NCBI RefSeq assembly: GCF_018304825.1
Contig: NZ_CP072649.1
Coordinates: 558,001-622,000 of the forward strand
Source: Chloracidobacterium validum
Lineage (GTDB): Bacteria; Acidobacteriota; Blastocatellia; Chloracidobacteriales; Chloracidobacteriaceae
Direction: 5' to 3'
DNA: 64,000 nucleotides
The first letter of the stretch is position 1; each line of letters opens with the position of its first letter. The position numbers and the translations under genes are program-made. The notes under the pieces were generated by a model, which saw nothing but the letters and a program-made list of their open reading frames with translations, did no database searches and was not told where the DNA came from. Shown here piece by piece: positions 1 through 64,000 of this stretch.

Positions 1-1
1 C

Positions 2-544
2 GAGCTGCGTGGTCTCGAAGGCACCGCGGCGGCAGCCTACTTCAAGGCGCTGGGGAGTTTGTTCCGGCGCGGTTTCACCTTTGAAAAACGGACGCGCCGA
101 CCACCGACCGACCCCGTGAATGCACTGCTGAGTTTTGGCTACGCGCTCCTGCTCAACGAAGCCATCGGGGCACTGGCCAGTGTTGGGTTCGATCCCTACT
201 TCGGATGCTTGCACGAGGTCGTTTACGGTCGTTGCTCACTCGCGCTTGACCTCATCGAGGAGTTTCGCCCCATCACGGCTGACCGGCTGGCACTCAACTT
301 GGTCAACCTTGGCATCGTTGAAGCCGATGACTTCGCCCCGACTGACGAAGGCGGCGTCCATCTGGACGACGATGCCCGCAAGCGTTTTCTTTACGAATAC
401 GAACGCCTTTTGACCCGCGAGTTCACCAACGCCCGCACCAAAACTCGGACGACCCTGCGCCGCGCCCTGCACGAGCAAGCCGAGGCATTGCAAAAAACAA
501 TCCTCGAAGGCACCCCCTACGCAGCCTTTCGCGGCTGGCACTGA
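2..544 (+). CDS. cas1: CRISPR-associated endonuclease Cas1, C-terminal part (cut by window edge)
   Basis: The reading frame is open from base 2, so the start lies outside the window; about 180 C-terminal residues are present. Cas1 is the integrase that, with Cas2, inserts new spacers into the CRISPR array. The all-alpha catalytic domain is recognisable: the metal-binding Glu lies in LEGTAAAAYF near the left edge, the His in DPYFGCLHE, and the acidic residue in SLALDLIEEFRP. These are the three family-conserved metal ligands, so the enzyme looks intact over the visible part. It is followed 41 bases later by cas2 on the same strand, the usual adaptation-module order. The CRISPR subtype cannot be read from this fragment. 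An internal TTG at 59 is in frame but would remove the first catalytic Glu, so it is not the true start. Confidence 0.93.
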   Translation, partial: ELRGLEGTAAAAYFKALGSLFRRGFTFEKRTRRPPTDPVNALLSFGYALLLNEAIGALASVGFDPYFGCLHEVVYGRCSLALDLIEEFRPITADRLALNLVNLGIVEADDFAPTDEGGVHLDDDARKRFLYEYERLLTREFTNARTKTRTTLRRALHEQAEALQKTILEGTPYAAFRGWH

Positions 545-585
545 ACCACATCAACCTCGAACCACATCACTGCCGGGAGGCCGCT

Positions 586-864
586 ATGCAGTTCCTGTTG
601 CTGACCTACGACATCCGCGATCCGCGTCGTCTCCGGCGCGTCATGGACATTGCCGAACGCTACGGGCATCGGGTCCAGAAAAGTGTCTTTGAGTGCTGGC
701 TGCGTGATGAACAGGTCGGCGAGTTGATTGAAGAACTGCGCCGGGCAATTCACCGGCGCGTAGATGCCGTCCGGCTCTACCGGCTGTGCGCTGCCTGTCG
801 CGCCCGGCGGTGCGCTTGCGGGGACATGCGCTGGCGCGAAGACCTCGACCCCATCCTCTGGTAA
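586..864 (+). CDS. cas2: CRISPR-associated protein Cas2 (partner of cas1)
   Basis: A 92-residue protein of normal Cas2 length. It begins MQFLLLTYDIRD, the ferredoxin-like first strand with the conserved Asp of the YDI motif, and continues with the typical RYGHRVQKSVFECWL segment. Cas2 forms the central dimer of the Cas1-Cas2 integration complex. A ribosome-binding site GGGAGG (575-580) lies five bases before the ATG. The C-terminal third is Cys/Arg rich (LCAACRARRCACGD), with four Cys that might bind metal; this is less common in Cas2. The gene follows cas1 and converges on the CARF-HEPN gene, leaving only 79 bases between the two stops. Confidence 0.93.
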   Translation: MQFLLLTYDIRDPRRLRRVMDIAERYGHRVQKSVFECWLRDEQVGELIEELRRAIHRRVDAVRLYRLCAACRARRCACGDMRWREDLDPILW

Positions 865-943
865 CACCGGCTTACGCATCGGGCAGGCCCCAGGAAAGTC
901 AAGGTTGCAAGGCGCGCCGGTCGGGTGTTGTCAGACACACCGT

Positions 944-2194
944 TCAGGGCTGCATCAACGTGTCAAATAGCGCATAGCCCGACTTGACAATCTCATCAAA
1001 GCGCGCCTGCGCGGCTTTTGGATTCAAGGCATCAAGTGGAGCCTTTAGATCCTGGTCCTCGGGATCTGTGCCGTGCACAACGGCATTGCGGAGATTGGCG
1101 ATGTTCTTGAAGTGAGAAGCGTAGTCTGACCCAAGCTCTTCCTTGATCTTTTTGCCGGCCTCCCGGCGCGAATCGTAGGAGAGCGGCTCGTCGATTTCAA
1201 ACTTCTGGCAGCCCGCCACACAAAGCGCCTCATAGAGCAGGACGATGCCCTTGAGCCGCTGGTTGGCCGCAAACGCCGTCTCTGCCTTGCGGCGCAGCCG
1301 TTGCGCCAAGGTATCTCCGGCAATCCAACTCAAAGGTTCGTCCAGCGCCTCGGCCAACGCGCGGTCAAGCGCCGCCACTTCACCCACGGCGCTCAACTGC
1401 GCTCTAGCTTTATTCACAGCCTTCTTCGTCACCCGATTGACGTTATCGGCATAGGCTGCCTGTTCGAGCTTGTCGAGCAAATCGGCTTCTGGCGCAGCCA
1501 ACCGCCCAAAGACATTGACCAGTTGGCCGAAATCATCGGTGTAGCGATAGGTCGCCAGAGCTTCGGTCACATCGAGCAAGTCTTGGCATAGCGGCAGTTC
1601 AATGACTTGGTTACCAAACTCAAACGCGCCGTAGTACATCTCCACGCTCGCCAGCCGCCGAAACCAGCGGAGTGTCGTTGCCATAAACGCCATGAGGACT
1701 GGCTGGTGACGCAAGCCGTGGGTAATGTCCAACGTCAGGTCGTCGCCCACCCCAACGTTGCGGTAAAGGGCTTTCCAAACGCGCATCTGTGAATCGCGGT
1801 CGTTTGCCGGGCCGACCAGCTCGCAAACCACCTTTACCCGACTTGTCTGGCTCAACGCCGCAGACCATTCGTCAAGCAGTGGCTGCGTCATGTCTTCTTG
1901 ACGCACGGCTCGGCTGACAGCGTCCCAAATCTTTTCAATCGAGCTGATTTGATCGTCAGGGACTAGCTCTACCAACGCATCCCAGATGGATGCAGCCGTT
2001 CCCATCACCAACCAGAGCTCGGCCGGCCGGTTCTGCCTGGCAAGGTGCGCAAGCAGAGCCGTGCCGAAGACCGAAGCCGATTGTTCTTCTCCGTTCGAGA
2101 AGACATAGGTTGCTTGTTCATAGCCTGTCCCGTTGGCTTTTTGTTTGCCCTTTCCGATGAAACCGGCAACTACCCGTTTGGAAACCGTGGTCAT
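944..2194 (-). CDS. CARF-HEPN CRISPR ancillary ribonuclease, TM1812/Csx family
   Basis: A 416-residue protein. The N-terminal half (about 1-210) has features of the TM1812 (TIGR02221/Csx-type) CARF domain: an opening beta strand (VVAGFIGKG), a Gly-rich MGTAAS turn near 65 and the diagnostic DITHGLRHQP loop at 156-165 that in relatives helps bind cyclic oligoadenylate. The C-terminal half is helical and carries an R-x4-H motif, Arg369 to His374 (RNAVVH), the signature of HEPN ribonucleases. Known family role: collateral RNA cleavage when activated by cyclic oligoadenylate made by Cas10 in type III CRISPR. No Cas10 is in the window. The start ATG has GAGGAG upstream. It is the last gene of a minus-strand operon, 23 bases after the second cas2. 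Csx1 versus Csx2 naming cannot be settled here. Confidence 0.85.
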   Translation of the reverse strand: MTTVSKRVVAGFIGKGKQKANGTGYEQATYVFSNGEEQSASVFGTALLAHLARQNRPAELWLVMGTAASIWDALVELVPDDQISSIEKIWDAVSRAVRQEDMTQPLLDEWSAALSQTSRVKVVCELVGPANDRDSQMRVWKALYRNVGVGDDLTLDITHGLRHQPVLMAFMATTLRWFRRLASVEMYYGAFEFGNQVIELPLCQDLLDVTEALATYRYTDDFGQLVNVFGRLAAPEADLLDKLEQAAYADNVNRVTKKAVNKARAQLSAVGEVAALDRALAEALDEPLSWIAGDTLAQRLRRKAETAFAANQRLKGIVLLYEALCVAGCQKFEIDEPLSYDSRREAGKKIKEELGSDYASHFKNIANLRNAVVHGTDPEDQDLKAPLDALNPKAAQARFDEIVKSGYALFDTLMQP

Positions 2195-2217
2195 TGGCGA
2201 AACTCCTCACTGAACGT

Positions 2218-2511
2218 TCAAAACACATAGCACGGGAGGACAGGCCGATTGGGCGCGACACCCAAGTTACGGGTCGCCCGCGCGCACCCTTTGCAGAATT
2301 CGACGTACATGATGCTGTCCACGGCCGGCAGCAGCAGGTGGCGGACCTCCGTCTGGAGCGCCGCCAACCGCTCCGGCGTCAACCAACACTCGAAGACACT
2401 GTACTGCACCGGGTTTCCGTAACGCATCAGCGTCTTGCGCAGCAAGTTGCGTCGGCGATCAGAAACCACATCATAGGCAACCACAAACAATGCCTCACGA
2501 CGGGATGGCAT
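2218..2511 (-). CDS. cas2: Second Cas2-like protein
   Basis: A 97-residue Cas2 paralogue. The core runs from LFVVAYDVVSDRRRN (the conserved Asp follows Tyr) through RYGNPVQYSVFECWL, closely parallel to the other Cas2 at 586-864. The C-terminus again contains a Cys pair (FCKGCARA). I chose the ATG at 2511 because GGAGG sits six bases before it; a longer in-frame extension to 2616 has no family similarity and would overlap the upstream gene. It lies 19 bases after the DUF4407-like gene and 23 bases before the CARF-HEPN gene, so the three are very likely cotranscribed. It has no adjacent cas1 on its own strand, so it may partner with the cas1 at the window edge or have another role. Confidence 0.88.
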   Translation of the reverse strand: MPSRREALFVVAYDVVSDRRRNLLRKTLMRYGNPVQYSVFECWLTPERLAALQTEVRHLLLPAVDSIMYVEFCKGCARATRNLGVAPNRPVLPCYVF

Positions 2512-2530
2512 AGACAGCCTCCATTTGCGG

Positions 2531-4129
2531 CTACGCCGGATTTGATGGCTGGATGGCGCGCGCCAGCAACGTAACGAGCGCCTCGCTGCCGCCAACCGAT
2601 AGTGCCGCCACTTCACAACGCAGTTGACGCGCCACCTCGTTCAGACGTTCAAATTCAGCCTGGCGCCGTTCCAACTCGGCTTCGAGCTGCTCGACCCGCA
2701 GCACCAGCCGGTTGTAGCCCTCGACCAAGTCTGCCTTCTGAAAATGCAGTCCCCGGGACTCACGCTCACAGGCTTCCAGTGCCGCCCGCTTGTCATCGAG
2801 CGACCGGCGTGTTCTGTCCAGGACTTGTAACGCTTCAAGAGACATCGTGCCCTCCTGTGCTGCCAAGTTGGCGTACAGTCCTGCCACCCCGGCAAGCTCC
2901 GACTGCAACGTGTCACGCGCGACTTGCCGGGTGTAGAGATCGGTCAAGCACTGCCGGTGGTTTTGGAGGTAGGCGTCACACTCGGCACGGGCCGTCTTGA
3001 GCGCTTCGGCAGCCTTGGCGGCGGCTTGCTGCGCCTGTTCGGCCTCGTATTCGGCATGAGCGGCCACCCGCAACTTGGGCAGCGCGGCGTCATACCACTG
3101 CAGGAAGTTCACCGGTGACATCAACGTTCCGGTCGAACGGTCACAAGGTGGCAGCCACGCATCGAAGGCCCCTTTGCGGTACTGCCGCCACAGCGATTGT
3201 TTGTCTTCCGAAAAGTAATGACTCGCCGCCTGGTTTTGAAGAAACAACTTGAACACGACCAATGCCGCGCACACCAGCCAAAAGCCCCCTTCGACCGTCA
3301 GCTTGGTACTCTGCGCTTCCGGTCGCATCAGCACTTTTTCCGAGCGGGCGCGCCGTTCGATCGGTGAGTCACTCGGCAGGTCCACCCCCCAGCGCCGCTT
3401 GATGTCCTCCAAAGCGTTTCGCGCCGCCGCCTGGTTGAAGTCTGCCAGCTCGGTCTGCTTGTGCGTCTCAAGCGCCTGGACGGCCGCCTCGTTGGCCAGG
3501 ATGCGCTCGCGGATGGCCCCGGACGTCAGTCCGTCGCCGTAGCGCCCCGAACGTCCCCGTCCCGAAACCTCAAGGATGAGCGCCTCTCGGTCAGCCCGGA
3601 TGATGCGGTTCAGTTTGGCGATTTCGGCATCCGACCGGGAGGCAATCTCCCGGCGGACGCTTTCCAGGACTCGGTTTTGCTCGCGGCGGAGATCGGCTTC
3701 GATGTCGGCGCGAAACACAAGCTGGGTCAGGTACGGCGCACTGAGCCACACCGAGACAGCGGTGAGCGACAGGCGCAGGACAGCCAGTGGCGTCGTTTGC
3801 CAGAAACTCTTTTTGAACGTATCACTGGTCATGAGCGATACGTCCAGAGACCACACCACCAAAAAGACAACCAATCCGAGGGTGAGTCCCAAGCCAACGC
3901 CGAGCCAACCACCGGCAACGCCAGCGCCAAACCACCCCCAGGCACAAGCTTCCAGCAAGGCCATGGCAAAGACGAGGATGCGCGCCGCGTAGGTCCACAT
4001 GAAAACGCTCGGTGTGAGCATTTCATCGCCAAACGGTTGGAGGCTGAAGAAGCGCTTGATGCGCTCCCATCGTGACGTGGGCAATGTGGTCTGCGTCAGT
4101 GGTGGGTTGGGGACGATTTCGCGCGTCAT
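2531..4129 (-). CDS. DUF4407-like membrane coiled-coil protein in the CRISPR operon
   Basis: A 532-residue protein. Three hydrophobic segments lie near the N-terminus (about 44-70, 73-96 and 113-138), then a charged helical region (about 140-270), a fourth membrane segment (about 280-297) and a long C-terminal coiled coil (about 350-505) rich in Ala, Glu, Gln and Arg. This order matches the DUF4407 family of inner-membrane proteins, whose function is unknown; the family call is from architecture, not a search. ATG 4129 is chosen because AAGGAG precedes it; upstream in-frame codons to 4309 encode no likely domain. It is the first gene of the operon with cas2 and a CARF-HEPN nuclease. Inference: it could act as a membrane-anchored effector or sensor of the CRISPR response. 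Confidence 0.75.
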   Translation of the reverse strand: MTREIVPNPPLTQTTLPTSRWERIKRFFSLQPFGDEMLTPSVFMWTYAARILVFAMALLEACAWGWFGAGVAGGWLGVGLGLTLGLVVFLVVWSLDVSLMTSDTFKKSFWQTTPLAVLRLSLTAVSVWLSAPYLTQLVFRADIEADLRREQNRVLESVRREIASRSDAEIAKLNRIIRADREALILEVSGRGRSGRYGDGLTSGAIRERILANEAAVQALETHKQTELADFNQAAARNALEDIKRRWGVDLPSDSPIERRARSEKVLMRPEAQSTKLTVEGGFWLVCAALVVFKLFLQNQAASHYFSEDKQSLWRQYRKGAFDAWLPPCDRSTGTLMSPVNFLQWYDAALPKLRVAAHAEYEAEQAQQAAAKAAEALKTARAECDAYLQNHRQCLTDLYTRQVARDTLQSELAGVAGLYANLAAQEGTMSLEALQVLDRTRRSLDDKRAALEACERESRGLHFQKADLVEGYNRLVLRVEQLEAELERRQAEFERLNEVARQLRCEVAALSVGGSEALVTLLARAIQPSNPA

Positions 4130-4188
4130 GGGGTTCTCTCCTTGTCTAAAAAAACCAAAGTTTCGCGTCCCTGGCACTGGGTCAGTCT

Positions 4189-4207
4189 TTGACGCACCCA
4201 GCGTCAA
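4189..4207. promoter_or_regulatory. Perfect inverted repeat upstream of the membrane protein-cas2-CARF/HEPN operon
   Basis: TTGACGC, five bases (ACCCA), then GCGTCAA: a 7-bp perfect dyad about 60 bases before the ATG at 4129. Its place in the 283-base gap upstream of the operon suggests an operator or promoter-linked dyad; TTGACG also resembles a -35 box. No known regulator is assigned. The rest of the gap (4130-4412) holds only the terminator at 4348-4379. Confidence 0.4.
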
Positions 4208-4347
4208 CCGGTCAGCGTGAATGAGCCAAGCGATATATTGCATAGCTCGCCAGGTTCTGCTGGGACCGCAAGCTTGCGGCGTTAACCAACCGAGACCGGA
4301 GAGCAACAAAAGCGGCCTAAGATGGAATCAGCCAGCGGTGGAGCACG

Positions 4348-4379
4348 AAAAAGCCGGTGGATGAACCACCAGCTTTTTT
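4348..4379. terminator. Bidirectional-looking intrinsic terminator after the glycosyltransferase gene
   Basis: AAAAAGC-c-GGTGG, loop ATGAA, CCACC-a-GCTTTTTT: a 12-bp stem with one mismatch, flanked by an A-run and a T-run. It lies 33 bases past the stop of the minus-strand glycosyltransferase gene (4413), so it probably ends that transcript and insulates the CRISPR-linked operon. Confidence 0.65.
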
Positions 4380-4412
4380 CGATGAGAGCACGTTTTCGGT
4401 CAGTGAAGATGC

Positions 4413-5843
4413 TTACGGCACGCGCTCTTCGGCCGGGAGCGCGCGGGAAAGCTTCCCAAGTGAACGTTGCCAGCGCGCTTGCTCCCACCGCCGAATGCCA
4501 AACGCGAACCACCGATAGGCATTGAGCACCGCCACTTGGCGAAACCAGTGAAAACCAAAGGCCTCCGCCAAGACGGTCAGCGCCAGTCGCCGGCTCCCTA
4601 ACGCCAAAGGACGTTCGGGAAAGGTCCGGCGGTATAGCCTTACCATCAGAGCCGTCAGGACAAGGTCATAGCTCAGTTTAGCGCCGAAGAGCGTCACGGC
4701 GTACCACCGCCACTGCTCACGTCCAAACCAGAACGCTCCGATCAAAATCAATAGCGAGGCAACCCCCCAGATCGGCAGGAGCGCGTCCACGGTTTTGATG
4801 GGTAACATCACGAGTCCAACGGCCCGGTGGGTAGGCGCGCCAATCATCCGGCGGTAAGCCCACAACGTGTTGAGAAAGCCGGCAAACCAGCGCGTCCGCT
4901 GCTTGATGAAGGCAAACGGCGCGCGCGGCGAATCAGTATACGCCACCGCCGTCGGCACCATTCGGATGGCATAGGGCAACCCACGGTTCCGAAAGGACTC
5001 ATGCATGCGGTAGATGATTTCGTAATCCTCAACGAGCGTGTCCTCTGAAAAACCGCCAACGTCCCGCAGCGCCGCCAGGCGAAAGGCGCCAAAGGCGCCG
5101 GAAACCTGCAAGCAGACGCCACAGTGCGCCAAGCCGATGCGCCACATGAAGTTGCGGAAAAACTCAAGGTACTGGTGACGGACCATCCAGTTTCCCTGCT
5201 CCGCCCCGCGGACGTAAATGAAGCCTCCGGCCGCAACCGTTCGGTCGTCCTCAAACGCGGCAACCAGTTCCAGCAAAGCGTTTGGCGCCAGCAAGGTGTC
5301 GGCATCCAGCGTCACGAGCACCGGAGCGGCGGCAGCTTGCAGTCCGGCATTGAGCGCCGGGCCCTTCCCGACTTTTGGCAGCGCCAGCAGCGTCAGCCGG
5401 CCCGGTGGCGCATCCGCGCGGGGGATGTCACCCTGCCACCGACCCGGTCCATCCACCGCGACCAGCCCGAAGGTTTGAATCAGCAGGTCAGGCATCCCGT
5501 CCGTGGAACCGTCACTGGCCACAATACAGTGCGGGATGACGCCGACCTGTCCGAACACGCTGGCCAGGGTTTCAAGAATGCAATCGGCTTCGTTGTGAGC
5601 CGCAATGAGGACACTCACCGGACGGGCCAGGCCGGCGCGCGGCAGCCGGTAGCAACGCTTCCAGGCCGCAATGCCCAGTCCGGTCGCCACAAACAGGAAG
5701 AGGGTCAGTCCGACTTCGTAGGACAGGTAGCCCAGCGTCAACCAAACCAGGGTCTGCGGCTGCCCCAGGATCAACCCCACGAGACTCCACCCAATAACGC
5801 CGACTACCACCCCGAGCACAAGCCAATAGGGTCTGAATGACAA
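4413..5843 (-). CDS. Membrane family 2 glycosyltransferase (processive polysaccharide synthase type)
   Basis: About 476 residues. Two N-terminal membrane segments (about 6-27 and 32-60) precede a GT-A catalytic domain with the hallmarks of processive GT2 enzymes: VSVLIAAHNEAD (about 76-87), ASDGSTDG (first Asp), LVTLDADT (the DxD metal site), VEDYEI (catalytic base region) and QRTRW (the QxxRW motif). C-terminal membrane segments follow. Such enzymes (PgaC/NodC/BcsA relatives) polymerise nucleotide sugars into an extruded glycan; the sugar is not predictable here. The start is uncertain: I chose TTG 5843, preceded by GGGAG; an ATG at 5972 would overlap the photolyase gene by 41 bases. The gene lies downstream of the photolyase on the same strand, with a terminator after it. 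Confidence 0.85.
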   Translation of the reverse strand: MSFRPYWLVLGVVVGVIGWSLVGLILGQPQTLVWLTLGYLSYEVGLTLFLFVATGLGIAAWKRCYRLPRAGLARPVSVLIAAHNEADCILETLASVFGQVGVIPHCIVASDGSTDGMPDLLIQTFGLVAVDGPGRWQGDIPRADAPPGRLTLLALPKVGKGPALNAGLQAAAAPVLVTLDADTLLAPNALLELVAAFEDDRTVAAGGFIYVRGAEQGNWMVRHQYLEFFRNFMWRIGLAHCGVCLQVSGAFGAFRLAALRDVGGFSEDTLVEDYEIIYRMHESFRNRGLPYAIRMVPTAVAYTDSPRAPFAFIKQRTRWFAGFLNTLWAYRRMIGAPTHRAVGLVMLPIKTVDALLPIWGVASLLILIGAFWFGREQWRWYAVTLFGAKLSYDLVLTALMVRLYRRTFPERPLALGSRRLALTVLAEAFGFHWFRQVAVLNAYRWFAFGIRRWEQARWQRSLGKLSRALPAEERVP

Positions 5844-5931
5844 GGTAGCACTCCCACACCAACTGACTGGGGAACGAAGTAGCTGAAAATCATTATCAAA
5901 ATTTTCGGCTTCGACCAAGGCGGGCACGGCA

Positions 5932-7461
5932 TCAGTCCCTGGCGGTAGAGCTGCGCCCACGCCGACTAGCATGCCGCTGGAGGATTCGCGCGGCTTCGGC
6001 CCTGGCTTCTGGTCGCTGCCGAAAGGCATCCAGGCGGGCCCAAGCCGCTTTGGCCGCCGTCTGGTGATCCACGATCGGGGATGGATAGTCGCGCCCAATG
6101 CGGCAGCCCGTCGCCAGTTGCAGCAGGGGCGGCATACGGTATGGCGCATGGATGTAATCCGTTGGGACGTGTTCCAGTTCTGGCACCCAGCGCCGGATAA
6201 ACCGGCCATCGGGATCATGGTCACGCGCCTGCTTTTCCGGGTTGTACAGGCGAATCGGGTTGATGCCGGTCGTCCCGGATTGCATTTGAAACTGGCAGTA
6301 ATGAATGCCCGGTTCATAGTCGGTAAACCATCGCGCCAGGATGAGTGCCGGGGCACGCCAGTCCAGCCACAGGTCATACGCTGCAAAGGAAACAACCATG
6401 GCGCGCATGCGAAACGGCAACCAACCCGTCCGCCGTACGGCGCGCAGGCAGGCATCAATCAACGGAAACCCGGTTTGCCCTTCTCGCCAGGCCGCCAACC
6501 GCTCCGGGTCGGGGCAAGTCCGGTCGCGCAATCCATCAAACGCGCGCGTGAAGTTTTCAAACTCAACGGCCGGTTCATCTTCGAGCTTTTGGATGAAATG
6601 ACAGCGCCAGCCGACGCGCTTGAGGAAGGTCCGCACCGATAACGCCCAGTTACCGCCAAGCGACCGGCGTTCCCAGGGTGGACAGGCTTCGACCTCGGCC
6701 AGGCGCTTCCGCGCCAGCCGGACGACCTGCCGAACAGACAGATTGCCCCAGGCCAAATAGGGGCTGAGCCGCGAACTTGCGGTGACAGCCGCAATCGGAC
6801 TCGATAGCGCGCGGTGATAGGCCGCCCCCCGCGCGGTCAGAAATGACTCAAGCGCCTGCCGGGCAGCGGCTTCCCCGCCCGGTTGCGGCTCCAGACACTC
6901 ACTTGGGGGCAGCCCGATCTCCGCCCCGGAGGGAATGGGTCCGGGGTCGAGTCCGGTCACCGGCGGAAGGCGCGTGACCGTTGGCGGAAACGGGGCAGCC
7001 ATGCGGCTTTCCCACGTTGCATCCCACCCATCCCGGCTGACGAGACGGCGCACGACACCGTTGGATGGGTACTCATAGAACGGAATGCCCCGCGCGCGCG
7101 CCCAGGCGCGTACCCGCCGGTCACGGGCATAAGCCACCTGCTGGCTGGTCTCCTCATGCGCCCAGAGCGCACCGATGGAGAGCGCTTGCGCCAGCGCCTC
7201 AAACACCTGCACGGCCTCGCCAAATCGTACGACCAGCGGCTGCCCCAACCGATGCAAACGGTCGCGCAGCGCCGCGAGGCTGTCCCGGATGAACGCCCAG
7301 TGACGCGCGTCAAAATCCTCGGCGTGAATAATTTCCGGCTCGACAATGTAGAGGGGGAGCACCACGCCACGCGCAGCCGCTTCCGTCAGTGGCGCGTGAT
7401 CGGCAACCCGCAGGTCGCGCTTGAACCATACGACGTGCACCGGCGACTGGCGACTCACCAC
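5932..7461 (-). CDS. Deoxyribodipyrimidine photolyase/cryptochrome family flavoprotein
   Basis: About 509 residues. The N-terminal alpha/beta antenna domain starts VHVVWFKRDLRVADH, and the C-terminal FAD-binding domain contains GFPLIDACLRAVRRTGW, RMRAMVVSFAAYDLWLDWR and SGTTGINPIRLYNP followed by DHDPDGRFIRRWVPEL. The family uses blue light and reduced FAD to split cyclobutane pyrimidine dimers. The segment before SGTTG reads HYCQFQMQ, whereas E. coli photolyase has Trp-rich WQWAA here, so the last Trp of the classical photoreduction triad seems replaced; a light-sensor role cannot be excluded. The start is one of two adjacent GTG codons (7461 or 7458), just after the stop of the histidine kinase at 7469, which suggests cotranscription with it. 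Confidence 0.9.
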   Translation of the reverse strand: MVSRQSPVHVVWFKRDLRVADHAPLTEAAARGVVLPLYIVEPEIIHAEDFDARHWAFIRDSLAALRDRLHRLGQPLVVRFGEAVQVFEALAQALSIGALWAHEETSQQVAYARDRRVRAWARARGIPFYEYPSNGVVRRLVSRDGWDATWESRMAAPFPPTVTRLPPVTGLDPGPIPSGAEIGLPPSECLEPQPGGEAAARQALESFLTARGAAYHRALSSPIAAVTASSRLSPYLAWGNLSVRQVVRLARKRLAEVEACPPWERRSLGGNWALSVRTFLKRVGWRCHFIQKLEDEPAVEFENFTRAFDGLRDRTCPDPERLAAWREGQTGFPLIDACLRAVRRTGWLPFRMRAMVVSFAAYDLWLDWRAPALILARWFTDYEPGIHYCQFQMQSGTTGINPIRLYNPEKQARDHDPDGRFIRRWVPELEHVPTDYIHAPYRMPPLLQLATGCRIGRDYPSPIVDHQTAAKAAWARLDAFRQRPEARAEAARILQRHASRRGRSSTARD

Positions 7462-7468
7462 CCCACCG

Positions 7469-9805
7469 TCACGCGCCAGCCGGCTTTCGCGCCGCAGCAA
7501 TGAGCGACCGCACCCGCGCCATGAGGTCCTCGCTTGATTGCGAACCCTTTTGGAGAATCTGCTTGATCCGGCCATCGAGGCGGTGACGGTCATCATCGGT
7601 CAGGTCTTTGGCCGTGATGACCACGATGGGCAGTTCATTCCACTCAGGCTGCTCCCGAACCCGCTCGACGAACTCAAAGCCATCCATTTCAGGCATCATC
7701 AGGTCAAGCAGAACGAGGGCGGGGACACTTTCAGCCAGCCGCTCTAACGCCAAGCGCCCGTTGATGGCCTCGACGACCTGCCAGCCTTCCCGCTCAAGCA
7801 TCCGGCGCGTCATGTCACGGGTGGTGTCATCGTCTTCGACCAGCAAGACCGTCCGGGACGGGTTGTGGCTATGCCGGCGTAACGCTTCGAGCAAGCGATC
7901 ACGGTCGAGCGGTTTGGTCAGGTAATCCGAAACACCCAGGGCATACCCAAGCTGGCGATTATCCACCATGGTCAGCATGATGATCGGGATGGTTGCCAAC
8001 TTTGGATCGAGCTTGAGCTGCGACAGCACAGACCATCCATCCTCATGCGGCATGACCACATCCAGGGTAATCGCATCGGGCCGCAGTTCACGCGCCCGCT
8101 TCAGGCCATCCAGTCCGTTGTGGGCCACCTCAACCCGATAACCTTCCCGCACCAGAAAGCGCCGGAGCAAGTCGCAGGTGATGGGGTCATCGTCAATGAC
8201 GAGCACGGTTCCGATGGCCGGCTTGCCGGACGCGGCCTCAAACGTTTCAATCTCAGCCGGGGCTGGTTTTGGGGCGCCGTTGGCCGGGAGTTCAATGGTG
8301 AAGGTCGAACCCTCACCAACGACGCTTGAAACGAGAATGTCACCGCCCATCATCTGGCAAAACCTGCGACTGATGGCCAGCCCCAATCCCGTGCCGCCAT
8401 ACTTGCGGGTGGTTGAAGCATCCGCCTGGGTAAAAGCTTGGAAGAGACGCGCCAACTGTTCTTCGGAAATGCCAATGCCAGTATCGAAAATCGTAAAGCG
8501 CACCCACTCTCCACCAGCCCGGCGCTCACGCGCGACATCGAGGCTAATCTTGCCTTGGTGCGTGAATTTCGCGGCGTTGGAAAGCAAATTGAACAATGCC
8601 TGGCGGAGCTTCGTGACATCGGCATACAGTTCGCCGATGTCACTCGGACACGAAACTTCAAGCTGGTTGCCGTTTTTCTCGACCAGCGGGAGAATGATGG
8701 AAGCGACGTCGCGGACCAGCCTTCCAATGTCAAAGGTCTCGAAATAGACGTCCATCTTGCCGGCTTCGATCTTTGACAAGTCAAGGACGGCATTGATGAG
8801 TTCGAGCAGGTGACGGCCGGCTGCCTGAATTTTTCCCAAATCATCACACACAGCGTCGTTGCCGTTATCCTGAGCATCCTCCATCAGAATTTCGCTGTAG
8901 CCAATGATGGCGTTGAGCGGGGTGCGGAGTTCATGGCTCATGTTCGCCAGAAACGTGCTCTTTGCCAGGCTGGCCGCTTCCGCCGCCTCCTTGGCTTGGC
9001 GGAGTTCAGCTTCGAGCCGCTTGCGCTCGGTGATTTCCAAGATGACCCCCGTGACGCGCACGGCGTCTTGGGCGGAACTCATCCGCGGAATCATGCGGTT
9101 TTCAAGCCAGCGGTATTCGCCCTGCTTGTTGCGCTTCCGGTATTCGACCAGGACTTGCCGGCCGTTGTATTTGCCCTCCAGCAAGGCATCGAGCGCCTGC
9201 TGGAGCGCCGGCGTGTCTTCCTCGTGAATCAGGCTCAACCGGTAGGCATGGCCTCCAGGACAACAAAAATCCTCCGGCAAATGACCCATCACATCGGTCA
9301 CAACCGGTGAGTAATAGTCATAGGACCACTCGCCGTTCTCATAGAACATGCTGTAAATCACGCATGGAATGGACGTAACCAAGTGGCGGTACTCAGCTTC
9401 AGCGTGCTGGACGCGCAGTTCGGCAGCGTGGGCGCGGAGGAGCGCTTCCAAACGGTGAATAAACAACCGTAGGGGAATTGGATGACGCGCATAATCCGAT
9501 GCGCCAGCCCCGAAGGCACGGTCCACTTCGAGGTCATCGTTGGTTTCACCAACGATGGTCAGTGGCACGGTTTTACCATCTGCGCGGCGGCGCACCTGAC
9601 GGCACAGTTCAATCCCGTCTCCATCTGGCAACGCGGCAGCGATAACCAGCAAGTCCGGCATTGCTGGTTCAAGGCCAGCCAAACCGTCTGCGCTAGTTGC
9701 GGCCCAGGCAACGGCATAGCCACGGGTTGTCAGTTCATGACGCACCGACTCGGCCAGCGATGCCTCAAGTCCGATCAGAAGTACGTTTTGCATCGTTGCG
9801 CTCAC
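7469..9805 (-). CDS. Hybrid sensor histidine kinase with three receiver domains
   Basis: About 778 residues. Domain order: receiver-like (about 5-130), PAS/PAC (about 140-265), HisKA with the His in [10 protein letters not shown] (about 290), HATPase with DTGIGIS and GGTGLGL boxes (about 390-510), then two more receivers, each with an acidic pocket and phosphoacceptor Asp (VLVIDDDP...TLDVVMP and VLLVEDDD...LLDLMMP). The first receiver is degenerate: the acidic pair is replaced (LLIGLEA) and the acceptor Asp position reads VIAAALP. There are no membrane segments, so it is a cytoplasmic sensor. GTG 9805 overlaps the stop of the upstream response regulator by four bases (GTGA); an ATG at 9793 is the alternative start. 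Overlap implies translational coupling with that regulator. Confidence 0.93.
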
Positions 9806-10173
9806 TTCTTGAGGCTCAGCGCGGCGTTGATTTTGTCGAGCAGGCGCGGAATATCAATCGGCTTGGTGTCGTAATCGTCGCATCCGGCGGAGAGCGCCTT
9901 TTCACGATCTCCGGCCATGGCGTGCGCCGTCAAGGCAATGACCGGAATGTGGGCGGTGGTGGGGTTTGCTTTGATTTGCTGGGTGGCCTCCCAACCATTG
10001 ATGACCGGCAGGCTCATATCCATCAAAATCAGGTCAGGAACGAGCTGGGCGGCCATTTCAACGCCCTGGGCCCCATCTATCGCCACATCAACGTCAAAGC
10101 CACGCTTGGTCAAGCGCCGGGCGAGCATGTCGCGGTTCATCTCGTTGTCTTCAACCAGGAGAATTTTCGCCAC
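9802..10173 (-). CDS. Single-domain response regulator (receiver only)
   Basis: A 123-residue receiver domain without an output domain. Visible residues: acidic pocket [11 protein letters not shown], phosphoacceptor Asp in LILMDMSLP, Thr in IALTAHA and Lys in DTKPID, all of the canonical set. It resembles DivK/CheY-like shuttles that carry phosphate or act by protein contact. The GTG start at 10173 is set by a strong AGGAGG at 10180-10185 (read on the minus strand). It is coupled to the hybrid kinase downstream and is divergent from the DHp-REC-SpoIIE gene across 156 bases, so the three genes probably form one signalling unit. Confidence 0.9.
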
Positions 10174-10329
10174 TGGAGTCCTCCTAGGCAGCCGGGCTAC
10201 CAACCAGTCATTCGCTCCGTTATCGTGGTGCCATGGCGTCTGAAGCAAGCTGTACGGAGCCACAAGTTTACTGAATCTTTCTGCATCGGTAAACTTCATT
10301 GCCCACCCTACTCCCGCTCGGCGGTGGCT

Positions 10330-12282
10330 ATGTCTTTCGATCTGAACCAAGATGGCAAACTGACGCCGCGCGGCAAGCTACGGAAACCGTCGGCAGCTTC
10401 GGTTCTGCTTGGCGAACTACGCCATGAACTCCGCACACCGCTCAATGCCATCATTGGCTACAGCGAGCTTTTGCTTGAAGACGCCGAGGAAGGCTCGCTC
10501 CTCCGGCTGGAACTCGACGGCATCTACGCCACTGGCCAGGACTTACTGCGAATTGTCAACAGCACTCTCGATGCGGCCCGCATTGACGCTACTAGCGCGC
10601 AACCCAAGCTGCAAAATTTTGGGGAGACGCTCTACCAGGACACGTACACCCTCCTACAGGATATCTTGGCGCACACCACGCAGGCGCAGGCGATGGCCGC
10701 TGCCGATGCCCGGCCGGATATCGAAAAAATTCACCAGTCGGCCGAATATTTGGCGTCGCTCATCCAGACGCTCTTTAGCCTGTCAGCCTTTGATGACGAC
10801 TTGGAACTTGCTGATATTGTGGCGCAAAGCCGCAATGCCCCAACCGTCGAGCGGTTCGTTGCCGACCGACAAGCGACCTCCGGCGAGTTTTACGGACAAA
10901 TCCTGGTGGTGGACGACAACGCGCTCAACCGCGACCTCCTGACACTCCGCTTGGCACAGCAACGGTATGCCGTCGTTACGGCACGCAACGGACGCGAGGC
11001 GCTGGAACTAGTCGCGGGCGGGGCGTTTGACCTGATTCTACTCGACATCATGATGCCTGAACTGGACGGGTTCGAGACGCTGCGCCGGCTCAAGGAAAAT
11101 GTCATCTCCCGTGACATCCCGGTGATCATGATTTCCGCCGTGGATGAAATTGACAGTGTTGTGCGGTGCATTGAAATGGGGGCCGAAGACTACCTGCCCA
11201 AGCCATTCAGTCTGCCGCTGCTACGGGCGCGGGTTGGAACCTGCTTTGAGAAAAAGCGGTTGCGTGACCATGAAAAAGCTTACTTGCGTCATGTCGCCCG
11301 ACTCACTGAGGCAGCGGCGGCAGTTGAAGTCGGCACGTTTTCCGAAACGCTACTTGCCGAGGTCGCCATCCGTAACGACGAACTTGGACGGCTGGCGCGG
11401 GTGTTCCAGGAGATGGCCGCAGAAATCAAAGCCCGTGAAGCGGTGCTGGAAATGAAAATCCGGGAACGCACCGCCGAGGTCGAAGCCCAGCGCAACGCTC
11501 TTGCGGCAAGCAACACGCGCATTCTCGACAGCATTCGGTACGCGCTGCGCATTCAGCAGGCCATGTTGCCATCGCTCGATCACATCGCCAGCCATGTGCC
11601 GGAATTATTCACGCTTTACCGGGCGAAAGACATTGTGTCGGGCGACTTCTATTGGTTCCACACCTTTGACGATGAACTCATCCTAGCGGTTGCTGACTGC
11701 ACCGGGCACGGTGTTCCCGGCTCGCTGATGTCCATTGTGGGGATGAACGGGCTCAACCAGATCGTGCTACAAAATCACGTCACGCAGCCGGCCGAGATTC
11801 TCAAGCAGCTTCACGCACACATTCGCGCGGTACTCAAACAGGATCGCCACGGTGGGCAGTTCGAGTTTCAGCTTGACTCGATGGATATTGGCGTGTGCCA
11901 CGTCCTCAAGGGCGAACGCCGTTTAATGTTTGCCGGGGCGCGCCGCCCATTGTTCATCGTGGCCGATGATGGGCAGTTGGCAGTTATCCCTGGGAACCGG
12001 CTCTCGGTAGGCGGCCGGCAGCATGCCCGCGAACGGGCGTTTGAAGCGTTTGAAGCGCCGCTGGACGCCAATGCCACCTACTATCTGACCACCGATGGCT
12101 TTGCCGACCAGCCGGACGCCAACGGCGAGAAATTCGGCACGCCACGTTTCCGTGACCTGCTCACGACGCTGGCCGGTCAACCACTGGAAATGCAGCGTAC
12201 AACGCTCGAAAAGCAATTCGACCAGTTGCTGACATTCGGGCCGCAGCGAGATGATGTGACAGTGCTTGGCTTTCGGGCTTGA
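10330..12282 (+). CDS. DHp-receiver-SpoIIE (PP2C-type) phosphatase fusion
   Basis: A 650-residue protein. An N-terminal HisKA-like dimerisation helix pair (about 28-90) has the phospho-acceptor sequence [16 protein letters not shown] but no HATPase follows. A receiver domain (about 188-310) has LVVDDNALNRD, the acceptor Asp in LLDIMMP near 239 and Lys in YLPKPFS. A HAMP-like and coiled-coil linker (about 330-400) leads to a SpoIIE/PP2C phosphatase domain (about 405-650) with AKDIVSGDFYW, VADCTGHGVPGSLMS and the final QRDDVTVLGF, which supply the metal-binding Asp residues. Such proteins are phosphorylation-controlled Ser/Thr phosphatases in partner-switching pathways. The His may be phosphorylated in trans, probably by the divergent hybrid kinase. 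No anti-sigma antagonist gene is in the window. Confidence 0.88.
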   Translation: MSFDLNQDGKLTPRGKLRKPSAASVLLGELRHELRTPLNAIIGYSELLLEDAEEGSLLRLELDGIYATGQDLLRIVNSTLDAARIDATSAQPKLQNFGETLYQDTYTLLQDILAHTTQAQAMAAADARPDIEKIHQSAEYLASLIQTLFSLSAFDDDLELADIVAQSRNAPTVERFVADRQATSGEFYGQILVVDDNALNRDLLTLRLAQQRYAVVTARNGREALELVAGGAFDLILLDIMMPELDGFETLRRLKENVISRDIPVIMISAVDEIDSVVRCIEMGAEDYLPKPFSLPLLRARVGTCFEKKRLRDHEKAYLRHVARLTEAAAAVEVGTFSETLLAEVAIRNDELGRLARVFQEMAAEIKAREAVLEMKIRERTAEVEAQRNALAASNTRILDSIRYALRIQQAMLPSLDHIASHVPELFTLYRAKDIVSGDFYWFHTFDDELILAVADCTGHGVPGSLMSIVGMNGLNQIVLQNHVTQPAEILKQLHAHIRAVLKQDRHGGQFEFQLDSMDIGVCHVLKGERRLMFAGARRPLFIVADDGQLAVIPGNRLSVGGRQHARERAFEAFEAPLDANATYYLTTDGFADQPDANGEKFGTPRFRDLLTTLAGQPLEMQRTTLEKQFDQLLTFGPQRDDVTVLGFRA

Positions 12283-12284
12283 TG

Positions 12285-12303
12285 CGCGCGGTGTCGCCGC
12301 GCG
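12285..12303 (+). terminator. GC-rich hairpin just after the phosphatase gene
   Basis: CGCGCGG, loop TGTCG, CCGCGCG: a 7-bp perfect stem two bases past the stop codon. It lacks a T-run, so it is a weak or factor-assisted terminator candidate. The gap up to 12610 otherwise holds only the tandem repeat at 12375-12404. Confidence 0.35.
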
Positions 12304-12374
12304 AGTGGCAACGAAAAAACCAACTTGGTCCAATCTGTGCGCCCAACCGAGCCTAGTTCACATTCCTCATCATC

Positions 12375-12404
12375 AATTACGTCTAGGTTAATTACGTCTA
12401 AGTT
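12375..12404. repeat. 15-bp tandem duplication, intergenic
   Basis: AATTACGTCTAGGTT is followed directly by AATTACGTCTAAGTT, one mismatch. It is AT-rich compared with its surroundings and lies in the 328-base gap between two convergent genes. No function is evident. Confidence 0.8.
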
Positions 12405-12610
12405 GCCCAGTGCCTTCATCGGACGTCGGTGTAACCGAAGAAACCTCATGGGAAACGTCAGACAGCCCAGACGACAACGCCCTGGCTTTTAGGGTTCCAG
12501 CACGCAACGCCAATAACGTTATCAGACTGATGTAAACCACACGCGCACGTGAAGCCCCTCACCCATCAGCGCCGAAACCACGATCAAACCGAGTGCCAGA
12601 TGCCGCGCCG

Positions 12611-13108
12611 TCAGCCCTGATCTCCTTCACGAACCAGACCAAGCCGGTACACCGCGTCACATCGGCAGGAATGATTGGGCTGCGTCACCCGCTGAAAGCC
12701 AGCTCGTTCATAGAGAGCGATGGCTTCCTTCAAGACGCTGGCGGTTTCTAGGACCATCCACTGAAAACCCAGCCGCCGGGCTGTTTCGATGGCCTGGCGC
12801 AAGAGAAAGGCTCCCAGGCCTTGCCCGCGCACTTCCCGCGCCAAGTACATTTTCCGTAACTCGCATGTCACGGCGTCCACATTGAAAAGCGCAACTGTGC
12901 CGACCACCGTGCCATCATCCCGCACCAAACAGGCAAACCAGCCGCCGGACTGCTCATACGTGGCAGTAATGGCAAACAGGTCGGCATCCGTTCCGTCCGG
13001 CTCCGGTTGCAGCCCATATTCACGCAAAACGCCAAAGATTAGGTGCCGGATTGCCTCGCCGTCGGCGTCAGTTGCCGGACGCAAGGTCACGTCTTCAGGT
13101 AAACGCAT
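12611..13108 (-). CDS. GNAT family N-acetyltransferase
   Basis: A 165-residue GNAT-fold protein: VTLRPATDADGEAIRHLI is the first strand and helix, VVGTVALFNVD and ELRKMYLAREVRGQGLGAFLL hold the acetyl-CoA pyrophosphate loop (R-x-x-G-Q-G-L-G), and ALYERAGFQRVTQP is the usual C-terminal motif. It transfers an acetyl group to an amine on an unknown substrate. ATG 13108 is chosen because it starts eight bases past the phaC stop and has GAGG upstream; the longer frame to 13159 overlaps phaC. The two genes are probably cotranscribed. Confidence 0.85.
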   Translation of the reverse strand: MRLPEDVTLRPATDADGEAIRHLIFGVLREYGLQPEPDGTDADLFAITATYEQSGGWFACLVRDDGTVVGTVALFNVDAVTCELRKMYLAREVRGQGLGAFLLRQAIETARRLGFQWMVLETASVLKEAIALYERAGFQRVTQPNHSCRCDAVYRLGLVREGDQG

Positions 13109-13115
13109 CGCAACC

Positions 13116-14129
13116 TCACAACTGGCGCACCCAGCGCGCAATGCCTGGCCACACGACATCTACGGCGCTCTTCCCGATTGACAGGCCATGGTGGCCGCCG
13201 TTGACGGCAAGCAACGCCTTCTTCTGGCTCCCAACGAGCGGCATCAGCGCCTCCGAAGAAACGCGCGGCACGACGTCGTCATGGTTGGCAACCACATTGA
13301 GGAGCGGCACGGTAATCTGCTCAAGCCGCACCACGCGCCGCCCCAACTTGAGCTTGCCCTGGACGAGTTGGTTTTCCTGGTAGCACCACTTCACAAACTG
13401 GCGAAATGTCTCCCCCGGCAGCGAGACGACATCGTTGACCCAGTAATCAAACGCCAGAAATGTCTCAACAAAGTCATCATTTTCGGCGTTCTGAAGCAAA
13501 TCCACGTACTTGGTGAGGTTCTTGGTGGGCTTCATCATCATGAAGGTGGACTGGAGGAGCTGTTCCGGCGGGTTGCCCAGCGTGTCCACGAGTTTGTCCA
13601 CATCAAAGTAATCACGGCGCGTCCAAAGATTCAGGATGGCGTCATTGTTGAAATCCACCGGCGTCGCCAGAAGCGCCAGTCCCCGGACGCGGGCCGGATG
13701 CAGTGCCGTGTACATCAGGGCAAGCGTTCCGCCCATGCAGTACCCAAGCAGCGCGACCTGTTCGGCCTGGGCGTCGGCGCAGACGGCTTCAACGCTGTGG
13801 GCCAAATACTGATTGACGTGATGAGCCAGGGTGAGTCGGGCATCCCCGGCATCGGGAACGCCCCAGTCAATCATGTAAACCGGGATGCCTTCCCCGGCCA
13901 GGTAGGCCACGAAGCTCTTTCCCGGCGTCAAGTCGAGAATGTAGTACTTGTTGACAAGCGAGTTGACGATGAGCACCGGCGCGGCAGGCTTCCGCCGTTT
14001 TCGCGCCGGTTCATATCCGAGGACCCGCAGTTTGTTTTCCTGATAGACGGTACGCGACGGCGTCGGAGCAATGTTCGGCTTCTTGCCGAGACGCGCGACC
14101 AAGCGCGTGATGTGCGCCAGTTGGGTCAT
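13116..14129 (-). CDS. phaC: Class III-type poly(R)-hydroxyalkanoate synthase subunit PhaC
   Basis: A 337-residue alpha/beta-hydrolase-fold enzyme, near the 350-360 residues usual for class III PhaC. It polymerises 3-hydroxyacyl-CoA into PHA granules. The lipase-like box is GYCMGG with catalytic Cys131; the Asp is in VVANHDDVVP (about 284) and the His in NGGHHGLS (about 313-314). The conserved VLIVNSLVNKYYILDLTPGKS and VYMIDWGVPD segments are present. It is the only canonical Cys-type synthase in the window; class III enzymes need a PhaE partner, and a PhaE-like gene lies 20 kb away at 33890-34408 next to a Ser-type paralogue. A GNAT gene follows on the same strand. Confidence 0.93.
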   Translation of the reverse strand: MTQLAHITRLVARLGKKPNIAPTPSRTVYQENKLRVLGYEPARKRRKPAAPVLIVNSLVNKYYILDLTPGKSFVAYLAGEGIPVYMIDWGVPDAGDARLTLAHHVNQYLAHSVEAVCADAQAEQVALLGYCMGGTLALMYTALHPARVRGLALLATPVDFNNDAILNLWTRRDYFDVDKLVDTLGNPPEQLLQSTFMMMKPTKNLTKYVDLLQNAENDDFVETFLAFDYWVNDVVSLPGETFRQFVKWCYQENQLVQGKLKLGRRVVRLEQITVPLLNVVANHDDVVPRVSSEALMPLVGSQKKALLAVNGGHHGLSIGKSAVDVVWPGIARWVRQL

Positions 14130-14270
14130 ACGGGTTTACACCTGCGTGAACTTGCGTTGTGAGTAATAAAGCTATCCTGCCTTGCCTAGACTAGAGAGCA
14201 CAGGTCGGTCAAGGCACTCACACGAAGCGCACGCCGTACCGCCCGGCAACCACCTCACTACCCAACCCTG

Positions 14271-17200
14271 TCACGGCACCGACACCGGCGGCGGTTTGGG
14301 TTGCCCGTCCCAGTTCCCGATCAGCGGCACATCCCCAGGCACACCGTAGTTCACCCGAATCTCCGGCGCCCCGCTCGTGTTCGTCGTCCGTAGCTGAAAC
14401 TGGATCGTCCCTCCCAGATTTACCACCACACCCACCGCCGCAAAACCCTGCCGCAGCCAGTCCCCGGCCACCGGACCGACCACCGTCCCGCTCGTCGTCA
14501 CCGCAAACGTCGCGTCCGGCGCCCCACTCACGTTTGCGTTCTTCAGCAAAAACTGCCCCGTACTCGGCCGGTACAACCCCAGCCCCGTCACCGAACTCCC
14601 CACCGTCCACCGGCCGGCCACCGGAAGGTCATTCGCCTGTCCCCCACTGATCACCACGGCCAGGTCGGGACTCCCCGCCGTGTTCGTGTTCCGCAGGAAA
14701 AACGTCTGTGCGCCAGGACGATACACCCCGCACGTCACCGTCCCGTTCCCGTCCCAGTCTCCCGCCAGCGGCACATCCCCAGGCTGCCCAAACCCAAACG
14801 ACACATCCGCAAACCCGCCCGTGTTGTTGTTGATCAGGAAAAACGTCATCACCCCATTCACATTCCGGTAAATCCCCGGCGTGTCGATCCCGTCCCCATC
14901 CCAGTCTCCCGCCAGCGGCGCATCTCCGGCCAACCCATAGAAAAAGTCGTTGTCCGCAAAGTCGGAAATCAGTCGGTTCTTCAGGTACATATAGCCGTTC
15001 GATGGACGAAACATCGCCATCGTCGAGCCAATGGGCGCACCCGGCCCGCTCGACCCGGCCTGCGTCACCGTCACCACCTGCCCGGCGACGAAGAACGTCC
15101 CCACGCGCGGCGTCGCGCTTGGGTTACGTCCCACGCCAATCGTCAGCGTCGCGCTCCCGGTCACCGAAATCGCCAGCCGCCGGTTGACATCCCCAAGCTG
15201 CCCCACCATCCGCGGCGTGATGACTTGCCCATTCGGCAACTGGGCTGAAATGAGCTTGATCCACGGCGCGTCAATGTTGCGCACCGTCGCCTCCCACGCA
15301 CACGCAGGACCCGTCGTCACCGTCAGCGTTTGTGCCGGGATGACGTCTCCACCAAGGTTCAGCGCAGGTGGGTCGATAAGATAGGTACAATTCAGGCAGG
15401 GTCCACAGCTTTGGCTTTGCACCTGCCCATCAAGCCGCAACCCAGGTGTAAGCACACCCTGATTGAAAGAAAACTGCGTGAAGTTGGCTCCGTCACTTCC
15501 GGCCGCCTGAATACCCACCGTCGCACCACTGCCGTTGCCCGGCCCGGTCTGCGCGTAGAGATATTCGACGCGGTTCGTGCCTTCCCGCAGCACGACAGCC
15601 ACTTCGATGACCTCACTCGTGCCAAACCGTACCCCGCGCCACTCGATGATCCACTGCCGATTGGGCGCGCTCCCCGTCACTTGCGTAAAGATGCCGCTCG
15701 GCGGTGCGGATTGCTGCACCGTCAGGTCAAGGTCATCCCAAAACACACACAACGCCGGGGCATTGCCAAACCCAGGCGCTGGCAGCGCAGTGTTTTCGAA
15801 CAAGGACGTCCCCCCGCTGGCCAGTCGCAGCACCCCGTTGGTGTCGGCAACGACCGTCGCCCCGGCGGGGACATTGGTTCCATAAACCGAAAAGGCAAAG
15901 GGCGTCGTCAGCGAGATGAGCGCATCATCCTGGAAGCTGCCCGAAACGAGCTGTCCGCCGGCCGGAATCGTCGCGCCGCTCGACGAGGTAAACACATAGC
16001 TGCCACCGCCGGTCACACCGGTCGGCACGTGCAGGGTTGTTACCAGGGGGCTTCCACCGCCGGTATAGTTGACCGTCAGTTGAAACTGCACGACTTGCCC
16101 GCAGGGCACATCGGGCCCGAGCTGGAAACGGAAAGGAGGTGTCGGCCCGGTCACGGTCTGCCCCTGCCCCAGATTGGCCACCGTCCCGGTTCCGCTGACC
16201 ACAGACACCCCTGGCGTCAGTGCCGTCAAGGTCGCCGACAAGTTGCTGGCCGGCGTACCGTCATTGCTCAACTGGAAGGTGAGGTCCCCTTGTTCGCATG
16301 GCTCGATGACCCCGTTGCCGTTGCCGCCGGTCTCAGTGGCCGTCGTGCTCAAAACGGACAACAGTGGCGTGGTCGGCGTGCTTGGCGTCGCATTCGAGAT
16401 GACCAGGGCAAAGTTTTGGTCGGTTTGGTCGCCGTTGCCCAAAATACCGTCGCCGTTGAGCGCCGCCGCAGTGACCCGCACCACCACGGGCGTCCCGGCC
16501 GGCTGGGGCGGCAGAAAAACATTCTCGATGTTGTTTCGATTGTCATGACTACCGCCGGTGACGGAGAGTCCACCGGCAAAGACATTGCCCCGGTAGGTCT
16601 GCCCGCCGACTGACACGAGCAGATTGAGATCGTTGACCAGCGCTGGGTTGGCTCCAGGCGCGCCGGGTACATCTGTGTAGGTCAACGTTACCCGCAGCGG
16701 TCGGCTGCCGTCGGCAACTTGCCCGGTAAAGACATAGGTTTGACCGTTGTCGAGCAATGGGACATTTTCGTTGACGTAGGCAGTCGGCAGTCCCGTGGGA
16801 ATCGAGTTGCGCAAGTTGACACGCCCCCACCCTTCCACATTGTTCGGAATGGGCGCGGTCGTGCTACTGCCCGGCACGCCTGGATGCTCGGCGCTCATAT
16901 CTACCGTGCCGTTGATGAGGGCTGCCTTGACGAGCGCCGGCGCCGGCTGTTGCCCGCCGTTATTGGCTTTCCACCAACCGGTAAAAACGGCTGCCGCACC
17001 GGAAACATGGGGCGCGGCAAAGGATGTGCCGCTGGCACGGATGTGAATGTCATCACCGATGGAAGAAAAATTGACCTGATTGGAGGTTGTGCGCGGCCCC
17101 GTAATCTGCTGCCCTGGCGCACAGACATCCGGCTTGATGCGTCCATCTGCCGCTGGACCACGGCTTGAATAGTCAGATATGAGGTCAATGTTCGTGTTGG

Positions 17201-18605
17201 GAACGCCTTGGACGGGAGGCAACTCCGGGCGAATGCCAACCGATGACCCCACGGTGACGACGTTTTTGGCAGCCTTGGGGCGCGTCAGCGTCTGCGCGCC
17301 TGGCCCACTGTTCCCAGCCGAAAAGACAAACAGCAGCGGGTCAATGCCGCCTTCTGCCGATGCGTCACGAGTAAAAGCGTCATACTGGGCTTCACGAGTC
17401 CCGTAGTCCGTGCTCACACCGGCGCCCCAACTGTTGTTTGAAATCGTCGCCCGGACGCCGTTGGGCGGCAGTGTCGTGATGCTGTCGGTGACGGCCGTCG
17501 TATCGCCTCCCTGAAAAGCCCCGCCGGTGATGAACGGTACGCTCACAATCTGCGCCCCCGGCGCAACTCCCAACCCGTAGTTGTAGTCGCGTGGGTCGCG
17601 GGTCAGTGGGAAGGGCGTTGTACCGGCAATGATGCTCGCGCACAGGTGACCGTGCCCGCCGCGAAATGAGGCTGCTCCGTCCGCACCGCGTGGCGGCCCG
17701 GCAACGGCATTGCCCGCCGTGATGTAAAAACCCTGTGGACTTGGAATCTCGACGCCGTCATCCACCACGGCCACCGTCACCGTGCTGCCGTCGCTCCCAA
17801 ACTGCGCCTGGGGGTTGTAGCCCGGCCCGGCCAGGTTATCAATCCCAACGCCGGTGTAGTTTCCGGCCGTAACGTGCGCGTTGCGTTCATCCTCCAGCGT
17901 CGGCGGAACGTATGGCTCAACAGACATCACCTCCATCAGTTGCGCCGCCTGGACAACAGCCTGCGGCGTCAGCCGAACACGTACCACATCAAAGACCGCA
18001 CTCGCCGGCATGCGCTCGACTGCAACGACCTTGCCGATGGACTCCAGCCGATTCGTGGCGGCTTCGATGCCAGAGCGCTTGAAGGTGGCCACCAAGTAGG
18101 TGTCATCGGCCGACGGCTTCCCCGGCTTGCCCGTCAGCAACCACTGGAGTTCCGGGCTGAGCTTGTATGCCGGCTGGTACAGCCCCATCCACCGCACAAA
18201 CGACTGCCCGCCCACCATCTGCCGCGCCTGCGCCGGGACATAGGCCAGGTAGGCTTGGTTGGGGACATACTGCACCAACTCAACGCCCGCGCTCCGCAAG
18301 TGATTCAACCAGACATCCTGAGCACGGTCGGTGAACTGCACGATCTGGTAGCTGTCCCCGGTGGCTTCGGCCAGGTAGCCTCCACGCTTGGCCAACACCC
18401 GCGCCGGATCGCTTGTCTTTGGGTCAAAACGAAAACCACGGAGCGAGATTGTGAAATCAGTAGGCATCGCAACGTCCGACATCGTCAAGCGGTGGCCCCA
18501 ACCGGCAGCTTGTGGGCGGCTGGGAAACCCAACGGCAACCAGTGTCACCAGCACGCCAACCAGCGCGCTGAACCAAAAGCGGCGAGATGAAAAAGCAGCA
18601 GGCAT
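14271..18605 (-). CDS. Large secreted subtilisin-like serine protease with BACON and beta-repeat C-terminus
   Basis: About 1444 residues. A signal peptide (hydrophobic core about 11-28, likely cut after RPQA) and a propeptide precede an S8 peptidase domain: Asp in VAVVDDGVE, His in GGHGHLCASIIAGT, oxyanion Asn in NNSWG and Ser in GTSFAAPHVSGAAA. Beta-sandwich regions follow, then a BACON-like segment (CAWEATVRN...WIKLIS) and about five repeats of roughly 45 residues, typified by PLAGDWDGDG-x-x-x-x-GIYR, resembling FG-GAP/VCBS-like blades. It probably acts outside the cell on proteins. ATG 18605 is chosen; a TTG 15 bases upstream is the alternative. The repeat region (14271 to about 15000) is strongly G-rich on the coding strand, unlike the protease domain. 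Confidence 0.92.
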   Translation of the reverse strand: MPAAFSSRRFWFSALVGVLVTLVAVGFPSRPQAAGWGHRLTMSDVAMPTDFTISLRGFRFDPKTSDPARVLAKRGGYLAEATGDSYQIVQFTDRAQDVWLNHLRSAGVELVQYVPNQAYLAYVPAQARQMVGGQSFVRWMGLYQPAYKLSPELQWLLTGKPGKPSADDTYLVATFKRSGIEAATNRLESIGKVVAVERMPASAVFDVVRVRLTPQAVVQAAQLMEVMSVEPYVPPTLEDERNAHVTAGNYTGVGIDNLAGPGYNPQAQFGSDGSTVTVAVVDDGVEIPSPQGFYITAGNAVAGPPRGADGAASFRGGHGHLCASIIAGTTPFPLTRDPRDYNYGLGVAPGAQIVSVPFITGGAFQGGDTTAVTDSITTLPPNGVRATISNNSWGAGVSTDYGTREAQYDAFTRDASAEGGIDPLLFVFSAGNSGPGAQTLTRPKAAKNVVTVGSSVGIRPELPPVQGVPNTNIDLISDYSSRGPAADGRIKPDVCAPGQQITGPRTTSNQVNFSSIGDDIHIRASGTSFAAPHVSGAAAVFTGWWKANNGGQQPAPALVKAALINGTVDMSAEHPGVPGSSTTAPIPNNVEGWGRVNLRNSIPTGLPTAYVNENVPLLDNGQTYVFTGQVADGSRPLRVTLTYTDVPGAPGANPALVNDLNLLVSVGGQTYRGNVFAGGLSVTGGSHDNRNNIENVFLPPQPAGTPVVVRVTAAALNGDGILGNGDQTDQNFALVISNATPSTPTTPLLSVLSTTATETGGNGNGVIEPCEQGDLTFQLSNDGTPASNLSATLTALTPGVSVVSGTGTVANLGQGQTVTGPTPPFRFQLGPDVPCGQVVQFQLTVNYTGGGSPLVTTLHVPTGVTGGGSYVFTSSSGATIPAGGQLVSGSFQDDALISLTTPFAFSVYGTNVPAGATVVADTNGVLRLASGGTSLFENTALPAPGFGNAPALCVFWDDLDLTVQQSAPPSGIFTQVTGSAPNRQWIIEWRGVRFGTSEVIEVAVVLREGTNRVEYLYAQTGPGNGSGATVGIQAAGSDGANFTQFSFNQGVLTPGLRLDGQVQSQSCGPCLNCTYLIDPPALNLGGDVIPAQTLTVTTGPACAWEATVRNIDAPWIKLISAQLPNGQVITPRMVGQLGDVNRRLAISVTGSATLTIGVGRNPSATPRVGTFFVAGQVVTVTQAGSSGPGAPIGSTMAMFRPSNGYMYLKNRLISDFADNDFFYGLAGDAPLAGDWDGDGIDTPGIYRNVNGVMTFFLINNNTGGFADVSFGFGQPGDVPLAGDWDGNGTVTCGVYRPGAQTFFLRNTNTAGSPDLAVVISGGQANDLPVAGRWTVGSSVTGLGLYRPSTGQFLLKNANVSGAPDATFAVTTSGTVVGPVAGDWLRQGFAAVGVVVNLGGTIQFQLRTTNTSGAPEIRVNYGVPGDVPLIGNWDGQPKPPPVSVP

Positions 18606-18733
18606 CACAAAACCCCACAATCACCCAAGCCAGAAAGCGTGAGAACCCATACTAGTGACGGTTTCGTACTTCATATCAAGAGTAACTAGGTAAAGCGAAA
18701 GTCTGAAGAAATTGCGCGAAGTCGTGAAGCACT

Positions 18734-18865
18734 GACCCGACAAGCAAGCAGGCCGTGTCACCCTAAACCACTTGTCAAAAGCACATGCAGGAATGCCTAT
18801 GTCACCCCACTGTCCTGCCTCAAAGCACAGGCAAGAATGCCTGTGTCACCCTACCTGCTTGCCAC
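18734..18865. repeat. Three degenerate 44-bp tandem units
   Basis: Units of about 44 bp begin near 18734, 18778 and 18822. The second and third are clearly alike (AAAGCACATGCAGGAATGCC against AAAGCACAGGCAAGAATGCC, then T-x-TGTCACCC); the first keeps mainly GTGTCACCCT. GTCACC recurs at 18757, 18801 and 18844. The array lies between the protease start and the end of fahA and overlaps the last 15 bases of fahA. There is no conserved repeat with unique spacers, so it is not a CRISPR array. Confidence 0.55.
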
Positions 18866-20179
18866 GATTCGCCCACGACATTCGCCAAAGCCGATCCGGC
18901 GAAAACCTGCTCGATGGCAAAAGCCGCGGAAGGTAACTTCGTCGCCATCCTCCAGAAACCGGCGCGTCTCCCCGGATGGCAGCGTCAGCGGCTCGGCACC
19001 ACGCCACGTCAATTCCAACAAGCACCCACGTGCCTCTTTCGTCGGCCCCGACACCGTCCCACTGCCCAGCAGATCACCTGGTTGCAGGTTGCAGCCGTTG
19101 CTCGTATGGTGGGCAAGCATTTGGGCCGGCGTCCAGTACAGACTGGATAACCGACTCTGGCTCAACTGCGCCGGCGGGAATCCAGCCTCCCGCATCACAG
19201 CCGTCGTGAGTTCGACTTCCAGCGTTACCTCAAAGCCGCCGCCGGACTGGTCGGCCGCGTCAAACAGGTATTCGAGCGGGGCCGGATCGCCTTCCGGCCG
19301 CGCAAATGCCGCGCAGCGAAACGGCGCTAACGCATCCCGCGTGACAATCCAGGGCGATACGCTGGTGGCAAAACTTTTGGACAGAAACGGCCCCAGGGGT
19401 TGGTATTCCCATGCCTGAATGTCCCGCGCCGACCAGTCATTGAGCAGGCACAGCCCAAAAATATGCTCATCCGCACGCGCAACCGGGATGGGTTCGCCCA
19501 ACCGATTGCCCTGCCCGACAATGATCCCAACTTCCAGCTCATAATCGAGCAAACGCGACGGGCCAAACACCGGTGGCGCCTCCGGGTTGGGACGGAGCTG
19601 CCCCTGTGGACGGCCAATCGGCGTGCCACTCGCCACCACCGACGACGCCCGCCCGTGATAGCCAATTGGAACGTACTTGTAGTTGGGCAGGAGCGGGTTT
19701 TCAGGACGAAACATCGCGCCCACATTCGTGGCGTGAAAAACCGAGGCGTAAAAATCCGTGTAGTTTTTGAAATCCAGCGGCCGGTGCAGGGTTGCCTCCG
19801 CCTGCGGCACGAAGAACGGGGATAGGCGCGTGCGCCAAAGGTCGGCGTCAGGTGAACCATCCCACAACGCATTCGACAGCCAGCCCCGCAGCGCCGTCAC
19901 CGCGGCCGGCGGCAGCGCGCAGAGTTCAGACAGGTCACCAGTCGCGCACACCTGGAAACCGACCTGCGCGGTTGCCGCTTCGGACGGGGGCAGCGCGTCC
20001 GCCAGCCGCGTCAGATCGAGCACTTGGTCGCCGATGGCAACCCCAATCCGGGGCGTCGCCTGGGTGGCGTCTGAAAAGCGTCCAAAGGGTAAGTTCTGAA
20101 GGGGAAAGTCCGTGTCCGGCGCATTGGCCGTCTCAACCCAACTCTGGCGGTGGGCATCATGCGTTGCATCGAGCGTCAT
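18851..20179 (-). CDS. fahA: Fumarylacetoacetase (tyrosine degradation)
   Basis: About 442 residues, normal for the family. It hydrolyses 4-fumarylacetoacetate to fumarate and acetoacetate, the last step of tyrosine catabolism. Recognisable parts are the N-terminal SWVETANAPDTDFPLQNLPFG, the active-site stretch DFYASVFHATNVGAMFRPE, IGYHGRASSVV, metal ligands in LDYELEVGIIVG, and LLNDWSARDIQAWEYQPLGPF, together with GDLLGSGTVSGP near the end. ATG 20179 is chosen; an in-frame GTG at 20203 is possible. It follows the helicase gene on the same strand by about 40 bases. No other gene of the pathway is in the window. Confidence 0.95.
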   Translation of the reverse strand: MTLDATHDAHRQSWVETANAPDTDFPLQNLPFGRFSDATQATPRIGVAIGDQVLDLTRLADALPPSEAATAQVGFQVCATGDLSELCALPPAAVTALRGWLSNALWDGSPDADLWRTRLSPFFVPQAEATLHRPLDFKNYTDFYASVFHATNVGAMFRPENPLLPNYKYVPIGYHGRASSVVASGTPIGRPQGQLRPNPEAPPVFGPSRLLDYELEVGIIVGQGNRLGEPIPVARADEHIFGLCLLNDWSARDIQAWEYQPLGPFLSKSFATSVSPWIVTRDALAPFRCAAFARPEGDPAPLEYLFDAADQSGGGFEVTLEVELTTAVMREAGFPPAQLSQSRLSSLYWTPAQMLAHHTSNGCNLQPGDLLGSGTVSGPTKEARGCLLELTWRGAEPLTLPSGETRRFLEDGDEVTFRGFCHRAGFRRIGFGECRGRIVASR

Positions 20180-20220
20180 AGGATTCACTTGATAGGCACT
20201 CACCTGTGGCGTTATCCAGG

Positions 20221-23200
20221 CTACGACAACAGCAACTCGAGGTCAGCGCGTTCGAGGCCGCGGATGAGACTATTGTTGGCCGTGATGATCGCGTCGGCAA
20301 GTTCCCGCTTGGTGGCCTGGAGTTCGAGCACCTTTTCCTCCACCGTATCTTTCACGATCAACCGATAGGCAAACACCGGTCGAGTCTGGCCAATGCGATG
20401 CGCCCGGTCAATCGCCTGGGCCTCGACAGCCGGATTCCACCACGGATCGAGCAGAAACACATACTCGGCGGCAGTGAGATTCAACCCCTGCCCACCCGCC
20501 CGCAGGCTGATGAGAAACAGTTTGCAGTCCGGATCAGTCTGGAAGCGCTCCACCCGTTCCTGCCGATGGCGCGTGCGCCCATCCAGGTATTCATAGGTCA
20601 CGCCATCCGCGTCGAGCTGTTTCCGAATCAGCGCCAGCAAACTGGTGAACTGGGAAAAGACCAAAACCTTCGAGCCGCTTTCCAGGACTTCAGACAGGTG
20701 CATGAAAAAAGTATCGAGTTTGGCGCTCGGTTCAGCCGCCTTTGCTGGATCGAGCAGCGCCGGGTGGCAGGCCGCCTGCCGCAACCGCAGCAAAGCTTCC
20801 AGAATCTGAAGCTTGGCGCGTTGAATCCCCTTGTCGGCAACCAATCCAAGCAGCGTTCGCCGGTAATGATCACGGAGCTCTTCATAAGCACGGCGCTGCT
20901 TCGGTTCCATTTCACAGTAAATCGTCTGCTCCGTCTTGGCCGGCAAATCGCGCGCCACCTGCTCCTTGGTTCGACGCAAAATGAATGGCCGCAGCGCCTG
21001 TGACAGCAGCGACTGCACCGCTGGATCAACCGTCCGCCCACCGGCCGCGGTCAACTGAAAAACCGAGGCGGCGCCCAGCAGACCGGGATTGAGAAACTCA
21101 AACAGGCTCCATAGCTCCCCCAAGTGGTTTTCAACCGGCGTCCCACTCAACGCCAGCCGGTGGCGACAGGTGAGCAAACGCGCGGCTTTGGCCGATTCGG
21201 TGCGGGCGTTTTTGATGGCCTGGGCTTCATCCAGAATGACGTAATCAAAGGCAACGTCCTTGAGCAGGAGCGCATCGCGGCGGAGTGTGCCGTAGGTTGT
21301 GAGAATCAAGTCATACTCTGCGAACTGGGTGGCCGATTTGGCGCGGGCGACGCCGATATGCTCCAGCACCCGCATGCGCGGCGTGAACTTCGCGGCCTCC
21401 TGCCGCCAGTTGAAGATTAGCGACCGCGGCGCCACCACCAACGACGGCGGCAGGTTTTCAGCCTGTCGCCGCTCGCGGCGGGTTTCGAGCAGCGCGAGTG
21501 TCTGGGCGGTTTTCCCAAGCCCCATGGCATCGGCCAGGCAACCACCAAAACCAAACCGCTGAAGGAAGTGCAGCCATCCAAGCCCCTCCCGCTGATAAGG
21601 ACGCAACTCACCGACAAAGCCTGGTGGTTCAAGTAAAGGTTCAATGCCGTCAAAAGACCGGACTTCGTCACGCAGGGCTTGGAAACGAGCGTCCACGCGA
21701 ACTTCTGGTTGAGCGGCCAGCAGCGCGTCCAGGAGGCTCACCTGCGCATTGGAAAAACGCAGATGGTCTCCATCTGCCTCAGCCAATCTTGTCAGCAGCC
21801 CGTAACGCTCAACCCATGGTTGAGACAGCAAGCCGAGCGAGCCATCCGCCAGCGTGACAACTGACTCGCCACGCTTGATTGCCCGCAGGAGTTCCGGGAG
21901 GGCAGCGGTTACGCTTCCAAAGCTACAGTTGCCATGAAGTTCGAACCAGTCCACACCCGACCGAACTTCCATCGCAACGCCCTCCATGGGTCGGAACAAG
22001 CGCCCCTCAGACTCCACCCGCCACCCCTGGGACATCAAATCGTGAATCAGCGCCGGAAGGCGGCTCGCGCTCAACCGATACTCGGCTATACCCGGCGGCT
22101 TCCGGTCGAGGCGGACGCCCAATTCACGTAGCAAACTGGCCGCCGCTCGCTCGCTTGCCAGATCACGGTGGATGAACAGGCGCTTGCCCGCATCAAAGAT
22201 ACCGGGCTGGGCATCGGTGGCATCCACCCACTGCCCATCGTACTCGAAGCCAAGGGTCGCACTTAGCCAGCCATCATCGGCGTGAGCCGGGTGCGACCGC
22301 AAGCGAAAAACCGGCGTTGGAGCACCAGTCTGCGTTTTGAAGTGCAGGGTTTCGGGCAGGCTGATCGGCGGCAGGCACGGCAGGCGCAGGAGCTTCCCGA
22401 CCAAGTCTGGTCCATCTTCCAACGGAATTCGGATCGGTCCAGACTTACGCAGTAAGCCAATCCAGTAAAACGCTCCGGCGTCATCCAGCGGCGCAACCAC
22501 ATCTTCGGAAAACACCAAACCGCCCGCCACGAGCAACCGGGGGGCAGTGACCGGGCAGCGTTCATCTCCGCGATGTAGCTCGCCCGTCAAGACATAGTGG
22601 GACTGGTTGTCAGCCAGCGTGACATCCAGGCGGAGTTGCCAAGCGGATGACTCCCACCGGAGCGCCGGACGCTGCGCAATATCCGCTGAGGTCAGCGGCT
22701 CACTCCCTAGTCGCAGCCAACAGCGTCCGGTGGCGCACAGCAGCGGCAGGGCAAGCGCAAAGGCCGGTGGAGGGAGCCGCACACGGGCCGGCAGTGGCGG
22801 CGACCAATCTATAGTTTCCTCCCACTCGGCGTGTTCCTGAATACCGGTCAACAGTGACAGAACCTGACGGTCGCGTTCGTCCGGCAGCAGCGCGACCTGG
22901 TCAAGGGTTATCCCGGAGGGAGTGATGCGCCCCCACTCGCCATTGAGCTTGCGCTTCCGCGAAAAGATGTCCACGATGAGTACGCCGTGGGTCAGCGTCT
23001 TGGGCGCGTTGATAAAGTAGAGCATTTCCCAATCGGCTAGGTCCTGGGATGCCACCCGCGCCTGCTGTCCGACAAGGGCCAGCCAGCGTCGCCAGTTCGT
23101 AGTCGAAATATCATAAGAAGTTGAAATGGCCGTCGAGGCTGCGGTATCCGCCACCGGTTTAGCGGCGGTCGCCGGCTCGCTGGCAAAGAGGTCGCCGTCC

Positions 23201-23544
23201 GACGAGTCGTCTTTGTCCAGCCACGCATCTTCGGCCATCAGTCGAAAGGGGCGGTCAGATGGCACCGGAGGCAACACACTTTTCTGCTCGGCAACCCTGA
23301 CCGTCGCCCAGATGTGCTTGCAGAAGTTGCCTTCCTCAAAGTGCAGACAGGTACACGAGGCCACCAGCGCGTCGCCGTCGTGCAAGATCTCAACCAAGTA
23401 GGTCATGCTGCCGCGCACATTGGCGACCAGCCGGTTGCCCTGCGACTCGAACGAGACCACCCGCCCCGCCTGCAACAGGGCATCCCCCCGCTCACGAACG
23501 GACGGAGCAAATTCGTGTGCGATATGTTGCGAAACAGGAAGCAT
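20221..23544 (-). CDS. SNF2-family helicase with N-terminal SWIM zinc finger
   Basis: About 1107 residues. The N-terminal SWIM domain has the CxCx(n)CxH pattern in SCTCLHFEEGNFCKHIW. A long middle region (bacterial SNF2 N-terminal type) leads to the ATPase: Walker A in DAMGLGKTAQT, motif II DEAQ in VILDEAQAIKN, LSGTPVENHLGELWS (motif III), and in the second RecA-like lobe FSQFTSLLALI, SLRAGGQGLNLT and DRAHRIGQ. These proteins translocate on double-stranded DNA and are linked to transcription or repair, often of unknown exact role in bacteria. ATG 23544 is chosen because AGGGAAGAG precedes it; ATG 23610 in frame is the alternative and lacks a ribosome-binding site. Confidence 0.93.
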   Translation of the reverse strand: MLPVSQHIAHEFAPSVRERGDALLQAGRVVSFESQGNRLVANVRGSMTYLVEILHDGDALVASCTCLHFEEGNFCKHIWATVRVAEQKSVLPPVPSDRPFRLMAEDAWLDKDDSSDGDLFASEPATAAKPVADTAASTAISTSYDISTTNWRRWLALVGQQARVASQDLADWEMLYFINAPKTLTHGVLIVDIFSRKRKLNGEWGRITPSGITLDQVALLPDERDRQVLSLLTGIQEHAEWEETIDWSPPLPARVRLPPPAFALALPLLCATGRCWLRLGSEPLTSADIAQRPALRWESSAWQLRLDVTLADNQSHYVLTGELHRGDERCPVTAPRLLVAGGLVFSEDVVAPLDDAGAFYWIGLLRKSGPIRIPLEDGPDLVGKLLRLPCLPPISLPETLHFKTQTGAPTPVFRLRSHPAHADDGWLSATLGFEYDGQWVDATDAQPGIFDAGKRLFIHRDLASERAAASLLRELGVRLDRKPPGIAEYRLSASRLPALIHDLMSQGWRVESEGRLFRPMEGVAMEVRSGVDWFELHGNCSFGSVTAALPELLRAIKRGESVVTLADGSLGLLSQPWVERYGLLTRLAEADGDHLRFSNAQVSLLDALLAAQPEVRVDARFQALRDEVRSFDGIEPLLEPPGFVGELRPYQREGLGWLHFLQRFGFGGCLADAMGLGKTAQTLALLETRRERRQAENLPPSLVVAPRSLIFNWRQEAAKFTPRMRVLEHIGVARAKSATQFAEYDLILTTYGTLRRDALLLKDVAFDYVILDEAQAIKNARTESAKAARLLTCRHRLALSGTPVENHLGELWSLFEFLNPGLLGAASVFQLTAAGGRTVDPAVQSLLSQALRPFILRRTKEQVARDLPAKTEQTIYCEMEPKQRRAYEELRDHYRRTLLGLVADKGIQRAKLQILEALLRLRQAACHPALLDPAKAAEPSAKLDTFFMHLSEVLESGSKVLVFSQFTSLLALIRKQLDADGVTYEYLDGRTRHRQERVERFQTDPDCKLFLISLRAGGQGLNLTAAEYVFLLDPWWNPAVEAQAIDRAHRIGQTRPVFAYRLIVKDTVEEKVLELQATKRELADAIITANNSLIRGLERADLELLLS

Positions 23545-23870
23545 GGTCTCTTCCCTTCGCATGGACGGGGCGGCGGCGGGCGGCAAGGCAGGCGGCGTGA
23601 AACGGTTCATGGCAGCATCGTAAACGTGGGCGAACTAGTGCGCCGCCCATCAAAGCATGTGAAGATAGTCGGCCGCTTCATAAACAACAACCAATCCGTG
23701 AAGCTTCTCGGCATGGCGCCGGTCGGCATTGTTCCTTTGTGTTGCGTATTTGTGTTTGGCGACGGATGTTGCGACCGGTCCGCCGGTGACTGTCCACTGG
23801 GGCGCGCTCGACCTCTGCCGCCAGACTTGATTTCGTGCTATCAATCGCCAGCCGTCAGCGTCAGGCATCA

Positions 23871-23908
23871 GTCGGACCCGGTATCGAAAGTCAGACCCGG
23901 TATCGAAG
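23871..23908. repeat. 19-bp tandem duplication upstream of the type III secretion genes
   Basis: GTCGGACCCGGTATCGAAA is followed directly by GTCAGACCCGGTATCGAAG, two mismatches. It ends 59 bases before the first gene of the plus-strand secretion island, a plausible place for direct-repeat activator sites. The rest of the gap from 23545 to 23967 shows no convincing gene or terminator. Confidence 0.7.
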
Positions 23909-23967
23909 CGAAGTGACGCCATCCCATCAACGTTTTGCTCAAACGACTTTGCTTGAGGGCAGCCTAT

Positions 23968-24219
23968 ATGACAGCGAGTGAATTACCTGTTACCGAACTC
24001 TTACGTTACCCGACGCTCGACGCCTTGCTCCAGTCGCCGAGTGAATTTGCTGCCGCCCGGCGGCAACTCGATGCCACTCGCCAGGCGCTGGACCGCGCCA
24101 TTCGGCAGGGAACGCCGGATGAAGCCGCGCGCGCCTCGCAAGCGGCGCAAGCATGGCACACGGTGGGCCAACTGCTTGACGAAATGGAAACACTCCGCCA
24201 GGAAGCCTCCAATGCTTGA
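23968..24219 (+). CDS. Small helical protein, possible YscE-like needle co-chaperone
   Basis: An 83-residue, almost fully helical protein: a helix rich in Ala, Arg and Gln (about 24-42), a turn at GTPDEA and a second helix ending DEMETLRQEA. I recognise no specific family from the sequence alone. Its size, helical-hairpin look and place two genes ahead of a small TPR protein and upstream of sctU resemble the order yscE-yscF-yscG, where YscE and YscG hold the needle protein before secretion; this is inference. ATG 23968 is preferred over a TTG-like upstream extension because the latter adds a non-helical, basic leader. The next gene starts 210 bases later. Confidence 0.5.
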   Translation: MTASELPVTELLRYPTLDALLQSPSEFAAARRQLDATRQALDRAIRQGTPDEAARASQAAQAWHTVGQLLDEMETLRQEASNA

Positions 24220-24429
24220 TGTGGGGTGGGCGGTCTGGTTGGACATCCGAGGCCGGGACGGTACGGCGCGTCAGGCCGGCGCTTGATCCGAACCACCCGA
24301 CAAGCCCCCCACAAGGTGAAAAAAACACTTTCGGCAGGACGCAACAATCAAGGTACGGAACCGATAACCTAGAATGAGGGCTATGCCCCAGACTTTACAC
24401 TTTCGCGGACTACGCTTAGGAGACCGACT

Positions 24430-24795
24430 ATGCCGGATGCAATGATCAGTGGACTTCAACCAGCCGTTACGCCATCACCGTACAGCCAACCTGGAGGAGC
24501 GGTACCAGGCCGGGAGCCAGGGCGATTTGGCCGTATCTTTGGTGGTATTCTCGGTGGCGCGCTCAACGTCGTGGCACCGGGCGTCGGCTCGATTGTCGGG
24601 GGGCTTATCCGTGGCGGTAACCTGCCGGGACTGGCGGATGCCGAAAGCATGCTGGCCCAGCAACAGCATCAACAGATGCAGCTTTTCGCCATTCAGACGC
24701 GAGTCAACAGCATGTCGCAGCAGTTTCAGATGGTGAGCAACCTGATGAAGGCTCGCCATGACAGCGAGATGGCGGCCATTCAGAATCTCAAGTAA
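24430..24795 (+). CDS. Small glycine-rich/helical protein, possible secretion needle or rod subunit
   Basis: A 121-residue protein. The first 35 residues are Pro/Gly rich and polar, the middle is a Gly-rich hydrophobic stretch (RIFGGILGGALNVVAPGVG then IVGGLIRGG, about 35-63), and the last 50 residues form an amphipathic Gln/Met-rich helix ending in MAAIQNLK. Type III needle (SctF) and inner-rod (SctI) subunits also end in a long amphipathic helix, but the Gly-rich segment is unusual and could instead mark a membrane-inserting translocator-like protein. TAGGAG stands eight bases before the ATG. No clear family is recognised; the neighbourhood (TPR gene, sctU) is the main clue. Confidence 0.5.
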   Translation: MPDAMISGLQPAVTPSPYSQPGGAVPGREPGRFGRIFGGILGGALNVVAPGVGSIVGGLIRGGNLPGLADAESMLAQQQHQQMQLFAIQTRVNSMSQQFQMVSNLMKARHDSEMAAIQNLK

Positions 24796-24852
24796 CCCGG
24801 TGCGCCGTAAGCTCGTCCACAAGGTTGCTTACGGCGCGCTTCGGCCACGCCT

Positions 24853-25257
24853 ATGCCGGTGCTGCCCACGCCCCCAGACCATGAGCTGCGTATCATCCTT
24901 GAAGCAGGCTTCCTTCTGCGCGATGTGATGCGCTATGAGGCGGCTGCGACGGTGTTTCAGGGCGTCACGGCCCTGCGCCCAGACCTCGAGCTTCCGGTAC
25001 TGGGCTTGGCAAGCGTCCTGATTCGGCAGGGTGAACTGGACCGCGCCCAGGCGCTCTGTGAGTCCATTCTGGAGCGCTCCCCGGAAAGTTTGCACGCGCG
25101 AACCCAGCAGGGTGAGATTCTGATATATCGCGGACAGCGGGAACGAGGTGAAGAAGTTTTACGTGCCGTGATTGCCGACGGAGGCGACTCACCCCACGCC
25201 GTGACGGCGCAGGCGCTGCTCGACACGGTGGCGGCACTCACCGAAGCCAGTGAGTGA
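24853..25257 (+). CDS. Small TPR protein, possible type III secretion chaperone (YscG/SctG-like)
   Basis: A 134-residue all-helical protein with about three tetratricopeptide-like units: RYEAAATVFQGVTALRPDLE, QGELDRAQALCESILERSPE and RGQRERGEEVLRAVIADGGD. Small TPR proteins of this size serve as type III secretion chaperones, either for needle subunits (YscG) or for translocators (LcrH/SycD) or as HrpB1-like parts. Its position between a putative needle gene and sctU favours such a role. Which of these it is cannot be settled from sequence. Past the stop the spacer (25246-25277) has a GAGTGA-type degenerate short repeat. Confidence 0.6.
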   Translation: MPVLPTPPDHELRIILEAGFLLRDVMRYEAAATVFQGVTALRPDLELPVLGLASVLIRQGELDRAQALCESILERSPESLHARTQQGEILIYRGQRERGEEVLRAVIADGGDSPHAVTAQALLDTVAALTEASE

Positions 25258-25412
25258 TGAGTAAGTGACGAGTGAGTGCCGTCGGCGAGTAACCAACAGG
25301 CTTCGCATATGTCGTCCCCGGCTACTCAAAAACCAGTGTCGAGCCACGTGACGCCACCTGGCCGGCACTGCGCCTGCCAAGCACTCAGCTTTCACTGACA
25401 AGGAGCTGCGCC

Positions 25413-25826
25413 ATGAAGATTCGTCCGGGGTCGCCATTTGGTTCGAGTCCAACGTCGTCCGAGTCGGTCAAGGGCAAGAAGCGGACGGGGGGCATCTTTG
25501 GAGCGCTGATCGAAGGCGCGAGTGATGCGACCACCGACGAAACCCCTTCCACAACCAGCACGGCGAGTCCGGCGCGGTCGGCGCTGGCGGCGATTGCTGC
25601 CCAATCCAATCTCGGTAATCCAGAGGAGGCCACCGCCGCCGTGCGCCGGTCAGCCCAGTCGCTGCTGACGCTCAGCTTCTCGGATGACCTGAACGCATCC
25701 CCCCTCAGTGGGCAAATGGCGGACGACTTGGCCAACCTGGCGGCAAGCGACCCACGCTTTCGCCGCAAAATGCTTTCCATTCTGTCGCGTCTGAAGACGG
25801 AAACCACTGCCCATGTCGCAAAGTAG
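25413..25826 (+). CDS. Hypothetical protein translationally coupled to sctU
   Basis: A 137-residue protein without a family I recognise. The first 55 residues are low-complexity, rich in Ser, Thr, Pro and Gly, as in many secreted or disordered proteins. The rest is helical (ARSALAAIAAQSNLGNPEEA; QSLLTLSFSDDL; MADDLANLAASDPRFRRKML). AAGGAG lies upstream of the ATG. Its 3' end overlaps the start of sctU by 14 bases, so the two are probably made together. Inference: a type III secretion accessory or secreted protein. Confidence 0.65.
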   Translation: MKIRPGSPFGSSPTSSESVKGKKRTGGIFGALIEGASDATTDETPSTTSTASPARSALAAIAAQSNLGNPEEATAAVRRSAQSLLTLSFSDDLNASPLSGQMADDLANLAASDPRFRRKMLSILSRLKTETTAHVAK

Positions 25827-26892
25827 TGGCGAAAAGACCGAACAACCTACCCAAAAGAAGCTCGACGACGCCCGTAAAAAAGGACAAGTCCCCAAGAGTC
25901 AGGATTTGGTTTCGGCGGCGCTACTGGTCGGCTCGATGGGCATCGTGTTTCTGCTTGCCGGTAATTTCATCGGGCAGCAAGTCGTCGGGTTGACCCAAAA
26001 ATCCCTCCTGAGCGCGTCAACCTTCAAAGGCGAGCTGGATATGTCAACTGCTGGCGAGGCCCTGCTCGAAGGCGTGGCGACACTGGCGCTGACCCTCGCC
26101 CCACTGTTTCTCGTGGTCTTCGTTTTGGCAGCCGTCGTCGGTTACATCCAGGTCGGATCGCTCTTTTCAACGGAGGCCATCAAGCCGGACATGAACCGGC
26201 TCAACCCTTTTTCGGCCTTTCAGCAAAAGTTTTTCAAATCTCGAACCTATATCGAGTTTGCCAAGACCATCCTCAAACTGGTGATTGCCACGGGCATTGC
26301 AAGCTATGCGGTTTTCGGCTCACGACACACGCTGCCCCTCCTGGCTCGTGGGTCACCGGCCGATACCAGTCAGTTCATGATTGGTCAAATCATCCAACTT
26401 GGGCTGTCGGTTGCCATTTGCTTCGTGGCGCTCGGCGCGCTGGACTTCTTCCTTCAGAAGTTTCTGCACCTCCAAGACTTGAAAATGACCAAGCAGGAAG
26501 TCAAGGAAGAGTGGAAAGAACAGGAGGGCGACCCCCACATCAAGGCCGAACGGCGCGCCATTCACATGGAGCTGTTGAATGAGGCCAGCGCCCAGGCGGT
26601 CAAAGAATCCGATGTCGTGCTGGTCAATCCGACGCACGTTGCCGTTGCCATCCGATATGACCGTAAGACAATGCAGGCTCCGCAGATCGTGGCGAAAGGC
26701 GCTGACCTGATGGCCGCGCAGATTCGTGAAATCGCCCGCGAAGCCGGTGTTCCCATCAAGCAGGACATTCCCCTGGCGCGTGCGCTTTACGAACTCGAAG
26801 TCAACAGCGAGATTCCCGAATCACTCTACGAAGCCATTGCCATCGTTTTGCGGTGGGCCTATACATTGGCTCAAACTGAAGGGCGTCAGTAA
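25813..26892 (+). CDS. sctU: Type III secretion export-gate switch protein SctU (YscU/FlhB family)
   Basis: A 359-residue protein. The start GEKTEQPTQKKLDDARKKGQ is the conserved N-terminus of the YscU/FlhB family. Four hydrophobic segments follow (about 32-55, 88-115, 152-170 and 190-213), then the linker TKQEVKEEWKEQEGDP and the autocleavage motif Asn272-Pro-Thr-His275 in VVLVNPTHVAVAI. The protein is the inner-membrane switch that changes substrate class after cleaving itself at NPTH. With no flagellar genes nearby and small secretion-type genes upstream, SctU fits better than FlhB, though FlhB cannot be fully excluded. No other export-apparatus gene (sctRST, sctV, sctN) is in the window. 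Confidence 0.88.
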   Translation: MSQSSGEKTEQPTQKKLDDARKKGQVPKSQDLVSAALLVGSMGIVFLLAGNFIGQQVVGLTQKSLLSASTFKGELDMSTAGEALLEGVATLALTLAPLFLVVFVLAAVVGYIQVGSLFSTEAIKPDMNRLNPFSAFQQKFFKSRTYIEFAKTILKLVIATGIASYAVFGSRHTLPLLARGSPADTSQFMIGQIIQLGLSVAICFVALGALDFFLQKFLHLQDLKMTKQEVKEEWKEQEGDPHIKAERRAIHMELLNEASAQAVKESDVVLVNPTHVAVAIRYDRKTMQAPQIVAKGADLMAAQIREIAREAGVPIKQDIPLARALYELEVNSEIPESLYEAIAIVLRWAYTLAQTEGRQ

Positions 26893-26918
26893 GACGGTGT
26901 CGAGGGAGCGCAGCGGAC

Positions 26919-27566
26919 ATGCCAGAGATCGGTGGTGTCAACAATCGGCAGCCGTTGCCGTCCACCAGCAGCGCGGGCGGCGGCAACGAGCGCGTTGGCG
27001 GGACGCGATTCAATCCAGTTTCAGGCACGATTGGGCAGCCCGGTGAAATCGGCCAGCCCCGTGGGCTGCCCGCGCCCGACGTGCCGGGACAGAAAAGCAT
27101 TCTTCCCGATGCCCTGCTGGGACGTGACCCATCCCAGGTCCTGGCGGCCGAGCAGCTCCGGGCAACCGGCGGTGCGTCTGCCACGGAGGAACTGCTCGGC
27201 CTCAATCAGCAGCCAACCATGGCCGGCGCGCTCCTCCCACCGCAGGGCAATGACGTGGCGCTGCGCCATCTGACGCCGACCATGCGGCGCGAACTGCTGC
27301 GCAAGCTCCTTGATCGTCAGCAACGTAACGCTCGTCGCTTATTGACCGTCCTTCCACGCGACGAAGAAGGCGATCCTGAGCGCCGACGGCGACGGGCACT
27401 GCCAGAAGAAATCCCCAATGCTGAAGCCCTGGCCATACCGGAGCCACAGCGTGAGCGGGCAGCCAACGAATTACACCAATCGCTCCGCCTTCTCGAACTC
27501 ATTGACCGCTTGCTGGCGATGCAGGATGAAACCCTGGCACAGATGAGTGCCAGCATCCAGCGGTAG
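26919..27566 (+). CDS. Hypothetical protein at the end of the type III secretion island
   Basis: A 215-residue protein I do not recognise. The first 75 residues are Gly/Pro/Ser-rich and likely disordered; the C-terminal part is helical and very charged, with an Arg cluster (DPERRRRRALPEE, about 149-161) and a final amphipathic helix (LHQSLRLLELIDRLLAMQDE). It starts 26 bases after sctU on the same strand and ends just before convergent exopolysaccharide genes, so it closes the island. A disordered head with a helical tail is common for secreted or regulator proteins of type III systems; this is only a hint. Confidence 0.6.
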   Translation: MPEIGGVNNRQPLPSTSSAGGGNERVGGTRFNPVSGTIGQPGEIGQPRGLPAPDVPGQKSILPDALLGRDPSQVLAAEQLRATGGASATEELLGLNQQPTMAGALLPPQGNDVALRHLTPTMRRELLRKLLDRQQRNARRLLTVLPRDEEGDPERRRRRALPEEIPNAEALAIPEPQRERAANELHQSLRLLELIDRLLAMQDETLAQMSASIQR

Positions 27567-27641
27567 TCTTCAGTCACAGGCCTGATCATCGGAGCTGCCG
27601 TCCCAAGCGGTGGAGACGGATTGGCCAGGCTTGGCTCTGGA

Positions 27642-28988
27642 TCATCGCCCTTCACCGCCGTCTTTACCAGAGGCTGTGGCAAGCGCCGCCAGAACCACGA
27701 AGTAAGCGGCATTTGCGGGAATCTGCCAGTTGAAATCAAAAAAACCATGCACAAGCGAAGCTGCGCATCCACTGATCGCGCCGATACGGACGAGCTGCCA
27801 CTCTAGGTCTTGCTGGCCGTGCCGTCCACCGTGCAAGGCACGACGCGCGCGCCCGAAAAACCAACCCAACCAAGCCATGCCCAAGGCAAAACCGAGTAGC
27901 CCGGTTTCCGCCAGAAGCTGGAGGTAATCGTTGTGAGCCTGTTCAACGCGGTTGACGCCGTTGGACGTATCCACCTTAGTGTAGGCAATCTGGAACGTCC
28001 CGAGTCCGCTACCGCCCAAGGGACGCTCGCGGATGAGGGTCAGCGTGTTTTTCCAGATGACATTTCGGGCGACTTGATCGGCCGTCGCCGGAAGGTCGCC
28101 CGGTGCTCGCAAGCGACTCACGAGTGGGTCAACGCCCATCCACGAGATGCCAACCACAACCCCAAGTGGAATCAGGAGCAGACTTCCCGTAGCTGCTTGA
28201 CGGAACCGACGCTGCTGCCGCGCTACCAAAGCCATTGTCATCACCACGCCAACCGCACCGGCAATCCACCCGCCCCGCGAGGCGCAGATGCCCAACGAAA
28301 GCAGCATCAAGATGGCGGCAACCACATAGAGCCATCGCACATCGTCATCCGCGCCACGCCGCCGTTGGGCGGCCAAGGCAACGGCCAGCGGCGCAAGCAT
28401 TTCAATCATCCCGGCATAATGATTCCGGTTGACAAAGGTTCCAAACGGCGTTGCTGTCAACTTGCGAAAGGCGGCGTAACTGCCCTGCCCAATGAAGTGC
28501 TGCATGACCGCATACAGAGCAAACACAGCGCCCCAGGCGATCAGCACCCGCGCAAGGTAGATACCCACTTTTTCCGAAGCAAAAACGTTGCAGCTAAACA
28601 GGAACAAGCACACGAGCGCAGTCAAGTGAACCGCTGCCTGGCGGGTGTAAAAAGCGTCTATTGTCTCAAGTAGGCCCGGCAGTCCAAGCCAAAGCTGTAG
28701 CCCGGCCAGCAAGACCATGCCGAAACCAAGGCCAACGCCGGCGTTGAGGGTGACTTCCCGGCCGAACCAAAGCGCCTGGACTCCAAGCCATATCGTCAGC
28801 CCAAATGCACCGGTGTGAAGAATGGACCGCGCCCACCCTTCGACCGAACCAAATGGCATGGGAAGCCAGATCAGCCAGATGACAAAACCGACAAAGACCG
28901 CCGCGCCAAGCCGATCTTCAGCGTTCGGCGTGACCGGTTCGGGGAGGGATTGAGACAAGCGAGCCAGCATCCGCGGCGGTTCATCCAT
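27642..28988 (-). CDS. O-antigen ligase/polymerase-like membrane protein
   Basis: A 448-residue polytopic protein with about ten to twelve membrane segments. The large periplasmic loop has the Wzy/WaaL-type features: NRNHYAGMIEML, GSGLGTFQIAYTKVD and RVEQAHNDYLQLLAETGLLGF; the last is the diagnostic H-N-x-Y-L-x-x-x-x-E-x-G motif. Such enzymes polymerise or ligate lipid-linked glycan units. The stop of the TPR gene and this ATG share one base (TGATG), so they are translationally coupled. Together with the FecR-like gene they form an exopolysaccharide-type operon. Confidence 0.88.
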   Translation of the reverse strand: MDEPPRMLARLSQSLPEPVTPNAEDRLGAAVFVGFVIWLIWLPMPFGSVEGWARSILHTGAFGLTIWLGVQALWFGREVTLNAGVGLGFGMVLLAGLQLWLGLPGLLETIDAFYTRQAAVHLTALVCLFLFSCNVFASEKVGIYLARVLIAWGAVFALYAVMQHFIGQGSYAAFRKLTATPFGTFVNRNHYAGMIEMLAPLAVALAAQRRRGADDDVRWLYVVAAILMLLSLGICASRGGWIAGAVGVVMTMALVARQQRRFRQAATGSLLLIPLGVVVGISWMGVDPLVSRLRAPGDLPATADQVARNVIWKNTLTLIRERPLGGSGLGTFQIAYTKVDTSNGVNRVEQAHNDYLQLLAETGLLGFALGMAWLGWFFGRARRALHGGRHGQQDLEWQLVRIGAISGCAASLVHGFFDFNWQIPANAAYFVVLAALATASGKDGGEGR

Positions 28989-30265
28989 CAGCGTGCTTTT
29001 GAAATCGGTTCAAGGGCGAACCCACCAAACCATGCCACCCCTGAAATTGGACATGTTCCGGGCGTCAGGCATTCGGACGGGCGCGCAATGGTCAACTCGA
29101 CCGCGCCTACGTCTGGTGGCACGGTAAAGTCCAGTTGAACACGCTGCCAGCCCTGCGTTCCGCGCAGAGCTGGCATTGAACGAACGCGCCAGTTGCGGTT
29201 GACGGTGCCGGTGATTTCAACCAGGGGCAACGCGGCAGCGACCAAGTCTCGGCTTTGGGCAAAGTATGTCAGCCGATACGCGCCGGCCGGGAGTGCCAAA
29301 AGCTGCCGCGCATGCTCGTAGGCTGGGCCGGGCGAATCGTACGTGATCTGAAGGGCATTGCCGCCGGATGGAACGGCGGCTGACCGGTCGAGCGCCAGCC
29401 GGGCTCCGGCTTCCTGCTGCCGGAAGCGCCATTCAAACAGGGGTGTTTTCACAGATGGTTGTTGGAAACTCCCGTCGTAGATGTCGGTTCGCTTGAGTCC
29501 AAGGGCTTGACGCTCCGGCATGGAAGACCATATGCGCCAGGCCGGCTCATAGGCACGCGCGTTGAGCAAATCCTGGATGAACGCAGTGGCCAGTTGGCGC
29601 TCTGGGTCGGGCTGCTGCGCCAAGCCGACCTGCCACCGCTGAACGGCCGCCTCAATCTGCTGATGGGTGATGAGCAACCGCAGGTACTGATACTCCACCG
29701 ACGGCAAATTCGGTGGGACGAGGGACTCGACGAAGCGCCGGTCACCGTTTGAAATCCGCCAGCCCAAGTCGAGCATCAGAATGGCTTGGGTTGGGTTTGA
29801 GCGCAACGCGCCACGCGCATAAGGCGCGGCTTCGTCTAATTTGCCGGCCCGGATAAGAGTATTCGCCAATCGCCACTGTGAGATGAAATGCCGCGGAGCC
29901 AGTTCGTGAGCCTGGCGTAACACCTGCTCCGATTCAGGCACTTGGCCGCTGATAGCCAACGTGTCGCCCAGCCAGCCCCAGAGACGCGCATCTTCTGGCG
30001 CAAGCGCAATTGCCTTACGCAAATGCCGTTCGGATTCCACATAATCGAAATGCTGCGGGTCTAACAGACAAGCTACACCCAGCGCCCCCCAGAGCCGTGG
30101 ATTGGATGGCGAACGGTCCACGGCCTGGCGCAGGGCATCGTATGAGGCCGGCGGTCGGCGTTGCTGCCAAACATCATCGGCGGCTTCGTTCTGGAACGAC
30201 ATCCAGAAGCCAAAGCCGCCGACGAGGATACAGGCAAAACCAAGCAAGAAGCGCCGCTGCGCCAT
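28988..30265 (-). CDS. TPR-repeat membrane-anchored protein of the exopolysaccharide operon
   Basis: A 425-residue protein. An N-terminal hydrophobic anchor (about 6-23) is followed by roughly five to six tetratricopeptide-like units (for example RHLRKAIALAPEDARLWGWL and QVLRQAHELAPRHFISQWRL) to about 230. The C-terminal 150 residues look like a beta-sandwich (NALQITYDSPGPAYEHARQL and later ELTIARPSECLTPG), as in carbohydrate-binding or sugar-export accessory folds. In exopolysaccharide clusters such proteins often scaffold the polymerase. It starts 12 bases after the FecR-like gene and is coupled to the O-antigen ligase. Confidence 0.8.
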   Translation of the reverse strand: MAQRRFLLGFACILVGGFGFWMSFQNEAADDVWQQRRPPASYDALRQAVDRSPSNPRLWGALGVACLLDPQHFDYVESERHLRKAIALAPEDARLWGWLGDTLAISGQVPESEQVLRQAHELAPRHFISQWRLANTLIRAGKLDEAAPYARGALRSNPTQAILMLDLGWRISNGDRRFVESLVPPNLPSVEYQYLRLLITHQQIEAAVQRWQVGLAQQPDPERQLATAFIQDLLNARAYEPAWRIWSSMPERQALGLKRTDIYDGSFQQPSVKTPLFEWRFRQQEAGARLALDRSAAVPSGGNALQITYDSPGPAYEHARQLLALPAGAYRLTYFAQSRDLVAAALPLVEITGTVNRNWRVRSMPALRGTQGWQRVQLDFTVPPDVGAVELTIARPSECLTPGTCPISGVAWFGGFALEPISKAR

Positions 30266-30277
30266 GCCGGAAAGTGA

Positions 30278-30988
30278 CTAGGGACGCACCGGACTCAAAG
30301 GCGCATCGTCCTGACTGACAACTGGGACAATACTAGCAGCGACAGCAGCACCCACAACGGTGGCTATTACAGCCGTCGTCGCCCCAACCACCGGCACGAC
30401 CGGTACAATCGGCGGTAAGGACGGTGAGGCGGACACAGCACATTCAAACACGGCTACCCGGAAGTCATCCAGCCCCGTCGAATCGAAGCGAATGTAGGCG
30501 CTCTCCGGATAATCCTTGGACTGTGCCTCGGCGATACTTTCGACGGCCGGAGCTGATTGTTCCGGTCCACCGTAGACTGGGATGCTCCCTTTGATCACAT
30601 CAATGTGGGTACAGCGGGTGCTGAAGACTTGAACCAGGGCTCCCTGGCTTTTGATACAGCGGACGATGCCAGATACGACTTCAACGCGCGTCCGGTCAGC
30701 CAAAAAGTTGACCACGATCTCGCTGTTGTCACCCAGGTAAAACTGCCCGGCATCAGCAACACTCAAAACGGCATACCCGGCCTTGCCGGTCGTGATCCGA
30801 CTACCACTCGCCACCGCCATGTTGCCGGCGGCCGGATTGCCATTGATTTTCACGTCGCCGCGGGACATGAGTTGAGCTGCCCGTCCCCCCTGTGCATCAA
30901 CCCGCCGATGGGTCAACGGGAGACAGGTGGCGCCTGCGACGGCGAGAATCAAAGTAAACACGAGCCCAAGCTTCAAATTGCGCGTCAT
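30278..30988 (-). CDS. FecR-domain-like periplasmic protein
   Basis: A 236-residue protein with an N-terminal signal or anchor (about 6-24). The central part (about 35-140) reads like a FecR domain: VKINGNPAAGNMAVASGSRI, GKAGYAVLSVADAGQFYLGD and VSGIVRCIKSQGALVQVFS, the pattern of short beta strands around a 'threshold' motif. A hydrophobic Val/Pro/Ala-rich tail (about 188-222) could be a second membrane segment. FecR-like proteins sit at the head of many exopolysaccharide operons; sensing or scaffolding is assumed. GGAGAG lies upstream of the ATG. Confidence 0.7.
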   Translation of the reverse strand: MTRNLKLGLVFTLILAVAGATCLPLTHRRVDAQGGRAAQLMSRGDVKINGNPAAGNMAVASGSRITTGKAGYAVLSVADAGQFYLGDNSEIVVNFLADRTRVEVVSGIVRCIKSQGALVQVFSTRCTHIDVIKGSIPVYGGPEQSAPAVESIAEAQSKDYPESAYIRFDSTGLDDFRVAVFECAVSASPSLPPIVPVVPVVGATTAVIATVVGAAVAASIVPVVSQDDAPLSPVRP

Positions 30989-31065
30989 ATCGTAGACTCT
31001 CCAATAATAGGGTTAGGAATCAGCAGAATCAGAAAATCTCGCCGGCGATTGTGTCTAGCTTTGGA

Positions 31066-31920
31066 CTACTTGGCCGATAGTGAAAATGGAATTTCAGGGT
31101 TGGCTGACTCCCAAGTTGCTTGATAGACCGCGCCTGCCTGGCTGAGCCGGCGCTTAATGTAACTGCCAAAGGTCTTCCAATCGGTGTAGTTCACCATGTC
31201 CCCGCCTGTCTTCCGAACGATGAAGCGGAGCGTCACGTTGGGAACATCCATCTTCCGTGAGCCACTCCCCGTAATGACGACAGCATTCGCTTCATCTACG
31301 CGGGCGCTAAAACTGCGGTAGCCCCAGTTCAGGTAAGAAACTACCATGTTTTCTCCCACAAGACGCGACAAATCCACCCGGTCATTGAGACTGTCGTTAC
31401 CATCAGTGATAATGATGAAATGCGTCATTTTTGACTGCGATATATCCTTCAGCCCGGCCAGTACGCCGTAAAGATCGGTCGTCGTCTTCATCGTAGCATC
31501 GCCCGATCCACCACTTGACCACAGACGCTGTTCCCTAACCAGCGCTTCGTCGAGCGCCGCACGTGAAGTCGTAAAATCCTGCAAAAAAGTTTTCTGGGCG
31601 CTGAAACGCGCAATGGCTGTGGGAACGGCGGTCTGGGAGGGTAATGCCTTGCGGAGTTCTTCGACAATCCGCGCATAAATCGGCACCATACTTCCCGAGC
31701 CATCCAGCACAATCACGACCTGCTCAACCGGCTTGACCTGGGTGACGGTCGCTTTGACCCGTGCGCCACCTTCCAAAATTCCGTAACTACTACCAATCCG
31801 GTCGCCAAGAATCCGTTCCTGGCGCGTCACCATTGGCATTTGCCCGAAGGTGATGGCATTCGCCGACCATCCTGTCAGAAGAACCATACTCAGGGCTAAC
31901 ACGGCTCTGTTTTTCGTCAT
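31066..31920 (-). CDS. Secreted von Willebrand factor type A domain protein
   Basis: A 284-residue protein. A clear signal peptide (ATG 31920; hydrophobic core about 6-17, cut near ANA) precedes a VWA domain. The metal-ion-dependent adhesion site is D-G-S-G-S in VIVLDGSGSMVPI, with the later Thr in MKTTTDLYG and the Asp in IIITDGNDSLND. The layout fits the VWFA-related proteins that are common in Acidobacteria. AAGGGAG stands upstream of this ATG; an in-frame extension to 32022 has no signal sequence at its start and is less likely. Adhesion or protein-protein contact in the envelope is the usual role. Confidence 0.85.
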   Translation of the reverse strand: MTKNRAVLALSMVLLTGWSANAITFGQMPMVTRQERILGDRIGSSYGILEGGARVKATVTQVKPVEQVVIVLDGSGSMVPIYARIVEELRKALPSQTAVPTAIARFSAQKTFLQDFTTSRAALDEALVREQRLWSSGGSGDATMKTTTDLYGVLAGLKDISQSKMTHFIIITDGNDSLNDRVDLSRLVGENMVVSYLNWGYRSFSARVDEANAVVITGSGSRKMDVPNVTLRFIVRKTGGDMVNYTDWKTFGSYIKRRLSQAGAVYQATWESANPEIPFSLSAK

Positions 31921-32081
31921 GGTGCAATACTCCCTTAGCAATACGATGGCAAGTGATTCGGTAATACTCCGTAGACTTTGCCCCAGCTTAGTAGTTTTCG
32001 GCATTTGAGATAGATAAATCATTTGGTTAGTATCACTCCCAGTCGTACGCCGTCAAGCGCCTGACCAAAATTTCATCTCTT

Positions 32082-32564
32082 CTACCGCCGGCCGTGACGC
32101 GCCGTGCCAAACTCGTCATTGGCTTTGTTCTCACGTCGTTCTTCGTCCGATTTACGCGCCGCGCGCCAATTTTCCTTGTGCTTTTCGATGGCTTGCACTT
32201 CCTTTGAGGCTTCGATGAGTCCCTGAAGAGCCGCCTCGACCGCGTCTTCGGCCCGTTGGATTGCCGCTTGCTGTTGCTCGACGGCAGCACGCAAACGCGC
32301 TTCTTCTTCCCTGAGGTCGGCTAGAAAGGTTCGGTGCGCGAGCAATGCCTGGGCGGAAGAACCGGACCGTAAGGCCGCCAGGAGTTTCGCATCCGCTTCG
32401 GCCTGACGCGCACGACAGGCGTCCACGGCGGCCATCCGCCGCGCCAATTCGGCTTCGGCATCAGCCAACGCCTGCCGCGCATCAGCCAGCCGATGCGCCG
32501 CGTCCTGTTTGGCCTGCTCCCGAACATCCAGGACTGGTTGTAAGCGATAACGCGATTTCTTCAT
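32082..32564 (-). CDS. FliJ/SctO-like coiled-coil stalk protein
   Basis: A 160-residue, almost wholly helical protein with two long antiparallel coiled-coil arms (about 10-65 and 75-140). The first residues KKSRYRLQPVLDVREQAKQD match the typical FliJ/YscO opening (Y-R-L-x-x-[VL]-L-x-x-R). In type III export the FliJ/SctO stalk links the ATPase ring to the export gate. It lies about 5 kb from the sctU island on the opposite strand, not next to an ATPase gene. Coiled coils give weak family signals, so the call is tentative. Confidence 0.55.
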   Translation of the reverse strand: MKKSRYRLQPVLDVREQAKQDAAHRLADARQALADAEAELARRMAAVDACRARQAEADAKLLAALRSGSSAQALLAHRTFLADLREEEARLRAAVEQQQAAIQRAEDAVEAALQGLIEASKEVQAIEKHKENWRAARKSDEERRENKANDEFGTARHGRR

Positions 32565-32708
32565 AAGCTACGCGAACAAGCTACCCGATGCATCCCGGCG
32601 GGTGGAAAACCTGGACGGTGCGAGTCTAGCATGGCACTAGCCTGGCAGACGCCAAGCAACCCCGCCACTGAGCGTCAGGCAACCCCACGGAGTCCCATTC
32701 CTGGGACA

Positions 32709-33893
32709 TTAGGCATTCAACCACTGCGCGACGGTCGGCCAAATCGTTGTGGTCGCCCCTTGACCAATCGCCAACGCCAAATGTCCCAGTGGGGCTTGAT
32801 ACTCGGCGTAGTGTCCGGCCGGGAGTTGCTCGGCCAACGCAGTGGCGCTGCCCGGATTCACAATCTGATCCCGTAGTCCAATCAAGTTGAGCGTTGGACA
32901 ATCAAGCCGACGCAGTGCGGCCCGCCGCCCGGTCAGCTCCAACTTGCCTTCCCACAAAGCGTTGTCGCGGTAGTAGGCCGTGACGAAATCAGCGTAAAAC
33001 GCTCCCGGTAGCGGCACGGCATCCGCCAACCACACTTCGGCGGCCAGGTGCGTATCGCGTTCAGCCGCCGCCAGTCCGACCAGCCAGGGCTTGGTCAAGT
33101 AGGTCATGGGCTTGAGGCCGCGAAATGCGGCGCTCACCAACCAACCCGGCAGGTTCCCAAACACAGAAGCCAGGCGCCAGGGATCAAAGTCCGGGTGGGA
33201 CAACCAAGCGCGTAACGGCGTGTCACGGGCAAAGTCGGACGGCGTCCCCATCAGCACCAGGGTTTTCACCTGCGCCGGATGTAACACCGCATAGGTCGTC
33301 GCCAGCACGCCCCCCATCGAATACCCCAGCAGATGCGTTTGGGTGGCTCCGGTCTGACTCAGCACAGCATCAACCGCGCGCCCGATGACGCCTTCCACGA
33401 CATCTACCAGTCGCCACCGACGTTCGGCGTGGCCAGGTGTCCCCCAATCCAGAACGAAGACCTCCTGACCGCCACCAGCTAGGAAGGACACGAAGCTGCG
33501 CCCGGCGTAGAGATCAAAGATGTAGTGGCGGTTGATCAGCGAGTTGACAATCAGTATCGGAGCTGGCGACGGTCGCCGACCGCCAGCCGGCGCGTAACGC
33601 CGCAACCGGCTCGCACCGATGAGTGGCGCGACCGTACAGGGCGTGGTGGCCACCGGCGGCGCAACCGCCCGCGCCATCGCCAAATGCGTCAACTGCCGCG
33701 CCTCCTGCGTGAGCATAAAGGGGTGCCAGGGCCAGGCCGCGCCTGATCGGTCCACCCAGTCGAGCCAGCCGTTGAGATACCTAGTCGAAAGCGCTGTCCA
33801 GAGGGGTCGTTCCGTTTGACGCAGTAGCCACCCGTCGAGCAACCACTGCCAGTTTTCAAAAGCTTCGGCAAGCGTGGGCGAAGAAGGAGTCAC
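32709..33893 (-). CDS. PhaC-like paralogue with Ser in place of the catalytic Cys
   Basis: A 394-residue alpha/beta-hydrolase clearly related to the class III synthase at 13116-14129: shared blocks are APILIVNSLINRHYIFDLYA, VFVLDWGTPGHAERRW and LVLMGTPSDF. The nucleophile box reads GYSMGG, so Ser192 replaces the Cys that all known PHA synthases use; Asp (GLRDQIVNP) and His (PLGHLAL) are kept. About 50 extra N-terminal residues are present. Options are a granule-associated hydrolase/depolymerase or transferase, or a low-activity synthase. The ATG overlaps the stop of the PhaE-like gene by four bases, and the phasin gene is upstream, so it belongs to a granule operon. Confidence 0.85.
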   Translation of the reverse strand: MTPSSPTLAEAFENWQWLLDGWLLRQTERPLWTALSTRYLNGWLDWVDRSGAAWPWHPFMLTQEARQLTHLAMARAVAPPVATTPCTVAPLIGASRLRRYAPAGGRRPSPAPILIVNSLINRHYIFDLYAGRSFVSFLAGGGQEVFVLDWGTPGHAERRWRLVDVVEGVIGRAVDAVLSQTGATQTHLLGYSMGGVLATTYAVLHPAQVKTLVLMGTPSDFARDTPLRAWLSHPDFDPWRLASVFGNLPGWLVSAAFRGLKPMTYLTKPWLVGLAAAERDTHLAAEVWLADAVPLPGAFYADFVTAYYRDNALWEGKLELTGRRAALRRLDCPTLNLIGLRDQIVNPGSATALAEQLPAGHYAEYQAPLGHLALAIGQGATTTIWPTVAQWLNA

Positions 33894-34408
33894 GAAGCCG
33901 GTGGCGCATCGGCAGCCGATGCCGTCTCCTTTGAAGAATCAACCTTTGAAGAATCAACCGCAGCCGCGCGGGACGAACGCCGCCGGACCGATGCTGCACG
34001 CTTGGCAGCGGAGCCACGCGCCGCCGCAGGGGACGCACGTCTCGGCATGCGCTTTGGCGCGCGCGCCGCCAACTCGTCGGCGGCCAGTTGCGCCGTCAGC
34101 GTCTCTACCTGCTCACCCAAGGCGTCGAGCTTACGGTCGAGCGCCACAATTTCCTCGCGGGTGGGGACGTTGATCAGCCGCAAGCCGAACCCAACCAGCA
34201 TGCGCGTCCGCTCCAGCAAGGTTAAAACACCATTGATATAGAGCGAAACCGGTCGCAAAAAGAATGGATGACGCAGCAAAGCGTCCCACTGGGCCGATGA
34301 GGTTCGCGTTGCGGTCTCATAAAGGGACTGGGGAATGGATTTAGCGGGCCGGCGAGCTTTGGTGGCTTGGCTGGCTTTGGAGTCGGCTTGCGCCCGTGCC
34401 ATAGACAT
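33890..34408 (-). CDS. PhaE-like PHA synthase subunit/granule-associated protein
   Basis: A 172-residue protein. The middle (about 28-105) carries ETATRTSSAQWDALLRHPFF, a hydrophobic helix (SLYINGVLTLLERTRMLVGF) and NVPTREEIVALDRKLDALGE, the last resembling the C-terminal helix of PhaE, the partner of class III PhaC. The N-terminus and the Arg/Ala/Ser-rich tail (about 115-172) are basic and likely disordered; a basic tail could tether granules to DNA, as known for other granule proteins. It is much shorter than typical PhaE (about 350 residues). It overlaps the Ser-type PhaC gene by ATGA and follows the phasin gene by 115 bases. Confidence 0.65.
   Translation of the reverse strand: MSMARAQADSKASQATKARRPAKSIPQSLYETATRTSSAQWDALLRHPFFLRPVSLYINGVLTLLERTRMLVGFGLRLINVPTREEIVALDRKLDALGEQVETLTAQLAADELAARAPKRMPRRASPAAARGSAAKRAASVRRRSSRAAAVDSSKVDSSKETASAADAPPAS
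33928..33957. repeat. 15-bp perfect in-frame tandem duplication in the PhaE-like gene
   Basis: CCTTTGAAGAATCAA occurs twice in a row and encodes the repeated VDSSK in the disordered tail of the PhaE-like protein. It keeps the frame, so it only lengthens the tail by five residues. Confidence 0.9.
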
Positions 34409-34465
34409 GCTCCTGCTGATGTATCAAACGGGTGATCGGCCGCGGCAGCGTACGAGGTCAAGAAA

Positions 34466-34492
34466 GGGTCGGCTTTTCATCTACACCGACCC
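34466..34492 (-). terminator. Hairpin between phasin and PhaE-like genes, possible attenuator
   Basis: GGGTCGG and CCGACCC form a 7-bp stem with a 13-base loop, in the 115-base gap just after the phasin stop. On the minus strand only TTTC follows, so it is a weak terminator or a 3'-end stabiliser. That would fit a transcript with much phasin and less of the downstream enzymes. Confidence 0.45.
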
Positions 34493-34523
34493 CCTCCGGT
34501 TTGGTTTTTTAGACGGTTCGAGC

Positions 34524-34898
34524 CTACTTGACAATGTGGTTCATCGGAAACGCCATCAGTTCCATATGCTTCCGCAGCCCGTCATTGACAAGCGCGTTCC
34601 ACTGCTCGAATGCCGACCGCGCTGCTTCGACGCCGGACGTGGCAATTTCGCGTGCGGCATCGCCCGTGGCCACGGTCATCCGCTCCGTTCCGGTCAGCAT
34701 CGTCGCCATGGATTTCAAGGCCTCTTCCTGAACGGCCAAGCCGGCCCGCATCGTCGCAAAGGCCGCCGACCGTGAGGCAGCCGCCATGTCCAGCATCACG
34801 TCCGTTGCCGACTGCACGGCGTTGGTTACGGGATCCGTCACCGAGCCAGGGCGACCGGTGGTATCGGTTGTTTTTTCGGTGCGCTTTGGTTGCGTCAT
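34524..34898 (-). CDS. Phasin-like PHA granule coat protein
   Basis: A 124-residue protein, mostly amphipathic helix, Ala/Met/Thr rich, with no Cys or Trp-rich core except one Trp in EQWNALVNDGLRKHMEL. The pattern SATDVMLDMAAASRSAAFATM...QEEALKSMATMLTG resembles phasins, which coat PHA granules. The call rests on composition and on the operon: PhaE-like and PhaC-like genes follow. AGGAG precedes the ATG by about 11 bases. A 20-bp motif shared with the phaR promoter lies about 92 bases upstream, which supports control by PhaR. Confidence 0.7.
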   Translation of the reverse strand: MTQPKRTEKTTDTTGRPGSVTDPVTNAVQSATDVMLDMAAASRSAAFATMRAGLAVQEEALKSMATMLTGTERMTVATGDAAREIATSGVEAARSAFEQWNALVNDGLRKHMELMAFPMNHIVK

Positions 34899-34989
34899 AG
34901 GTCAGTTCAAGCTCCTGCTGCGAGAAAATTGAAGCCTTTCAGGCTGCCCCCAACCTACCCCCCCATAACGCGGTGTGTCAAGATTTTTT

Positions 34990-35009
34990 TCGCAGTCGCA
35001 CAAAATTGT
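34990..35009. promoter_or_regulatory. Candidate PhaR operator upstream of the phasin gene
   Basis: TCGCAGTCGCACAAAATTGT differs at only three of 20 positions from the sequence upstream of phaR (43960-43979). The core GCACAAAAT also occurs in reverse at 35078-35086, so this gap (34899-35276) may hold two sites. PhaR repressors of proteobacteria bind GC/TGC-containing half sites upstream of phasin genes, which fits. The gap contains no gene; its right end holds the ribosome-binding site of the Uma2 gene. Confidence 0.6.
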
Positions 35010-35276
35010 CACCTATCCAAAGCGCAATTTTCTTCAGCAACTCAAGTAAAAGCGGGAGAAACACCCTGGCGACAGTTATTTTGTGCATAAGCAAAACAGG
35101 GCGAGACTTCCACCGGAACACGCTTGCAAAGCGGCACGAGCCATCCTCACCGAGGGCAAGTTGAAACTTATGTCCGTTTCACGGCTCATCCCTTGCGGCC
35201 GGTCGTCGGTCTCCGGCACACTGGTTTGCGCTGGCGTTCGCGCCCAAGTCGTTGCTCGTTTTGGGAGGACTCCGCT

Positions 35277-36296
35277 ATGTCCGCACCCGTTGCCCTTGCC
35301 CCACCCCACCGATTGACCGTCGAAGCGTTTCTTGACTACGGTGAGCCAGACCGCCGCTACGAGCTGGTCCGAGGGATTCCGGTCGAGATGCCGCCGCCCA
35401 CCGAACTGCATCAAATCATCATCGCTGCCTTGTTTCATATGTTTTGCCGCGCCATTGCCGAGCGGGGGCTGCCCTACGAGGTCGTCCAGCTTGGGTTGCA
35501 GACCGAAGCGGATACAGTACGGATACCGGACGGGCTGGTGTACCGGAAGGTGGATGGGGTGAGGGTGAGTGATGAACGGCGCAGTGGGGTGGTGTGGCTG
35601 GAGCTGAAGACGGTGGTGGTGGCGGTGGAGGTGGTGAGTACGAATCGGCGGGACGACTACGTGGTGAAGTTGGAGGAGTATGCGCGGCGGGGGATTGGGG
35701 AGTATGTGATCGTGGATGTCAAGCAGGGGCAGGTTGTGGTGCATCGGCATCCGGTGGTGACGGATGGGGTGTATGGGGAGCGCGGGGTATATCAGCGCGG
35801 GGAGGCGTTTGTATTGGAGGGTTTGGGCGGGGCGGCGTTTGAGGTTGGGCCGCTTCTGGATGGGAAGACGGCGGGCGAGTTGGCGCGGGAGGACGTGGAG
35901 CGGTTGCGGGCGGAGGCGGCAGCGCGGCGTACGGCGGAAGCGCTAGCTGAAGTTGAACGCCAAGCCAAGGAAGCCGAGCGTCAGGCGCGACTCGATGCTG
36001 AAACCCGCGCCGAAGCCGAACGCCAAGCCAGGGAAGCCGAGCGTCAGGCGCGACTCGATGCTGAAACCCGCGCCGAAGCCGAACGCCAAGCCAAGGAAGC
36101 TGAGCGTCAGGCGCGACTTGATGCTGAAACCCGTGCTGAAGCCGAACGCCAAGCCAAGGAAGCCGAGCGTCAGGCGCGACTTGATGCTGAAACCCGTGCT
36201 GAAGCCGAACGCCAGGCCCGCGCTCAACTCGAAGCCGAACTTGCCCGCTTGCGCGCCGACCGCCAGCCAACGCCGGATAACCCACCCCAGCCGTGA
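35277..36296 (+). CDS. Uma2-family (DUF820) PD-(D/E)XK endonuclease-like protein with coiled-coil repeat tail
   Basis: A 339-residue protein. Residues about 10-190 match the Uma2 family: LTVEAFLDYGEPDRRYELVRGIPVEMPPP, the catalytic-type segment with Asp in RIPDGLVY and the E-x-V pair in VVAVEVVS, then KLEEYARRGIGEYVIVD. From about 225 it is a charged coiled coil made of four 21-residue repeats (ERQA[KR]EAERQARLDAETRAEA). Uma2 proteins are a large, mobile family in cyanobacteria and some other phyla, of uncertain role. GGGAGG is upstream of the ATG. The stretch about 35520-35930 is extremely G-rich on the coding strand, unlike its two ends. Confidence 0.88.
   Translation: MSAPVALAPPHRLTVEAFLDYGEPDRRYELVRGIPVEMPPPTELHQIIIAALFHMFCRAIAERGLPYEVVQLGLQTEADTVRIPDGLVYRKVDGVRVSDERRSGVVWLELKTVVVAVEVVSTNRRDDYVVKLEEYARRGIGEYVIVDVKQGQVVVHRHPVVTDGVYGERGVYQRGEAFVLEGLGGAAFEVGPLLDGKTAGELAREDVERLRAEAAARRTAEALAEVERQAKEAERQARLDAETRAEAERQAREAERQARLDAETRAEAERQAKEAERQARLDAETRAEAERQAKEAERQARLDAETRAEAERQARAQLEAELARLRADRQPTPDNPPQP
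35955..36206 (+). repeat. Four 63-bp tandem repeats inside the Uma2-family gene
   Basis: Four near-identical 63-bp units start at 35955, 36018, 36081 and 36144, each beginning GAACGCCAAGCC; a partial fifth begins at 36207. Unit 2 has AGG for AAG (Arg for Lys) and units 3-4 carry a few silent changes (GCGACTTGATGC, CCGTGCTGAA). They encode the coiled-coil repeats, so copy number can change without breaking the frame. Confidence 0.95.
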
Positions 36297-36323
36297 AAGG
36301 ATTCATCTTTCAAAGCTTGAACA

Positions 36324-36371
36324 TGGTTGGTTCCAACCACCGATCTTTTCCGGCGCGCTTCGGGCGCTTTT
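36324..36371 (+). terminator. Two hairpins after the Uma2-family gene
   Basis: TGGTTGGTTCCAACCA (36324-36339) is a 6-7 bp dyad followed by CCGATCTTTT, and GCGC-TTCGG-GCGC-TTTT (36355-36371) is a short GC stem with a T-run. Either could end the Uma2 transcript. The remaining gap to 36611 also has a GGGCGTG/CACGCCC dyad (36485-36508) and the AAAGGAGG site of the next gene. Confidence 0.45.
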
Positions 36372-36611
36372 CGGTGCCAATCGCCAACTTCCCTACCGGC
36401 ATCTGTCCCACGCCGGGGTGGACACGTCCTTCCGATTGCCTTCTAGATCGGGATTGGAAACCCTGACGACACGATGATTCCGTCACGGGCGTGTCTGAAA
36501 AGTCACGCCCATGACTCGTCCACGCAAGGTAAGGTCACAGCAGCGTACGGACGAGGCGCCGATGCGCGCCCCGGTCTTGGCAGTTTCAGACCGAAAGGAG
36601 GCGCTCAGCCC

Positions 36612-39119
36612 GTGGCAGCAACACGCCCTGTGATCAGGTTGTGGGTTCTCTGGTGGCTGACCTGGATGGCAACGGCCGCCGCACAGCAAACCAGCGTCGT
36701 GTCGTTCACCGTGACCGAGGGCGAAAAACGGCGACCGATCGGCGGAGCAACCGTCACCTTGACGCCGAAAACCAGCGCGCCAAGCGTGCGGCCACTGACC
36801 AGAACAACCGACGCCGCCGGCAAGGCAGTGTTTACCGATGCGCCGGGCGGCGACTACACCCTGACCATTGCCGCTCCCGGCTACGCCACCCTGACCGACG
36901 AGCAGTACAAGGTCGAAGCTGGCGTCTTTGCCGAGCAACCCGTTGAACTCAGCCCGTCCGCCGGCGATGTCGTCGAAGTGCGCGGTGACACCGAGACTGC
37001 GCTCGTGGCCCAGGGGTCGGTCGCCACAGCCGGACTGACCCCAGCCGAAATCCGGGTTCTCCCATCCCGTGGACGCGACATCCTGACGGCGTTTCCACCC
37101 GTTCCAAACGTCATCCGCTCCAACGACGGACGCACGAGCATCAAGGGCGCGCGCGAAGACCAAGCAGCCATCCTCGTCAACGGCAGTCTGAGCAACGATC
37201 CGGCCACCGGGCGCTTCCAGGTCGAAATTCCGCTCGAAGCCCTTCAGCGGGCCGAAGTGTTCACAAACCCCTACTTGCCCGAATACGGCAAGTTCACCAG
37301 CGGCGTCAAACGGCTCGAAACCAAGCCAGGTGGGGAGAAGTGGCGCTACAGCGTCTATGACTTTTTTCCATCGGTGCGAGCGCGCAACGGCAAAATTTTC
37401 GGGTTTGCCAACGTGTCGCCGCGGGCCACGATCACTGGGCCGCTCGTCCGTGACCGGGCCTTTCTGGCGCAGGCGCTCGAAGTCATCGTGGATAAAGCCG
37501 TCGTGCGGGGCCTGGCCAGCCCTGACAACGAGATTCGCAAGTACGCCTTCCGCAGCTTCAGCCAGTTCGATGTCGTGCTGTCGCCCCGCCAGACGCTCAC
37601 CGCAACGGCCAATGTCGCCCGGCAGCTTTTGCGTAACGTTGACCTCGATGCGTTCAACCCGGTGCCGGCTTCGGCCAACCGGCGGACACAAGACCTGGCT
37701 TTTGCCGGTGTCCATCGCTACACGACCGCCGGCGGTTCACTCGGCGAAACCCGGTTCAACTACAAGCGCATCGGCGTGGATGTCTTTGGCAAAGGCGATG
37801 CGCCTTTCGCGCTGACGCCGTTTGGACGCACCGGCAACTTCTTCAGCCAAACCGACCGCGTGACTGAACGGTATCAGGCTCAGTTTTCGCTGGCGCTGGC
37901 TGCCTTCGACGCCGGAGGCCTTCACCAAATCAAGTTCGGTGTGGACGCCTCTGCCGCCCGCAATCGTGGTTGGGTGGCCAACCGTCCAGTGGAAGTTCGG
38001 CGCGCGGACGGCACGCTGGCCGAGCGCATCCTGTACGCCAACCGCGGCAATCTGCGCGCTTCCAACCTGGAAATCGCCGGTTACGCTCAAGATCAGTGGT
38101 TGCTTCGCCCTAACCTCCAGCTTGACTACGGCCTGCGCCTGGAAACGCAGCAGGCGGCCGCCACGCTCAACGTCGCGCCGCGCCTGGCCATCTCGTACGC
38201 CCCAGGCAACACGGACCGTACCGTGCTGCGCGCCGGGGTCGGGTGGTTTTACGACAAGGTGCTGCTCAATGCGCTGGCCTTTCGTCAGATGCCACAGCCA
38301 ATCGTCACGACCTTTGCCCCCGATGGCACGGTCACGGCACCGGCCCAACGGTTCACACTCGAGTTGGCACGCCCCGATGGACGGTACCGCATTCCCTACA
38401 ACCGCTCGTTCCGCGTCGAGCTGGCGCAGCGGATCGCGCCGCGCGCCCTCATCAAGCTGGCCTATCTGGACAGCCGCACCTTCAACGACTTCTACGTTGA
38501 GCCAACCCCCACGGCAACCGGCGGCAGCGTCCGGCTGTTCAACACCGGACGCGCCACCTACCGCGCCGTCGAGGTCACGGCCGATGTCAAACTCACGCCC
38601 CGCCATACCTTCGTGGTCTCCTACGTGCGGAGCAAGGCCCGGGCCGAACTCAACGATCTCATTTCATACTTTGGCGACACGCCGAACCCAATCCTGCGGC
38701 CCAACCAGTTTGGCAACGCACCGATTGACGCGCCGAATCGGTTTTTCGCGCGGGGCGTCTTCGCGCTTCCCGGCGACATCACGCTCGCCCCGATTTTTGA
38801 GTGGCGGGACGGCTTCCCCTACAGCGTCGTGGACGAGGCACAGAACTTTGTCGGACGCCGCAACGCCGACCCGACGCGCTACCCGCGCTTCATGGCGATC
38901 GATCTGGCCGTGACCAAAAAGATTCGGCTTCCGCAGTGGGTTCGGCGTGGGATGTTCGGGCGAAAGATTGATGTCGAAGCCGTGAGCGTCACCGTCAACA
39001 TTTTCAACCTGACGAACCATTTCAATCCACGCAACGTCTTTGCCAACACCGGCGCGCCACAGTTTGGGACGTTCTTTGGCGTTTATCGGCGGTTTTTCAA
39101 TATCGAGATGAACTTGTAG
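36612..39119 (+). CDS. TonB-dependent receptor (Oar-like) with carboxypeptidase-regulatory domain
   Basis: About 835 residues. A signal peptide (hydrophobic part about 8-22, cut after TAAA) is followed by a carboxypeptidase-regulatory-like beta domain (about 28-115, with AVFTDAPGGDYTLTIAAPGY), a plug domain (about 118-230, with VVEVRGDTE and SIKGAREDQAAILVNGSLSN) and a long outer-membrane beta barrel. It imports an unknown ligand with energy from TonB. GTG 36612 is chosen for the AAAGGAGG ten bases upstream; an ATG at 36474 gives a non-signal-like extension. An RND efflux pair follows on the same strand. The end (FNIEMNL) lacks the usual terminal Phe. Confidence 0.88.
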   Translation: MAATRPVIRLWVLWWLTWMATAAAQQTSVVSFTVTEGEKRRPIGGATVTLTPKTSAPSVRPLTRTTDAAGKAVFTDAPGGDYTLTIAAPGYATLTDEQYKVEAGVFAEQPVELSPSAGDVVEVRGDTETALVAQGSVATAGLTPAEIRVLPSRGRDILTAFPPVPNVIRSNDGRTSIKGAREDQAAILVNGSLSNDPATGRFQVEIPLEALQRAEVFTNPYLPEYGKFTSGVKRLETKPGGEKWRYSVYDFFPSVRARNGKIFGFANVSPRATITGPLVRDRAFLAQALEVIVDKAVVRGLASPDNEIRKYAFRSFSQFDVVLSPRQTLTATANVARQLLRNVDLDAFNPVPASANRRTQDLAFAGVHRYTTAGGSLGETRFNYKRIGVDVFGKGDAPFALTPFGRTGNFFSQTDRVTERYQAQFSLALAAFDAGGLHQIKFGVDASAARNRGWVANRPVEVRRADGTLAERILYANRGNLRASNLEIAGYAQDQWLLRPNLQLDYGLRLETQQAAATLNVAPRLAISYAPGNTDRTVLRAGVGWFYDKVLLNALAFRQMPQPIVTTFAPDGTVTAPAQRFTLELARPDGRYRIPYNRSFRVELAQRIAPRALIKLAYLDSRTFNDFYVEPTPTATGGSVRLFNTGRATYRAVEVTADVKLTPRHTFVVSYVRSKARAELNDLISYFGDTPNPILRPNQFGNAPIDAPNRFFARGVFALPGDITLAPIFEWRDGFPYSVVDEAQNFVGRRNADPTRYPRFMAIDLAVTKKIRLPQWVRRGMFGRKIDVEAVSVTVNIFNLTNHFNPRNVFANTGAPQFGTFFGVYRRFFNIEMNL

Positions 39120-39300
39120 CCCGCGGCTGGGCCAGGAGGGAAACGCCCCTGGCTTTTGTCAATTTTTGTCAGCTTTGGGCAACCCGCCTGTGATTTTTCC
39201 CAGAGGTGATGTAAGCAAGAGCGTTGTGATTGAAGACGGTATGAACACATGGTCGGTCATCAACTGGAGATGCGCGCGCGCTCGGACATCCGGCGCGACG

Positions 39301-40509
39301 ATGTCTCATGTGGGGCGTGACCTTCTACTTGGCATGACGCTCATCGGGCTGCTGTTGGGCACGGCCTGCACGGGCGATCTGACCAAAACCGCGCAAGGCT
39401 CGTCAGGACCGCCCCCTGCGCCGCGCCTGGTCAAGCTGACACAGGTTTCAAAACGCCAAGTCGAGCGCGTCGTCACCGCCCTGGGAACGCTGTCGCCGTT
39501 TGAACAGGCGACGCTGCGCGTCAAGGTGCCAGGTCGGCTGCAAACCATAGCTGTGGATTTGGGAACTGCGGTCAAAGCCGGGCAGGTCGTCGCCTGTATC
39601 GAACCGGACGACTACCGGCTGCGGGTGCAACAGGCAGAAGCCGCACTAGCCCAGTCCCGCGCCCGCCTGGGACTCCCCGCCGACGGCAACCACGATCGCG
39701 TTGACCCAGAACAAACCGGCACGGTTCGGCAGGCCAAGGCCGTACTCGAACAAGCCCAGGCCGACCGGGAACGCAACCAGGCGCTCTTTGAACAGGGCAT
39801 CATTTCGCGGTCACAGTTGGATGTCGCCGACGCGGCGTACAAAGTGGCCCTGAGCCGCTACCAAGACGCGCTCGAAGAAATCAACAACCGGCTGGGCATC
39901 CTCGCCCAGCGCCGCTCCGAGCTGGCGCTAGCCCAACAGCAACTCGCGGACACCGAGATTGTGGCCCCCTTTGGCGGGGTCGTGCAGGAGCGACTCGGCA
40001 ATATCGGCGAATTTCTCACGGCGGGGTCGCCGGTGGCGACCTTGCTCAAACTCAACCCGTTGCGGCTGCGCGTCGAAATCCCAGAGCGCGAGGCGTACCA
40101 AGTCAAGCTCAATCAAACCGTCCGCGTCACGGTCGAAGGGCAGGATCGCATCTACGTTGGGCAAATCAAGCGGTTGAGTCCGGCGCTGGCCGAACAAAAC
40201 CGGATTCTCATCGTCGAAGCCGAAGTCACCCACGATGGCGCGCTCAAGCCCGGCTCCTTTGCCAGAGCGGAAATTCTCGTCAACGACCGCCAGGAAACCC
40301 TGACCGTCCCGACCCAGGCCATCGTGACCTTTGCCGGAATTGATAAGGTCATTACCGTCCGCGATGGGAAAGCGCTCGAACGACCGGTGACTCTGGGGCG
40401 CAGAATGGCCGACTGGACCGAAATCGTGAAAGGCGTCGAGGCCGGTGAACTCATCATCCTCGACCCCGGCAATGTCCAGACGGGCCAGCCGGTGGTCATC
40501 CAGGAGTAA
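39301..40509 (+). CDS. RND efflux periplasmic adaptor (membrane fusion protein)
   Basis: About 402 residues. An N-terminal hydrophobic segment (about 7-22) ends in LLLGTAC, where Cys may be lipidated although the -3 residue is not Leu. The adaptor parts are in order: first lipoyl/barrel-sandwich half (LRVKVPGRLQTIAVDLGTAVKAGQVVA), a coiled-coil hairpin (about 95-215, QVEQAE-like Ala/Gln/Arg), second lipoyl half (VVAPFGGVVQERLGNIGEFL) and the beta-barrel (VRVTVEGQDRIYVGQIKRL). It bridges the inner-membrane pump encoded 27 bases downstream to an outer-membrane channel; no TolC-like gene is adjacent. Start choice between 39241 and 39301 is uncertain. Confidence 0.9.
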   Translation: MSHVGRDLLLGMTLIGLLLGTACTGDLTKTAQGSSGPPPAPRLVKLTQVSKRQVERVVTALGTLSPFEQATLRVKVPGRLQTIAVDLGTAVKAGQVVACIEPDDYRLRVQQAEAALAQSRARLGLPADGNHDRVDPEQTGTVRQAKAVLEQAQADRERNQALFEQGIISRSQLDVADAAYKVALSRYQDALEEINNRLGILAQRRSELALAQQQLADTEIVAPFGGVVQERLGNIGEFLTAGSPVATLLKLNPLRLRVEIPEREAYQVKLNQTVRVTVEGQDRIYVGQIKRLSPALAEQNRILIVEAEVTHDGALKPGSFARAEILVNDRQETLTVPTQAIVTFAGIDKVITVRDGKALERPVTLGRRMADWTEIVKGVEAGELIILDPGNVQTGQPVVIQE

Positions 40510-40536
40510 GGTTGCCGGCCTCTCCACGGACACGTC

Positions 40537-43500
40537 ATGCAGAAACTTGCGGAAATTTGCATTCGGCGGCCGGTGTTCGCGGTCATGCTCATCCTGTCGC
40601 TGGTGGTCGTCGGCACGGCGAGCTACTTCAAGCTCGGTGTGGACCGTTTCCCGTCGGTGGACTTGCCCACGGTCAATATCCGCACGGCGCTGCCCGGTGC
40701 ATCCCCCGAGGAAATCGAGACAGAGATTTCGCAACGGATTGAGGAAGCGGTCAACACCGTCGAGGGCATTGACCAACTGCGGTCGATTTCCGGCCCCGGT
40801 GTCTCTATCGTTCTCGTGACCTTCAAACTCGACCGCGACATCGAGGCGGCGGCTCAGGATATTCGGGATCGGGTCAATACCGTGCTGCGGGATTTGCCGG
40901 AGGACGCGCTGCCGCCTGTCGTCCAGAAGTTTGACAACGACAGCACGCCGGTGCTGTCGGTCGCGCTGTCGGCCGACCGTCCGATTCGGGAGTTGACAGA
41001 ACTCGCAGACAAGATCGTGAAAGTGCGTCTGGAACGGGCGGGCGGGGTCGGCGAGGCGCGGGTGATCGGCGGACTCAACCGCGCCATCAACGTCTGGGTC
41101 GAACCCGAACGCTTGGCGGCCTACCGGCTGCCCATCACCCAAGTACGCCAGGCCATCCAGCGGCAAAACGCCGACATTCCGGGCGGCAACGTGGACGCCG
41201 GCAAGCGGGAAATGACGCTGCGGACCCTGGGACGCTACACCGATCCACGCGACTTCGAGGACTTGACGGTCACCAATCTCAACGGAAGACCCATCCGCAT
41301 TCACGACATCGGCTATGTCGAGGATGGGACGAAAGAACAGCGTTCGCTGGCGCGCCTGAACGGAACGCCGACCGTCACGCTCGAAATCCGCCGTCAGTCT
41401 GGCGCCAACACCGTCGAGGTCATCAACAATGTCAAGCAGGAACTAGAACGGGTACGCGGTCAACTCCCCGGCGATGTTCGGCTGGAGATCATCCGGGATC
41501 AATCGCGTTACATCAATGCCGCGCTGCATGAGATTCAGGTTCATCTGGCGCTGGGCAGCTTGCTGGCCTGCCTCGTGGTGCTCGTCTTCATGCGGTCGTG
41601 GCGCTCGACACTGATTGCCGGGGTAGCCATTCCGGCGTCAGTCATCTCGACCTACGGCATGATGTGGGCGCTGGGCTTTACCCTCAACGGCGTTACGATG
41701 CTGGCGCTGGTGCTCATGGTCGGCGTCGTGATTGACGATGCCATCGTCGTCCTTGAAAACATCTTTCGCTTCATCGAGGAAAAGGGTCTGCCGCCAATGC
41801 AGGCAGCCCGGGAAGCCACGGCCGAAATCGGCCTGGCCGTCCTGGCAACGACCTTTTCGCTGGTCGTCATTTTTCTTCCGGTGTCGTTCATGTCCTCGAT
41901 TTCGGGTCGGTTTCTGTACCAGTTTGGCGTCACTGCCGCCGTCGCCGTCCTGGTTTCACTCTTGGTGTCATTCACGCTGACCCCGATGATGAGTGCGCGC
42001 CTGCTCAAGCGCGACACCTTGCCCGGCGACCATCACACCCACTCACGGCGCGGTTTTTATGGGGCGATTGATTGGGTTTACATCAACCTGCTGCGGCTAT
42101 CCCTGCGTCACCGCCTGGTCGTGGTCGGGTTGGCGCTGCTGGTCATGGCCGCAAGCGTTCCGCTGTACCAAGTTGTCCGACAGGAATACACGCCGTCGAA
42201 CGTGGACGAGTCAGAATTCGAGATGAACGTCACCGGCCCGGAAGGCACCAGCCTGGCCGCAATGAACGAAACCCTGCGGGCCATCGAGCAGGAGGTACTG
42301 GCCACGCCCGGCGTCGAACTCGTGCTGTCCACCGCCGGCGGTTCGTTTCTGGGCGGCGTCAACCAGGGCAGCTTGTACGTCCGCATGCTCCCGCACGACG
42401 CGCGGACCTTCTCCCTGACGCGGCTGTGGCACGCCACCCTGAAGGGCCGCTCCCTGGACGCCTTCAAAGGCAACTTCACCCAGCGCGACCTCATGCAGAC
42501 GTTGCGGGGAAAGATGCGCAAGTACGCGCCGTTCCGGGTTAGCCTGCGCAATGCGGCATCCTTCAACATCGGCGGCGGGAACTTTGACATTGATTTCGTG
42601 CTGCGCGGACCCGACCTGGAAGCCCTGGCCAACTATGGCAACCAGCTCCGTGACCGGGCGATGCAGTTGGGCGGCCTCGTGGATCTCGACACAACCCTCA
42701 AGCTCGACAAGCCAGAACTCCGTGTCACGATTGACCGCGGCCGCGCCGCCGATCTTGGGGTTGACACCGCCGACATTGCCACCAGCTTGCGGCTGATGGT
42801 GGGTGGCGATGACCGTGTCTCGCGCTACCGGGATGCCGCGGTCAACGAGGACTACGACGTGCAACTCCGGCTGGTCAACGGCGGACGCAACGACAAGGAA
42901 GCCATTGCCCGGCTCTACGTCCCCTCCGCCAAGGGAGGACTGGTGCCCCTGAGCAACCTCGTGACCATCGCCGAAGAAAACAGTCCGTCGCGGATTGACC
43001 GCCTCGACCGGCAGCGACAGGTGTCGCTGCGTGGTGGCGTCGGGCCAGGCTATGCCCTGGCCGACCGGCTGGAGGCGCTCAAAAAAACGGTTGCCGAAAT
43101 GAACCTTCCCGCAGCCTACACCTATACGATCTCAGGCCGTGGGCGTGAACTCGAACGCACGTTTACCGAGTTCCTGTTCGCCTTTCTGCTGTCCATCGTT
43201 TTCATGTACATGATTCTCGCCTCACAGTTCGAGAGCTTCATTCATCCGGTGACGATTCTGTTGAGCCTCCCGCTGGCCATCCCCTTTGCCCTCCTCTCGC
43301 TGTGGGCAACCGGCGACACGCTCAACCTGTACTCGGCGCTGGGCATCCTGGTGCTCTTCGGCGTCGTGAAGAAAAACTCGATTCTACAAATTGACCAGAT
43401 GAACACGCTCCGGGCGCAGGGCATGGAACGGCACGAAGCCATCCTGCAGGCCAACCGAAATCGGCTGCGGCCCATCCTTATGACGACCCTGACCTTGGTG

Positions 43501-43785
43501 GCCGGTATGCTACCGCTCGCGCTTGGCAATGGCCCAGGGGCCGAAGAACGCCGCTCCATTGCCATCGTCGTCATCGGGGGTCAAAGCCTATCGCTCCTGT
43601 TGACGTTGCTGGCGACGCCAGTCGCCTACGCCCTCTTTGACGACCTCGCCACAACCAGCTTCTGGCGCCAAGCGGCAATCCGCTGGCGAAACTTCCGCCA
43701 AATGGTGCGCCGCTCATCTGGCGTCCAGGTTGACCGGTCCACTGACCAGGACCAACCAGCCGAAACCCCTCGGAACACGCTCTAA
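40537..43785 (+). CDS. RND-family efflux transporter, inner-membrane pump
   Basis: A 1082-residue protein with the AcrB/MdtB-type layout: membrane segment 1 (about 9-28), first porter domain, segments 2-6 including the proton-relay Asp pair in GVVIDDAIVVLENIFR, second porter domain (about 560-860) and segments 8-12 with VLFGVVKKNSILQID. The opening IRRPVFAVMLILSL...YFKLGVDRFPSVDLP and the ALPGASPEEIE motif are family-typical. It exports drugs or lipophilic compounds by proton antiport. It is cotranscribed with the adaptor upstream. The cargo cannot be told from sequence. Confidence 0.95.
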   Translation: MQKLAEICIRRPVFAVMLILSLVVVGTASYFKLGVDRFPSVDLPTVNIRTALPGASPEEIETEISQRIEEAVNTVEGIDQLRSISGPGVSIVLVTFKLDRDIEAAAQDIRDRVNTVLRDLPEDALPPVVQKFDNDSTPVLSVALSADRPIRELTELADKIVKVRLERAGGVGEARVIGGLNRAINVWVEPERLAAYRLPITQVRQAIQRQNADIPGGNVDAGKREMTLRTLGRYTDPRDFEDLTVTNLNGRPIRIHDIGYVEDGTKEQRSLARLNGTPTVTLEIRRQSGANTVEVINNVKQELERVRGQLPGDVRLEIIRDQSRYINAALHEIQVHLALGSLLACLVVLVFMRSWRSTLIAGVAIPASVISTYGMMWALGFTLNGVTMLALVLMVGVVIDDAIVVLENIFRFIEEKGLPPMQAAREATAEIGLAVLATTFSLVVIFLPVSFMSSISGRFLYQFGVTAAVAVLVSLLVSFTLTPMMSARLLKRDTLPGDHHTHSRRGFYGAIDWVYINLLRLSLRHRLVVVGLALLVMAASVPLYQVVRQEYTPSNVDESEFEMNVTGPEGTSLAAMNETLRAIEQEVLATPGVELVLSTAGGSFLGGVNQGSLYVRMLPHDARTFSLTRLWHATLKGRSLDAFKGNFTQRDLMQTLRGKMRKYAPFRVSLRNAASFNIGGGNFDIDFVLRGPDLEALANYGNQLRDRAMQLGGLVDLDTTLKLDKPELRVTIDRGRAADLGVDTADIATSLRLMVGGDDRVSRYRDAAVNEDYDVQLRLVNGGRNDKEAIARLYVPSAKGGLVPLSNLVTIAEENSPSRIDRLDRQRQVSLRGGVGPGYALADRLEALKKTVAEMNLPAAYTYTISGRGRELERTFTEFLFAFLLSIVFMYMILASQFESFIHPVTILLSLPLAIPFALLSLWATGDTLNLYSALGILVLFGVVKKNSILQIDQMNTLRAQGMERHEAILQANRNRLRPILMTTLTLVAGMLPLALGNGPGAEERRSIAIVVIGGQSLSLLLTLLATPVAYALFDDLATTSFWRQAAIRWRNFRQMVRRSSGVQVDRSTDQDQPAETPRNTL

Positions 43786-43959
43786 ATCCCACCACGGCGA
43801 CCCGGGTTGAGGGCGCCACCTGCCCGATCGGACACGGTAGCGGGTCCCAGGCGCACCTTCCGATGCTTCGCGCGGTTTGCCGATTCGCGGTCGGCTGCGG
43901 CATGGTTGGCCGAGCGCTGTTGTAGTACGGCCATCCAGGGAGCGAACACCGCCGCTTTA

Positions 43960-43979
43960 TCGCATTTGCACAAAATCGT
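43960..43979. promoter_or_regulatory. Candidate PhaR operator upstream of phaR
   Basis: TCGCATTTGCACAAAATCGT, 89 bases before the phaR ATG, matches the motif upstream of the phasin gene at 17 of 20 positions. PhaR proteins usually repress their own gene, so the site fits autoregulation. The surrounding gap (43786-44067) has no gene. Confidence 0.6.
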
Positions 43980-44006
43980 TGAAACTTTGTTTTTCAATAG
44001 TTTCAA
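43979..44006. promoter_or_regulatory. AT-rich dyad in the phaR promoter region
   Basis: TTGAAACT and AGTTTCAA form an 8-bp perfect inverted repeat with a 12-base spacer, directly next to the putative operator. It may be a second protein-binding site or a hairpin in the leader; its role is unknown. Confidence 0.4.
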
Positions 44007-44067
44007 AGAAATGTGTTGACGCCTGCCAAGCTGATTGCGTAAAAATTCCCATGACGCGGTACATGCC

Positions 44068-44568
44068 ATGCATAACGCACTGACCATCAAGCGGTATGGC
44101 AACCGGCGGCTCTATGACACGGAGTCCGGCGGTTACCTCACGAATCAAGACGTGGTGGACATCATCCGGCAGGGACGTGACATCCGCGTTGTGGACTCCC
44201 GCACCGGCGAGGACATCACCAAAATGGTGCTGATCAACATCATCCTCGAAGAAGAAAAGCTGCGGCAAAATCTCCTACCGGTGTCATTTCTCCTGCAACT
44301 CATCCGGCTGCAAGGGGAAACCCTCCAGGACTTCTTCCAGAACTACCTCACGGCCAGCCTGGAAGCTTACCTCAAGACACGCCAGGAGTTTGATCGCCGG
44401 TTTCGGGAGTGGCTCGACCTCGGCGCAGCCATGACGCGCCTTGCCTCCCCAGGCGACGAATCCGTGACCTCCCCGCCGGCCGTTGCCGCGCTCCGCGCCC
44501 CGGCCAAGCGCCGCTCGGCCAAGCCGCAAACGAAGCGCAAAACCCGCTCCAAACCACCCGCGCCCTGA
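44068..44568 (+). CDS. phaR: Polyhydroxyalkanoate synthesis regulator PhaR
   Basis: A 166-residue protein with the PHB/PHA accumulation regulator N-terminal domain: IKRYGNRRLYDTESGGYLTNQDVVDIIRQGRDIRVVDSRTGEDIT is diagnostic, and LLPVSFLLQLIRLQGETLQDFFQ is the start of the following domain. PhaR binds both PHA granules and DNA and represses phasin and its own gene until polymer forms. The C-terminal tail is Lys/Arg/Pro rich, as in many granule-binding relatives. ATG 44068 places the conserved domain at the start. It heads an operon with acyl-CoA ligases, a hydrolase and a KASIII. Confidence 0.93.
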   Translation: MHNALTIKRYGNRRLYDTESGGYLTNQDVVDIIRQGRDIRVVDSRTGEDITKMVLINIILEEEKLRQNLLPVSFLLQLIRLQGETLQDFFQNYLTASLEAYLKTRQEFDRRFREWLDLGAAMTRLASPGDESVTSPPAVAALRAPAKRRSAKPQTKRKTRSKPPAP

Positions 44569-44578
44569 CGGTCTTCCC

Positions 44579-46129
44579 ATGATGGCTTCGGCTTCCACGC
44601 CCATTGATTGGCTCGCGCGGCGCGCGCAACTGTCGCCGAACCGGACGGCACTTCGGGACGCGCGCGACGGCTATGCTCCCGTCACCTACGGCGCATGGTT
44701 TCGGCGCGTCAACCAAACCGCCCACTTCCTTCAACAACGCCTCGGAGTCCGTCCCGGCGACCGGGTGGCGGTGCTGGCGCGCAACTGTCCGGCGTACCTC
44801 GATATCTGGTTTGCCCTGGGCCAGCTTGGCGGGATTTTGCAAAACCTCAACTGGCGACTCAGTCCGCGTGAGCTGGCCACGCTGGTGGATGACGCCGCCC
44901 CGGTCGCGCTCGTTACCGACACTGAGCATGCGGGGGTCGCGGCTGAACTTGCCCGTTCCAGGTCGCTGCGCCTGGTCAGCCTGGACGGCGACACGACGCC
45001 GGCGCTGGCAGAACGTGACACATACCCGCCAACGCCCCTGCCCCCGCCACCCATCGGCCCAGAAGCTCCATGGGTGGTCTGCTATACCGGCGGCTCGACG
45101 GGTACGCCCAAAGGCGCAGTGCTGTCGCATCGCGCCATCCTCGCCAATGCGGTCAACACGGTGTTGTCGTGGGGACTGCGCCCCGACGATGTGACGCTGC
45201 TCGATGCTCCACTCTTCCATACCGGCGGTCTCAACGTCCTGACCGCCCCGCTGGTCGCCATCGGCGGCACGAGCATCGTGGCGGGAGGTTTCGCGCCAGA
45301 CCAGACCTTCGATGCCATCGAGCAGCACGGCGTCACCGTCCTGTTCGGTGTTCCGACGATGTTCATCGAACTCCAGCGCCATCCCCGCTGGGCAACGGCA
45401 GACTTCAGTCGCCTGCGCTTTGTCATCAGCGGCGGCGCGCCCTGCCCCCAGCCGGTCTACGAGGCGTTCTGGGACAAAGGCGTTGCGTTCAAAACGGGCT
45501 ACGGGTTGACCGAAGCCGGGCCGAACACCTTCTGGCTGCCGGATGACCAACTCAAGACCAAGCCCGGTGCCGTTGGCTACCCGCTCTGGTCGGTCGAAGC
45601 GCGCGTCATGCGGGCGGATGGCAGCCCTTGTCCCCCGGATGACATCGGTGAACTCTGCGTGCGTGGCCCACACCTGTTTTCTGGTTACTGGAACAACGCG
45701 GCCGCTACGGCAGCCGCGTTTGACGCCGATGGCTGGCTCCATACCGGTGACTTGGCGACCTGTGACGCCGACGGCTGTTTTCGCATCGTCGGGCGGCTCA
45801 AGGATATGTTCATTTCCGGGGGCGAAAACGTCTATCCGGCGGAAGTCGAAAGCGTTTTGCACGAGTGCCCGGCCGTGGCCGAAGCCGCCGTCATCGGTAT
45901 TCCCGACCCCAAGTGGGGTGAAATCGGCGTGGCATTTGTCGTCCTGACCCAGGACATCGCCGACGCCGACCTCGCGGCATTTTGCCGCGCGCGCCTTGCC
46001 GCTTACAAAGTTCCAAAGCGCTTCGTTCGTTTGTCGGCGCTGCCTAAAACCGGCGCGCACAAGGTAGATAAGCTCGCCCTCCGCGCCCAACTCACCGAAG
46101 GCACACCCGAAACTCAGAAAGGACGATGA
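44579..46129 (+). CDS. AMP-forming acyl-CoA ligase (first of two)
   Basis: A 516-residue ANL-superfamily enzyme. Motifs: the P-loop VCYTGGSTGTPKGAVLSH (A3), YGLTEAGP (A5), HTGDLATCDADGCFRIVGRLKDMF (A7-A8 hinge) and SGGENVYPAEVE; the C-terminal adenylation Lys is in KTGAHKVDKLAL. It activates a carboxylic acid as acyl-AMP and transfers it to CoA; the pocket suggests a medium- or long-chain substrate but this is inference. It starts ten bases after phaR and is followed four bases later by the hydrolase gene. It pairs with a second ligase at 47951. Confidence 0.92.
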   Translation: MMASASTPIDWLARRAQLSPNRTALRDARDGYAPVTYGAWFRRVNQTAHFLQQRLGVRPGDRVAVLARNCPAYLDIWFALGQLGGILQNLNWRLSPRELATLVDDAAPVALVTDTEHAGVAAELARSRSLRLVSLDGDTTPALAERDTYPPTPLPPPPIGPEAPWVVCYTGGSTGTPKGAVLSHRAILANAVNTVLSWGLRPDDVTLLDAPLFHTGGLNVLTAPLVAIGGTSIVAGGFAPDQTFDAIEQHGVTVLFGVPTMFIELQRHPRWATADFSRLRFVISGGAPCPQPVYEAFWDKGVAFKTGYGLTEAGPNTFWLPDDQLKTKPGAVGYPLWSVEARVMRADGSPCPPDDIGELCVRGPHLFSGYWNNAAATAAAFDADGWLHTGDLATCDADGCFRIVGRLKDMFISGGENVYPAEVESVLHECPAVAEAAVIGIPDPKWGEIGVAFVVLTQDIADADLAAFCRARLAAYKVPKRFVRLSALPKTGAHKVDKLALRAQLTEGTPETQKGR

Positions 46130-46133
46130 CCTG

Positions 46134-46934
46134 ATGCCACACATCACGACCAACGGCGTGCAACTCTACGTGGAAGACACCGGTGGTGACCGCCCGGCGG
46201 TGCTGTTCATTGCCGGGCTGGGGTATGACGAGTGGTTCTGGGCGCAGTCGGTTGCCCCCTACCTGCGGGATGACTACCGACTGGTGATGCCGGCCAACCG
46301 CGGCGCCGGTCGGAGCGACAAGCCGGCCGGCCCCTACACAACGGCCCAGATGGCGGCCGACATGCTCGGTCTGCTGGACGCGCTGGCGCTCGAACAGGTC
46401 ATCGTCGTCGGGCATTCGCTTGGCGGCTTCATTGCGCAGGAACTTACCCTGGCCGCTCCCAACCGGGTGCGCAAACTCGTGCTGGCCGGAACGAGCTTTG
46501 GCGGTCCGCAGTCCATCCCACCTACACCGGCCGCCCTGGCAGTGCTGATGCTCGACCGGACGCTTGACCCGATGGAACTCATTCGGCGGGGACTAGAGAC
46601 GGCCGTCGCCCCGGCGTTTCTCGCCGCCAAGCCGCCCATGCTCGACGCCCTGATTGCCTACCGGCTCACAACACCCGTGCCGCCTGAAGCCTTCCAAAGC
46701 CAGTTGATGGCCGGGGCCGCCCACGATGCTGCCGACCGCATCGCGGCCATCGGCTGTCCGACGCTGCTGGTGGCCGGCGAACTCGACCAAGTCGTTCCAC
46801 CGGGCAACGTCGCCTTGCTCCAGGCCAAGCTTCCCCAGGCCGAGTCGGTGGTGATTCCCGACGCCGGCCACCTGTTCCCCATCGAAAAACCCCAGGAAAC
46901 GGCAACGGCCCTGGCCGACTTTTTCCGCCGTTGA
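46134..46934 (+). CDS. Alpha/beta hydrolase
   Basis: A 266-residue alpha/beta-hydrolase fold protein. The oxyanion-side sequence is VLFIAGLGYDEWFW, the nucleophile elbow GHSLGG gives Ser near 102, the acidic residue is in VAGELDQVVPPG (about 221) and the His in PDAGHLFPIEKP (about 246). The family includes esterases, lactonases and thioesterases; the substrate is unknown. It sits between an acyl-CoA ligase and a ketoacyl-synthase-like gene, spaced by four and 16 bases, so it may act on the same acyl intermediate. Confidence 0.88.
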   Translation: MPHITTNGVQLYVEDTGGDRPAVLFIAGLGYDEWFWAQSVAPYLRDDYRLVMPANRGAGRSDKPAGPYTTAQMAADMLGLLDALALEQVIVVGHSLGGFIAQELTLAAPNRVRKLVLAGTSFGGPQSIPPTPAALAVLMLDRTLDPMELIRRGLETAVAPAFLAAKPPMLDALIAYRLTTPVPPEAFQSQLMAGAAHDAADRIAAIGCPTLLVAGELDQVVPPGNVALLQAKLPQAESVVIPDAGHLFPIEKPQETATALADFFRR

Positions 46935-46950
46935 CCACAGGAGTAACCGA

Positions 46951-47946
46951 ATGACGCGCCATGCGCACATCCTGGCAACCGGCAGTTATGCGCCCGCGCG
47001 CGTCGTGCCGAACGCCGAGTTTGACGCCCGCTTTGGCGAACCGGTCGGCGATTGGCTCGTCGCCAACGTTGGCATCCATGAGCGACGCTACATGCGCGAC
47101 GATGAAACCACGTCGGACATGGTGACGGCAGCAGCCCGGCAGGCGCTGGAGCGCGCCCGGCTTGATCCGACCGATCTCGACCTCATCATCGTTGCGACCG
47201 ACACGCCGGATTATCTGTCGCCGGCCACGGCCTCGGTCGTCCAGTCCAAGCTGGGCGCGCGGCGGGCCGGAACGTTCGACCTCAACGCCGCCTGCGCCGG
47301 CTGGGTGACGGCGCTCAACCAGGCCGCGCTGACCATCACCGCCGATGCCGACTACCGGCACGTTCTCGTGGCCGGGGGCTACGGCATGAGCCGCTTCCTC
47401 GACCCCCACGATAAGTACACCGCAACGCTGTTTGCCGACGGCGCCGGCGCGGTCATCCTCGGGGCCGGCGAACGACCCGGTTTCCTGGCCGGCAAGCTCC
47501 AGGCGGTCGGGGAGTTTCACGACGCCATGGGGATTTATACCGGTGGGACGTTTCGCCCGTGCACGGCCGCGACCCTGGCCGCCTTTGGCCCGCCCAAGGT
47601 GCAGTTCATTCGCAAGTTTCCCCGCACGTTCAACACCGAATACTGGCCTGCGCTGATTCGCGCGGCGCTGGCCAAGGCGGCGCTCCCGCTCGCCGAAGTG
47701 GATTGGTTTCTGTTCACGCAGATCAACCTGCGCACCATCGAAATGGTGATGGACCTGCTCGGACAACCGCTCACCAAGACCCACTGGATCATGGACAAGT
47801 GGGGCTACACCGGCTCGGCCTGCCTGCCCATGGCGCTCGACGACCTGGTGATGACACGGCAGGAACTGCGTCCCGGACAAACCATCGTGTTCTGCGCCAG
47901 CGGCGGGGGCATCGCCCTGGCCGCGTCAGTCTGGAGGTGGATCTAA
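46951..47946 (+). CDS. KASIII/FabH-like condensing enzyme lacking the usual His and Asn
   Basis: A 331-residue thiolase-fold protein of FabH length. The Cys nucleophile is present (Cys115 in LNAACAGWVT) and the fold motifs LIIVATDTPDYLSPATAS and LFADGAGAVIL match 3-oxoacyl-ACP synthase III. At the position of the FabH motif H-Q-A-N the sequence reads T256-Q-I-N, and where FabH has G-N-T-S it reads G285-Y-T-G, so both residues that normally decarboxylate malonyl-ACP are replaced. Inference: an acyltransferase, or a condenser using a pre-activated partner, rather than a starter enzyme of fatty acid synthesis. It lies in the phaR operon between a hydrolase and an acyl-CoA ligase. Confidence 0.88.
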   Translation: MTRHAHILATGSYAPARVVPNAEFDARFGEPVGDWLVANVGIHERRYMRDDETTSDMVTAAARQALERARLDPTDLDLIIVATDTPDYLSPATASVVQSKLGARRAGTFDLNAACAGWVTALNQAALTITADADYRHVLVAGGYGMSRFLDPHDKYTATLFADGAGAVILGAGERPGFLAGKLQAVGEFHDAMGIYTGGTFRPCTAATLAAFGPPKVQFIRKFPRTFNTEYWPALIRAALAKAALPLAEVDWFLFTQINLRTIEMVMDLLGQPLTKTHWIMDKWGYTGSACLPMALDDLVMTRQELRPGQTIVFCASGGGIALAASVWRWI

Positions 47947-47950
47947 CGCC

Positions 47951-49504
47951 ATGCTGGTTGGATTGGGCGATTACCTTGGCCGCCGCGCCGTGTATTCCCC
48001 GGACGCGCCGGCCTTTGTGGATGCCGGCAAGGCAACGCCACTCCGGCTGACCTTTGCCGAAGCCGACGTGCGCGCAACGCGCGTTGCCGCCGCGCTCCGC
48101 CGCATCGGCGTTGGTCAGGGTGATCGCGTCGCCCTGCTGGCGCGGGACGGCATCGAACACCTGGACGCCTTCTTTGCCTGCGCCAAGCTCGGCGCACTGC
48201 ATACGCCGTTCAACTGGCGGCTGCACTGGCGGGAAAACCTGGCCATCATCAAACAACTGCAACCCCGAGTCCTGCTTTTCGGCGACGACTTCGCCGAGGC
48301 CGTCGCGGCCATGCAGTCCACGGGCGAACTGGGCGACACGGCCCTGGTTCACCTCGGAGCGCTGCCGGTTGCCGACAGCTTCGCGTTTGCCGAATGGCTG
48401 ACGACACCCGCCCCAGACTTTGCCCCGGCGCCGGTTCAACCGGAAGACATCGCGGCGCTCATCTTCACCGGAGGCACGACCGGAACGCCAAAGGCAGCGG
48501 CCATTTCCCACCGCCAGATTGCCTGGAACACGCTCAACACCGTCCTGCACGACCTGCGGCACGGCGACTGTTACCTGAACGTCTTCCCGCTCTTTCACAC
48601 GGGCGGGCTGTTTGTCTATACCGTGCCGTTGGCGATTCTGGGCGGGACGACGATTCTCGTTCGGCAGTTCGACGCGGCCCAGACGCTTGACCTCATTGCC
48701 CGCGAGCGGGTGACGGTCTTTGCCGGCGTGCCGACGATGTACCAGATGATGCTGGCCGCGCCGACCTGGGCCACGGCCGACCTCTCTTCGCTGCGCTTTT
48801 GCACCAGCGGTGGCGCACCGCTGCCACTCACCATCATTGAGGCCTACCGGGTCCAAAAAGGCGTGTGCTTCAAGCAGGGATTCGGGATGACCGAGTTCGG
48901 CCCCGGCGTCTTTGCCCTTGCCCCAGACGATGCCGAACGCAAGGCCGGCTCCATCGGACGGCCAAACTTTTTCGTCGAAGCCGCCGTGATGGACGACGCC
49001 GGGAATCTGCTCCCGCCGGAAGTCGCCGGTGAGCTGGTGCTGCGCGGGCCGTCCGGTTCGTCCGGGTACTTTGGCAATCCTGATGCCACGGCGGCCAGCC
49101 GTGACGCCGCGGGCTGGTTTCACACCGGCGACATGGCGCGGTATGACGCCGAAGGCTACTTCTTCATCGTTGACCGCAAGAAGGACATGTTCATTTCGGG
49201 CGGCGAAAACGTCTATCCGGCCGAGATCGAGCAGGCGCTCTACACCCATCCGGCCGTGGCCATGTGTGCCGTCGTCGGACTTCCCGACCCGAAGTGGGGT
49301 GAAGTCGGCGCGGCCTGCGTCGTCCTGAAGCCGGAGATGACGGCGACCGAAACCGAACTCATCACGTTTCTGCGCGACCGCCTGGCCGGGTACAAGGTTC
49401 CGAAGACCGTTCACTTCCTTGACGCCCTGCCAATGAGCGCGGCCGGCAAGGTTCTCAAGCGCGAGCTCCGCGACCGGCTCGCGCCACCACCTACGACCAA
49501 CTGA
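47951..49504 (+). CDS. AMP-forming acyl-CoA ligase (second of two)
   Basis: A 517-residue ANL enzyme related to the ligase at 44579: LIFTGGTTGTPKAAAISH, QGFGMTEFGPG, HTGDMARYDAEGYFFIVDRKKDMF and SGGENVYPAEIE, with the Lys of MSAAGKVLKRELRD near the end. It begins four bases past the KASIII stop, so it is translationally close. Two ligases around a hydrolase and a KASIII suggest that two different acids feed one condensation or exchange pathway, or that they supply hydroxyacyl-CoA for PHA. The substrates are not predictable. Confidence 0.92.
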   Translation: MLVGLGDYLGRRAVYSPDAPAFVDAGKATPLRLTFAEADVRATRVAAALRRIGVGQGDRVALLARDGIEHLDAFFACAKLGALHTPFNWRLHWRENLAIIKQLQPRVLLFGDDFAEAVAAMQSTGELGDTALVHLGALPVADSFAFAEWLTTPAPDFAPAPVQPEDIAALIFTGGTTGTPKAAAISHRQIAWNTLNTVLHDLRHGDCYLNVFPLFHTGGLFVYTVPLAILGGTTILVRQFDAAQTLDLIARERVTVFAGVPTMYQMMLAAPTWATADLSSLRFCTSGGAPLPLTIIEAYRVQKGVCFKQGFGMTEFGPGVFALAPDDAERKAGSIGRPNFFVEAAVMDDAGNLLPPEVAGELVLRGPSGSSGYFGNPDATAASRDAAGWFHTGDMARYDAEGYFFIVDRKKDMFISGGENVYPAEIEQALYTHPAVAMCAVVGLPDPKWGEVGAACVVLKPEMTATETELITFLRDRLAGYKVPKTVHFLDALPMSAAGKVLKRELRDRLAPPPTTN

Positions 49505-49546
49505 CCACACTTCATGAGTTTATCGAGGAGTAAGGAGTTCACCCCT

Positions 49547-52500
49547 ATGCACAACCAACTTTTGCGCCTTTGCCTGGCGCTCCTGATGGGTTGTCTGGGT
49601 AGCTTGCCCGGCTTTGGGCAGGTTTCCACCGGACAGCTCAGCGGGACGATCACCGATCCTTCCGGGGCAGTCGTTCCGGGCGCGACCGTGACCGTCACGC
49701 AAAAAGGTACGGGCACGACCCGCACCGTCACCACCGGCGATAACGGCACGTACACAATTCCGTTGCTGCCACCCGGCAGCTATCGGATCGAGGCGACGGC
49801 CGGAAACTTCCGCAAAACCGTGCTGGAAGAAGTTCCCGTGCGGATTACCGAAAACACCACGGTTGACCTGACCCTGCAAGTTGGCGATGTCAGCGGGGAG
49901 GTCGTCGTCGTCACCGCTGAGGGTCCACTCGTTCGGACCGATGCCTCCAGTCAGGGGCGCGTCATCGAGGAACGCAGCATTCGCCAACTGCCGCTGCCGA
50001 CGCGCAACTTTCAGCAACTCCTGACCCTCAGCGCAGGCACGTCGGCCAACATCACCAACACTTCGGAAGTTGGACGTGGCGACACAGCCATCAACGTCAA
50101 CGGCCAACGGACGACGAGCAACTCGGTGCTCATCAATGGCATTGACGCCAACTCCATCGGCACGGGTTCAACGCCAAACCTGGCCGTGCCGGCCACTGAT
50201 TCGCTCCAGGAATTCATCGTCCTGACGAGCCAGTATGACGCCTCAGCCGGACGCAACGCCGGCGGCATTGTCACCGCCGTCACCAAATCCGGGACGAATG
50301 AGTTTCACGGCAATGCTTACTTTTTCCTGCGCGACACGTCGCTCAATGCCAACAACTTTTTCCTCAAGCGGCAGGGCATCGATCGCCAAACGAACGAGCG
50401 TTACCAGTACGGTGGGACGCTGGGCGGCCCCATTGTCAAGGACCGCGTATGGTTTTTTGGCTCGTACCAAGGGACGCGCGAAACCAACGGCACATCGCTG
50501 ACCAACAGCCTGTCGGTCGTCGGTACGCCGCCCGATCTCACCGATGACCGCTCGAATGCGGCACTGTCGGCGCTGTCAGCGGCGCGCGCGCCGGGACTGG
50601 CCCTGTTCGGGCAACTCGGCTTCGTCAACCCGGTGGCCCGCGCCCTGCTCCAGGCGCGGTATCCAGACGGTTCGTTCCTCATCCCGTCCGGCAATGGACA
50701 GATTGCGCGCATCTTGCCAACGCTGTCGAAATTCCGTGAAGAGCAGTTCAACGCCAATGTGGACGCCCAGCTTGGCAACGCCAATCGGCTGGCCGTGAAG
50801 TTTTTCTTTGCCAACAACCGGATTGACCAGGGGCTGTTCAATCAATTCGGGTTAGCCAACGTACTCCAGACACCGGGCTACCCGGTACGCACCGAAGCCA
50901 ACAACCGCTTTCTTTCCGTCACCGACACACACGTGTTTGCCAGCGGCTTCATCAATGAGGCGCGGTTCGGGTTCAACATCATTCCCGCCAAAGCCGTTCC
51001 GACCGAGCCGTTCACTGCCAACCAGTTCGGGATCAACTCGCCCAACCGGACAAGATTCCCGGGCATGCCGGCCATTGGCTTGAACAACTTTTTCACGGCC
51101 GGCCCCTCTGGCTTTTCGGCCAGCGACAACCAGGCCGACACCCTCACGGCCGGCGATACGGTGACCTACACCACCGGCAACCACACCATGAAGTTTGGGG
51201 GTGAGTATCGCTACAACCGGGTGCGCGTAGATTTCGATGTCTTTGCACGTGGCTCCATTACTTTCACCGGGGCGTTGACCAATCTGGCCGCCCTGGCGCC
51301 GCTTTTCACGCCAGGCCGGCGCGACGCTTTCACGGAGTTCCTGGTTGCCGATGCATTTCCAGGGTTTAATCCGGTCTTTTCCATCATTGGACCTGGCGCC
51401 GCCAAGCGGCAGGTGCGGGCGCATGACTTTGCCCTGTTCTTCCAGGATGACTGGAAAATTCATCCCCGGCTTACGCTCAACTTGGGCGTGCGGTACGACT
51501 ACTTTGGGCCGTTCTTTGACACCGACGGACGCTTCGTCACCTTTGATCCGGTCCGCTTCCGCGCCGGCGCACCCGGCAACGGATTTCTGCAAGCCGGCAA
51601 TGCCAGCCCGGCCATTCCCAACATACCCACGATTGAACGCGGACTCGTGCCGCCTGACCGCAACAACTTCGCGCCGCGCATTGGCTTCGCCTTTCGCCCC
51701 ATCGAGAGCAATCGGTTCGTCATTCGGGGTGGCTATGGCATTTACTACGACCGGCCGAACTCGCGCGTGGTCAACAACCAGGCGTTGACCTATCCCTACT
51801 ACACGCTGGCGCTGGCGCAGTTTTCACGCCCGCTGGCCAACCCCTTCGTGCCGATCCCGCAACAGTTCCCGGTCGGGTTCCCATTCACCGTGCCGAATGA
51901 CCTGTTCAACCCGTCACTGCCGGTCGGGCCAACCAATCAGCCGACCATTACCATTCCGGTGCAGGGCATTTACGTGGACCGCAACCTGCGCACGCCGTAC
52001 ATCCAGCAGTACTCACTGGGCGTGCAGTGGGAATTCATCAAGGACACGCAGCTTGAGATTGCCTATGTCGGCTCGGTCGGACGCAAGCTGACGCGCTTCC
52101 GCAACCTCAACCAAACCACGTCTCCCAACGCGGTCGGAACCTTTACGCTCAGCCCGCTGTTTTCCACGATTCCCACGATTGGCTTCGGCGTCCATGCCCA
52201 GGAAACCACGGCCAATTCGAGCTACAACTCACTTCAGGTGAGCGTGACGCGGCGATTGGCGAAAGGGCTTCAGGGGTTGTTTGCGTACACGTGGTCGCAC
52301 ACCATTGACAACTACTCCGGTCAGATCACATCGGGTGGGACGAGCGACGTATCGGCCGATGTCGGCGACCAGGCCACCTTTGCCGGCACACGCGGCACGG
52401 CCGATTTCGACCGACGGCACCGGGTCGTGGCCAGCTTCGTCTATGACTTGCCGAAGCTCTACCAGGGCGACGGGGCGCTGAAGTACCTCGTCAACGACTG

Positions 52501-52969
52501 GCAAATCGCGGCGGTTTCAATCGTTCAGTCTGGACTGCCGTTCAACGTCGTTTCCGGGCGGGGGTTGTTTGACGCCTCACGGGCGGATTTCGTGCCCGGC
52601 TTCCGCGGCAGCGCAGCCCGCAGCGGCAACGTCCGCGACCGGCTGGATAGCTACTTCAACACCGGCGCGTTTGTCGTCGCTACCGGCGCGGGTAACTTCG
52701 GCAACACGGGGCGGAACATTCTCCGCGGACCGGCCCAGGCCAATACTGACATCTCTGTTGTGAAGTTCTTCCTGATCGGCGAGCGGCAGCGGGTTGAGTT
52801 CCGCACGGAGTTCTTCAATGCGTTCAACCAAACCAACTTTGCCAACCCGATTAGCACGGGCGCGCCGCTCGTGCCGGGGGGAGCGCCACTGAATCCGAAC
52901 TTCGGGCGGATTCTTTCGACCTCAACCGGGCCGCGCCTGATTCAGTTTGCCTTCAAATACAGCTTCTAA
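49547..52969 (+). CDS. Large Oar-like TonB-dependent outer-membrane receptor
   Basis: About 1140 residues. ATG 49547 has AAGGAG upstream and begins a signal peptide (hydrophobic core about 5-20, cut after GFGQ). A carboxypeptidase-regulatory beta domain (about 27-108, GTITDPSGAVVPGATVTV) is followed by a plug domain (about 115-250, VVVVTAEGPLVRTDASSQG; INVNGQRTTSNSVLINGID) and a long barrel. It ends IQFAFKYSF, with the usual final Phe. The Oar-like type is abundant in Acidobacteria and takes up complex ligands. It follows the acyl-ligase operon by 42 bases, but a terminator at 53006 closes it. Confidence 0.93.
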   Translation: MHNQLLRLCLALLMGCLGSLPGFGQVSTGQLSGTITDPSGAVVPGATVTVTQKGTGTTRTVTTGDNGTYTIPLLPPGSYRIEATAGNFRKTVLEEVPVRITENTTVDLTLQVGDVSGEVVVVTAEGPLVRTDASSQGRVIEERSIRQLPLPTRNFQQLLTLSAGTSANITNTSEVGRGDTAINVNGQRTTSNSVLINGIDANSIGTGSTPNLAVPATDSLQEFIVLTSQYDASAGRNAGGIVTAVTKSGTNEFHGNAYFFLRDTSLNANNFFLKRQGIDRQTNERYQYGGTLGGPIVKDRVWFFGSYQGTRETNGTSLTNSLSVVGTPPDLTDDRSNAALSALSAARAPGLALFGQLGFVNPVARALLQARYPDGSFLIPSGNGQIARILPTLSKFREEQFNANVDAQLGNANRLAVKFFFANNRIDQGLFNQFGLANVLQTPGYPVRTEANNRFLSVTDTHVFASGFINEARFGFNIIPAKAVPTEPFTANQFGINSPNRTRFPGMPAIGLNNFFTAGPSGFSASDNQADTLTAGDTVTYTTGNHTMKFGGEYRYNRVRVDFDVFARGSITFTGALTNLAALAPLFTPGRRDAFTEFLVADAFPGFNPVFSIIGPGAAKRQVRAHDFALFFQDDWKIHPRLTLNLGVRYDYFGPFFDTDGRFVTFDPVRFRAGAPGNGFLQAGNASPAIPNIPTIERGLVPPDRNNFAPRIGFAFRPIESNRFVIRGGYGIYYDRPNSRVVNNQALTYPYYTLALAQFSRPLANPFVPIPQQFPVGFPFTVPNDLFNPSLPVGPTNQPTITIPVQGIYVDRNLRTPYIQQYSLGVQWEFIKDTQLEIAYVGSVGRKLTRFRNLNQTTSPNAVGTFTLSPLFSTIPTIGFGVHAQETTANSSYNSLQVSVTRRLAKGLQGLFAYTWSHTIDNYSGQITSGGTSDVSADVGDQATFAGTRGTADFDRRHRVVASFVYDLPKLYQGDGALKYLVNDWQIAAVSIVQSGLPFNVVSGRGLFDASRADFVPGFRGSAARSGNVRDRLDSYFNTGAFVVATGAGNFGNTGRNILRGPAQANTDISVVKFFLIGERQRVEFRTEFFNAFNQTNFANPISTGAPLVPGGAPLNPNFGRILSTSTGPRLIQFAFKYSF

Positions 52970-53005
52970 GGCAAGCTGGCGTTCACGCCGCGCAGGCAAA
53001 ACAGT

Positions 53006-53045
53006 GTGGGGAGAGGCACCTTCGCCGCTCCCCACCGGTTTTTTT
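53006..53045 (+). terminator. Intrinsic terminator after the TonB receptor gene
   Basis: GTGGGGAG, a 14-base loop, CTCCCCAC, then CGG and seven T. The 8-bp GC stem and T-run lie 37 bases past the stop codon. It also insulates against the convergent htrA gene. Confidence 0.85.
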
Positions 53046-53096
53046 AATCCTCACGCGCACAACCACCAGCACGCCGTCCTGGCTTGTCGCGCGCGG

Positions 53097-54608
53097 CTAT
53101 TCGATGGTGAGCGAAACGAATCGAAATTCCCAGCGACCGTTGACCTGGACTTCAATCCCGACCACAACGGTTTCGCCCAGGCGAAAGTCCTGCGCCAGGC
53201 GCGCTACGTCTTCGGGCGACATCACCGGCCGCCGATTGAGGCTGTGGATCACGATTCCTTTTGCGAGTCCGGCTTCATCGGCCGGACTGCCCGGCACGAC
53301 TGATTCGATGATGACGCCGTTAGGCTGGCGAAGCTTTGAAACCAAGTCGGGCGGGAGTGGCGCGACATTCAGGCCCAGCAGGTTCGCGTTCTTGGCAGCC
53401 TCGTCTTTGGCCACCGATTTGGCGGCCGTTTCATTGCCTGGGCGTTCATCAATCGTCACCTGAACGCTCTGCGGTTGTCCATCGCGGATGAATTCCACCG
53501 TGACCGTCTTTCCGACTTCGGTTTCGGCCACCTTGGCGGTCAACTCCCGCTCATTGCGAATCACCGCGCCGTCAAACTTGATGATGAAGTCGCCGCTGCG
53601 CAAGCCGGCGCGGGCGGCCGGACTTTCCGGCCCGACAGTATCCTGCACCAACGCGCCCTCGGTGTTGGGCAATCCAAGCGACTTGGCTTGCGCCTCCGTC
53701 ATTGGCTGGACTGGCAGGCTCACGCCCAGCCAGCCGCGGCGGACCCGTCCCTCCAGAATCAGCTTGCGGCACACACGCTCAACCAAGTCGGAGGGGATGG
53801 CAAATCCGATGCCTTCACTTCCACCAGATTCGGAGAGAATCATGGTGTTGACGCCGACGACCTCCCCCCGCAAGTTCACGAGTGGACCGCCGGAGTTGCC
53901 CGGATTGATGGAAGCGTCGGTTTGCAGGTAGTTGTTGTACTGGGCGAACCGGTTGGCGCGGGAACTGGGCAGGTTGCGTCCGGTCGCGCTAATTACGCCA
54001 ACCGTCAGGGTTTGTTCGAGGCCAAACGGCGCGCCGATGGCCATCACCCAATCGCCCTGTTCCATTTCCGCCGGATCGCCGAGTGTGACCGGCGTCAATC
54101 CGGTCACGTCGGCCTTGATCACGGCCAGATCGGTCGGCGCATCCACACCAACGAGCTTGGCCAGGACTTGGCGGCCGTCATCGAAGGTCACGCGGATTTT
54201 ATCTGCCTTGCCAACCACATGCTCATTCGTCACGATGTAGCCATCCGGGCTGATAATGAACCCCGAACCCGAACCGCGCTGTTTGAGACCATCTTCCAGC
54301 CCTGGAATCGGTGGATGGTTGCGGCCCAGGCCAAGGGATTCGGTGGAGATGGTCTCAACCACCCGAATACTCACCACCGATGGCTTGACGAGCTTACCAA
54401 TCCGCCGAAAAGCGGTAGAAAGGTCGGCGGCCGCGCCGTTCAAGGCCTCTCCACGGTGGGAAACAATCGTCAGCTTGGACAAGTCCGGTGCGGATGGACG
54501 CGCCGTGCGGGCAAAGACCATCCATCCACTCACAACCAAAGCAAAGCCAACTGAGGCAATCAGAAACGACTGGATGGCAAAACCAAACAACTTGCGAGAT
54601 GTGTTCAT
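53097..54608 (-). CDS. HtrA/Deg-type periplasmic serine protease with two PDZ domains
   Basis: About 503 residues. An N-terminal membrane anchor or signal (about 7-27) is followed by a trypsin-like domain with His in TNEHVVG, Asp in PTDLAVIK and Ser in NPGNSGGPL. Two PDZ domains follow (GWLGVSLPVQPMTEAQAKSL... and LGLNVAPLPPDLVSKLRQPNG...), each with a carboxylate-binding-type loop. The protein degrades or refolds misfolded envelope proteins. ATG 54608 is chosen; the frame continues to 54686 but without an added domain. A neighbouring divergent Spy-like gene suits an envelope-stress group. Confidence 0.92.
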   Translation of the reverse strand: MNTSRKLFGFAIQSFLIASVGFALVVSGWMVFARTARPSAPDLSKLTIVSHRGEALNGAAADLSTAFRRIGKLVKPSVVSIRVVETISTESLGLGRNHPPIPGLEDGLKQRGSGSGFIISPDGYIVTNEHVVGKADKIRVTFDDGRQVLAKLVGVDAPTDLAVIKADVTGLTPVTLGDPAEMEQGDWVMAIGAPFGLEQTLTVGVISATGRNLPSSRANRFAQYNNYLQTDASINPGNSGGPLVNLRGEVVGVNTMILSESGGSEGIGFAIPSDLVERVCRKLILEGRVRRGWLGVSLPVQPMTEAQAKSLGLPNTEGALVQDTVGPESPAARAGLRSGDFIIKFDGAVIRNERELTAKVAETEVGKTVTVEFIRDGQPQSVQVTIDERPGNETAAKSVAKDEAAKNANLLGLNVAPLPPDLVSKLRQPNGVIIESVVPGSPADEAGLAKGIVIHSLNRRPVMSPEDVARLAQDFRLGETVVVGIEVQVNGRWEFRFVSLTIE

Positions 54609-54783
54609 AAGACCAAAACAGCCAAGGGACAAGGTGGGTGGCGGGGAGGAGGAATTCAGTGTGGGGCGCGCGACTTTAGCTGTCAACCAGAGACATCAGG
54701 CATAATGCCGCTTGTGGCTGGGCCAGGTGAGAATTTTTCCGACTTTTTCCTGACTGGTAAACTCCATACCGACGGATAGAACG

Positions 54784-55368
54784 ATGCGCTTCAAACCAAT
54801 GATGAACAGCCTGTGCACAAACATGCCATATTGGTTGCGGTTGGGAATGTGCGGACGCTTGCTTTTGGGTCTGCTCTGTAGCGGACTGCTGAGCCAAGCT
54901 TCCCTGGCTCAACAAAACCGGCCCGCGCCGACCGACGACCCCGATGTTTCCATGCTGCGCCAGGGCGCGGAACTGCCGGCCGCGCTTTACGAATCGCGCT
55001 TGCTGGTGCGCGCGCTGGGGTTGACGCCTGAGCAAATGCGCCGCATGCAGGACGTTCGGCGTCAGACCGGCCCGGAAATGAACCTGGCCCGGCGTGAAGT
55101 TTTTCAGCGCCGCCGGGCATTGAATGAAGCCATTTACGGGGAAGAAGCCAGTGAGCAAGAGGTTGAACAACGGGCGCGCGCCCTGGCCGACGCCGAGGCC
55201 ACGCTCATCCAGCTTCGCGCCCGCATGCAGTATCGGATTCGGACGCTTCTAACGCCTGAGCAACTGCGCATTCTCAATGAGCTACGCACCGCGCCGCCCG
55301 GCGCGCTTCAACGGCGACCGCCAGAACGCCCCGAACCGGAACGGACCGGGCGACCGCCAGGGCCATAG
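54784..55368 (+). CDS. Spy/CpxP-like periplasmic protein
   Basis: A 194-residue protein with a signal peptide (hydrophobic part about 24-38, cut near SLAQ) and an all-helical body with two LTPEQ motifs (about 78 and 158), the LTxxQ signature of Spy/CpxP and heavy-metal-resistance proteins. The tail is Pro/Arg-rich. Such proteins act as ATP-independent chaperones or metal/stress sensors in the periplasm. It is divergent from htrA (175 bases between starts), so both may be induced by envelope stress; that is inference. The next gene starts two bases after its stop. Confidence 0.8.
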   Translation: MRFKPMMNSLCTNMPYWLRLGMCGRLLLGLLCSGLLSQASLAQQNRPAPTDDPDVSMLRQGAELPAALYESRLLVRALGLTPEQMRRMQDVRRQTGPEMNLARREVFQRRRALNEAIYGEEASEQEVEQRARALADAEATLIQLRARMQYRIRTLLTPEQLRILNELRTAPPGALQRRPPERPEPERTGRPPGP

Positions 55369-55370
55369 CC

Positions 55371-56570
55371 GTGCGAGCAGAACGGCTAGTTCACTTAGGG
55401 CTTGCCTACCGGGTTACTTTGGCGAGTGGGTTGCTGGCACTATGCGCTATCGGCGCGGCTCGCAGCGGGACGACCCCTGATCGCTACGGCAACGACTTCA
55501 CGGTGTTTTACGCGGCCGCCCAGCAAGCGCAATGCGCGGGCAACCCCTACGTCATTTCGATTCGCGCGGCAACGCCCTACCTCTACCCACCACTATTTGC
55601 GCAACTCCTTAGTCCACTCACGGTCTTTCCGCTCCCCACTGCGGCATTTCTATGGGCGGTCGGGAACATTGGTGGCTGGATTTGGTTGGCGCGCCTGGCG
55701 TCTGCCGTTGCTGGAAACCAGCCGCAACCCGGGTCGCGTCAGGTCTGGTGGTGGGTGAGCCTGGCTCCGCTACTCATCGGCAATGTCTTGCTGGGGCAGG
55801 TCAACATCTGGATTGCGGCGCTCGTCACCTTCGCCGTGGTGTCCGATGCCCGGCGGCAGCGCAGCGGCACGGCCGGCCTCGCGTTGGCAGTCGCCACCAG
55901 CATCAAACTGACCCCGGCGCTGCTCATCCCTTACTTTGTCGGACGCCGCGCCTGGCGCATCGTCGGGTGGTGGGCAGCCTGGGCAATCGTGCTGAACGGA
56001 TTGTCGGCCGGTGCGCTTGGCTCAGAACGGTGGGCGATCCTCCACGATTGGTATGCAACCATTGTCGTCCAGGGCTGGCGCTTTGATTTCGCCACGCCGA
56101 GCAATCAATCGCTCTACGGCGCGGCGCTCCGGGTCGGGCGGGCGTGGTTCGGCTGCGATGACCTGCCGTACTGGCCGCTGGCGCTGGTCGGGGCCGGCGG
56201 GCTGTTCTGGGTTGGGCATGCCGGACGACACTTGAGCGGCGCGTCCGCCTATCCGGCTGCCGCGCTGGCCGCTGGCGGGTGCGTGCTGGCAGCCAAGCTG
56301 AGCTGGGTGGCGCACTTTGCCCTGCTGGCGCTCCCCATCGCGACGCTGCTTGCGAGTGAAAAGCCACGTCGCCTGGCCTGGCTGGCTATCGTCGCTTTTG
56401 CCGGGTGCGCCTGGTCGAGTTTTCGGGCCACGCCAAGCTGGCTGCGCTTGCGGGTGGAGGACTGGTCACTCTTTGCCGTAGCCGGGCTGATGGTGACACT
56501 GGCGCTGGCAACCTTGCTTCGGCAGTGTGGTCAGCGGGCGGCGTCGCCTGTGGCACAGGACACGCCCTGA
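55371..56570 (+). CDS. GT87-type membrane glycosyltransferase (DUF2029)
   Basis: A 399-residue polytopic membrane protein with about ten segments. The periplasmic loop after the first segment has the GT87 Asp motif in DRYGNDFTVFYAAAQQ, followed by NPYVISIRAATPYLYPPLFAQLL. Related enzymes transfer mannose or other sugars from polyprenyl phosphate to lipids or glycans on the outer face. The start is a GTG two bases after the Spy-like stop, which suggests coupling. The sugar and acceptor are unknown. A strong terminator follows. Confidence 0.82.
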   Translation: MRAERLVHLGLAYRVTLASGLLALCAIGAARSGTTPDRYGNDFTVFYAAAQQAQCAGNPYVISIRAATPYLYPPLFAQLLSPLTVFPLPTAAFLWAVGNIGGWIWLARLASAVAGNQPQPGSRQVWWWVSLAPLLIGNVLLGQVNIWIAALVTFAVVSDARRQRSGTAGLALAVATSIKLTPALLIPYFVGRRAWRIVGWWAAWAIVLNGLSAGALGSERWAILHDWYATIVVQGWRFDFATPSNQSLYGAALRVGRAWFGCDDLPYWPLALVGAGGLFWVGHAGRHLSGASAYPAAALAAGGCVLAAKLSWVAHFALLALPIATLLASEKPRRLAWLAIVAFAGCAWSSFRATPSWLRLRVEDWSLFAVAGLMVTLALATLLRQCGQRAASPVAQDTP

Positions 56571-56642
56571 GCGCTGCGACAAGGCGCGCCGGGACCGGTT
56601 GGGTGACGCCCAAAACCACGGCGTGGGCCCAAACGACATCAA

Positions 56643-56679
56643 AACTTGGGGCATGCCCGGTCAAGGCATGCCCCAAGTT
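56643..56679. terminator. Perfect 15-bp inverted repeat between convergent genes
   Basis: AACTTGGGGCATGCC, a seven-base loop, GGCATGCCCCAAGTT: a perfect stem between the GT87 stop and the korB stop. It is most likely a bidirectional terminator, although neither side has a long T-run. Confidence 0.7.
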
Positions 56680-56700
56680 GCTCCAACGCCGGCCCAAAGC

Positions 56701-57744
56701 CTATTCAATGACCCACGTATCGCCGCTATTGAGAAGCTTTTCCAGACTTCCCCGGCCGCGCGCCTGGGCCACTTCAAGCTGCTGCGCCGTGAGTTCCTCG
56801 AAGGTCGGCTTGAACACGTTCCGAAAAACACCCATCGGCACCGGAAACTCTGGAAAGTTCATCTGGGTGAGGAGGTAGGCCAGCGTTGGGTCTTCGGCGT
56901 TTTCATCGTGAACGAGCAAGTCGTCGGCCGTCACACCGTTTTCCCCAAGCGTCACGACTTCCGGCTTGATGCCGTTGAGCCGAATGCCCTTGTTGCGGTC
57001 CTTGCCAAAGATCATCGGCTTGCCATGCTCCAGGTAGAGCATGTTATCGGCGCGCACTTCCTTGTCGCTGATCGGCTTGTAGGCGCCATCGTTGAAGATA
57101 TTACAGTTCTGGTAAATCTCAACGAACGACACCCCCTTGTGCCGCGCCGCCCGCTCGATAGTCGCGGCCAGGTGCTTGGTATCCACATCAATCGAGCGCG
57201 CCACGAAAGTCGCTTCGGAAGCAATCGCCATGCAGAGCGGATTGATCGGACGCTCGATGCTCCCCATCGGACTCGATTTCGTTTTCTTGCCGAATTCCGA
57301 CGTCGGTGAATACTGCCCCTTGGTCAGCCCATAAATGCGGTTGTTGAACAGCAGGACGTTGACATCCAGGTTGCGCCGCATGACATGGATGAAATGATTG
57401 CCGCCAATGGATAGCCCGTCCCCATCCCCGGTGATGACCCAAACCGAGAGGTCGGGATTGGCCACCTTGATGCCGGTGGCAATCGTGGGCGCGCGACCGT
57501 GGATGGTGTGGAAACCGTAGGTGTTCATGTAGTACGGAAATCGGCTCGAACAGCCGATGCCGGACACGAACACGAGATTCTCACGGGGAATGTTGAGCTT
57601 GGGGAGTACCGATTGGACTTGGAAAAGAATCGAGTAGTCCCCACAGCCGGGACACCAGCGGACTTCCTGATCGGAAATGAAATCCGTCCGTTGCAGATTG
57701 AGAGGCGTTTCGGATGCGCCAGCGAGCTTGAGAAGTTCAGTCAT
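56701..57744 (-). CDS. korB: 2-oxoacid:ferredoxin oxidoreductase, beta subunit
   Basis: A 347-residue subunit that binds thiamine diphosphate: CPGCGDYSI gives the Cys pair, SGIGCSSRFPYYMN follows, and the TPP/Mg motif is VWVITGDGDGLSIGGNH with the matching NN in LLFNNRIYGLTKGQYSPTS. With the alpha subunit it converts a 2-oxoacid (2-oxoglutarate or pyruvate) plus CoA and ferredoxin to acyl-CoA, CO2 and reduced ferredoxin, or the reverse in reductive metabolism. The gene is downstream of the alpha subunit with 75 bases between them. Sequence layout fits 2-oxoglutarate enzymes, but pyruvate cannot be excluded. Confidence 0.93.
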   Translation of the reverse strand: MTELLKLAGASETPLNLQRTDFISDQEVRWCPGCGDYSILFQVQSVLPKLNIPRENLVFVSGIGCSSRFPYYMNTYGFHTIHGRAPTIATGIKVANPDLSVWVITGDGDGLSIGGNHFIHVMRRNLDVNVLLFNNRIYGLTKGQYSPTSEFGKKTKSSPMGSIERPINPLCMAIASEATFVARSIDVDTKHLAATIERAARHKGVSFVEIYQNCNIFNDGAYKPISDKEVRADNMLYLEHGKPMIFGKDRNKGIRLNGIKPEVVTLGENGVTADDLLVHDENAEDPTLAYLLTQMNFPEFPVPMGVFRNVFKPTFEELTAQQLEVAQARGRGSLEKLLNSGDTWVIE

Positions 57745-57819
57745 AATAATGTGACCCGTATGAAAGCCTGTCGGACTGCGCGACGCCGATGGGAGCCGCC
57801 CGTGCCGCGAAGGAAGCGG

Positions 57820-59673
57820 CTACAGCAATGCCTTACAGCGCGCGATGAGTTCAGAGATTTTGAACGGCTTGCCGGCAACCTTGTTGATGCTCACGCTGTC
57901 CACCAGGAACATACCGCGGATCAGCAGGTTGAGCTGCCCTAGGTTGAGTTCGGCAACGGCCACGCGCTTGAAGCGCTTGAGCACGTCACCCAAGTTGCGG
58001 GGAAATGGGTTGAGGTAGCGCAAATGGGCGTTCGATACCCGGTAGCCCTGCCGGCGGAGTTCTTCCGTCGCCGTCGCAATTGCGCCGTACGTTCCACCCC
58101 AGCCCAAAATCAGTAGGTCGCCTTCCGGGTCGCCTTCCACGGCCAGATCGGGAATGACGTTGGCAATCCGGGCAATTTTTTCGGCGCGCAGGCGAACCAT
58201 GAAGTCGTGGTTGGCCGGGTCGTAGCTCACGTTCCCGGTGCGGTGCTGTTTTTCCAACCCGCCGATGCGATGCTCCAGTCCAGGCGTCCCCGGCACGGCC
58301 CACGGACGGGACAGCGTTTGCTCGTCGCGCTCGTAGGGCAAAAAGCCCGTCGGGTCCTGCCGCAGAACCTGCTTCATCGCCGGAAGCTCGGACAACTGGG
58401 GGACTTTCCAAGGCTCCGCACCATTGGCGATATACCCGTCCGACAAATAGAAAACCGGCGTCATGAACGTCACGGCGAGGCGCACGGCCTCGACCGCCAT
58501 GTTGAAGCAATCGCTGGGCGAGGATGGCGCGACGACGGCGACCGGACATTCACCGTTGCGCCCATAAAGCGCCTGAAGTAAGTCGGATTGCTCGGTTTTG
58601 GTCGGCAGCCCGGTGGAGGGGCCGCCGCGCTGTACGTTGACGATCACCACCGGCAGCTCGGTCATGACCGCCAGTCCGATGGCTTCGCTTTTCAGACAGA
58701 CGCCTGGGCCACTCGTCCCCGTCAACCCGATATGTCCGGCAAAGGCGGCGCCGATGGCCGCGCCCATGGCGGCAATTTCGTCTTCGGCCTGAAACGACTT
58801 GACGCCAAAATTTTTGAGCCGCGACAGCTCGTGCAGGATGTCGGAGGCGGGCGTGATTGGATAGCTACCGTAAAATAGCGGCCGTTCCGCCAGTTCTGCG
58901 GCCGCCACGAAGCCCAACGCCGCCGCTTCGTTACCGGTAATCTTCCGGTACTTGCCCGGTGGCAGGCTGGCTTTCCGGACCCGATAGTGCGTCGTGAAAA
59001 TCTCGGTCGTATCGGCGTAGTCAAACCCGGCCTTGAGCGTGCGCCGGTTGGCTTCGGCAATCTCCGGCTTGGCCCCGAACTTTTGCTCTATCCACCGATA
59101 GGTTGGTTCGAGCGGCCGGTCAAAGAGCGCAAAGACAATCCCGAGGGCGAAGAAGTTCTTGCAGCGCTCTTTGTTGCGCTTGGTCATCTCGACATCGGCC
59201 AGGGCGTTGTAGGTCAAGTCCGTGATCGGAATCGAAATGAGCCGGTAGCCCTTGAGCGAGCCATCGGTCAGCGGGTTTGACGTGTAACCGGCTTTGTCGA
59301 GATTGGCCTTGATGAACTCGTTTTCATTGACAATCAGAATCCCCCCCTCATGCAGGTCGGGGAGATTGACCTTGAGCGCAGCCGGGTTCATGGCCACCAA
59401 AACGTCCGGCTCGTCGCCGGGCGTACGGATGTCCATGCTCGAAAAGTTGACTTGAAAGCCGGACACGCCAGGCAAGCTTCCCTGGGGCGCGCGAATCTCG
59501 GCCGGGAAGTCCGGCAAGGTGCTGATGTCGTTGCCGAGCAGCGCGGCAGTGTTGGTGAATTGTGTCCCAGTCAACTGCATCCCGTCGCCGGAGTCGCCGG
59601 CGAAACGAACGGTGACAGACGTGACTTCCTGGATTTTTTCCTCGGTGTTGCCAAGGATGGCTGTGGATGACAT
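57820..59673 (-). CDS. korA: 2-oxoacid:ferredoxin oxidoreductase, alpha subunit with fused gamma domain
   Basis: A 617-residue protein. The N-terminal part (about 20-190) is the gamma domain ([20 protein letters not shown]), and the rest is the alpha/pyrimidine-type domain with [39 protein letters not shown] and [20 protein letters not shown], the conserved CoA/TPP interface. The gamma-alpha fusion is the common KorA/PorA form. No gene for a delta (ferredoxin-like) subunit is next to it, as in two-subunit Kor enzymes that use a separate ferredoxin. Confidence 0.94.
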
Positions 59674-59763
59674 CGGAATCTACTCCGCAGTGGCTCAAAA
59701 AATGCGTCGGTTATCGCTCAGGGAGCGGTCAGCGCGCTGGCTTTCCGCAGGAAAACAACAGCC

Positions 59764-60231
59764 CTAACCGCCCTCGACGGTCAGGCTGATTTGGTCGAGT
59801 TTCGGGGGGAGGTTGACGACATCTTGCGGGAAATGTTCGACGATGAAACTGATGATGTGGCGGGTCGAAATCACGCCCAGAATGTCGCCATCCGGGCTGA
59901 GAACTGGCAAGTGCCGATAGTTGCCGGCGTCCATCAGGCGCATGGCTTCGATGATGGAAGCGTCTTCACGGATGGTCGTTGGGTTAGGGGTCATAAAATC
60001 CCTGACTGGAGCATCATACCTTGACTCGATCCCGATCACCTTGAGTAAGTAGTCGCGCTCGGTCACGATGCCCAGTAATTGCCTATCCGCGCAGACGAAA
60101 GCGTAGCCGGCCCGTTCGGCCATCATGCCCTTGATGGTTTCAGCCAGCGAGGTGTCCGGGGTGACGATGACCGGACGCGATGGCTCCAAATGCCGGACTT
60201 TCCAATCACGAATAACTTGTTCAAGAGGCAT
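59764..60231 (-). CDS. CBS-domain pair protein
   Basis: A 155-residue protein made of two CBS motifs: VIVTPDTSLAETIKGMMAERAGYAFV...GIVTERDYLLKVIG and MTPNPTTIREDASIIEAMRLMDAGNYRHLPVLS...GVISTRHIISFI. CBS pairs bind adenosine nucleotides and act as energy sensors for enzymes or transporters. It stands alone upstream of korA on the same strand (90 bases); regulation of that enzyme is possible but unproven. Confidence 0.88.
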   Translation of the reverse strand: MPLEQVIRDWKVRHLEPSRPVIVTPDTSLAETIKGMMAERAGYAFVCADRQLLGIVTERDYLLKVIGIESRYDAPVRDFMTPNPTTIREDASIIEAMRLMDAGNYRHLPVLSPDGDILGVISTRHIISFIVEHFPQDVVNLPPKLDQISLTVEGG

Positions 60232-60390
60232 GGTGACAATCCTCGGCGCTGGCTGTTGCAGCCGCCGCGCTCCTAAAGTGGAATCTCACAACCTCGCCTA
60301 CGGCCACAAACCGGCCAGCCCAGCTTCTAGGCACATGCCAGCGAGGAGGCGTCGTATGCCAGATGCTATGTGAGAAATATCACTTTTGGC

Positions 60391-60424
60391 AATGCTCACC
60401 ACTTAGAAATGCTCACCGCTTAGA
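60391..60424. repeat. 17-bp tandem duplication, intergenic
   Basis: AATGCTCACCACTTAGA is followed directly by AATGCTCACCGCTTAGA, one mismatch, 38 bases before the end of the 60462-61001 gene and 160 bases before the CBS gene start. No function is evident. Confidence 0.85.
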
Positions 60425-60461
60425 ATTTTTACTGCTCGGATGCTTTTCAAGACCGTCCTCA

Positions 60462-61001
60462 CTATGCCCGTGCCGACAGAGCCCGGTCAGGCTCGGCGGC
60501 CGGTTGGGGCACAAGCCCCAGCACATCCCCCAGCATCGTCGTATTGAGATGCGCGGCCAACGAGGCCGCTTCATCGGCATCGAGGTCTTTCAAAAGCGGC
60601 ACTTCAAGGTCGCCCTGGCGAATACCCAAAACACCCCACGCGCCGAAAAAGCGGGCTGCAGCCGCATCGTGCGGTGTGCCAAGAACCACCAAGCGGTCGC
60701 CAGCTCGCTCGATCACCAGTTCAGGCAGGCCGGCAATCGCGCCCATGGCCTGGCGAAAGAACAACCAGGTCGTGTAAAGCCCCGCGCTACCGGCGATGAG
60801 ACACGCCACCCCGGCCAAGGAGAAGCCCTGCCCCAGACCGGCCGCGGCCGCCATCGTCGTGACGAATGACACAACCGCAAAGCCGACGGCCAGTAAGGAT
60901 TTCAGCACGTCGGACAACTCACCATTCCGGGTCAACCAAAGCTTGCGCTCGGTGAAAACAATGCCCCGACCATTCGATAACAAGTATGATTCCCGCTTCA
61001 T
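60462..61001 (-). CDS. Two-segment membrane protein, unknown function
   Basis: A 179-residue protein I do not recognise. A short cytoplasmic beta-rich head (SYLLSNGRGIVFTERKLWLT) precedes two membrane segments (about 33-56 and 62-83); a cytoplasmic domain with VIERAGDRLVVLGTPHD and LGIRQGDLEVPLLKDLDA follows, then a disordered Pro/Ala tail. The arrangement is like small PH-domain-type membrane proteins, but this is only a resemblance. AAGGAG precedes the ATG, inside a perfect 16-bp tandem duplication. Confidence 0.7.
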   Translation of the reverse strand: MKRESYLLSNGRGIVFTERKLWLTRNGELSDVLKSLLAVGFAVVSFVTTMAAAAGLGQGFSLAGVACLIAGSAGLYTTWLFFRQAMGAIAGLPELVIERAGDRLVVLGTPHDAAAARFFGAWGVLGIRQGDLEVPLLKDLDADEAASLAAHLNTTMLGDVLGLVPQPAAEPDRALSARA

Positions 61002-61031
61002 TGCCTTACTCCTTGATTGCCTTACTCCTTG
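61000..61031 (-). repeat. Perfect 16-bp duplication of a ribosome-binding site and start region
   Basis: ATTGCCTTACTCCTTG occurs twice in a row. On the minus strand it reads CAAGGAGTAAGGCAAT, so the ribosome-binding site AAGGAG is present twice; the copy next to the gene is followed by G, completing ATG at 61001, while the outer copy reads ATC. Only one start codon therefore exists, with two ribosome-binding sites before it. Confidence 0.92.
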
Positions 61032-61144
61032 GACTTAGGGTCGGCTCGTAGGATAGCCACTTTCGACGCTATTAGTTGTGCGCGCCAGCACATCCAAAAG
61101 TCAACGGCTTTCAACGATGGGCTCCCGTACCAACCTACCCCGCG

Positions 61145-62218
61145 CTAGCGCATGGTCAGCGCCAGGTGGTCAATGTAGGCCCGCGGGCCGGTCGTCAGAC
61201 CGCGTGGGCGACGGAGGTTCTGAAGGCAGGTTTCCAGCGCCCGCCGGACAACGGCGAGGTCCATCTCGCGCTCAGTATTCTCGCGGTGGATTTGCTTGCA
61301 CAACGCGATCCCCTCATCGAGCGCCTGCAACACAAACGCCACCGTGAGCGAAGCGTGGTCGAGCGGTATCTCAGTCGCCGCCGCCGTCGCCGACAGCGCC
61401 TCGTTCAGAGCTTCCTGGACGTCCTCATCCAGGATGGTTGGGTTGGGAACGGTCGCATCGGCAAGGTGGCGCTCGATGGAAAAGATCGTGCCACGCACCA
61501 AGTCTTGCGTCATGGCCAACCCGATGGCATCTTCCAGCCCCTCGCTGGCGATGGCGCGCACTGGGGTATCCCAGCCGGCCGGACGCAGCGTGAGCCGGTC
61601 AGATTCCAGGATGGCCGTCCGGTAGCGAACGTGCTGGGGCAGCGCGTACCGCGGATGACGTGCGCCGAGCTGCTTTTTCTGCGCCCGGTCGGAGATATAG
61701 TAGGCGTCAATCCCGCCCAGCGCGTTTTTCTTGATTTGCTCGGTGTAGATGCTCGGCAGCGGATCATCCAGAACCGGGCAAAAGAATACGCCCGGGAGCA
61801 GCGATACCGTCGGCAGATCATCAAACCGCTTCAGGAAATCCGCAAAGTTGTCGGGGGGCGGCTTTTCGATGTAGTCATTGATACGCTTGCCGAACGCAAT
61901 GACCCGCGCGCACTGGAGCTTGTCGGCCGGAAGCCAGCGGAAGGGCGTGTCGGACATCAACTGGTTGAGCTGCTCGACGGTCAACCGGTCGAAGAAGACT
62001 TTGATGATGCCATCGCGTAGTTCGTCAATGCACAGCAGGGCGACATCCTGGTGGTTCTCGTCAAGCGGCAGGACATGAAGTAGAAAGCGCAGTCCAAGGT
62101 AACGTCCCCAGACCGAGCGGGCGGTGGAAGCATCGGGCGCAGGGGTGAGCACCGGCCGCTCACTGACGACCTGGCGCTGTTGCGCCCGGAGTTTTTGAGC
62201 TTTTGTTTTTTTAGGCAT
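61145..62218 (-). CDS. Conserved-looking cytoplasmic protein, unknown function
   Basis: A 357-residue soluble protein without a family I recognise. It starts with a basic, low-complexity head (MPKKTKAQKLRAQQRQ), then mixed alpha/beta sequence with VWGRYLGLRFLLHVLPLDEN, TPFRWLPADKLQCARVIAFG, VSLLPGVFFCPVLDDPLPS and ARHPRYALPQHVRYRTAILE. There are no membrane segments, signal peptide or obvious catalytic motif. ATG 62218 is preferred to the upstream in-frame start at 62230. The neighbours (membrane protein, thioesterase) give no clear link. Confidence 0.7.
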   Translation of the reverse strand: MPKKTKAQKLRAQQRQVVSERPVLTPAPDASTARSVWGRYLGLRFLLHVLPLDENHQDVALLCIDELRDGIIKVFFDRLTVEQLNQLMSDTPFRWLPADKLQCARVIAFGKRINDYIEKPPPDNFADFLKRFDDLPTVSLLPGVFFCPVLDDPLPSIYTEQIKKNALGGIDAYYISDRAQKKQLGARHPRYALPQHVRYRTAILESDRLTLRPAGWDTPVRAIASEGLEDAIGLAMTQDLVRGTIFSIERHLADATVPNPTILDEDVQEALNEALSATAAATEIPLDHASLTVAFVLQALDEGIALCKQIHRENTEREMDLAVVRRALETCLQNLRRPRGLTTGPRAYIDHLALTMR

Positions 62219-62235
62219 AGGGCATGTCAAAGCGA

Positions 62236-62252
62236 CGCGGACGCCGTCCGCG
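62236..62252. terminator. Short GC hairpin between two minus-strand genes
   Basis: CGCGGAC, loop GCC, GTCCGCG: a 7-bp perfect stem just upstream of the 61145-62218 gene and downstream of the thioesterase stop. No T-run follows, so terminator status is weak. Confidence 0.35.
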
Positions 62253-62324
62253 AACCATCCAGCCGGACTTGCCGAACCAGAGCCGAACCAAATCAGCCAG
62301 GGGGCCCGAACGCTGTCGGTATGG

Positions 62325-62780
62325 TCAGACCATCGGCGGGGGCGTCGGGCGATTGAGAACGGCTATCGTGAGCCGGCTGACACAGACGAGCCGTCCATCA
62401 TCGTCACGGATTTTGATGTCCCAGACGTGCGTACTCGAACCAATATGCAGTGCCGTCACCGTCCCGTGAACGTAGCCGTCCCGCGCGGCGCGAATGTGGT
62501 TCGCGTTGATTTCCAGCCCAACGATCATTCGCTCTGGTGAGACAAGGTGGGAAGCCACGCTGCCGAGTGTTTCCGCCAGGGCGACCGAGGCCCCGCCGTG
62601 AAGCAGGCCGAAGGGTTGTTTCGTTCGCTCATCAACCGGCATGCGCGCCCGCAGAAACGTCGGCGACGCTTCCGTAAACTCGATTCCTAGGTGGGCTGCC
62701 AGTCCGGTGCGCGCCGAGGACAGATTGGCGGGGGCAGCGTCGGAAGGAAAGACGGCCAATGATTGTTCATTCATAGACAT
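62325..62780 (-). CDS. PaaI/MenI-type hotdog-fold acyl-CoA thioesterase
   Basis: About 151 residues, typical for 4HBT hotdog proteins. The active-site helix is PFGLLHGGASVALAETLGSVAS, where HGG and the Glu of AET are characteristic of the PaaI/EntH/MenI branch that hydrolyses aromatic or short acyl-CoA. The strand VGLEINANHIRAARDGYVHGTV follows. The first 20 residues are variable. ATG 62780 is chosen, with ATG 62774 as alternative; neither has a ribosome-binding site. The natural substrate is unknown; a housekeeping role in CoA ester turnover is likely. Confidence 0.85.
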   Translation of the reverse strand: MSMNEQSLAVFPSDAAPANLSSARTGLAAHLGIEFTEASPTFLRARMPVDERTKQPFGLLHGGASVALAETLGSVASHLVSPERMIVGLEINANHIRAARDGYVHGTVTALHIGSSTHVWDIKIRDDDGRLVCVSRLTIAVLNRPTPPPMV

Positions 62781-62893
62781 TGCTTGTGATTCAACGTTCA
62801 GGCGAGTCACAGCCGGCGCGAAAGCGCCAGTTGCCGTGACTCACGAACGCAGGAGATTGAGCGTGGCTCCAGGGAGGCTACCGATGTGGGGAG

Positions 62894-64000
62894 CTATCGG
62901 TTACGCCCGTACTGTTCATGGCTCGATACCCAGTCATGCGAGCTAATGGCCGAAGCGAGCGAGAGTTCACCGGCCAGGACGACCGCCGCCACGATTTCAG
63001 CGAGCTTGTTGACATTACCCGGCCCATCGCAGCCAAGCAACTTCAGGCATTCTTTCTGAGTCGGCAGCCCGGTGCCGCCCCCATAGGTCGCCACGATGAG
63101 CGATGGAATCGTCATCGAAAGATAGAGCGCGTCTTCCGGGGTACGCTCGCAGTAGAGAATCCCGGCCGACGACTCGGACACATTGGCCACGTCCTGTCCG
63201 GTCGCAATGAACATCGCCGTCACGCCATTGGCCGAATGTGCGCCGTTGTTGTTGACGCCCGACATGAAGCCACCGATGGACTGCACCTGGAAGTGGTAGT
63301 GCAGCGACTCCGGCGAGGTGCGCATCACCTGCCGGAGCAAGTCACCGGGAATGGTGGCTTCGGCCGTGACGCGCTTGCCGCGGGTCATGATGCTGTTGAT
63401 TTGTGACGCTTTTTTGTCAGTGGCAAAGTTCGACTCCAAAAACCAGCGGACGACTTTCCCCTGGTTTTGCACAATCCACTGGCAGGCGGCGTAGGTTGCC
63501 CGTCCCACCATGTTCTGGCCGGCGGCATCGCCGGTTGAGTAGTTGAAGCGCGTGTAGAGAAACTTGTTCGACTGGTAGAACTCGATATTGAGCAGCTTGC
63601 CAATTCGGGTGGTGGACTCGGCGGCCGCTTTGACTTGGTCAAAGTTTTCTCGCAACCAGTCAGCGAAGTCACGGGCGTCGCGGGCATTTTGGAAAATGAA
63701 CACTGGGGCGCGTTGCATTTGGTCGGCAGAGACCGTGCAGAGCACCCCGCCCGCCATTGTGAGCGCCTTCATGCCCCGATTGTAGCTCGCCACGAGCGTG
63801 CCTTCCGAAGTCGCCATGGGCACCAGAAACTCCCCTTGGGCGTGTTCCCCGTGGATGAGAATCGGCCCGGCCAACCCAATTGGAACCTGCGCGACACCGA
63901 TGAAGCTTTCTATGTTGCCCCGGCACACATGTGGGTCAAACGAATAGCGGTTGATGTGTTGGAGCGGCTCACCAGTCCGCTGCTGCACCAGTTCCTGCCG
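62894..64000 (-). CDS. Hydroxymethylglutaryl-CoA reductase, 5' end beyond the window
   Basis: About 369 residues are visible; the frame stays open to base 64000, so the start is outside. The catalytic Glu lies in PMATSEGTLVAS, the Lys in ATDKKASQIN, the Asp in ATGQDVANVSES and the His in the end sequence SSHEQYGRNR. The NADPH-binding-type segment STGDAAGQNMVG and the Gly-rich ATYGGGTGLPTQ resemble the class I form found in eukaryotes, archaea and some bacteria. It makes mevalonate from HMG-CoA, the entry to the mevalonate route of isoprenoid synthesis. No other mevalonate-pathway gene is in the window. Confidence 0.9.
   Translation of the reverse strand, partial: RQELVQQRTGEPLQHINRYSFDPHVCRGNIESFIGVAQVPIGLAGPILIHGEHAQGEFLVPMATSEGTLVASYNRGMKALTMAGGVLCTVSADQMQRAPVFIFQNARDARDFADWLRENFDQVKAAAESTTRIGKLLNIEFYQSNKFLYTRFNYSTGDAAGQNMVGRATYAACQWIVQNQGKVVRWFLESNFATDKKASQINSIMTRGKRVTAEATIPGDLLRQVMRTSPESLHYHFQVQSIGGFMSGVNNNGAHSANGVTAMFIATGQDVANVSESSAGILYCERTPEDALYLSMTIPSLIVATYGGGTGLPTQKECLKLLGCDGPGNVNKLAEIVAAVVLAGELSLASAISSHDWVSSHEQYGRNR

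Follow-up and report, generated by a model that had tools for sequence, protein, structure and literature searches.

A natural serine-nucleophile paralogue of PHA synthase next to a PhaE-like gene in Chloracidobacterium validum and its relatives

Introduction

In Cys-dependent PHA synthases, as described in excerpts of PMC10215190, the polymer grows as a Cys-bound chain that is lengthened by successive acyl-CoA attacks. According to excerpts of PMC8878867, PHA synthases carry out chain transfer, and some of them, such as PhaRC of B. cereus YB-4, also catalyse alcoholysis. As both reactions occur even with Cys synthases, the step from polymerization to a release function is a short one.

Serine in a putative PHA-synthase box is described, in excerpts of PMC8313934, for Streptomyces coelicolor SCO7613 and the S. 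aureofaciens 'PhaC', where the box reads GASAG. By the same excerpts, SCO7613 is a protein of ~82 kDa, conserved triad residues are absent around the box, and the effect may be indirect. Among the matches listed in a search of mainly open-access literature, there was no report of a natural PhaC combining Ser with a complete triad. An engineered case is the class II enzyme P. aeruginosa PhaC1 Cys296Ser, which Amara and Rehm reportedly presented in 2003 under a title that has it mediating 'synthesis of a new polyester'. If the title is taken at its word, the nucleophile alone does not decide the reaction.

Here, we describe a natural PhaC-type gene with Ser at this position in Chloracidobacterium validum, whose genome comprises 3,659,143 bases in 2 contigs. 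The window, meaning the whole 64,000-nucleotide stretch analysed, is C2:558001-622000.

Results

A serine at the nucleophile position

The features of the window that bear on this gene are:

13116..14129, minus strand: Cys-type, class III-like PhaC paralogue of 337 aa with a GYCMGG box (TIGR01836, 336.8 bits; cut-off 365.3)
32709..33893, minus strand: Ser-nucleophile PhaC-type alpha/beta-hydrolase paralogue, an ORF of 394 aa with a GTG start
32781..32783, minus strand: codon of His371, the catalytic His (LGHLA), aligned with the PhaC His
32868..32870, minus strand: codon of Asp342, the catalytic Asp (LRDQI), aligned with the PhaC Asp
33318..33320, minus strand: TCG codon of Ser192 (33320-33318), at the position of the PHA-synthase Cys by sequence and alignment
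33890..34408, minus strand: small PhaE-like protein of 172 aa, its stop overlapping the Ser-gene start; assigned from weak family matches, a profile and spacing
34524..34898, minus strand: 124-aa ORF preceding the PhaE-like gene, phasin-like by position and size only
44035..44568, plus strand: PhaR, regulator of PHA accumulation (TIGR01848, 115.4 bits, above the cut-off of 109.45)

The Ser gene is read from 33893 to 32709, and its GTG start overlaps the stop of the preceding gene. Residues 188-196 of the product are LLGYSMGGV. An earlier note on this DNA had placed Ser192 in a GYSMGG box at 32709-33893, with Asp and His kept, and had named a Cys synthase with GYCMGG at 13116-14129. These coordinates are right, both genes lie on the minus strand, and Asp342 and His371 align with the PhaC triad, as they do in 13/13 members of the Ser clade described below. 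The residue that follows Asp342 is Gln343, and it too is Gln in 13/13. Directly downstream of the Ser gene lies a FliJ/YscO-type export protein gene (32082-32564, minus strand; TIGR02473, 59.4 bits, above the cut-off of 50.45). Elsewhere in the window, a long ORF at 35124-36296 (plus strand) carries a repeated AERQARLDAETRAEAERQA-type tail; we take its start to be Uma2-like.

The best NCBIfam match of the Ser protein is class III PhaC (TIGR01836, E 2.9e-61), with 207.4 bits, below the cut-off of 365.3. PhaC_N (PF07167) scores 23.3 bits, just under the gathering cut-off of 23.7, as compared to 46.2 for the Cys paralogue, and the generic Pfam family Abhydrolase_1 is also matched. By sequence, the five best solved relatives of the Ser protein are PHA synthases (9knj, E 5e-20). 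The Ser protein is 39% identical to the Cys paralogue at 13116..14129 and 31% identical to a third PhaC-like protein of the genome, also with Cys, encoded at C1:1082061.

Predicted fold and pocket residues

An AF2 model of the Ser protein, built from 36 sequences, has a mean pLDDT of 94.9. The seven PDB entries closest to it are PhaC structures (Z 36.3 to 32.4), led by 9knl_A with an rmsd of 2.3 over 316 residues; gastric-type lipases come next, from Z 27.2 downwards. PhaZ, the PHB depolymerase of B. thuringiensis (8ynv), reaches Z 21.7, no better than generic lipases, and since depolymerase families may be unlisted in this comparison, absence from it is no evidence. The model of the Cys paralogue (pLDDT 94.5) likewise has PhaC as its nearest folds (Z 38.9 to 34.0; next 27.6). 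As modelled, then, the fold of the Ser protein is that of PhaC; a fold by itself shows no function.

The two models differ at the N terminus. The Ser protein has a helical extension (helices 8-26, 30-50 and 58-77) that is missing from the short Cys paralogue. In a comparison with full-length A. caviae PhaC (9knk_B), 350 residues of the model, between 14 and 394, align with chain residues 147-552. Part of the extension thus tentatively aligns with the N-domain side of the A. caviae enzyme, a region in which the method is barely tested.

Positions conserved among PhaC proteins are listed, in R. eutropha numbering, in excerpts of PMC10215190. Of these, D254, W277, W425, D428, Y445, N448, D480 and H508 are unchanged in 13/13 Ser proteins. 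Others are not kept: Q256 (0/13), N314 (0/13), T288 (2/13), Y292 (3/13), D464 (3/13) and N248 (10/13), several of which also vary in Cys rows. At Tyr406, the 13 Ser rows have Pro (9) or Gly (4), as compared to Tyr in 17/17 rows of the short and long Cys forms, and at His481 all 13 have Gln. As both of these positions vary among other Cys PhaCs, the two changes are weak evidence and no proof of altered chemistry.

The gene is also constrained. In pairwise NG86 comparisons (15 pairs per gene), dN/dS is ~0.15-0.25 for the Ser gene, as compared to 0.06-0.16 for the short Cys gene; the ratios were taken by hand, and dS is high in most pairs. The Ser gene is under purifying selection, yet evolves faster than its short Cys paralogue.

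A constant PhaE-like neighbour

The 172-aa protein encoded immediately upstream is similar to the C-terminal portion of PhaE and to a granule protein of the phasin type. Its matches to TIGR01837 (E 0.00076) and TIGR01834 (E 0.063) both fall far below cut-off. Its relatives at loci L054 and L055 match PF05597/PF09712 (E 3.8e-05 and 0.0015) and TIGR01834 (E 0.00083), all likewise sub-cut-off. The 124-aa ORF that precedes it matches no Pfam or NCBIfam family above cut-off; L054 and L055 have small ORFs at the corresponding position, and these lack Pfam matches as well.

A profile was built from seven seeds: the protein of the window, four phmmer relatives and two picked by eye. With this profile, a PhaE-like gene is found upstream of, and on the same strand as, 13/13 Ser genes; seven of these genomes supplied seeds, and the six non-seed Ser loci are all recovered (6/6, E 2e-42 to 9e-38). 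Of the phasin/PhaE-like setting that the earlier note had ascribed to the Ser gene, the PhaE-like part is supported, and it holds across the clade. The Ser start lies at most 7 bases from the PhaE-like stop in 10/13, in one of these only by way of a downstream start. At one locus, a 193-aa ORF (L061:2916-3497, plus strand; genome G057) stands between the two genes, presumably a REP-associated transposase.

The profile has no match in the loci of the long Cys form (0/2), or in five of six loci of the short Cys gene in the genus (L002, L010, L011, L013 and L014). In the genome G003, a second PhaE-like ORF (L012:2900-3469, plus strand) lies near the short Cys phaC gene, on the opposite strand. 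Outside the class, 63 ORFs in Cys phaC loci are matched (E 3e-13 to 2e-4): 48 precede the phaC frame on its own strand, and the other 15 overlap it; as we read the coordinates, 13 of these 15 end before the matched part of phaC. Strict upstream matches occur in 28/30 Pseudomonadota loci, many of them to the C-terminal part of PhaE-sized frames of 370-450 aa; in 14/34 loci of the Myxococcota search, some being repeats or from another search; and in 6/19 other Acidobacteriota loci. The annotated PhaE of a Rhizobium plasmid is not recovered by the profile, and its weak matches may partly reflect coiled-coil likeness.

In six of the 13 genomes (G007, G008, G009, G052, G055 and G057), the short Cys gene directly follows the Ser gene, giving the order phaE - phaC(Ser) - phaC(Cys). 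This order points to a subunit of a synthase system. Both it and the constant PhaE-like neighbour are new observations. The short Cys gene accompanies the Ser gene in 12/13 genomes overall, the exception (G005) being 85% complete; in the three two-contig genomes of the genus, the two genes lie ~19, 20 and 71 kb apart. Of the loci with the long Cys form, L057 carries two phaC genes separated by a gene of the acyl-CoA-ligase type; L056 contains two ORFs whose weak matches are hydratase-like and two that are ligase-like by eye.

Distribution and phylogeny of the Ser form

An orthologue with GYSMGG is present in 7/7 genomes of the genus. Of 162 Blastocatellia genomes searched, 19 have a match at E <= 1e-40, and 13 encode a long PhaC (with the N-terminal extension) carrying Ser: G000-G006, G007, G008, G009, G052, G055 and G057. 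The six orthologues outside the genus have GYSMGG in five cases and GYSLGG in one. Two further genomes (G012 and G013) encode a long PhaC with Cys (GYCIGG), and four (G010, G011, G020 and G021) have no long PhaC at E <= 1e-40. One record with the ORFs of G007, which belongs to the window's family (L025, JAAFHI010000185.1), is titled Actinomycetota while its contig is named WN_Acidobacteria; the title is probably wrong.

Beyond the class, Cys prevails. A phylum sample of 396 genomes gave 27 with a match at E <= 1e-45, and the 19 newly read ORFs all have Cys. Among 195 Myxococcota genomes (67 matching at E <= 1e-58) and 398 Pseudomonadota genomes (63 matching at E <= 1e-50), the best 30 loci of each were read, and all ORFs covering the site have Cys. 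For plasmids, loci were read in the best 2 of 215 records; as the reading in these three sets covers the best matches, Ser PhaCs elsewhere could be missed. In total, 127 distinct PhaC-like ORFs comprise 111 with Cys, 15 with Ser and 1 that does not cover the site, a count that is restricted to ORFs of at least 200 aa with E no higher than 1e-20 and leaves aside one ORF nested within another. The 15 Ser ORFs are the 13 long ones and two others, from G010 and G011, that belong to a less closely related PhaC-like subfamily.

The earlier note had proposed a phylogeny to see whether Ser is fixed in a clade, and it is: a tree of 55 rows places all 13 Ser proteins in a single clade (97/91), with Ser in every member. 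The two long Cys proteins are its sister (together 99/96), and 15 short Cys proteins stand apart (100/98). Rows were hand-chosen in this and the following tree to represent each group. For a reduced tree of 54 rows, the alignment was stripped of its class I row, its N-terminal extension and the two trait columns, those of the nucleophile and of the residue following Asp342. The clade persists (97/89), with a branch that separates its members from all other rows in 98% of 200 bootstrap trees. We therefore reject the idea that either the longest branch or the trait itself produced the clade. A sequencing error or strain-specific change can be dismissed with near certainty, as 13 genomes carry Ser through three different Ser codons.

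On the 54-row tree, the Ser/Cys state needs 2 changes, placed by row positions in the long clade and the G010/G011 pair, a count that does not separate gain from loss. The codons agree with two independent events: TCN (TCG, TCC or TCA) in 13/13 long Ser genes, and AGT in G010 and G011. As nearly all outside rows have Cys, Cys was probably the first state, with a single Cys-to-Ser change in the long clade. The second change is seen in L063:558-1832 (G010) and L064:301-1536 (G011), both GYSMGG with the AGT codon. These ORFs belong to a distant LMVTPQ-type subfamily; Cys is retained by their relatives in G009, G013 and the genome of the window.

Taxonomy and the gene tree conflict at one point. 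The genomes G012 and G013 (f2), with the long Cys form, are in the window's order, and G052, G055 and G057 (f6), with the Ser form, are outside it; the gene tree instead groups f6 with the window's family and leaves f2 outside. Transfer, an old duplication or reversion to Cys in f2 would each explain this.

Other PHA genes

PhaR lies ~9 kb from the PhaE-like and 124-aa genes in the window. It is present in 7/7 genomes of the genus (PF07879), and it adjoins the phaE-phaC(Ser) genes in L054, L069, L070 and L071. In the window, PhaR begins a plus-strand block (44035-49504) that continues with an acyl-CoA ligase, a Ser-type alpha/beta hydrolase (GHSLGG), a beta-ketoacyl-ACP synthase III-like gene and another acyl-CoA ligase. 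Its leading genes adjoin phaE-phaC(Ser) in L069, L070 and L071. We take the make-up of the block to recall ole-type clusters.

No genome of the genus (0/7) has a PhaZ match to TIGR01849 above cut-off, this being the sole depolymerase family searched genome-wide. At E <= 0.001, the family matches only the short Cys gene, below cut-off, in 6/7 genomes. The Ser protein scores 25.7 bits against the scl-PHA depolymerase family NF050089 (cut-off 300). The lack of a TIGR01849 PhaZ leaves a gap that the Ser enzyme, the Ser-type hydrolase at 46134-46934 or another family could fill. Acetoacetyl-CoA reductase (TIGR01829) is likewise found in 0/7 genomes above its cut-off of 302, among many dehydrogenases with a best score per genome of 245-260 bits. 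As for the store itself, a table in excerpts of PMC4400912 lists glycogen, not PHA, for Chloracidobacterium, and excerpts of PMC8100337 report peaks only for glycogen in some Blastocatellaceae cells.

Discussion

Considered jointly, the residues, the predicted fold and the gene neighbourhood lead us to favour, tentatively and at a little under an even chance, one explanation: the product of the Ser gene belongs, with a Cys-type PhaC and PhaE, to a single PHA synthase system, in which it is the member with a Ser nucleophile and releases or cuts chains. The PhaE-like neighbour, the conserved triad and the PhaC pocket together speak for an enzyme that is active and would act on 3-hydroxyacyl groups at the granule. 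A pure pseudoenzyme is rejected, as Ser, Asp and His are kept in 13/13.

The proposed mechanism would involve: placement of the Ser protein on the granule with PhaE and the Cys synthase; uptake of a 3-hydroxyacyl or polymer acyl group by Ser192 as an oxyester; and passage of this group to water or an alcohol, which may be a chain end, instead of processive thioester-driven growth. The Cys PhaC at 13116..14129 is presumed to be the polymerizing partner, and the chains that it makes would thereby be released, shortened or mobilized by the Ser enzyme. As an oxyester on Ser is less activated than a thioester, the simplest prediction is that the group passes to water or alcohol, be it as release, chain transfer or depolymerization.

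Consistent with this proposal, the triad and most pocket residues are kept, the Ser proteins form one clade with TCN codons throughout, and the gene is constrained. Its surroundings fit as well: the PhaE-like gene in every case, the Cys phaC directly after it in 6/13, PhaR nearby, and the lack of a TIGR01849 match. Several observations pull the other way. The Ser and Cys genes are far apart in the window's genus and are not an operon there. The nearest folds are those of synthases, with a Ser-type PhaZ lower, and the engineered Cys-to-Ser class II synthase, by its title, apparently still makes polyester. Some of the listed PhaC residues are lost, glycogen is listed as the store, and TIGR01829 is found in 0/7. 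The earlier note had called the Ser form of this PhaC paralogue hydrolase-like and had proposed that it may be a granule depolymerase or chain-transfer enzyme. The Cys-to-Ser change in a PhaC paralogue stands, as do the kept Asp and His. In its predicted fold and in most pocket residues, the protein matches PhaC and not a depolymerase. The depolymerase or chain-transfer reading is one of three live options.

A more specific form of the favoured explanation, which we consider rather unlikely, is a three-part synthase made of PhaE, a chain-growing Cys-PhaC and an editing or releasing Ser-PhaC, the last being one copy of a duplicated polymerase that, by a swap of its nucleophile, turned into the built-in chain terminator or depolymerase. 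If this were true, a single fold and, in some genomes, a single operon would serve both the making and the releasing of polymer.

An alternative, itself unlikely, would be that the Ser protein is a structural or regulatory partner. It would form a heteromer with Cys-PhaC and PhaE, supplying its N-terminal helical domain and a dimer surface, and its own chemistry would be minor. The short Cys paralogue (337 aa), without the N-terminal helices that the Ser protein has, makes such a partnership plausible. Trp425, which excerpts of PMC5509742 tie to dimerization in PhaC, has its equivalent in 13/13 Ser proteins. Co-occurrence with the short Cys gene (12/13) and the faster evolution of the Ser copy would also agree with this role; the 13/13 retention of the triad, needless for a purely structural subunit, argues against it.

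Less probable still is a working PHA synthase that polymerizes through Ser, perhaps with other monomers. The title of the engineered Cys296Ser class II report, with its new polyester, keeps this option live. The gene also follows a PhaE-like gene, the place that phaC takes after phaE in an annotated class III pair of Rhizobium, and its product has most of the pocket residues and the predicted fold of PhaC. Against this, Cys is kept in 111/127 PhaC-like ORFs read, and the tested natural synthases described in the source excerpts use Cys, bar the disputed Streptomyces case. The replacement of Tyr406 by Pro or Gly and of His481 by Gln in 13/13 weighs weakly in the same direction, both positions varying in other Cys PhaCs.

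An ordinary esterase or thioesterase that left PHA metabolism would account for the Ser-Asp-His triad, the generic Abhydrolase_1 matches and a genus for which the source excerpts do not establish PHA storage, but it is improbable given the PhaE-like gene upstream in 13/13, PhaR or a Cys phaC nearby in relatives, the retained PhaC-specific residues and a fold at Z 36.3 to PhaC as compared to 27.2 for the next lipase.

For bioplastics, it matters in practice how PHA chain length is set and what a Cys nucleophile contributes beyond Ser. A natural Ser clade that keeps its triad, beside PHA genes and with a Cys sister, offers a ready test bed for both questions.

Comparison with known systems

The Ser-PhaC is a variant of PhaC and no new kind of system. 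It is most like class III PhaC, which acts with PhaE: TIGR01836 is its best NCBIfam match, and the predicted fold, the Asp and His and most pocket residues are shared. A PhaE-like gene lies upstream, but its match to TIGR01834 (E 0.063) is below cut-off. The Ser-PhaC differs in its nucleophile, in a TIGR01836 score below cut-off (207.4 bits; cut-off 365.3), in the small size of its PhaE-like partner and in the presence of a second, Cys-type PhaC. The class I synthases of A. caviae, Chromobacterium USM2 and C. necator provide the nearest solved folds (Z 32.4-36.3), but have a Cys nucleophile and a longer N-domain and are 21-26% identical in those alignments.

Among Ser enzymes, B. thuringiensis PhaZ (8ynv; NF050089) shares the alpha/beta-hydrolase fold (Z 21.7) and the Ser nucleophile, whereas the Ser protein reaches 25.7 of the 300 bits of NF050089 and is no closer to PhaZ in fold than to generic lipases. 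The Streptomyces GASAG proteins also have Ser in a putative PHA-synthase box, by the excerpts cited above; in the Ser-PhaC, in contrast, the triad is complete. The same nucleophile change as in P. aeruginosa PhaC1 Cys296Ser, to go by its title, is found here; that enzyme is man-made and single, whereas the Ser form described here occurs in nature, is fixed throughout a clade and comes with a Cys paralogue.
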